A stretch of 32,240 bases of DNA from assembly GCA_945873565.1 (NCBI GenBank), contig CAMCDL010000007.1, positions 1 through 32,240 on the forward strand, in the 5' to 3' direction. The DNA comes from an uncultured Selenomonadaceae bacterium. Its GTDB lineage: Bacteria > Bacillota > Negativicutes > Selenomonadales > Selenomonadaceae. Positions within the stretch are counted from its first letter, which is position 1. Every line of letters starts with the position of its first letter. The notes under the pieces were generated by a model. It was given only the letters and a program-made list of their open reading frames with translations, was not told the DNA's origin and searched no databases. Position numbers and translations under genes: made by a program. Shown here piece after piece: positions 1-32,240 of the stretch.

Positions 1-16
1 TACTAATCTACAATAA

Positions 17-45
17 CATTATAAAGGGCTTCCCACCGGAAGCCC
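17..45 (-). terminator. Hairpin downstream of rarA (also REP-like)
   Basis: The inverted repeat GGGCTTCC-GGTG-GGAAGCCC (minus strand) is a perfect 8-bp stem with a 4-base loop, followed by TTTATAATG. The U-tract is weak. It sits about 50 bases past the rarA stop and is the only terminator-like structure there, so it probably ends the UPF0173-miaA-hfq-dut-rarA transcript. It is headed by GTAG, like REP palindromes, so it may be a repeat element doing double duty. Confidence 0.5.
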
Positions 46-96
46 CTACGCATTGAACTCCTCTACGCATTGGAAGGCCCTACGCACTGGAAGCTT
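29..96 (-). repeat. 17-bp tandem repeat, three clear copies plus one hairpin copy
   Basis: On the plus strand, units start at 46, 63 and 80 with an exact 17-base period: CTACGCATTGAACTCCT, CTACGCATTGGAAGGCC, CTACGCACTGGAAGCTT. The first two share their first 10 bases. Bases 29-45 form a degenerate fourth unit that is part of the hairpin. On the minus strand each unit ends in GCGTAG. The third copy reaches into the rarA stop codon. No coding role is visible. Confidence 0.75.
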
Positions 97-1424
97 TATC
101 TTTTTCTATTTGGCCAGCAAGCCTCCAGATACTCCCTTATACGCACATCCCGTCCATTCTCGCTAGGGTGATAATAAACCCTGTTCTTAATCTGATCCGG
201 CAGATACTGCTGCTGGGTAAAGTGACCTGGATAATCATGCGGATAAATATACTCTAGTCCGTGGCCCAGCTTAGCAGCTCCTTTATAATGAGCATCCCTA
301 AGATGAGGCGGAACCTGTCCGCAGCTTCTGGAGCGCACCTCTGACAATGCTTCATCTATTGCCAGATAGGAGGCATTGCTCTTCGGAGCAGATGCTATAT
401 AGGTTACTGCCTGAGCTAAAGGAATCCTGGCCTCTGGCATACCGACAAACTGTACACAGTTAACAGCGGCCATTGCCAGCACCAGGGCAAATGGGTCTGC
501 ATTTCCCACATCCTCTGAGGCACAGATAGCTATTCTTCTGGCAATGAAGTTAACATCCTCGCCAGCAGCCAGCATCCTGGCCAGATAATGCAGGGCAGCA
601 TCCGGATCACTTCCCCGCATGCTTTTTATAAATGCAGAAACTGTATCATAGTGATTATCTCCCTTTTTATCATAGCTCTGCATTCTTTCTCCAAATATAT
701 CATGCAGAAGCTCCAGGGTTATTTCACCTTCATCAATCATAGCCGAAGCCTGCTCAAGGAAATTCAAGGCCATTCTGCCATCACCCGCCGCCAGCTGGGC
801 AATAGCGGCCAGCACCTCATCACTGCACTTAATATTAAGGCTTCCTAACCCCCGGTCCCTGTCAATCAAAGCTCTCTTCATAAGTGTTATGATATTTTCA
901 TCTGTAAGATGCTTAAGACGGACAATGCGAACCCTGCTTAACAGCGCGTGATTTACCTCAAAAAACGGATTTTCAGTGGTTGCTCCAATGAGTATCAGAC
1001 GGCCATCTTCGACATATGGCAGCAGCACATCCTGCTGGCTTTTGTTGAAGCGATGAATCTCATCAATAAATACTATGGTTCTTTTCTGATAATATTTCCG
1101 CTGCTCAGCCGCCTCATCTACAATTTTTCTTATGTCACTTATACCTGATGAAACTGCATTAAGCTTTTTAAAATGACTGTTTGTAATATTGGCAATCATC
1201 TGAGCAAGAGTGGTTTTGCCAGTACCTGGTGGTCCAAAAAGTATCATTGAAGGTATCTGGTCATTTTCAATCATCTTTCTGAGATACTTGCCCGAACCTG
1301 CCACCTCATCCTGACCAATAAACTCGCTGAAATCCCTTGGACGCATTCTCTGAGCCAAAGGCTCATAGGACCTCCTGTTTTCATTAGATGAGGCTGCTGC
1401 TGCAAATAAATCCATGCTTTCCAT
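96..1424 (-). CDS. rarA: Replication-associated recombination protein A (AAA+ ATPase, RarA/MgsA)
   Basis: RarA is a cytosolic AAA+ ATPase of the clamp-loader/RuvB type that acts at stalled replication forks. Seen in the 442-residue product: Walker A GPPGTGKT at about 64-71, Walker B IVFIDEIH at 117-124, sensor-1 ATTENP at about 148-153, an arginine-finger context LLSR at about 161, and the C-terminal tetramerisation region typical of the family. The length is normal. The chosen ATG has CAGGAGA six bases upstream, and that site overlaps the end of dut; the stop of dut lies only two bases before the start, so the two are co-transcribed and probably translationally coupled. A second ATG three codons in lacks its own ribosome site at good spacing. 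Downstream are a 17-bp tandem repeat and a hairpin. Confidence 0.96.
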
Positions 1425-1426
1425 AT

Positions 1427-1873
1427 TTATTCTCCTGTAGAGCCAAAGCCCCCAGTACGGGCCTCACCCTTGCCTGCTTCATCTCCATCAGCAGTCAGAT
1501 ATTTATAGAAAATAGCCTGTGCTACACGCATCCCCTTGGAAACCCTTACTATTTCGCTGCCATGATTAATCAGCGGCACCATTATATGTCCCTCATTGCC
1601 TGGGTTATTATAATAATCTGAATCTACTATTCCCACATTATTGATGCAGGATATGGCATTCCTGATTGCAAAGCCGGACCTTACATGAAGTCCCAGATAT
1701 TCATCAGGCTCCATATATGCCTTAAGGCCAGTCGGAATTATAGTTACTTTGCCAGGAAGAAGCTCCACATCCTCTGCAGCTGCCAGATCGTACCCCGCAC
1801 TAGCTGCAGTCTTACGGACAGGAAGCTCTATTCCTGCATCCTTATATTTTGATATTACCTCAAATCCACGCAT
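1427..1873 (-). CDS. dut: dUTP diphosphatase (trimeric dUTPase)
   Basis: Hydrolyses dUTP to dUMP and pyrophosphate, keeping uracil out of DNA and supplying dUMP for thymidylate synthesis. The five dUTPase motifs are visible in 148 residues: AGYDLAA (about 26-32), RSGFA (65-69), GIVDSDYYNN (81-90, with the catalytic Asp), KGMRVAQAIF (about 113-122) and the C-terminal P-loop-like RTGGFGSTG (139-147). Motif 3 is followed by PGNEGHI, an extension seen in some Firmicutes dUTPases and absent from E. coli Dut. AGGAGA lies six bases before the ATG. It sits between hfq and rarA, separated from hfq by a hairpin, and is a natural partner of the replication-maintenance gene that follows. Confidence 0.95.
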   Translation of the reverse strand: MRGFEVISKYKDAGIELPVRKTAASAGYDLAAAEDVELLPGKVTIIPTGLKAYMEPDEYLGLHVRSGFAIRNAISCINNVGIVDSDYYNNPGNEGHIMVPLINHGSEIVRVSKGMRVAQAIFYKYLTADGDEAGKGEARTGGFGSTGE

Positions 1874-1896
1874 TATTTTCTCCTAATAGATTATTT

Positions 1897-1919
1897 AAGG
1901 GCCGCTAAAAGCAGCCCTT
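1897..1919 (-). terminator. Possible attenuator/terminator between hfq and dut
   Basis: The minus-strand stem AAGGGCTGC / GCGGCCCTT is 9 bp with one G-U pair and has loop TTTTA. It lies a few bases after the hfq stop. The tail TTAAATAATC is a poor U-tract, so partial readthrough into dut-rarA is likely. The better T-run is on the plus strand, where there is no gene. Confidence 0.4.
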
Positions 1920-1923
1920 TTCT

Positions 1924-2169
1924 TTATTCATCAGCTTTATTCATATTAGCTATGGAATCAAGATTCTGGGATAAGGTAATGGTGGAAATAGCATGTTTAT
2001 AAACCAGCATCTGCTTCCCCATGGAATCCATTATTACTGTAAAGCTGTCAAACCCCTTCACATATCCCTTTATCTGAAAACCATTCATAAGATGTATAAC
2101 CACCGGAGCATTATCTTTTCTAACCTGATTGAGAATACTATCCTGTAAATTTACCACTTTAGCAGTCAT
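1924..2169 (-). CDS. hfq: RNA chaperone Hfq
   Basis: A small Sm-like hexameric RNA-binding protein that helps small RNAs pair with mRNAs. The 81-residue product has the Sm1 region ([21 protein letters not shown]) and the Sm2 signature YKHAIS at about 57-62. The C-terminal tail is short and acidic-polar, as in Firmicutes Hfq. GGAGGG precedes the ATG by about 8 bases. It follows miaA by 66 bases, and miaA-hfq is a widely conserved neighbourhood, which supports both calls. Confidence 0.97.
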
Positions 2170-2235
2170 TTAACAGCCCTCCATCACATTTTTTATATTT
2201 TTACAAGATGCTCCATACATTCATTCTTATTACTT

Positions 2236-3174
2236 CTACAAAAGTCCATAATATCCTGCCATATCATGATATATTTTGTCAGCCAACTTTTCATCTGCTT
2301 CAGCCTGAGCATCATACCAGCGGATATATGGCATTTTTCTGTACCATGTCAGCTGTCTTTTTGCAAAATGCCTTGTATTCTGCTTGATTTTATCTGCTGC
2401 CTCATCAAGGCTAATTTCTCCTCTTACTGCCGGCAGCAGCTCCTTATAGCCGATTCCCTTCATGGACTGGCAGCTATCCGAGATTCCATTCTTAAGCAGT
2501 CCCTCTACCTCATTGTAAAGTCCCTGCTCTATCATTATCTCTACCCTGCGATTAATGCGCTCATATAATATTGAACGTTCCCATCCAAGTCCTATGGCAA
2601 ACACGTCATAAGCTAGCTCAGAGGCCTTTTCCTCTGAAATCTGTTCTCCGCCCAGATGATAAACCTCCAGAGCCCTTATAATTCGCCGGAAATTATTGAT
2701 ATGCAGCCTTTCTGCTGCATCAGGATTCACCTTCCGCAGCATATCAAATACGTATTCTCGTCCCTTTTCTTCAGCCAGACGTTGGAGACTTTCCCTATAT
2801 TCAGGATCACCAGAGGTTTCATTAAACTGGTAGCCCTCCACCAGCGACTTTATATAAAGGCCAGTGCCGCCAGCAAGAATAGGAATCCTTCCCTGCTGAT
2901 TAAGTAATGTGATAACAGGTTTAGCTAAGTTAATAAAATCCGTAACATTAAAGCCTGCATCAGCATCGAGAATATCAATCAGGTGATGCCTAATACCGCC
3001 CATTTCCTTCTTTCCTGGCTTAGCTGTACCAATATCCAGCCCTTTATATACCAGCATGGAATCACCTGAAATAATCTCAGTATCAAGTCTTCTGGCCAGC
3101 TCCACTGCTAGTGCTGTCTTGCCAGAGGCAGTAGGTCCTGCAATTACTATCAGTTTTTCTTTATACCCGCTCAT
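2236..3174 (-). CDS. miaA: tRNA dimethylallyltransferase (A37 isopentenylation)
   Basis: Transfers a dimethylallyl group from DMAPP to N6 of A37 in tRNAs that read UNN codons. Seen: P-loop IAGPTASGKT near the N-terminus, then the motif DSMLVYKGLDIGTAKP and GGTGLYIKSL, all diagnostic of MiaA. The ORF track starts 13 codons earlier (3213), inside the upstream gene. The ATG at 3174 is preferred because it forms an ATGA overlap with the stop of the UPF0173 gene and has GGAG five bases upstream. That gives 312 residues, the usual family length, beginning MSGYKEKLIVIAGP. Confidence 0.95.
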   Translation of the reverse strand: MSGYKEKLIVIAGPTASGKTALAVELARRLDTEIISGDSMLVYKGLDIGTAKPGKKEMGGIRHHLIDILDADAGFNVTDFINLAKPVITLLNQQGRIPILAGGTGLYIKSLVEGYQFNETSGDPEYRESLQRLAEEKGREYVFDMLRKVNPDAAERLHINNFRRIIRALEVYHLGGEQISEEKASELAYDVFAIGLGWERSILYERINRRVEIMIEQGLYNEVEGLLKNGISDSCQSMKGIGYKELLPAVRGEISLDEAADKIKQNTRHFAKRQLTWYRKMPYIRWYDAQAEADEKLADKIYHDMAGYYGLL

Positions 3175-3836
3175 TCCAGCTCCATTGCCTCGCCAGGCTT
3201 GAGAATATGACACTTGATGAAGCCATCCATTTCCACTCTCATTTTAAAAAGCTCAGCATCCTGCTGAACTACTGGCCAGGTATTATAGTGGACAGGTATT
3301 ACATGCTCTGCTTGCAGAATTTCTGCTGCTATAGCAGCATCCTCAATTCCCATAGTATAATTATCACCTATCGGCAGTACTGCATAATCAATCCTAAATT
3401 TACGGCTGATAAGGGCCATATCACTGAATAATGATGTATCACCACTATAGTAGACTGTTTTTCCCCCAATGGTAACAACAAAGCCACAGGCTATAGCACC
3501 TGGCACGCCAGCACTATGCATTGCAGGGGTCATAAACACCTTACCGAATGGAAACTTAGCTGTTCCGCCAATATTCATACCGTGGCCCTTTACCTTGCCA
3601 CAAGCATCAATTATCTCTGGCACACCTATAACAGTAGCATCAGACATTCTGGCAATACTGCCAGCATCTCCTAAATGATCCTGATGTCCATGTGAAACAA
3701 GAATATAATCGGCCTCAGCCTTATCAGCTGACAAAGTTGCAGCAGGATTAAAGGTCAGAAAAGGATCAAACAGCAGTCTGCTGCTTCCATCATCCAGCAG
3801 AAAGGCTGAATGACCATAATATGAAAACTTCAGCAT
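3171..3836 (-). CDS. UPF0173 family metal-dependent hydrolase (metallo-beta-lactamase fold)
   Basis: A 221-residue cytosolic protein of the UPF0173 group. Its start MLKFSYYGHSAFLL and the metal-binding signature SHGHQDH (H49, H51, D53, H54) place it in the metallo-beta-lactamase superfamily. Later metal-ligand candidates are AMHSAG, YSGDTS and PVHYNTWP. The physiological substrate of this family is not established, so no reaction is assigned. AGGAGGAG precedes the ATG by about 5 bases. It is the first gene of the UPF0173-miaA-hfq-dut-rarA run, directly behind a terminator that closes the FIST-GGDEF gene. No good promoter was recognised in the short gap, so transcription may be partly readthrough. 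Confidence 0.9.
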   Translation of the reverse strand: MLKFSYYGHSAFLLDDGSSRLLFDPFLTFNPAATLSADKAEADYILVSHGHQDHLGDAGSIARMSDATVIGVPEIIDACGKVKGHGMNIGGTAKFPFGKVFMTPAMHSAGVPGAIACGFVVTIGGKTVYYSGDTSLFSDMALISRKFRIDYAVLPIGDNYTMGIEDAAIAAEILQAEHVIPVHYNTWPVVQQDAELFKMRVEMDGFIKCHILKPGEAMELE

Positions 3837-3849
3837 TTTCTCCTCCTTG

Positions 3850-3883
3850 AAAAAAGAGGGCTATTGCCCAAAGACAACAGCCC
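3850..3883 (-). terminator. Intrinsic terminator after the FIST-GGDEF gene
   Basis: Minus-strand stem GGGCTGTTG / CAATAGCCC (9 bp, one G-U pair), loop TCTTTGGG, then TCTTTTTT. It lies just after the GGDEF stop and just before the ribosome site of the UPF0173 gene. Confidence 0.75.
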
Positions 3884-3889
3884 CATATG

Positions 3890-5662
3890 TTACATTTCAA
3901 TGTCACAATATACCGCGTCACGGCCTAAATCATTCTTGGCCTTCATCAATGTAGCACTAAGACGCTTTATAGCCTCAGAGGCTGTTTCCTCCAGCTTTAC
4001 CTGAATAACACCTGCACTGATGGTCACTCTGGTATTTACCTCCTGCAGGACCATTTCCGAAGTCTTGAGCCTGATAATCTCGGCCAGCTCTGCTGCTGCT
4101 TCCAGCTTGGCATTAGGCATCATAATAAGGAACTCATCCCCGCCCCAGCGTCCAGCATAGACCTTACTAGAAATGCTGTCTTTAATGATAAGCCCGACAT
4201 TCTTCAGTACACTGTCACCTATATCATGACCGCAGCTATCATTGATTGCCCTGAAGGCATCAATATCCAGCATTATCATGCTAAAGCTTCTATTCCCTGT
4301 ATGAGCCAGCTTCAGCTTCTTTTTCAGCACCTCCTCACTCTCACTCCTATTAAGGAGATCGGTAAGACGATCTATATGTGCCAGCTGTATAAGCCTGTCA
4401 TTAGCAGACTCAAGCTCAGCCGATACAGCCCTTAGCATTTTTATGAGTTTTGATACATCACTAAAACTACCATCATCCTCACACTGAACAGGTGGAAGGA
4501 CTCTTTTATTATCACGCTTGGAGCCGCTCTCGCGGAATCCGACAATACTCATTACCGCACTAGCAGTCATGATGCTTCCATTAACCCTGACAAATTCTCC
4601 AAAAGAATAAAATCCGCAGGTAGGAGCGCAATGATGACATACCTGACGCTCAATTTCGGCTTTATCATCCAGTATAATATACCTAGATATACAGCTCACA
4701 GAAAATAGAGCATCTGGGGAAAAACGGCGCATTTCCTTCTGAAGCCGCATAGCATCATCAATAAGGTCCTTCTTATCACAAAAAGATAAGTAAACGTTTT
4801 CACCTAAGGAAAAATCAGATGAAAAAACCGCACCACCATCAGGAAGTGCCTTTGTAATAACCCTATGGAATGTATTTCCATGTCTTATTACAGACAGTGC
4901 AAACTTATTATTATTCTCAACAAAATTACTGTTCCAATCAGTTCCCAGGTATTTTTTCATTATATCTCTCACTGATTGGAAATCAATTTCCTTTACAATA
5001 TTCGGACCATCCATTTTAGTAATGGTCATCCGCTTACCTAAAAGCTGCCAGCCGCAGCAGTTCGTTTCATATACCTGAAGCCGGCGTCCTCTATACACCA
5101 CAGCCATAAGACCACGGTCAAGGGAAAGATCATTACTAAATACTACACCGCCCTCAGTCCATTCACTGTAATCTGTAATACCACCGAATATTACAATATC
5201 AGGCGGGCAATTGGATACCTCAGTAAAGAAAGGTGAAAGATTAAGGTTCCTGCCAGCAGACAGAAATTGAATTGCTACTGGCTGTGCAAGATTCCTTATG
5301 TAATAAAGAAAATTCTTACCGATATTCCTGCTATTCTGATCATCCCAGATTATTGGCACAACCTCAACATAGGAGTAAGCAAAAACCGTAAAGGTCATGG
5401 TCACTTTATCAAGGCTCAGCTCAGCATCTGCAATAGAAACAGCTGTTGCACCACCTGCAATATGCACATCAGGCACAGTATCCTGTATAGCATCTATATA
5501 ATCCTGAATCTGTTCCTTCTGATCAAGAGGAACGTATATCGTTGCCAATATGCTAGAAATTTCACTCTCCAGCTCAAGGCACTTCTGTTTAAAATCAGCT
5601 AAATTCTGCAGGAAATGATCATAATCCCTGCATATATATGGAAATTGCTGCAATACACTCAC
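3890..5662 (-). CDS. FIST sensor domain - GGDEF diguanylate cyclase
   Basis: A 590-residue protein with no membrane segment. Roughly residues 30-400 look like a FIST_N/FIST_C ligand-sensing module: GGVVFSNDLSLDRGLMAVVYRG, GGAVFSSDFSLGENVYLSFCD, SVSCISR and GFYSFGEF are typical. A short coiled-coil-like linker precedes a GGDEF domain at about 435-590 with metal-binding DID (466-468), INDSCGHDIGD and an intact GGDEF at 507-511. It should therefore make c-di-GMP from two GTP. There is no RxxD inhibitory site at the usual place; SSKV stands there. An unusual CHHCAPTC cluster sits just before the FIST_C GEF motif. The start is GTG with only a weak ribosome site (GCTGGA), suggesting low translation. 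It follows the cobalamin adenosyltransferase gene by 32 bases. The FIST call is from motif memory, without a profile search. Confidence 0.85.
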   Translation of the reverse strand: MSVLQQFPYICRDYDHFLQNLADFKQKCLELESEISSILATIYVPLDQKEQIQDYIDAIQDTVPDVHIAGGATAVSIADAELSLDKVTMTFTVFAYSYVEVVPIIWDDQNSRNIGKNFLYYIRNLAQPVAIQFLSAGRNLNLSPFFTEVSNCPPDIVIFGGITDYSEWTEGGVVFSNDLSLDRGLMAVVYRGRRLQVYETNCCGWQLLGKRMTITKMDGPNIVKEIDFQSVRDIMKKYLGTDWNSNFVENNNKFALSVIRHGNTFHRVITKALPDGGAVFSSDFSLGENVYLSFCDKKDLIDDAMRLQKEMRRFSPDALFSVSCISRYIILDDKAEIERQVCHHCAPTCGFYSFGEFVRVNGSIMTASAVMSIVGFRESGSKRDNKRVLPPVQCEDDGSFSDVSKLIKMLRAVSAELESANDRLIQLAHIDRLTDLLNRSESEEVLKKKLKLAHTGNRSFSMIMLDIDAFRAINDSCGHDIGDSVLKNVGLIIKDSISSKVYAGRWGGDEFLIMMPNAKLEAAAELAEIIRLKTSEMVLQEVNTRVTISAGVIQVKLEETASEAIKRLSATLMKAKNDLGRDAVYCDIEM

Positions 5663-5694
5663 ATCCAGCTAAAATCATATTATATGTATGACGG

Positions 5695-6192
5695 CTATCT
5701 ATTCTCTTCCATCCTCATAAGCACAAAACAGAGATCAGACAATCGGTTTATATAAAGGCGATTTGATTCATGCACCTCGTCCTCTGCCGCCATATCCAGC
5801 ATCAGCCGTTCTGCCCGTCTGGTAATAGTACGTGCCAGATCCAGAAATGCACCTGCCAAGGTGTCACCGGGTATAATAAATCCACTGAAAGGTGGAACTA
5901 TTTCCTCCACCTCATCAATCATTTTTTCTATGGCTGCCACAGACTCATCATTAATCATCGCCTTCTGTCCCTTGCTGGCCAGATCAGCCATTAAAAGATT
6001 ATTATTTTTCTGCAGGCCAAGTATTATTTCCTTAACACGTTCATTAGAAGATGCCGCCCTGGCCATAGCCAAAGCAGAATTCAGCTCGTCAACTGTGCCA
6101 TAAGTCTTTACCCGCAGGGAATTCTTCGAAACTCTTTCCCCTGTATAAAGGCTGGTAATTCCTGCATCTCCTGTCTTTGTATAAACACTCAT
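5695..6192 (-). CDS. ATP:cob(I)alamin adenosyltransferase, PduO/MMAB type
   Basis: Transfers the adenosyl group of ATP to cob(I)alamin, giving coenzyme B12. The 165-residue product has the family marks in order: TKTGDAGITSLYTGE at the N-terminus (ATP site), YGTVDELNSALAMAR, and the helix with ARTITRRAER. This is the PduO-type fold, unrelated to CobA/BtuR. The ATG follows the ndk stop by 8 bases, and the ndk stop codon is part of its ribosome site (TGAGG), so translation is probably coupled. No B12-dependent enzyme is encoded in the window, so the client (for example a mutase or dehydratase) lies elsewhere. Confidence 0.93.
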   Translation of the reverse strand: MSVYTKTGDAGITSLYTGERVSKNSLRVKTYGTVDELNSALAMARAASSNERVKEIILGLQKNNNLLMADLASKGQKAMINDESVAAIEKMIDEVEEIVPPFSGFIIPGDTLAGAFLDLARTITRRAERLMLDMAAEDEVHESNRLYINRLSDLCFVLMRMEENR

Positions 6193-6200
6193 AGCAAACC

Positions 6201-6617
6201 TCAGTCAAGAATTTCAGATGCATTGAAGAATATAGCTATCTCACGGGCAGCACTCTCAGGACTATCAGAAGCATGAACAGCATTACGGCTGCCGCTTTCT
6301 GCGTACAGCTTTCGGATTGTACCCTCATCAGCCTCTGCAGGATTGGTCTTGCCATTGATGCGACGTACATTAGCGATAGCGTCCTCGCCCTCAAGCACCA
6401 TTGCAATGATAGGACCAGAGGTCATAAAGCCCATCAGGTCATCATAATACGGACGTCCGATATGCTCAGCATAATGCTTGGAAGCAATCTTCTCATCCAT
6501 CTTCATCAGCTTCATAGCCAGTATTTTCAGGCCCTCATTCTCATAGTGCTTGATAATATCTCCGCTATAGTGCTTTCTGAATGCATCAGGCTTTATCAGT
6601 ACAAGTGTCTTTTCCAT
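6201..6617 (-). CDS. ndk: Nucleoside-diphosphate kinase
   Basis: Equilibrates NTP and dNTP pools by phosphate transfer through a phosphohistidine. The 138-residue product shows the start TLVLIKPDAF, the GKTNPAEADEGTIR segment and the active-site motif NAVHASDSPESA with the phosphorylated His at 115. Length and motif spacing are normal. The ribosome site AGGAG lies about 11 bases before the ATG, slightly far. It is the second gene of the gamma-CA-ndk-adenosyltransferase-FIST/GGDEF run, 32 bases after the carbonic-anhydrase-like gene. Confidence 0.97.
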   Translation of the reverse strand: MEKTLVLIKPDAFRKHYSGDIIKHYENEGLKILAMKLMKMDEKIASKHYAEHIGRPYYDDLMGFMTSGPIIAMVLEGEDAIANVRRINGKTNPAEADEGTIRKLYAESGSRNAVHASDSPESAAREIAIFFNASEILD

Positions 6618-6649
6618 CAGTGAAATAGCTCCTTTAAAAAAAATAGTAA

Positions 6650-7174
6650 TTATTTATTCTGATTAATATCTGCATAGTCATCCGCCAGCGCTTTGTAGGC
6701 TTCAGCAGATTTCTCCAGGGCCTCGATTTCATCCTCCCTGAGTCTCCTGACAATATGACATGGATTGCCCTCTACCAGGGAATAGGCCGGAATCACCTTA
6801 TGCTGTGGCACCTTTGTCTCTGGAGCAATGACAGAAAACGCCCCTATTTCAGAATACCCGCCCAGATTTGCACCAGAACCAATAAGTACATTATTACCGA
6901 TTTTAGTGCTATGAACTACAACATTATGGCCGATAAGAACGCTATCACCTATTTCTGTTACATTATTATTCATAACGTGAATGGTAGCATTATCCTGAAT
7001 GTTGGTATTCTTGCCAATTCTGACAGGTGAAACATCGCCCCTTACCACAGCATTAAACCAGATGCTGGAACCCTCACCAATTTCCACATCTCCTACCACT
7101 ACAGCCTCAGGTGCTAAAAATACATCTTTATGAATCTTTGGGCTCTTGCCCTTATAAGAGTATAAACCTGCCAT
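6650..7174 (-). CDS. Gamma-carbonic anhydrase-like left-handed beta-helix protein
   Basis: A 174-residue trimeric hexapeptide-repeat protein of the gamma-carbonic anhydrase/YrdA group. Repeats of the [LIV]-G-x-x type run from about residue 25 to 130 (VVVGDVEIGEG, VVRGDVSPVRIG, VLIGHNVVVHS, VLIGSGANLGG). The three zinc-ligand histidines expected for the family are present at about H66 (ATIHV), H83 (IGHN) and H88 (VVHS). Many family members show no measurable carbonic anhydrase activity, so the reaction is uncertain; acyl- or ferripyochelin-binding names seen in databases are not supported here. It is first in its operon, with AGGGGG eight bases before the ATG and a TATAAT promoter upstream. 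Confidence 0.9.
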   Translation of the reverse strand: MAGLYSYKGKSPKIHKDVFLAPEAVVVGDVEIGEGSSIWFNAVVRGDVSPVRIGKNTNIQDNATIHVMNNNVTEIGDSVLIGHNVVVHSTKIGNNVLIGSGANLGGYSEIGAFSVIAPETKVPQHKVIPAYSLVEGNPCHIVRRLREDEIEALEKSAEAYKALADDYADINQNK

Positions 7175-7211
7175 TTTGATGACCCCCTTCAGTCGGTATT
7201 ATCCTAAGTCT

Positions 7212-7240
7212 ATTATACCACCATTCAGGCAAAAAAACAA
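7212..7240 (-). promoter_or_regulatory. Sigma-A-type promoter of the gamma-CA-ndk operon
   Basis: Minus-strand TTGTTT, 17-base spacer, TATAAT, with an extended -10 (TGGTATAAT). The -35 lies inside the T-tract of the thrB terminator. Start of transcription is expected near 7205, about 30 bases before the ATG. Confidence 0.7.
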
Positions 7241-7262
7241 AGGGACTGACAGCATCAGTCCC
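7231..7262 (-). terminator. Intrinsic terminator of the thrR-hom-thrB operon
   Basis: Minus-strand stem GGGACTGA / TCAGTCCC (8 bp perfect), loop TGCTG, then TTTGTTTTTTT. It begins 8 bases after the thrB stop, so thrB is the last gene of the operon. Confidence 0.9.
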
Positions 7263-7269
7263 CTTAAAA

Positions 7270-8187
7270 TCAAAGCAAATACGCACCCTGTTTATCAATT
7301 GAAAGCTGAAGTATCTCAGCCTTTACATTATGCTTGGCAAATTCTTCCTTCATAGCCATGCCAATGGCCTCGGTCCCATTCTCTGCAAATGCAATAACAC
7401 ATGGGCCAGCTCCGCTAAGTGCTGCACCGAAAGCTCCTGCATTTCTGGCAGCCTCAAACACATCATACATGCCCGGAATGAGCTGAGCCCTATAGGGCTG
7501 ATGAAGAGCATCATCAATAGCTGAAGCTAAATACTCTCTGTCGCCTCTGGCCAATGATGCTGCCAGCATAGCTGCCCTGCTGATGTTATATATTGCCTCT
7601 GCTCTTGTAATCTTTTCTGGCAGAACCGCTCTGGCCTTGGATGTAGAAAGATAAAAAGCCGGTACCGCCACTATAAGCTTAAGATCAAGCTTTGGCATGA
7701 AGGACATTGTATCTGCCCGTCCATCCTTCATCGTACTAATAGTAAAGCCGCCATATAATGCTGGAGCAACATTATCCGGATGACCCTCTATTTCAGTAGC
7801 CAACTGAAGCATATCATGCTTAGACATCGGACTGCCGCAAAATGCATTAGCAGCATATATTCCCGTAACTATTGCCGTAGCACTTGAGCCAAGCCCTCTG
7901 GATAAAGGCACCTGATTAACCATGTGCATTCTTGCACCGCGATACCTTTCCTTCAAACCTGCCCGCTCTAGAAACAGCTTAACAGAAGTCCAGACAATAT
8001 TATCAGGACCATCAGAAATATCCTCTGCCCCTGCTCCCTCTACTGAAATCTCCAGAAACTCATCCTCTGTCAATTCCATTGTAAGCTCATTATATATTGA
8101 GCAAGCTATACCTAATGAATCAAAACCTGGACCGCAATTAGCAGTAGTTCCAGGTACTCTGACCGTCACAGACTTTTCCGAAAACAA
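7270..8187 (-). CDS. thrB: Homoserine kinase (GHMP family)
   Basis: Phosphorylates L-homoserine to O-phosphohomoserine, the substrate of threonine synthase. The 305-residue product has VPGTTANCGPGFDSLG at the N-terminus, the ATP-binding GHMP motif PLSRGLGSSATA at about 94-105 and the C-terminal GAFGAALSGAGPC. The start is TTG with GAGGTG seven bases upstream; the next in-frame GTG, at codon 7, lies inside the first conserved strand and has worse spacing. It follows hom after 16 bases and is closed by a strong terminator, so no thrC is attached to this operon. Confidence 0.95.
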   Translation of the reverse strand: MFSEKSVTVRVPGTTANCGPGFDSLGIACSIYNELTMELTEDEFLEISVEGAGAEDISDGPDNIVWTSVKLFLERAGLKERYRGARMHMVNQVPLSRGLGSSATAIVTGIYAANAFCGSPMSKHDMLQLATEIEGHPDNVAPALYGGFTISTMKDGRADTMSFMPKLDLKLIVAVPAFYLSTSKARAVLPEKITRAEAIYNISRAAMLAASLARGDREYLASAIDDALHQPYRAQLIPGMYDVFEAARNAGAFGAALSGAGPCVIAFAENGTEAIGMAMKEEFAKHNVKAEILQLSIDKQGAYLL

Positions 8188-8203
8188 ACCAATTCACCTC
8201 AAA

Positions 8204-9493
8204 TCATGCATTCTCTACCCTGAGAACGCTGCTGATTTCATCAACCACCGGCAAAGCCTGCAGTAGATTGAGTGCTGCCTTAATCTTTTTGTTCTCAGTA
8301 ATATGAGTTACAGCTACTATCTCAGCAAAGTTTCCTACCATTCTGGTTTGTATTACAGATTTCATACTGATATTGCACTGACCAAAGGCAGTAGCTATCT
8401 GGCCCAGTACACCAGATTCGTCATTTACTCTGAGACGTACATAGTAGCAGTCCTCAGTCTCCTCAACAGGACATATCTTCAGTTCCTTATAACAGGTACA
8501 TCCTACAAGATTGCCAGTATCATTCACCAGATTACGTGAAATCTCTACAATATCAGCCATTACTGCAGATGCGGTAGGCAACGAGCCTGCTCCGCGGCCA
8601 TAAAACATTGCTTCACCTATAGCATTACCCTTAATGAAAATGGCATTGAATACATCATTTACATTAGAAAGAGGATGTTCCTTAGGCAAGAAAACAGGAT
8701 GAACGCGAACATTGATACCCTTTTCGCCATAATCCCTTGCAATAGCAAGCAGTTTTATAGAATAACCAAGCTGAGTTGCATACTGGATATCTGCTGGCTC
8801 AATATTTGTAATACCTTCAACAGATACATCATCAAGACTTACCCTAGTATTAAAAGCTATGGAAGCTAATATTGCTGCCTTACGTGCTGCATCAAGACCA
8901 CCCACATCTGCTGCAGGATTTGCTTCAGCATATCCCTTCGCCTGTGCTTCCTTTAATATAGAATCATAATCACAGCCATCCTGGGTCATCTTGGTAAGCA
9001 TATAATTGGTCGTACCATTTAATATCCCCATAATCTCTGTTATCTTATTTGCTGTAAGACAATGCTTCAACGGAGTAATAATAGGTATTCCGCCACCTAC
9101 ACTTGCCTCAAACATTAAGGCAGTATTATGAGCCTCTGCCATAGCAAAAAGCTCCTTGCCATGCGCAGCAACAACATCCTTATTGGCTGTAACTACATGC
9201 TTGCCAGATTCCATGGCCTTCAGCATATAATCAAGTGCAGGCTGCTTGCCGCCCATAACCTCTACTACGATATCAATATCAGGATCATTTAAGATGGACT
9301 CTGGCTTATCAGTAAGCTCGATACCCTCAAGATATTCTCTTTTTTTGTTGACATCCCTTACCAGAATCTTCTTAATTTCTATATCAGCACCGATTTTCTG
9401 AACGATGTCTTCCTTGTTTTCATTCAGGACACGGACAACACCAGTGCCCACAGTACCAGAGCCTAAAAGGCCCAGCTTAATAATCTTTTTCAT
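8204..9493 (-). CDS. hom: Homoserine dehydrogenase with C-terminal ACT domain
   Basis: NAD(P)H-dependent reduction of aspartate semialdehyde to homoserine, the branch point to threonine and methionine. The 429 residues divide into a Rossmann domain (GLLGSGTVGTG at about 8-18), the catalytic core (ANKDVVAAHG, GGGIPIITPLKH, LNGTTNYMLTKM, GLDAARKAAILA) and a C-terminal ACT domain from about 350 (YYVRLRVNDESGVLGQIA), which in this family binds threonine for feedback inhibition. AGGAG lies about 13 bases and GAGAG about 5 bases upstream of the ATG. It is the middle gene of thrR-hom-thrB. Confidence 0.97.
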   Translation of the reverse strand: MKKIIKLGLLGSGTVGTGVVRVLNENKEDIVQKIGADIEIKKILVRDVNKKREYLEGIELTDKPESILNDPDIDIVVEVMGGKQPALDYMLKAMESGKHVVTANKDVVAAHGKELFAMAEAHNTALMFEASVGGGIPIITPLKHCLTANKITEIMGILNGTTNYMLTKMTQDGCDYDSILKEAQAKGYAEANPAADVGGLDAARKAAILASIAFNTRVSLDDVSVEGITNIEPADIQYATQLGYSIKLLAIARDYGEKGINVRVHPVFLPKEHPLSNVNDVFNAIFIKGNAIGEAMFYGRGAGSLPTASAVMADIVEISRNLVNDTGNLVGCTCYKELKICPVEETEDCYYVRLRVNDESGVLGQIATAFGQCNISMKSVIQTRMVGNFAEIVAVTHITENKKIKAALNLLQALPVVDEISSVLRVENA

Positions 9494-9517
9494 TGACTCT
9501 CAAATACTCCTAATAAA

Positions 9518-9967
9518 TTATGCCTGGCCAAGTACATTAACCTGCTTTACACCATCAACAGCCTTGATTTTATCCAGCAGAGCCTCCAAATCTACAGACA
9601 TATTAGCAGTCTCGATGGAAACAGTTGCATTAGCAATTCCTTGAAGAGGAATTCCCTGATTAATAGTGAGAATACTACCGGATTCAGAAGAGATAACATT
9701 CAATACACTGGAAAGAACGCCCTTCTTATGAGTCAGCATAAAGGATAAGGTTACAATCTTATTCTGACTTGCCTCATAAAATGGGAAAACATAATCCTTA
9801 TACTTATAGTACGCACTACGGCTGAGGTCCATACGCTCAACGGCCTCATTAATTGTGCGCACATCGCCATGCTTAAGCATCTCTTTGACCTTGATGGTCT
9901 TTTTTATTGCCTCTGGCAAAATCTCTTCTCTTACGAGAAAAAGACCTTTCTTGCTGTTATCGCTCAT
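9518..9967 (-). CDS. thrR: ThrR/PheB-type ACT-domain protein, probable threonine-operon regulator
   Basis: 149 residues of the UPF0735 (PheB) family. The N-terminal half contains a convincing helix-turn-helix (VRTINEAVERMDLSRSAYYK), and the C-terminal half is an ACT domain (VTLSFMLTHKKGVLSSVLNVIS...), a classic amino-acid sensor. From memory, the B. subtilis homologue has been described as a repressor of threonine genes; the position in front of hom-thrB fits that well. The ORF track starts at 10021, but that ATG would lie only a few bases from the predicted transcription start and lacks a ribosome site. The ATG at 9967 has GGAGG six bases upstream. A palindrome overlapping its own promoter suggests autoregulation. 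Confidence 0.85.
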   Translation of the reverse strand: MSDNSKKGLFLVREEILPEAIKKTIKVKEMLKHGDVRTINEAVERMDLSRSAYYKYKDYVFPFYEASQNKIVTLSFMLTHKKGVLSSVLNVISSESGSILTINQGIPLQGIANATVSIETANMSVDLEALLDKIKAVDGVKQVNVLGQA

Positions 9968-10028
9968 TTCTGTCCTCCATAATTTTTTAGTGTAAAATTT
10001 CGTTAAAAGATATTTGTTCATGCATAAT

Positions 10029-10046
10029 GGATATTATACAATATCC
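10029..10046. promoter_or_regulatory. Operator-like palindrome over the thrR-hom-thrB -10 box
   Basis: GGATATT-GTAT-AATATCC on the minus strand: 7-bp arms with a 4-base centre, completely covering TATAAT. A further TATCCATT at 10065-10072 forms an inverted pair with AATGGATA at 10026-10033 flanking the core promoter. A DNA-binding ACT protein encoded directly downstream is the obvious candidate ligand; this is inference. Confidence 0.45.
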
Positions 10047-10061
10047 ACCTAAAAATGACAA
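10033..10061 (-). promoter_or_regulatory. Sigma-A promoter of thrR-hom-thrB
   Basis: TTGTCA (10056-10061), exactly 17-base spacer, perfect TATAAT (10033-10038) on the minus strand. Predicted start near 10026, leaving a leader of about 60 bases before the ATG at 9967. Confidence 0.8.
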
Positions 10062-10082
10062 TAGTATCCATTGGAAAAACCG

Positions 10083-10146
10083 AAAAAAATAAGGCACATT
10101 TACATTTTCTAATAAAAATAGATAAAATGTATGAAAACAGTGCCTT
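10083..10146 (-). terminator. Long two-part terminator hairpin after plsY
   Basis: On the minus strand, the outer stem AAGGCAC / GTGCCTT encloses an inner stem ACATTTT / AAAATGT, followed by ATTTTTTT. It starts about 10 bases after the plsY stop and closes the long aroA-to-plsY gene run. Confidence 0.8.
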
Positions 10147-10155
10147 AAATTATTA

Positions 10156-10755
10156 TTATTTCAGTTTGCCAGCCTTAATTTTGTTTTCAGTGCCGCTCAT
10201 GAGGCGGATGATATTTGACTTATGACGATATGTAACAAATGCCGATGTCAGGACACCAAATAGAATATACTCAGAAGAATAATCAAGCATATAGGCTAAT
10301 ACTGGTACAATAATGGCTGCTACAATAGAGCCCAGGGATACGTACCTGGTTACATACACAATAGCAAACCATACGGCGAACACTACTGCAGTTACCACCG
10401 GCATTAGCATAGCAATTACACCCAGACCGGTTGCAACACTTTTGCCACCCTTAAAGCCCATAAAAAGTGACCAGCTATGACCAACAATGGCCATCATACC
10501 GCAGATAACGCCTGCCAGCTCAGTACCTGCAACGTTAACTCCGATATAGGCACTGATAAATCCCTTAAGAAAATCTAGCAGAAAAATAGATAAGCCAGCA
10601 GCCTTGCCAATTGTACGCCATGCATTAGTTGCACCTATATTCTTGCTGCCGTATTCCCTAAGGTCGATACCCCAGATTACCTTGCCTATAATAAGACCAT
10701 TAGGTATGGAGCCAAGAAGATAGCTTACTGCGCAGCAGAGGACAAGCGATATCAT
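10156..10755 (-). CDS. plsY: Acyl-phosphate:glycerol-3-phosphate acyltransferase PlsY
   Basis: An integral membrane enzyme making lysophosphatidic acid from acyl-phosphate and glycerol-3-phosphate, the first step of phospholipid synthesis. The 199 residues contain about five hydrophobic segments and the family loops: YGSKNIGATNAWRTIG (about 36-51) and FKGGKSVATG (about 101-110; many homologues have GGKGVAT, so the Ser is slightly unusual). ATGA overlap with der and a strong AAGGAGGAGG ribosome site. The next acylation enzyme, PlsC, is encoded in the same gene run. Confidence 0.95.
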   Translation of the reverse strand: MISLVLCCAVSYLLGSIPNGLIIGKVIWGIDLREYGSKNIGATNAWRTIGKAAGLSIFLLDFLKGFISAYIGVNVAGTELAGVICGMMAIVGHSWSLFMGFKGGKSVATGLGVIAMLMPVVTAVVFAVWFAIVYVTRYVSLGSIVAAIIVPVLAYMLDYSSEYILFGVLTSAFVTYRHKSNIIRLMSGTENKIKAGKLK

Positions 10756-12083
10756 AAATCGTCCTCCTCCTTCCGCCCACGCACTATAAGCTTCAAAGGA
10801 GTACCCTCAAAGCCAAAGCTTTCTCTCAGCTTATTTTCCAGGAATCTGAGATATGAGAAATGCATCAGTTCAGGATCATTGACAAAAACTACAAATTTTG
10901 GAGGCTGTATATCAGCCTGAGTCATGAAGAATATCTTAAGCTGCTTACCGCGATGAGATGGTGGCGGATTGACAGATACAGCATCTCTTATGAGCTCATT
11001 AAGTACACTAGTCTGTATGCGCATAGACTGCTGATCAGCTACATATTTGACCAGCTCAGTTATACGAGGAATACGCTGATGAGTGAGCGCTGATGTATAA
11101 AGCACTGGCGCATACTGCAGGAATCCCAGCTCATCACGCAGATCCTCAGTAAAGCGCAGGGTAGATTTATCATCCTTATTTGGATAAACATCCCATTTAT
11201 TTACAATGATTACTACGCCCTTGCCTGATTCATGGGCATATCCGGCAATTTTCTTATCCTGCTCGGTAATCCCCTCCTCAGCATTAATAACCATCAGGAC
11301 AACATCAGCCCTGTCTACAGCTCTAAGGGAACGCATTACGCTATAGCGCTCTACTGGCTCATCAATCTTTCCCTTACGGCGCATGCCTGCTGTATCAATC
11401 AAGATAAATTTAATATCATCTGCCACAAAATGTGTATCAATAGCATCTCTGGTAGTACCTGGAATATTGCTTACAATAACCCGCTCTTCACCGATGAGCG
11501 CATTTACTATTGATGATTTTCCTACATTAGGACGTCCTATAACAGCAATGGAAATCTCATCAGCTTCCTTGTCTTCCTCTGCTTCCCGAGGGAAAGCTGC
11601 CACAATAGCATCAAGCAGGTCACCCAGGCCAAGGGCATTTGAGGCTGAAATTCCCAGCGGATCACCGAGGCCAAGATTATAGAATTCATAAATATTCATT
11701 TCCTGCTGAGGACTATCAGTCTTATTTACTGCTAGAATGACCGGCTTATTTGCAGAACGCAGCAGCTTGCCTACCTCCTCATCAGCTGAGGTCAGACCAG
11801 CACGTCCATCTACTACAAATACAATAACATCAGCTTCCTCCATAGCTATCTGCGCCTGCTGACGCATGGAGCTAAGAAGCTGATCTGCAGAATCAAGTTC
11901 AATACCGCCGGTATCAATCATGGTAAACTGGTGATTCAGCCATTCAGCATCCAGATATATGCGGTCTCGGGTTACCCCTGGAAAATCATCTACTATAGAT
12001 ACGCGTTTTTTTCCAATCTGATTAAATAAGGTGGACTTGCCTACATTAGGACGTCCTACAATTGCAACTATAGGCTTGCTCAT
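10752..12083 (-). CDS. der: Ribosome-biogenesis GTPase Der (EngA)
   Basis: A tandem-G-domain GTPase needed for 50S subunit maturation. Seen in 443 residues: first G domain with GRPNVGKS (10-17), DTGG (57-60) and NKTD (120-123); second with GRPNVGKS (183-190), DTAGMR and NKWD; then a C-terminal KH-like domain ending near PLKLIVRGRK. Length is typical. The ATG overlaps the stop of the upstream DUF512 gene (ATGA) and AAAGGAGGT, inside that gene, is the ribosome site, so translation is coupled. Confidence 0.97.
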   Translation of the reverse strand: MSKPIVAIVGRPNVGKSTLFNQIGKKRVSIVDDFPGVTRDRIYLDAEWLNHQFTMIDTGGIELDSADQLLSSMRQQAQIAMEEADVIVFVVDGRAGLTSADEEVGKLLRSANKPVILAVNKTDSPQQEMNIYEFYNLGLGDPLGISASNALGLGDLLDAIVAAFPREAEEDKEADEISIAVIGRPNVGKSSIVNALIGEERVIVSNIPGTTRDAIDTHFVADDIKFILIDTAGMRRKGKIDEPVERYSVMRSLRAVDRADVVLMVINAEEGITEQDKKIAGYAHESGKGVVIIVNKWDVYPNKDDKSTLRFTEDLRDELGFLQYAPVLYTSALTHQRIPRITELVKYVADQQSMRIQTSVLNELIRDAVSVNPPPSHRGKQLKIFFMTQADIQPPKFVVFVNDPELMHFSYLRFLENKLRESFGFEGTPLKLIVRGRKEEDDL

Positions 12084-13477
12084 GCTTTACCTCCTTTCTT
12101 AGTATATGCAGCATTGCTCTGCCACATATAGGACGCATTCTCTCCGTCGACTCCCTGATAGGAATACCAGAAGGCCAAAGCCTCCAGAAGATCTCGCCCA
12201 TTACCAACAGTTTCAATTCTGGAAGGAAACCTGGAACGGAAGTCTTCCAGTGTAACATCATCTAAAAATATATTATCTCCCGCTCTGAGGCATGATTCTG
12301 GTATCAGGATACCATCAGCCCCGGCTGAAGCAGCCTTCAAGGTTTCTGTCATATCATGGGCAGTGAGAAGCCCTGACACGCTTACTGTAGTACCAAAATA
12401 ATTATTAGGCACAGGAACAATCTCAACTTTAAGATTATTCAGGTTTAGGGAATCTATCAGCTCCTTAAAAACAGGGGCTATTGCTGTTCCTGTTACCACC
12501 TGAAGCCGTACAGGCCTGTCGTAGCCTGAAAGCTCCTCCTCACTGTCCTCAGCGGCCTCCATGAACTCATCAATAAAATTCCTGGCCAATCCGATGCCAT
12601 TATCAAGCTGAGGAAAACCATCATAATATTCTGCTGGCGGAAGCTCTCTGCCAGCCATAAGATAAAACTCATCACCTAAGTAAATAAATGTCCTGCCTGT
12701 TTCTTGACGCTCTTTTTCCTGAAACGCCTCTACCTGGTCAATAACCTTGGCTGCACTTTCCTTATCAAAGGATTTTAATGGATAGCAATCCTGACGGAAC
12801 TTTGTTATGCCAACGGGAACTACAGCCATAGACTGAGCATAAGGCTTCCTGCTCAGAATATCCCTTATGGAACGATCAAGCTCTGGTCCGTCATTAATAT
12901 CACGACACAGAACAATCTGAGTATGATACTCAACATCTGCTTCCTCTAGTTTTTCCAGCTGGCTCATCAGCTTTCCAGCAGTCTTGCAGCGAAGAATCTG
13001 GCACCTGAGTTCAGGATTGGTGCACTGAACTGATACAAATAATGGTGAAAGGTGATACTGCTTTATGCGTTTGAAATCAGCATCCACCATATTGGTCATT
13101 GTAATAAAGTTACCATAAAGAAAGGACATTCTATAGTCATCATCCTTTATATTCAGGCTATCACGCATGTGCGGAGCAACCTGATCCACAAAGCAGAAAT
13201 AACAATTATTAGCACAATGCCTTATTCCGTCAAAAACCGCAGACTCAAACTCTACCCCCAGCTCCTCATCGTAGTCCTTATCAAAGGATACCATTTCCTG
13301 CTGTCCATCCTCATGCTCCACCAGCATATCTATCTCTTCATCAGCAAAGGCAAAGCTCAAATCTATTATATCACGAAGCTTCATACCATTTACTTCTATT
13401 ATTTTGTCCCCAGGAACCAGCTCCAGTTCTTCTGCCAGGCTGCCTGGATTTATGGTAAGAATTGTTCCGTAGGCCAT
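12080..13477 (-). CDS. PDZ - radical SAM - DUF512 protein of unknown function
   Basis: 465 residues. The N-terminus (about 1-70) looks like a PDZ-type fold (GTILTINPGSLAEELELVPGDKII). A cysteine cluster follows, CANNCYFC (C88, C92, C95: C-X3-C-X2-C as in radical SAM enzymes), and then a long C-terminal DUF512 region (YLGDEFYLMAGRELP, VVTGTAIAPVFKELI). This architecture is widely conserved next to der in Firmicutes, but I know of no established reaction. The 4-base overlap with der suggests co-expression with ribosome assembly or membrane genes. The ribosome site is weak (AGGAATG). It is separated from rpsA by a hairpin. Confidence 0.9.
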   Translation of the reverse strand: MAYGTILTINPGSLAEELELVPGDKIIEVNGMKLRDIIDLSFAFADEEIDMLVEHEDGQQEMVSFDKDYDEELGVEFESAVFDGIRHCANNCYFCFVDQVAPHMRDSLNIKDDDYRMSFLYGNFITMTNMVDADFKRIKQYHLSPLFVSVQCTNPELRCQILRCKTAGKLMSQLEKLEEADVEYHTQIVLCRDINDGPELDRSIRDILSRKPYAQSMAVVPVGITKFRQDCYPLKSFDKESAAKVIDQVEAFQEKERQETGRTFIYLGDEFYLMAGRELPPAEYYDGFPQLDNGIGLARNFIDEFMEAAEDSEEELSGYDRPVRLQVVTGTAIAPVFKELIDSLNLNNLKVEIVPVPNNYFGTTVSVSGLLTAHDMTETLKAASAGADGILIPESCLRAGDNIFLDDVTLEDFRSRFPSRIETVGNGRDLLEALAFWYSYQGVDGENASYMWQSNAAYTKKGGKA

Positions 13478-13506
13478 AACATTTCATTCCTAAATCATAT
13501 ACAAAT

Positions 13507-13535
13507 AAGGGCCGCCGCTTTCACGACAGCCCCTT
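13507..13535 (-). terminator. Hairpin between rpsA and the DUF512 gene
   Basis: Minus-strand AAGGGGCTGTCG / CGGCGGCCCTT: 11 paired bases with two G-U pairs and one bulged G, loop TGAAAG, tail ATTTGTAT. A partial terminator or processing site that would let rpsA be transcribed more than the genes after it. Confidence 0.5.
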
Positions 13536-13568
13536 CTTTCTGTTTCTCAAACAGGCCAGCTGCTGATA

Positions 13569-14648
13569 TTACTCAGCGTCCTTAGCCTTGGTGATGCTGA
13601 GGGAAATACGCTTTCTCTCTACATCGATGCGGAGAATCTTTACGCGAACTTCATCACCCTGGCTAACAGCCTCGTCAGCCTTCTCGATGCGCTTCTCAGC
13701 AAGCTCGCCCATAGGAATCAGGCCATCAAAGCCTGGCTCAATCTCCATGAAAGCACCAAACTTGGTCAGCTTGATTACCTTACCAGTGATGATGGAGCCC
13801 TCTGCGTACTTCTCAGCCTTCTCTACCCAAGGATCAGGGAGAGTATCCTTAATGCTGAGGGAAATGCGCTTGTTCTCAGGATCGATGCTCTTAACCTTTA
13901 CATCAACAACCTGACCTTCCTCCAAAACATCGGATGGCTTGTTTACACGAGTCCAAGCAAGATCAGAAATATGAGCCAGACCATCTACGCCACCGATATC
14001 GATGAACGCACCATAATCTACCAGACGCTTAACAGTACCCTGGAGTACGTCGCCATCTTTAACATTCTCAAATACCTCAGCCTGCTTCTTCTCACGCTCA
14101 GCGCTCAGCAGAGTACGGCGGGACAGAACCAGACGCTGCTTATGAGCATCCAGCTCGATTGGCAGAGCCTGAAGGGTCTGACCAACATAAACATTGAGAT
14201 CCTTTACAAAATGGAGCTCAACCTGGGATGCAGGAATGAAAGCACGAACGCCCTTAACCATAGCCACGAGACCGCCCTTAACAACCTGAGTAACCTCAGC
14301 GTCAACAGGCTCGCCCTTCTCTACAATATCCTCGTTCTCGAGATCCTTCCAAGCAGTCATACGAGCGGCCTTAACCTTAGAAACGGTTGCACCGTACTCA
14401 CCGCCGAGGGATACAACAACAACCTCGATTTCATCGCCAACCTTAACAATATCGCTTGCCTTCTCAGGCTCTGGATATGCTAACTCCTTCTTAGGAACAG
14501 GGATATCATTCTTATGACCATCAATGTGAACAGTAGCCTCGTTATCGCTAACTGCCTCAACGGTTGCAGTTACAACATCGTTGACCTGAAGCCCTTCATT
14601 ATTTTCTTCTGCTGCTAACCAGCTCTCCATGGTTATTTCTTCTGACAC
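13569..14648 (-). CDS. rpsA: 30S ribosomal protein S1 (four S1 domains)
   Basis: RNA-binding protein of the S1 family. The 359 residues contain four OB-fold S1 repeats: about 18-90, 105-175 (VDAEVTQVVKGGLVAMVKGVRAFIPAS), 192-260 (LQGTVKRLVDYGAFIDIGGVDGLAHIS) and 277-350 (ITGKVIKLTKFGAFMEIEPGFDGLIP). E. coli S1 has six; four is usual in Firmicutes. The start is GTG with AAGGAGGT nine bases upstream, inside ispH, giving a 16-base overlap with ispH. The alternative ATG six codons later has no ribosome site. The coding sequence appears richer in G/C and in preferred codons than its neighbours, as expected for a highly expressed gene. Confidence 0.95.
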   Translation of the reverse strand: MSEEITMESWLAAEENNEGLQVNDVVTATVEAVSDNEATVHIDGHKNDIPVPKKELAYPEPEKASDIVKVGDEIEVVVVSLGGEYGATVSKVKAARMTAWKDLENEDIVEKGEPVDAEVTQVVKGGLVAMVKGVRAFIPASQVELHFVKDLNVYVGQTLQALPIELDAHKQRLVLSRRTLLSAEREKKQAEVFENVKDGDVLQGTVKRLVDYGAFIDIGGVDGLAHISDLAWTRVNKPSDVLEEGQVVDVKVKSIDPENKRISLSIKDTLPDPWVEKAEKYAEGSIITGKVIKLTKFGAFMEIEPGFDGLIPMGELAEKRIEKADEAVSQGDEVRVKILRIDVERKRISLSITKAKDAE

Positions 14649-15460
14649 TTTACATAAACCTCCTTGATAATCCAGTCAGGTGTAGATGCCCCGGCTGTGA
14701 TACCAATTTTTTTAATATTTTCTAACCATTCGGGACGAACCTCATCAGCTGTCTCGATATGGTGAGTTTCACAAATTTCTGAACAAAGCTGAGCCAGTCT
14801 TGTGGTATTGGCGCTATTCTTGCCACCAATTACCAGCATAAGCTCAACCTCACGGGATAGCCGTACTGCTGCATCCTGACGCTGGTCCGTTGCAGTACAT
14901 ATAGTACGAAGTATCTTTACCTCGTTTGCCTTATCCAAAAGAATGTTTACAATATCCTTAAACTTCTTCCCGGAAAAGGTAGTCTGTGCCACAACACCGA
15001 TACGGCCACATCTTGATACCTCGCCAGCCTCCTCAACGGTCTCAACCACGTAGGCGCCCTCACCAGCCCATTCACGGATACTGCGCACCTCAGGGTGCTT
15101 TTTTTCACCTACAATAACCACCTGATAGCCCTCTTTACTGAGCTCACTGGCAGCCATCTGAGCCTTTCTTACATGGGGACATGTAGCATCCACCATTGTA
15201 AGTCCCTTGTTCTCAATAGCCTTGTATACTGCTGGACCGACACCGTGTGAACGTACAATAACCGTCCCCTTCTCAATCTGATCCAGGCTGTCTATGGTGC
15301 CTACACCTTCATCAGCAAGCCTTGCCACCATCTGGGGATTATGAATAATCGGTCCCAGTGTAAAGGAATCACGCTGTGGTGACGCACTATCACGAGCAAG
15401 CTGAATTGCCCGTTTTACACCATAACAGAAGCCAAGATTATCTGCAAGAATTACTTCCAT
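14633..15460 (-). CDS. ispH: 4-hydroxy-3-methylbut-2-enyl diphosphate reductase
   Basis: Last enzyme of the MEP pathway: reduces HMBPP to IPP and DMAPP using a [4Fe-4S] cluster. In 275 residues the three cluster cysteines are visible at C12 (LGFCYGVKRA), C94 (DATCPHV) and C188 (ICTATDQRQ), with IIHNP and VRSHGVGP for substrate binding. DMAPP from this pathway is also the substrate of MiaA, encoded elsewhere in the window. It overlaps rpsA by 16 bases. In several Clostridia the two are a single fused protein; here they are separate frames. The ribosome site is weak (AAGG). Confidence 0.97.
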   Translation of the reverse strand: MEVILADNLGFCYGVKRAIQLARDSASPQRDSFTLGPIIHNPQMVARLADEGVGTIDSLDQIEKGTVIVRSHGVGPAVYKAIENKGLTMVDATCPHVRKAQMAASELSKEGYQVVIVGEKKHPEVRSIREWAGEGAYVVETVEEAGEVSRCGRIGVVAQTTFSGKKFKDIVNILLDKANEVKILRTICTATDQRQDAAVRLSREVELMLVIGGKNSANTTRLAQLCSEICETHHIETADEVRPEWLENIKKIGITAGASTPDWIIKEVYVKCQKK

Positions 15461-15498
15461 AAACAGAATTCAACCTTTCTTGCTACAGTCTACATAAC

Positions 15499-15507
15499 AG
15501 TATACCA
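15499..15507 (-). promoter_or_regulatory. Possible extended -10 promoter for ispH-rpsA
   Basis: TGGTATACT on the minus strand in the 54-base plsC-ispH gap, preceded by a T-run and without a good -35. It could give ispH-rpsA transcription independent of aroA-cmk-plsC. Confidence 0.35.
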
Positions 15508-15514
15508 AAAAAAA

Positions 15515-16117
15515 TTACAATTGGCTATGAGAAATTATTAACTTCTCAATATTTTCCATAATTTTTTTTGAAAAATCTTCTAAAGCAGCCTTATCATTAT
15601 GTTTTCCTTCAAAAAACATAGGCTCTCCGAAAATAATTTGCAATTTTGGCAGCATTCCACCGTTAGCAAAAATTTTATTAGTGCCTATTATTGCAGTCGG
15701 AACAACAGGAGCCTTGCTCATAGCAGCCAGCAGGCTCACGCCAGCCTCAGCCTTGCCAAGCTTTCCATCCTTGCTCCGATGCCCTTCAGGAAAAACACCT
15801 AAGCAAAGGCCCTGCTTAAGAATTCCTATAGCAGTCTTTATAGCAGCTCTATCCGCAGCCCCTCTCTTTACAGGAAAAGCATACAGCTGACTGATTATCC
15901 AGCCGCAGATAGCTGGCTTAAATAGTTCCTCCTTGGCCATATAGGCTACGGGCCTTGGCATATATGTACCTATAAACGGTGGATCCCAATTACTCAGATG
16001 ATTGGCTGCCATAATTACAGGACCATCCATAGGAACATTTTCCTTACCAGATACAGCTGGCCTGAACAGAATACCGAACAGAATCTGAAACAAGCACATC
16101 AACAGCTTATAGAACAT
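15515..16117 (-). CDS. plsC: 1-acyl-sn-glycerol-3-phosphate acyltransferase
   Basis: Acylates lysophosphatidic acid to phosphatidic acid at the membrane. Seen in 200 residues: an N-terminal hydrophobic stretch (LLMCLFQILFGILF), the catalytic NHLSNWD (H40, D45: H-X4-D), the substrate motif FPEGHRS (109-115), and VPTAIIGT. Length is typical for short PlsC proteins. AGGTGAG precedes the ATG; the start is 5 bases past the cmk stop. Together with plsY downstream the run covers both glycerol-3-phosphate acylations. Confidence 0.93.
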   Translation of the reverse strand: MFYKLLMCLFQILFGILFRPAVSGKENVPMDGPVIMAANHLSNWDPPFIGTYMPRPVAYMAKEELFKPAICGWIISQLYAFPVKRGAADRAAIKTAIGILKQGLCLGVFPEGHRSKDGKLGKAEAGVSLLAAMSKAPVVPTAIIGTNKIFANGGMLPKLQIIFGEPMFFEGKHNDKAALEDFSKKIMENIEKLIISHSQL

Positions 16118-16122
16118 TCAAC

Positions 16123-16779
16123 TCACCTGCATCTTTCCAGAATTGCTTCCACTACCTCATCAATACTCATATTACTGGTATCAAGCAGTTCAGCGTCCTC
16201 AGCCTTAACAAGAGGAGAAATCTCACGTTCACTATCAGCCTTATCACGGGCTGCTATTTCAGCCTTCAGCTTCTCAAGGTCAACATCAAACCCCTTCTGC
16301 TTCATTTCTTTGTAGCGGCGCATAGCCCTTTCCTCAATAGAAGCAGTAAGGAAAATTTTTACATCTGCATTTGGCAGCACATTAGTTGCAATATCACGGC
16401 CGTCCATGATTACAGAACCTACATCTGCCATTTCCCGCTGAAGCTCCACCATTTTGGACCGTACAGGACCAAGAGCAGCTACCTGAGATACTATAGCAGT
16501 AACCTCAGGTGTACGGATGAGAGCAGATACGTCCTCGCCATCCGCTAGCACAACGGTCTTGCCATCACTATAATTAAGCTTTACATCAATATCCTTTACG
16601 ACCTCAATAATAAGCTCATCAGTAACCGGCTTTCCCTGCTGAAGTGTTTTCCAGGCAACTGATCTGTACATAGCGCCTGTGTCAATATAGGTATAGCCAA
16701 GCTTCTTAGCCGCCATCTGAGCTACTGTTGATTTTCCTGCCCCTGCAGGCCCATCTATTGCAACTACCAGCTTTTTCAT
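16123..16779 (-). CDS. cmk: Cytidylate kinase
   Basis: Phosphorylates CMP and dCMP with ATP. The 218-residue product has P-loop DGPAGAGKS (9-17), YIDTGAMYRSVA, and the NMP-binding DGRDIATNVLPNADVKIFL; RYKEMKQKGFDVDLE matches the lid region. ATGA overlap with aroA and AGAGGAG eight bases before the start indicate coupled translation. aroA-cmk-plsC-ispH-rpsA is a recurrent order in this part of the Firmicutes. Confidence 0.97.
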   Translation of the reverse strand: MKKLVVAIDGPAGAGKSTVAQMAAKKLGYTYIDTGAMYRSVAWKTLQQGKPVTDELIIEVVKDIDVKLNYSDGKTVVLADGEDVSALIRTPEVTAIVSQVAALGPVRSKMVELQREMADVGSVIMDGRDIATNVLPNADVKIFLTASIEERAMRRYKEMKQKGFDVDLEKLKAEIAARDKADSEREISPLVKAEDAELLDTSNMSIDEVVEAILERCR

Positions 16780-18077
16780 TTTGTCAGCTCCTCTAATTCC
16801 TTATAAAAGTCAGGGTACGATATTCTAACACAGTCTGGCTCTTCAATTTCAGCTCCAGCACCAGCAAGGCCAAGTATAGCAATGCTCATAGCCATTCTGT
16901 GATCATCATAGCTGAAGCAGGACGCCTTTACTGACTCTTTTCCAGAACCATGTATAACCAGGCCATCCTCTGTACCCTCAATACAGTCCATCAGCTTATT
17001 ATACTGATCTGTAATAGCCTGCAGACGGTCAGTCTCCTTTACCCTCAGCTCTCCAGCACCAGTAATTACAGTATCTCCGTCAGCAAACATCGCTGCCACT
17101 GCAATTGCTGGAATTTCGTCAATAAGCCGTGGCATTATATCAGCACCAAACTCTGTGCCATGCAGCTTTGCGCTTTTTACCAGAATATCAGCCACTGGCT
17201 CAGCTCCGCTTACACGCTCATTCAGCATAGTTATGTCAGCCCCCATATTCCTGAGAACGTCAATAATACCTGTACGAGTAGGATTTATTCCTACATTTTT
17301 GAGAAGAAGCTCACTATCAGGAATTATAGAACCAGCCACCAGCCAATATGCCGCTGAGCTGATATCGCCTGGCACTATAAGCTCTTCTGGCATTTTCAGC
17401 TCATCTGGAGCCTCAAGGCTTACTGATGTTCCTGCATATTCAAGCTTTACCCCCATCGCTTCCAGCATAAGCTCAGTATGATTTCGGGAAACATATGGCT
17501 CTGTCACAGTGGTTCTTCCATCTGCAAAAAGGCCAGCCAGCAGTATTGCTGACTTAACCTGAGCGCTAGCCACTGGGCTGTCATAGCTGATTCCCTTCAG
17601 ACAGCCCTCAGCTGGTATTACAGTAATAGGCAGCTTCTTATTGCCTTCACGTCCCACAATCTTTGCCCCCATCATAGAAAGAGGCTTTATTACTCTGCCC
17701 ATAGGACGCTTATGCAAGGATGCGTCACCAGTAAAGGTTGATACAAATGGCTGAGCAGACAGTATACCCATCAGCAGTCTCAGTGTAGTGCCTGAATTTC
17801 CTGCATCCAGAAGAGTTGCTGGTTCCTTGAGGCCATTTAAGCCATTACCCTTGACTACCAGCTCTGTATCACTGATTATATCAACATCAGCACCCAACGC
17901 TTTCATACAGGCCACTGTAGACAAACAGTCAGCAGAAGGAAGGAAATTTTTAATCCTTACAGGCTTACTGCCCAATGCTGAAAACATAACACTTCTGTGA
18001 GATACTGATTTATCTCCTGGAATTATCAGCTCCCCGCGAAGCCCCCTCATCGCCTTATTAATAGTAAGCTTTTTCAT
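16776..18077 (-). CDS. aroA: 3-phosphoshikimate 1-carboxyvinyltransferase (EPSP synthase)
   Basis: Condenses shikimate-3-phosphate with PEP in the shikimate pathway. The 433 residues show the N-terminal GDKSVSHRSVMFSALG, LDAGNSGTTLRLLMG, GDASLHKRPMGRVI, the C-terminal DEIPAIAVAAMFADG and RVKETDRLQAI, all EPSP synthase signatures. In the PEP-site motif it has LDAGNSGTT, where many homologues have L-x-N-A-G-T-A/S. A moderate ribosome site AAGGAAAG precedes the ATG. It follows the BaiN-type flavoprotein gene after 22 bases and overlaps cmk. Confidence 0.97.
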   Translation of the reverse strand: MKKLTINKAMRGLRGELIIPGDKSVSHRSVMFSALGSKPVRIKNFLPSADCLSTVACMKALGADVDIISDTELVVKGNGLNGLKEPATLLDAGNSGTTLRLLMGILSAQPFVSTFTGDASLHKRPMGRVIKPLSMMGAKIVGREGNKKLPITVIPAEGCLKGISYDSPVASAQVKSAILLAGLFADGRTTVTEPYVSRNHTELMLEAMGVKLEYAGTSVSLEAPDELKMPEELIVPGDISSAAYWLVAGSIIPDSELLLKNVGINPTRTGIIDVLRNMGADITMLNERVSGAEPVADILVKSAKLHGTEFGADIMPRLIDEIPAIAVAAMFADGDTVITGAGELRVKETDRLQAITDQYNKLMDCIEGTEDGLVIHGSGKESVKASCFSYDDHRMAMSIAILGLAGAGAEIEEPDCVRISYPDFYKELEELTK

Positions 18078-18099
18078 AATAACTTTCCTTTTAGCTTAA

Positions 18100-19338
18100 T
18101 TATTCCCACATGCTCCAATTTCCAGCAGCTGCTCCCATGGAGAAAGCTGCCTGAAGATTATATCCGCCAGTAAAGCCATCAATATCTGCAGTTTCACCAG
18201 CAACATAAAGCCCCTTTATAAGCTTCGATTCCATAGTCTTCGGATTTATCTCTTTTACGGATATTCCTCCTGCAGTAACAATAGCCTCAGCCATTGGCCT
18301 GGTAGACAGCACAGTAAGTGTGAGATTCTGCAGCACAGCTGACAGTCTCTGACGTTCCTCTCTGGTAACAGTATTTACCATTCTCTCAGGATCAAGATAT
18401 GCATTATCCAGAACAGGCTCAATCAGCTTTCCTGGAAGAAGCTTATGCATAGCATTTTTGAGGTTTTTTCGCTGAAATTCCTCAAAATCCCTTAATATTC
18501 GTAAATCAAGCTGTTCCCTTGACAATGCTGGCTTTAGATTAATTACCAGCTCAACAAAGTATCCATCATCCAGAAGTCTTGCAGCCTTGCGGCTTAAGGT
18601 AAGAATAATAGGTCCACTTACGCCAAAGTGAGTAAACAGCATTTCACCAAATTCTTCGCCAGCCTTTTCCCCATCTGATAAAAGGGTTGCCCTTACATTT
18701 TTCAGAGAAAGTCCCTGGCACTCCTTTATCCAGTCCTCCTCTATTTCCAGAGGTACAAGGGCAGGCAGAGGCTTTTCGATATTGTGCCCCAATTTTCCAG
18801 CCATCCTGAAGCCATCTCCAGTAGAGCCGGTACCAGGATATGATGCACCGCCAGTAGCCAGTATTACCTTATCAGCCTTCATAAGCTGTCCATCAGCAGT
18901 CTTTACGCCAGTAACTTTGCCATTTTCTGCCAAAAGCTCCGTTACCCTTATGCCAGTAACCAGCCTTACGCCCAGCTCATAAAGTCTGTTAACCATGGCC
19001 TCAACCACATCAGCGGCCTTATCACTTACAGGGAAAACCCTGCCTCCACGCTCAACCTTAGTAGCCACTCCCATGCCATAAAAAAAATACTGTACATCCT
19101 CATTATCATAGGCCTTCAGGCAGCTATTGAGGAACTTGCCATTACCAGGGATATTCTTGATTATTTCCTGTATGCTGGCAGCATTAGTAATATTGCACCG
19201 ACCCTTGCCTGTAATCAGCATCTTCTTGCCAGGCCGCGGCATCTTTTCCAGCAGGGTAACCTGTCCTCCATTTTCTGCAGCCTTTATAGCTGCCATCATT
19301 CCGGCGGGACCAGCTCCCACAATAATTATATCCTTCAT
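18100..19338 (-). CDS. BaiN/HI0933 (YhiN) family FAD-dependent oxidoreductase
   Basis: A flavoprotein of about 412 residues. Dinucleotide-binding IIIVGAGPAGMMAA at the N-terminus, the family signature PGKKMLITGKGRCNITNA, ILATGGASYPGTGSTGDGF in the middle and the C-terminal GLYVAGETADIDGFTGGYNLQAAFSMG are diagnostic of the HI0933-like group. Substrates are not established for most members; a bile-acid role (BaiN) is reported for one relative but cannot be transferred from sequence alone. The track starts at 19359; the ATG at 19338 is preferred because GGAG lies 7 bases upstream and it begins directly with MKDIIIVGAG. Confidence 0.9.
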   Translation of the reverse strand: MKDIIIVGAGPAGMMAAIKAAENGGQVTLLEKMPRPGKKMLITGKGRCNITNAASIQEIIKNIPGNGKFLNSCLKAYDNEDVQYFFYGMGVATKVERGGRVFPVSDKAADVVEAMVNRLYELGVRLVTGIRVTELLAENGKVTGVKTADGQLMKADKVILATGGASYPGTGSTGDGFRMAGKLGHNIEKPLPALVPLEIEEDWIKECQGLSLKNVRATLLSDGEKAGEEFGEMLFTHFGVSGPIILTLSRKAARLLDDGYFVELVINLKPALSREQLDLRILRDFEEFQRKNLKNAMHKLLPGKLIEPVLDNAYLDPERMVNTVTREERQRLSAVLQNLTLTVLSTRPMAEAIVTAGGISVKEINPKTMESKLIKGLYVAGETADIDGFTGGYNLQAAFSMGAAAGNWSMWE

Positions 19339-19423
19339 GGAATCTCTCCAAACCATCATCTGTTAACTATTCAATATAAAACGTCAAAATCCTGCCAGGA
19401 TATCCATGCTTACAACAAAATAT

Positions 19424-20143
19424 CTATTTATAAAAACCCTTCAGATAAGCCACTTCACGTTCTGTCAGCTTACGATAAAAGCCTCGAGGCAGGTTATTTA
19501 ATGTAAGACCTGCAAAGCTGATTCTTTTTAAGGCAATAACCTCGTGCCCTACGGCCGACAGCATCCGACGTACCTGGCGATTCCGGCCTTCATGAATAGA
19601 TAGCTCTACTCTGGACCAGGAGTCCTTACCCCTGCCAGCATCAATAAGACGCACATCAGCTGGAGCTGTCATGCCATCCTCAAGCATTATACCATCAGCA
19701 AGCATGCGCAGCTCCTCATCATTGATTATACCCTTGGCCTTAGCAACATAGGTCTTAAATACCTCTCTGCCGGGATGAAGCAGACCATTCATCAGCTCAC
19801 CATCATTAGTCAGGATAAGCAGTCCCTCCGTGTTATAGTCGAGACGTCCAACTGGATAAATATAATCCTTAACATCAGGCAAAAGATCAAGCACAGTTTT
19901 TCTACCACGGTCATCCTTGACACTGCATATGTAACCCTTTGGCTTGTTGAGAATAAAATACAGCTTTTTAGCCTTAGCTCCAATCAGAACACCATCAATT
20001 GCAATTTTATCTCTTATATCAGCCTGCTGTCCCAATATAGCCTTTTTCCCATTAACGGTTACCCTGCCTGCCTCAATTAGCCGCTCAGCTTCTCTTCGCG
20101 AAGCAGCGCCTGCCTGACTTATGAGCTTTTGTAATCTTTCCAT
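19424..20143 (-). CDS. rRNA pseudouridine synthase, RluB/RsuA family
   Basis: Converts a specific rRNA uridine to pseudouridine. The 239-residue product has an N-terminal S4 RNA-binding domain (MERLQKLISQAGAASRREAERLI, RVTVNGK) and a catalytic domain with GRLDYNTEGLLILTNDGEL, containing the active-site Asp, and EGRNRQVRRM. RluB (23S) is more likely than RsuA (16S) in Firmicutes, but the target is not decided here. Of three in-frame ATGs (20161, 20152, 20143), the last has AGGA eight bases upstream and starts the S4 domain; the first lies 5 bases after the T-tract of a hairpin. Confidence 0.9.
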   Translation of the reverse strand: MERLQKLISQAGAASRREAERLIEAGRVTVNGKKAILGQQADIRDKIAIDGVLIGAKAKKLYFILNKPKGYICSVKDDRGRKTVLDLLPDVKDYIYPVGRLDYNTEGLLILTNDGELMNGLLHPGREVFKTYVAKAKGIINDEELRMLADGIMLEDGMTAPADVRLIDAGRGKDSWSRVELSIHEGRNRQVRRMLSAVGHEVIALKRISFAGLTLNNLPRGFYRKLTEREVAYLKGFYK

Positions 20144-20165
20144 GACCCACATCCTATACATAATG

Positions 20166-20197
20166 AAAAGTCAGCCGCCAGAAGCTCCAGGGCTGAC
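20166..20197 (-). terminator. Hairpin between the small 86-aa gene and rluB-like gene
   Basis: Minus-strand stem GTCAGCC / GGCTGAC with a GC-rich 14-base interior, then TTTTCATT. It ends the short gene at 20226-20486, or attenuates transcription into the pseudouridine synthase gene, whose start lies just beyond. Confidence 0.6.
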
Positions 20198-20225
20198 ATT
20201 AATTTAATATTAGGCTCCCCAGTAA

Positions 20226-20486
20226 TCAATATATATGATACTGCTTCCAAGGGATGTTCTTTAAGGGAACTGTCTTTAAGAAATCCACAATATCCTTACG
20301 GCCATAGTAATGCGGCGTTCCGTCATTATCCTGGCTCATCAGGATTATAGGCATTCCCGGGAAGTATGGTGAAATACCAGCCCGGAATTTAGTTGCTCTG
20401 TAGGTGTAATTCGTAACCTCAGGCTTTACACAAATGATAGCAAAGGTCACACCCTGTTCTATTATTACTGATCCATGTACAACCAT
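20226..20486 (-). CDS. Small protein of unknown function (86 aa)
   Basis: Not assigned to a named family. It starts MVVHGSVIIEQGVTFAIICVK and ends with a Pro/Tyr/aromatic-rich tail; the middle has ISPYFPGMPIILMSQDNDGTPHYYGR. There is no signal peptide, membrane segment or metal motif. It is likely a small cytosolic alpha/beta protein; I have a vague memory of similar sequences in other Negativicutes. It is real rather than a shadow: it has its own extended -10 promoter, a ribosome site and a following hairpin, and nothing lies opposite. The start is ambiguous between GTG 20495, ATG 20492 and ATG 20486; GAGG eight bases before 20486 favours the last. Confidence 0.75.
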   Translation of the reverse strand: MVVHGSVIIEQGVTFAIICVKPEVTNYTYRATKFRAGISPYFPGMPIILMSQDNDGTPHYYGRKDIVDFLKTVPLKNIPWKQYHIY

Positions 20487-20520
20487 TGACATCACCTCGC
20501 AGCTCCCTATTTACTTTATT

Positions 20521-20550
20521 ATTATAGCATAAGAAACAATAAAATTACAA
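20521..20550 (-). promoter_or_regulatory. Promoter of the 86-aa gene
   Basis: Minus-strand TTGTAA, 18-base spacer, TATAAT with extended -10 (TATGCTATAAT). It is divergent from the LysM-gene promoter about 125 bases away. Confidence 0.65.
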
Positions 20551-20578
20551 AAGTCGCCATTTCTGTAAGGTATTTTTG

Positions 20579-20605
20579 AAATATATTCCATAAAAGGAAA
20601 TATTT
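20579..20605. promoter_or_regulatory. AT-rich inverted repeat in the divergent promoter region
   Basis: AAATATATTCC / GGAAATATTT with spacer ATAAAA, one bulged base. It lies between the two divergent promoters, upstream of both -35 boxes, so it could bind a shared regulator. No family is recognised. Confidence 0.3.
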
Positions 20606-20649
20606 ATCCCAAGTGTTATTTTAATCATAAAAAAATATTTGTTTGCCTA

Positions 20650-20678
20650 TTGCAAGAACATTTTTTCTATGCTATAAT
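20650..20678 (+). promoter_or_regulatory. Promoter of the LysM-like gene
   Basis: TTGCAA, 17-base spacer, perfect TATAAT with extended -10 (ATGCTATAAT) on the plus strand. The expected start near 20685 is exactly where the 15-bp repeat array begins. Confidence 0.7.
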
Positions 20679-20685
20679 CCATACA

Positions 20686-20745
20686 AAAGTTCATCAAAAG
20701 TATGTTCGGCAAAAATATATTCGCTAAAAAGATGTTCGCTTATAT
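20686..20745 (+). repeat. Four 15-bp direct repeats in the leader of the LysM-like gene
   Basis: Exact 15-base period: AAAGTTCATCAAAAG, TATGTTCGGCAAAAA, TATATTCGCTAAAAA, GATGTTCGCTTATAT. GTTC (ATTC in copy 3) recurs at the same position in each. The array fills the region between the transcription start and the ribosome site. Read in frame it gives the repeating peptide MFGKN-IFAKK-MFAYI, but that frame has no ribosome site. Confidence 0.75.
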
Positions 20746-20776
20746 CATATCAATTTACCAAAGGGAGCTGTCTAAA

Positions 20777-21085
20777 ATGAAAGATTACATTGTAAAATTC
20801 GTATACCTATTTGCTATTTCAATTATTTTTCTCGCAGTACCAATGCACCTTGGAAATCATTATCTGAGAGCTTCTGAATTTGATACCGTCACCATACAGG
20901 CTAATGAATGCATATGGGATATTGCTGGCAAGTATACTGTCAATACTGAAGATAAGGCTGAGCTTGTTGAGGCAATCTGTGAAATAAATGACATTTCACC
21001 TTCAGACGTAGTAAAACCTGGCCAGCTCATACAGGTTCCAGTTATAGACAGAGCTGAAGGCATACGTGTTGCCAGCAATAACTAA
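20777..21085 (+). CDS. Small membrane-anchored LysM-like protein (YneA-like size and layout)
   Basis: 102 residues, the only plus-strand gene. An N-terminal membrane helix (FVYLFAISIIFLAVPM, about 8-23) is followed by a single degenerate LysM-type domain: FDTVTIQANECIWDIAGKY ... AICEINDIS...VVKPGQLIQVPV. The layout (short cytosolic tail, one helix, extracytoplasmic LysM) resembles YneA-type division suppressors, but the similarity is architectural only and neither lexA nor recA is nearby. The track starts at 20702; ATG 20777 is chosen because AGGGAG lies about 9 bases upstream. It has its own promoter and a strong terminator, so it is a single-gene unit. The DNA opposite is non-coding. Confidence 0.85.
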   Translation: MKDYIVKFVYLFAISIIFLAVPMHLGNHYLRASEFDTVTIQANECIWDIAGKYTVNTEDKAELVEAICEINDISPSDVVKPGQLIQVPVIDRAEGIRVASNN

Positions 21086-21116
21086 GCCCAACCCTCCAAC
21101 ATATTATAAGACACAG

Positions 21117-21149
21117 AAAAAAGACCTCGAAAATTTCGAGGTCTTTTTT
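21117..21149. terminator. Perfect bidirectional terminator between LysM-like gene and thrS
   Basis: AAAAAA, then GACCTCGAAA-A-TTTCGAGGTC (10-bp perfect arms), then TTTTTT. It serves the plus-strand LysM gene, ending 31 bases upstream, and can stop transcripts coming from thrS on the minus strand. Confidence 0.93.
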
Positions 21150-21153
21150 CTGC

Positions 21154-21242
21154 GGGATAGACCACCGTCGCCCCCTACGTTTATTCATTAGATTGTATAC
21201 AGCCGACCATTACGTCTATTTATTAAATCGACTGCAGTCGGC
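21154..21242 (-). repeat. Degenerate 35-bp tandem repeat with GTAG-headed imperfect palindrome
   Basis: Two units, 21173-21207 and 21208-21242, have a 35-base period and agree at about 23 of 32 compared positions (TACGTYTATTYATTARAT...). On the minus strand they lead into GTAG followed by GGGGCGAC-GGTG-GTC-TAT-CCC, a partial hairpin with the same GGTG loop as the element after rarA. The perfect palindrome CGACTGCAGTCG is at 21229-21240. Non-coding. Confidence 0.6.
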
Positions 21243-21250
21243 CATGCATT

Positions 21251-23161
21251 TTACTTTGCTGCCTTGGTGACAATCTTATCCTGCAGCATAGCAATAAACT
21301 CGTCAACCTTCATAGTAGAGGTTTCCTTCTCACCATGACGGCGAACATTTACAGTGCCATCTGCAACCTCCTGGTCACCAACAACCAGCATATAAGGAAT
21401 CTTCTTAACCTGAGCCTCACGCATCTTGTAGCCAACCTTTTCATTACGGTCATCTACCTCTACGCGATAGCCAAGATCAAACATCTTCTTTTTAAGTTCA
21501 AACGCATAGTCCATGTGCTTGTCAGTAATAGGCAGAATCTTTACCTGAACTGGAGCCAGCCATACAGGGAAAGCACCAGCATAGTTCTCAATTAGAATAC
21601 CGATAAAACGCTCAATAGAACCATATACTACACGATGAATCATAACTGGACGATGCTTCTGGCTGTCCTCACCTACATATGTAAGGTCGAACTTCTCAGG
21701 AAGCTGCATATCCAGCTGGATAGTACCACACTGCCAGGTACGGCCGATGGAATCCTTAAGATGGAAATCAATCTTAGGACCATAGAAAGCACCATCACCC
21801 TCGTTAATAATGTAATCGAGTCCACGATTGTCAAGTGCATTCTTCAGGCCATTGGTCGCCATTTCCCACATTTCATCAGAGCCCATGGAATCCTCTGGGC
21901 GGGTGGACAGCTCTGCATGATACTCAAGGCCAAAGGTGCTATATACCTCATCAAAGAGATTAATAACGTTCTGAATTTCTCCCTCAATCTGATCAGGAGT
22001 CATAAAGATATGAGCATCATCCTGAGTAAAGTTTCTTACACGGAACAAGCCGTGCAGAGCACCAGACAGCTCGTGGCGATGAACAAGTCCAAGCTCGCCT
22101 GCACGCAGCGGCAAATCACGATATGAATGCTGCTGCGTCTTGTAAACCAGCATACCACCTGGGCAGTTCATAGGCTTTACAGCAAAATCCTCACCGTCTA
22201 TTTCGGTAAAATACATATTTTCTTTATAATGAGCCCAATGACCAGACTGCTCCCAGAGTCTACGGTTCAGTATCATTGGAGTCTTTATCTCCTGATAGCC
22301 ATAACGGCGATGAACCTCACGCCAGTAGTTAATCAGCTCATTTCTTATAACCATTCCATTTGGATGGAAGAATGGGAATCCTGGTCCTTCCTCATGAATA
22401 CTGAACAGGTCCAGCTCCTTGCCCAGCTTTCTGTGATCACGTTTAGCAGCCTCCTCCAGCATATGGAGATAAGCATCCAGGTCCTCCTTCTTTTCAAAGG
22501 CAGTACCATAAACGCGCTGCAGCATCTTATTATTTTCATTACCGCGCCAATAGGCACCAGCTACACTCTGCAGTTTTATAGCCTTAACCTTTCCGGTAGA
22601 AATCACATGAGGTCCTGCACATAGGTCAGTAAACTCGCCCTGAGTATAAAGAGAAATCTCCGCGTCCTCAGGCAGATCATTAATAAGCTCAACCTTATAT
22701 GACTCACCAGCAGCCTTGAACATATCCAGTGCTTCCTGACGGCTGACAGTCTTACGCTCCAGCTTCAGGTTCTCCTTGACAATTTTGTTCATTTCCTTCT
22801 CGATGGTTGCAAGATCTTCCTCGGTCAGGCGCTTATCCATGTCAATATCATAGTAGAAGCCATTCTCAATAGCTGGTCCTATTGCCAGCTGAACATCCTT
22901 GTACAGACGCTTGATTGCCTGTGCCAGGATATGAGAGCCAGTATGGCGAAGTGCCCATTTGCCATCGGCATCATCAAAGGTAAGGAACTGAACAGAGCAG
23001 TCCTTATCCAGGATGGTAGTGATGTCTCTGGTCTCATTATCAATCTTTACAGCAAGAACCTTCTTAGCCATGCTGTTACTAATGGATTTTGCAAAATCAA
23101 GAGCACTGATGCCAGCCTCCGCCTCGCGGATAGCTCCATCAGGCATAGTAATCTTTATCAT
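21251..23161 (-). CDS. thrS: Threonyl-tRNA synthetase
   Basis: Charges tRNA-Thr with threonine. The 636 residues show the full architecture: TGS domain (1-60), editing SAD domain with HTGSHILAQA and CAGPHV, class II catalytic core (MNCPGGM with the zinc Cys, HRHELSGALHGLFRVR as motif 2, motif 3 region MIHRVVYGSIERF), and anticodon-binding domain from about 530 (PVWLAPVQVKILPI). Length is normal. GAGG lies about 9 bases before the ATG. It follows gatB after 12 bases, so it belongs to the gatCAB operon. In many Firmicutes thrS has its own T-box leader, for which there is no room here. Confidence 0.97.
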   Translation of the reverse strand: MIKITMPDGAIREAEAGISALDFAKSISNSMAKKVLAVKIDNETRDITTILDKDCSVQFLTFDDADGKWALRHTGSHILAQAIKRLYKDVQLAIGPAIENGFYYDIDMDKRLTEEDLATIEKEMNKIVKENLKLERKTVSRQEALDMFKAAGESYKVELINDLPEDAEISLYTQGEFTDLCAGPHVISTGKVKAIKLQSVAGAYWRGNENNKMLQRVYGTAFEKKEDLDAYLHMLEEAAKRDHRKLGKELDLFSIHEEGPGFPFFHPNGMVIRNELINYWREVHRRYGYQEIKTPMILNRRLWEQSGHWAHYKENMYFTEIDGEDFAVKPMNCPGGMLVYKTQQHSYRDLPLRAGELGLVHRHELSGALHGLFRVRNFTQDDAHIFMTPDQIEGEIQNVINLFDEVYSTFGLEYHAELSTRPEDSMGSDEMWEMATNGLKNALDNRGLDYIINEGDGAFYGPKIDFHLKDSIGRTWQCGTIQLDMQLPEKFDLTYVGEDSQKHRPVMIHRVVYGSIERFIGILIENYAGAFPVWLAPVQVKILPITDKHMDYAFELKKKMFDLGYRVEVDDRNEKVGYKMREAQVKKIPYMLVVGDQEVADGTVNVRRHGEKETSTMKVDEFIAMLQDKIVTKAAK

Positions 23162-23173
23162 AATATTATCCTC

Positions 23174-24616
23174 TTATCCTAATTTCTGTGCCAGCAGCTG
23201 ATTTACAAGCTGAGGGTTTGCCTTGCCCTTAGACTGCTTCATAACCTGTCCTACCAGGGCACCGATTGCCTTTTTATTGCCGCCCTTATAGTCATCTACA
23301 ATCTTCTGGCTGGAGGCAATAACCTTATCAACAATTTCCTCAATAGCCTTTGTATCGGTAATCTGTACAAGGCCCTTATCCTGAACAATCTTCTCAGGAC
23401 TGTCTGGGCACTTCCACATCTCCTCAAATACCTTCTTGGCAATCTTAGAGGAAATAGTTCCCTTGCTGATGAGGCCAATCATCTGTCCCAGGCGTTCAGG
23501 CTCAACAGGGGAATCAGTAATACTCATATTCTCAGCATTGAGATTCTTAGACAGATCACCCATAATCCAGTTTGCTGCCAGCTTAGCATCTGCACCAGCA
23601 GCTACTACTGCATCAAAATACTCTGCCATCTGACGGGAGCTGGTAATTACGCCTGCATCATAGCTGGATAGGCCGAATTCATTCTCAAGACGTGCCTGAC
23701 GGGCATCTGGAAGCTCAGGCAGAGACTTCCTGAATGCCTCAATCTCCTCATCAGTAGTAATGATAGGCACAAGATCAGGCTCTGGCATATAGCGATAGTC
23801 ATTAGCATTTTCCTTGGTACGCATGGAGAGAGTGATACCGCGCTCAGGATCCCAGGTACGGGTTTCCTGAACTACATGGCCGCCATCCTCAACTACCTCT
23901 TCCTGACGCTCAATCTCATAGGTCAAGGCTTCCTCTACAGCCTTAAAGGAGTTGATATTCTTCATCTCAGTACGAGTACCAAGGGTATCGGTACCGCGAG
24001 GACGGATGGAAACATTCAGGTCAGCACGCAGGTTGCCCTCCTCCATCTTGCAGTTGGAAACGTCAATGTACTGGAGAATGGACTTAACCTTCTCCATGTA
24101 AAGACGAGCCTCCTCAGGAGTTGACATATCTGGCTCAGATACAATCTCAATGAGAGGTACACCGGTACGGTTGTAATCAACATTTGAGGTATCAGAATCC
24201 TTAATGGTGTTGCCGGAATGAACCAGCTTTCCTGCATCCTCCTCCATGTGGATACGGGTGATACGGATGCGCTTCTTCTCACCATTGCTCTTTACAATAT
24301 CTACATAACCATGCTCGCAGATTGGCAGGTCATACTGAGAGGTCTGCCAATTCTTTGGAAGGTCAGGATAGTAATAATTCTTGCGATCAAACTTTGAAAA
24401 GCCATTGATATGGCAATTAAGTGCCAGACCTGCCTTGATGGCAAACTCCAGTACACGCTTATTAAGCACAGGCAATACACCTGGCAGTCCAAGGCATACA
24501 GGGCATACGTGAGTATTATGCTCAGCACCAAACGTAGTAGCACAGCCGCAGAAAATCTTGGTATTTGTTTTTAATTCACTATGTATTTCAAGTCCAATGA
24601 CTGCTTCGTAGCTCAT
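23174..24616 (-). CDS. gatB: Asp-tRNA(Asn)/Glu-tRNA(Gln) amidotransferase subunit B
   Basis: The kinase/tRNA-binding subunit of the GatCAB complex, which phosphorylates the misacylated Glu or Asp and receives ammonia from GatA. Seen: start [21 protein letters not shown], the CGC...CPVC zinc cysteines ([17 protein letters not shown]), [26 protein letters not shown], and the C-terminal YqeY-like helical tail ([23 protein letters not shown]). 480 residues is the usual size. GGGAGG precedes the ATG, which is 2 bases after the gatA stop. Confidence 0.97.
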
Positions 24617-24618
24617 GC

Positions 24619-26085
24619 TTATTTACCTCCCAGTGCTGCTCTAGACTTATGGAAATCCTGGCTCTGCTCATAAGTATAAGCAGTACGGATCAGGGTTGCC
24701 TCATCCAGTGGCTTGCCGATAAGCTGCATGCCGATTGGCATCCCCTTGCTGCTGAAGCCGCATGGCACAGAAATGCCTGGCAGGCCAGCCAGATTCAAAG
24801 GAACTGTGCAGACATCCTGCAGATACATCTCCAGAGGATTGTCTATTTTCTCACCAATCTTATAAGCTGGGGATGGTGCAGTAGGGCAGACAATAACATC
24901 AACCTTCTCAAAGGCCTTGTCGTAATCCTCCTTGACAAGACGGCGCACCTTAAGAGCCTTCAGATAATACGCGTCATAATAGCCAGCAGACAGTGCATAG
25001 TTACCAATCATAATACGGCGCTTTACCTCTTCGCCAAAATACTGGCTGCGGGTATTGGTCATCATATCAACAATATCCACGCCATCAGCACGCTCACCAT
25101 AAGAAACGCCATCATAACGCTCAAGGTTGGTAGCTGCCTCAGCTGGTGCAATCAGATAATAGGTAGAAATAGCATGAGCAGTGTTAGGCAGAGAGATTTC
25201 AACCACCTCTGCTCCCAGCTCCTCAAGCTTCTTTATGCTATCACGAATAGCCTTTTCAACATCAGGATCCATACCATCTACAAAATATTCCTTAGGAATA
25301 GCAAGCTTCAGTCCCTTAACATCCTCAACCAGGGCTTTGGTGTAATCAGGAACCGCTTCATTAACGCAGGTGGAATCCATATCATCATGGCCAGCGATTA
25401 TATTCAGAATATGTGCACAATCAGTAACATCCTTGGTAATAGGACCGATCTGATCCAGAGAGGATGCATAAGCTACCAGACCATAGCGGGAAACACGGCC
25501 ATATGTAGGCTTCATGCCAACAACACCGCAGAAGGATGCTGGCTGACGGATGGAGCCGCCAGTATCAGAACCGATTGCCCATACAGCAGTGCCTGCAGCA
25601 ACTGCAGCAGCAGAACCGCCGGAGGAGCCGCCAGGAACACACTCTGTATTCCATGGATTTCTGGTAGGGAAATATGCAGAATTCTCAGTAGAACCGCCCA
25701 TAGCAAACTCATCCAGATTGGTCTTGCCAAGAATTACAGCATTCTCTGCATTAAGCTTATTAACTACAGTTGCGCTATATGGTGGAACAAAATTCTGCAG
25801 AATCTTGGAAGCACAAGTAGTCTTTACTCCCTTGGTGCAGATATTATCCTTTATTGCGCCGGGAATACCCTCCAGGAAGGAAATCTTTTCTCCCCTTGCA
25901 ATCTTCTCATCTACAGCCTTAGCCTGAGCAATAGCCTCATCCCGGGTCAGTGTAAGATAAGCCTTAACATCGCCCTCTACCTCGTCAATACGGGATAGGA
26001 TTGCCTCAGTCAGCTCAAGAGAAGTAATCTCATTATTAACAAGCATGTCATGAAGAACATGTGATGGCTGTTCAAATAATTTCAC
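24619..26085 (-). CDS. gatA: Asp/Glu-tRNA amidotransferase subunit A (amidase)
   Basis: The glutaminase subunit of GatCAB. The amidase-signature triad is present: Lys in GAIKDNIC, Ser in [14 protein letters not shown], and the nucleophile Ser in [16 protein letters not shown]. 488 residues from the GTG start chosen here, which reads [15 protein letters not shown] and has AGGAGG seven bases upstream. The track start (TTG, 26103) overlaps the gatC stop and places the ribosome site inside the protein, so it is rejected. The gap to gatC is about 14 bases. Confidence 0.96.
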
Positions 26086-26099
26086 TGCTTTGCCTCCTA

Positions 26100-26390
26100 T
26101 CAACCTTCAAGAATCTTTGGAACCTTAAAATATCCTTCATCCTTTAATGGTGCATTAGAAAGAGCCAGGTCACGGTCCAGGGACTCCTTCACCACATCAT
26201 CACGGAACACGTTGCTGATAGGCAGTACATGAGCAATTGGCTGAATCTCATCTGTATTAACTGTGCTGAGATTATCAATATAATCCAAAATTGCGCTCAG
26301 CTGCTGAGTATACTGTTCTTCCTTTTCGGCCGGAATAGAGAGACGGGACAGCAGTGCTACAGTCTCTAAATCCTTTTTTGTTACTTTCAT
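26100..26390 (-). CDS. gatC: Asp/Glu-tRNA amidotransferase subunit C
   Basis: A small subunit that wraps GatA and GatB and stabilises the complex. The 96 residues start MKVTKKDLETVALLSRLSI and contain the family motif ILDYIDNLSTVNTDEIQP. The track start at 26438 is rejected because the extra 16 residues are unlike the family and lie in a structured leader; ATG 26390 has GAGG and GGTGAT just upstream. First gene of gatC-gatA-gatB-thrS. Confidence 0.95.
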   Translation of the reverse strand: MKVTKKDLETVALLSRLSIPAEKEEQYTQQLSAILDYIDNLSTVNTDEIQPIAHVLPISNVFRDDVVKESLDRDLALSNAPLKDEGYFKVPKILEG

Positions 26391-26405
26391 TTTATCACCA
26401 TCCTC

Positions 26406-26451
26406 TTCCTTGTACTGTTCCGCCCCACGAAAGCGCAATCAGAACAAGGAA
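26406..26451 (-). promoter_or_regulatory. Stem-loop in the gatC leader
   Basis: On the minus strand TTCCTTGT and ACAAGGAA (8 bp perfect) enclose about 30 bases, with an alternative inner pairing TGTTC / GAACA. The 3' arm ends just before the gatC ribosome site. A second, weaker stem (CTATTCCC / GGAAATAG) lies farther upstream, at about 26462-26489. No known riboswitch or T-box motif was recognised. Confidence 0.35.
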
Positions 26452-26502
26452 ACATTTATGTCTATTTCCATGATATTAACTGGGAATAGAATCATAGCTT
26501 AT

Positions 26503-26531
26503 ATTATAACCCTCGCACTATTCAAAAGCAA
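26503..26531 (-). promoter_or_regulatory. Promoter of the gatCAB-thrS operon
   Basis: Minus-strand TTGCTT, 17-base spacer, perfect TATAAT. It lies directly after the MFS gene; a weak GCAATG / CATTTGC hairpin with TTTT overlaps the -35. The leader would be about 105 bases. Confidence 0.55.
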
Positions 26532-26546
26532 ATGATTTAGCATTGC

Positions 26547-27911
26547 TTATAGAGATGTTTCTGCATTTCCACGGTTTCTTGCCAGTGACATGGCCACACC
26601 GGTCAGGCACAGCACTGCAAATACACCGAAGGATATCTTTACAGCATTCAAAAGCTCTATATTATCCAAGCCTGTTGCCACCCTTACCTGGTTAACATCC
26701 ATTATAAAGGTAACTACTGCCATAGATGTGGCTTGTCCGAATATCCGCATTGTAGAAAGCACCGAGGTGGCAGTTCCATAATATTTCTTATCCACCGATC
26801 CCATTATTGCATTATTATTCGGGGAAGAAAACAGTCCTGAACCAAAGCCTATCCACATAAGAAGGGCTATTATAACATATATCGATATGCTTCCATCCAG
26901 CATGGACAGAAATATAAGGCCAAGGGCATTTACTGCCATACCAGCCGAAGCCACCTTACCTGGCCTGATGTGATCAGATATTGAACCTGCCCTTGGAGCA
27001 ACCACAGCCATTACCAGCGACTGAACCAATATTATCATTCCAGCCTCAGGTGCATCAAGCCCACAAACAAGCTGCAGGTACAGAGACATAAGAAAGCTAA
27101 CCGCGTAGGTCGCCCCGTAATGCAGCATCGATGCCAGATTGCTGCAGGTAAATTCCCTATTGCTTCTGAACAGATTAAGATTCAGCATTGGATACTCTGA
27201 ACCAAGCTCAAGCTTAACAAAAAGCAGCATGCCAATAAGTCCAGCTATAAGCATCCATCTTCCATCCTGATTGCTGAGATTTGACAATCCATAAAGCATA
27301 AGAGGTGCGGCTACCATAAAGCATGCGCTTCCTTTGTAATCAAAGGAGGCGGTTCTATCACCATACCACTCTCCCTTGATTTTCAACACCAGCCACAGAG
27401 AAAGCAGTGACATTATCCCGGATAAAAAGAAATACATTCTCCAACCAAGAAAATGGCATATAAATCCGCTTATAGCTGGTCCGCAAGTGAGTCCCACATA
27501 TACGGCTGCAGTGGATAAACCAATAACCCTGCCACGTTCTGAGGAATCAAATACTGACACCAGCAGAGCCATACCAGGCCCAAATATCATAGAAAGTATA
27601 AGTCCCTGGCAAAATCTGACAGCCGTCAGCATTTCAATAGAAATAGCTATACCTGCCATAAAAAGGCTGAAGCCGAAAAGAGCTGCACCTATTGTATATA
27701 TTTTCTTGCGGCCACATATATCTGCCAGACGTCCCATTGGCATCGTCAGCATTGCTGAACCGAACAGATACGATGACACTACTCGGCTAAGGCTGCCTGC
27801 ATCTGCTGAAAACTCCTGTCCTATTGCTGGTACAGCAACATTGATTCCGCTCCCTACAAAGGCTCCCATAAAGGATGTTATCATTGCAGCCCAAAGTACA
27901 TATTTTTCCAT
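26547..27911 (-). CDS. MFS drug/multidrug exporter, DHA2 (EmrB/QacA-like)
   Basis: 454 residues, strongly hydrophobic with about 13-14 membrane helices, which suggests the 14-TM DHA2 group. Motif A of the family is GRLADICGRKKIY (about 60-72), and motif C-like GPAISGFI follows helix 5, typical of antiporters that export compounds with proton uptake. The substrate cannot be read from sequence. GGAG lies 7 bases before the ATG, 21 bases after the ligA stop. It sits between ligA and gatC, which are usually close neighbours in Firmicutes, so it may be a later insertion into the pcrA-ligA operon. No regulator gene is beside it. Confidence 0.88.
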   Translation of the reverse strand: MEKYVLWAAMITSFMGAFVGSGINVAVPAIGQEFSADAGSLSRVVSSYLFGSAMLTMPMGRLADICGRKKIYTIGAALFGFSLFMAGIAISIEMLTAVRFCQGLILSMIFGPGMALLVSVFDSSERGRVIGLSTAAVYVGLTCGPAISGFICHFLGWRMYFFLSGIMSLLSLWLVLKIKGEWYGDRTASFDYKGSACFMVAAPLMLYGLSNLSNQDGRWMLIAGLIGMLLFVKLELGSEYPMLNLNLFRSNREFTCSNLASMLHYGATYAVSFLMSLYLQLVCGLDAPEAGMIILVQSLVMAVVAPRAGSISDHIRPGKVASAGMAVNALGLIFLSMLDGSISIYVIIALLMWIGFGSGLFSSPNNNAIMGSVDKKYYGTATSVLSTMRIFGQATSMAVVTFIMDVNQVRVATGLDNIELLNAVKISFGVFAVLCLTGVAMSLARNRGNAETSL

Positions 27912-27932
27912 GCTTTTCTCCGTAAGCTAGTA

Positions 27933-32195
<4,263 letters not shown>

Positions 32196-32240
32196 CTGTC
32201 TCTTATACACATCTGACGCTGCCGACGATATGCAGTGTGT
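32196..32240. other. Illumina Nextera adapter contamination at contig end
   Basis: CTGTCTCTTATACACATCT (32196-32214) is the 19-base Tn5 mosaic end, and GACGCTGCCGACGA (32215-32228) completes the Read 1 adapter. TATGCAGT (32229-32236) is the reverse complement of the i5 index ACTGCATA (x506, from memory), and GTGT is the start of the P5 sequence. None of this is genomic. Confidence 0.98.

Follow-up and report, generated by a model that had tools for sequence, protein, structure and literature searches.

What do four direct repeats of 15 bp do in the leader of a gene for a small LysM-like membrane protein? The gene lies in a 32,240-nucleotide stretch of Selenomonadaceae DNA (hereafter the window). 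The original prediction had RTTC recurring there four times at one phase, from the predicted transcription start to a point before the ribosome site, and saw in the prevailing form, ATGTTCG, half of a LexA box. Our sequence comparisons indicate that the four repeats are very probably a tandem LexA operator array in the leader of a yneA ortholog, accompanied by a fifth box between the −35 and −10 elements, and that together they would place the gene under tight, late SOS control.

The repeats, the promoter and the gene

Direct reading confirms the described layout. The half-sites GTTC, GTTC, ATTC and GTTC start at 20689, 20704, 20719 and 20734, a step of exactly 15 bp that is kept from 20689 to 20737, and the repeats begin close to the predicted start of transcription (about 20685) and end 5′ of the ribosome site (20760–20767). 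With the register corrected, the repeat unit is a 12-bp LexA-type box with RTTC at its end, plus a 3-bp linker. The features of the locus are listed below, with scores in bits from the LexA matrix described in the next section.

20633–20644 (+), possible extra LexA-like site 5′ of the −35, AAATATTTGTTT; 8.5 bits, weak
20650–20678 (+), sigma-70-type promoter: −35 TTGCAA (20650–20655), 17-bp spacer, −10 TATAAT (20673–20678) preceded by TG
20656–20667 (+), candidate LexA box in the −35/−10 spacer, GAACATTTTTTC; 11.7 bits, highest of the window; position kept in orthologs
20681–20692 (+), candidate leader LexA box 1, ATACAAAAGTTC (compare GAACAAAAGTTC in relatives); 8.8 bits, second highest of the window
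20696–20707 (+), candidate leader LexA box 2, AAAAGTATGTTC, 5′ half-site decayed; 7.4 bits, 15 bp on from box 1
20711–20722 (+), candidate leader LexA box 3, AAAAATATATTC, 5′ half-site decayed; 5.3 bits, 15 bp on from box 2
20726–20737 (+), candidate leader LexA box 4, AAAAAGATGTTC, 5′ half-site decayed; 5.1 bits, 15 bp on from box 3
20760–20767 (+), ribosome binding site, AAAGGGAG, from sequence
20777–21085 (+), YneA-like gene, 102 aa, with an N-terminal hydrophobic segment and a LysM domain (residues 39–88)
21114–21152 (no strand), perfect 19-bp inverted repeat in the yneA/thrS interval, a probable bidirectional terminator by sequence

The promoter matches the consensus at 10 of 12 positions, and orthologous leaders share its layout. 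The initial inventory of repeats had overlooked a better fifth box, the one in the promoter spacer; lying between the −35 and the −10, it joins box 1, which covers the predicted transcription start, in a placement that would block RNA polymerase. The Firmicutes-type LexA box is GAACN4GTTC and occurs in SOS promoters such as that of yneA. Against this core the spacer box has one mismatch and the leader boxes have two to three, mostly in the 5′ half; boxes 2–4 of the window species retain the 3′ half-site only, an A-tract having taken the place of the 5′ half. Boxes 5′ of the −35 are also present in some relatives.

The 32-kb window has a single match to four RTTC half-sites separated by 11 bp, and 100 dinucleotide shuffles gave none. 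Tandem Repeats Finder (TRF) reports a 15-bp period at 20695–20739 (80% matches, score 55); it also reports short tandem repeats elsewhere in the window, at 17369–17408 and 38–94, with periods of 18 bp and 17 bp. Genome-wide, runs of three RTTC spaced by 15 bp are not rare (4 matches, as compared to 7 and 9 in reversed controls); what is rare is four RTTC in LexA register 5′ of a yneA-like gene.

The 102-aa product was expected to have the layout of YneA, and this is borne out by a LysM match (PF01476, 24.5 bits against a cut-off of 20.9), a near-full-length match to the YneA model NF010723 (positions 6–86 of 87) and ortholog alignment. Since the NF010723 score of 40.6 bits falls below the curated cut-off of 60, we call the product YneA-like rather than YneA. 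Its single N-terminal transmembrane segment, recognized by inspection as a hydrophobic N-terminus conserved in orthologs, precedes a C-terminal LysM domain. In Bacillus subtilis, YneA is likewise a small SOS-controlled protein in which a lone N-terminal transmembrane segment is followed by a single C-terminal LysM (PMC13396833). The window product shares this layout but differs in scoring below the NCBIfam equivalog cut-off and in having no adjoining lexA; by analogy, it would inhibit division. Divergent to the gene lies an 89-aa open reading frame with a GTG start (20226–20495, − strand) and no Pfam or NCBIfam match; an EQGVTFAI-like motif of this reverse-strand frame recurs 5′ of yneA in several relatives, both within the family and at class level.

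Of 61 relatives, 36 have a yneA ortholog, and an alignment query (E < 1e-24) gave strong orthologs in 68 of 189 Selenomonadaceae genomes, the window's own and 67 others. The array stands without a close-relative comparison because the sole same-genus genome compared lacks yneA. Scans of the named genomes gave no match with the window protein and seven named records with a Selenomonas ortholog.

These orthologs bear on a coding origin of the repeats, in which MFGKN/IFAKK/MFAYI would be a real or decayed N-terminal repeat translated from an ATG at 20702. No stop interrupts the frame after that position, and a 15-bp period preserves frame, yet we give this reading almost no credence. In orthologs, translation begins at the position corresponding to 20777, the start served by the ribosome site, and the upstream start is not conserved: the phase of the array relative to the gene is spread 12/11/10 over the three frames, and many orthologs have in-frame stops. 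We therefore rejected both the coding repeat and the start at 20702.

Register and spacing in the leaders of relatives

In the class-level relatives outside Selenomonadaceae, classical Firmicutes LexA boxes stand at two places that match the positions in the window. One is in or near the −35/−10 spacer, often as GAACATATGTAC, and the other is in the leader, often as GAACAAATGTTC. From these out-of-family boxes only, a symmetrised 12-bp matrix of 15 bits was trained. Over the 32-kb window it ranks the spacer box at 20656 first and leader box 1 at 20681 second, and the summed score of four units in a 15-bp register is best at 20681 (+26.6), with the next-best position at −9.4. Because a matrix trained outside the family picks both the boxes and the four-by-15 register, the register of the direct repeat is exactly that of LexA boxes. 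The assignment of ATGTTCG to a LexA half-site is supported by the same matrix and by the boxes of relatives.

Alignment of orthologous leaders, proposed earlier as the check on which the repeats might fail, shows them to be present, and both the site and its position within orthologous promoters are conserved. We compared 68 leaders of 200 bp each, including that of the window, of which 54 are non-redundant. Among these 54, LexA-box pairs numbered 50 at a lag of 15 bp and 0 at lags of 14 and 16 bp. Dinucleotide shuffles yielded on average 0.01 pairs, and never more than 1, at lag 15. Since the leaders share ancestry, the count is not one of independent events. Pairs at a lag of 13 bp numbered 5, with five such steps in G069. 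The shared spacing could come in part from descent, yet the linkers and box sequences have widely diverged.

The 15-bp direct repeats had originally been taken to argue against LexA. In relatives, however, the equivalent 15-bp units are palindromic LexA boxes, in arrays of two, three or four. Examples are GAACAAAAGTTC-TTG-GAACATAAATTC-CCG-GAACAAAAATTT in one relative, GAACAGAAGTTC-TTG-GAACAAAAATTC-TCA-GAACGAAAATTC-TTA-GAACAGAAATTT in G171 and a four-unit array in G184; the listing of relatives' arrays follows 15-bp chains by design, and the lag test on 54 leaders supplies the unbiased count. The named species Selenomonas artemidis and S. noxia also carry the 15-bp array, and the tandem arrangement is common to many Selenomonadaceae.

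Do all four leader boxes contribute? Function may be limited to the spacer box and box 1, with boxes 2–4 as decaying slippage leftovers that add little, a possibility that we take seriously but consider unlikely. The scores of boxes 3 and 4 reach only some 5 bits, and neither has the 5′ half. Units 2–4 are identical at 11–13 of 15 positions, as expected of recent tandem copies, and boxes 2–4 resemble recent duplicates of a single unit. A minor in vivo effect has also been reported for the dinBox1b half-site of phage GIL01 (PMC4551915). Nonetheless, the four RTTC half-sites of the window are held at exactly 15 bp, and in other genera the later units are palindromic at exactly that step, with no pairs at 14 or 16 bp across 54 leaders. 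The distance from the spacer box to its neighbours, unlike this fixed step, varies from 24 to 32 bp among leaders.

The same comparisons address whether the repeats act as RNA, as protein- or sRNA-binding elements of the 5′ UTR. Boxes 2–4 do fall within the predicted transcribed leader, but like boxes are also present in the promoter spacer, which is not transcribed, and, in relatives, 5′ of the −35, and it is in duplex DNA that the motif forms a palindrome. Compared with shuffles, the leader RNA has an unremarkable fold (z = 0.35), and an Rfam search gave no match in the leader, its weak rows all lying on or around the terminator at 21114–21152. We regard an RNA element as very improbable.

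Outside the family, the leader architecture differs. The class-level leaders have no box pair at 15 bp and instead carry one strong palindromic leader box, most scoring 12–19 bits, as compared to a median of 11.6 for the best box per Selenomonadaceae leader. In Selenomonadaceae, one strong box seems to have been replaced by several weaker ones.

LexA and its other candidate sites

The window genome encodes a LexA (L034, on contig C129; TIGR00498, 215 bits) with the helix-turn-helix, the Ala-Gly cleavage site and the Ser and Lys residues present. In Bacillus, lexA and yneA are divergent neighbours, and coordinates place lexA in the same relation to yneA in G038, G039, G041, G043 and G045. In the window genome lexA lies on another contig.

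Candidate SOS sites of the window genome were sampled at lexA, recA and yneA. The lexA leader carries the one-sided sites GAACATGTTTTT and AAAAAAATGTTC, similar in look to the yneA boxes, and recA carries CTACAAATGTTT just 5′ of the −10. In the non-coding part of the genome, AAAANNATGTTC is confined to yneA and lexA. The exact palindrome GAACN4GTTC is found at only three places in the genome, so that a search for it alone would miss the regulon. Across Selenomonadaceae, lexA leaders have no 15-bp box pair (n = 33), and recA leaders have one in 1 of 13 (G006).

Across the 189 family genomes, full LexA is present in 65 of the 68 with yneA and in 17 of the 121 without, counts that are not corrected for relatedness. 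This co-occurrence is pertinent to whether some other DNA-binding protein reads the 15-bp direct repeat. By itself the array of the window does look like an RTTC direct repeat rather than a palindrome. Its register nevertheless coincides with the LexA boxes defined by the outgroup, the units of relatives are palindromic, and AAAANNATGTTC sites recur in the lexA leader, so a reader other than LexA is highly improbable. A different DNA-binding array, an RNA-binding repeat and a coding repeat had all been offered as explanations; the palindromic units, the lack of a fold or Rfam signal and the phase of the array lead us to replace all three with the LexA array.

Two further features of LexA proteins were observed. 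The wing of the DNA-binding domain reads RDEEI in the window genome and RDPTK in relatives, and this might go with the one-sided boxes of the window species. Two LexA homologs, L107 (G001, C15:15629–16204) and L102 (G010, C6:694110–694703), keep the DNA-binding domain, with the Ala-Gly site and the Ser/Lys dyad replaced (by VYRGE, NDDLAS and AVLRL in G001); as judged from these residues they are possibly non-cleavable LexA relatives. Both genomes are without yneA.

How a tandem array may act

LexA is usually viewed as a repressor on isolated boxes, the affinity of which sets the order of induction. In the tandem LexA array proposed here, RNA polymerase would be kept off the promoter by dimers at the spacer box and box 1. 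Dimers at boxes 2–4 would extend LexA coverage in the downstream direction, increase occupancy overall and form a roadblock to polymerase that has already started. With LexA occupying all boxes, the division inhibitor would be made only once most LexA has been cleaved, giving tight, late SOS induction of the yneA-like gene. The array thus probably ensures that a gene harmful to its own cell stays firmly repressed until DNA is severely damaged.

The fixed 15-bp step would be compatible with side-by-side, possibly cooperative binding. By calculation, 15 bp is about 1.4 helical turns, which puts neighbouring dimers on nearly opposite faces of the DNA. We propose, tentatively, that in Selenomonadaceae LexA forms an ordered row of dimers at this step, in which contacts between neighbours fill weak and half-site boxes and make yneA a sharp, late switch. 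If true, LexA would be acting here in a manner that has not been described for boxes that are single or that overlap.

Among the closest known arrangements is the Firmicutes-type box, with which the locus shares the type of target gene, a promoter-overlapping box and, with mismatches, the core. It departs from the single strong Firmicutes palindrome in having two to four weak boxes at exactly 15 bp, 3′ of the −10, with the 5′ halves lost in the window species. The LexA motif of alphaproteobacteria is the direct repeat GTTCN7GTTC, with half-sites 11 bp apart head to tail; this type was rejected for the window, where the spacing is 15 bp and the units of relatives are palindromes.

Overlapping SOS boxes in Escherichia coli colicin operons bind two LexA dimers and give tight repression (PMC2994835, PMC4482635). 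There, too, several LexA dimers near or just 3′ of the −10 keep a self-harming product off. Those boxes, however, are of the proteobacterial CTG-N10-CAG type, are two and overlapping, and serve plasmid genes, whereas up to four boxes here precede a chromosomal gene for a presumed division inhibitor. Phage GIL01 pairs a full LexA box with an adjoining half-site, to which binding is weak and non-cooperative unless the phage protein gp7 is present (PMC4551915). This pair (dinBox1/dinBox1b) resembles the present array in joining a full Gram-positive-type box to a half-site 3′ of the transcription start; it differs in that its right half-sites, counted from the printed sequence, are 11 bp apart and possibly overlap, as compared to 15 bp and up to four boxes here. 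Our search of the open-access literature found no paper on LexA in Negativicutes and none on tandem LexA boxes at yneA or on adjacent LexA.

Set against the one strong outgroup box, a family-wide array of weak boxes at 15 bp suggests that affinity has been traded for number and geometry, and the trade-off falls at a gene whose leaky expression would stop division. The array also makes LexA cooperativity testable through linker length, for which the leaders of S. noxia and S. artemidis can be used. At one locus (L157, on contig C79 of G069), six LexA-like boxes lie 5′ of the yneA −35 with a 13-bp period, unlike that of the leader array.
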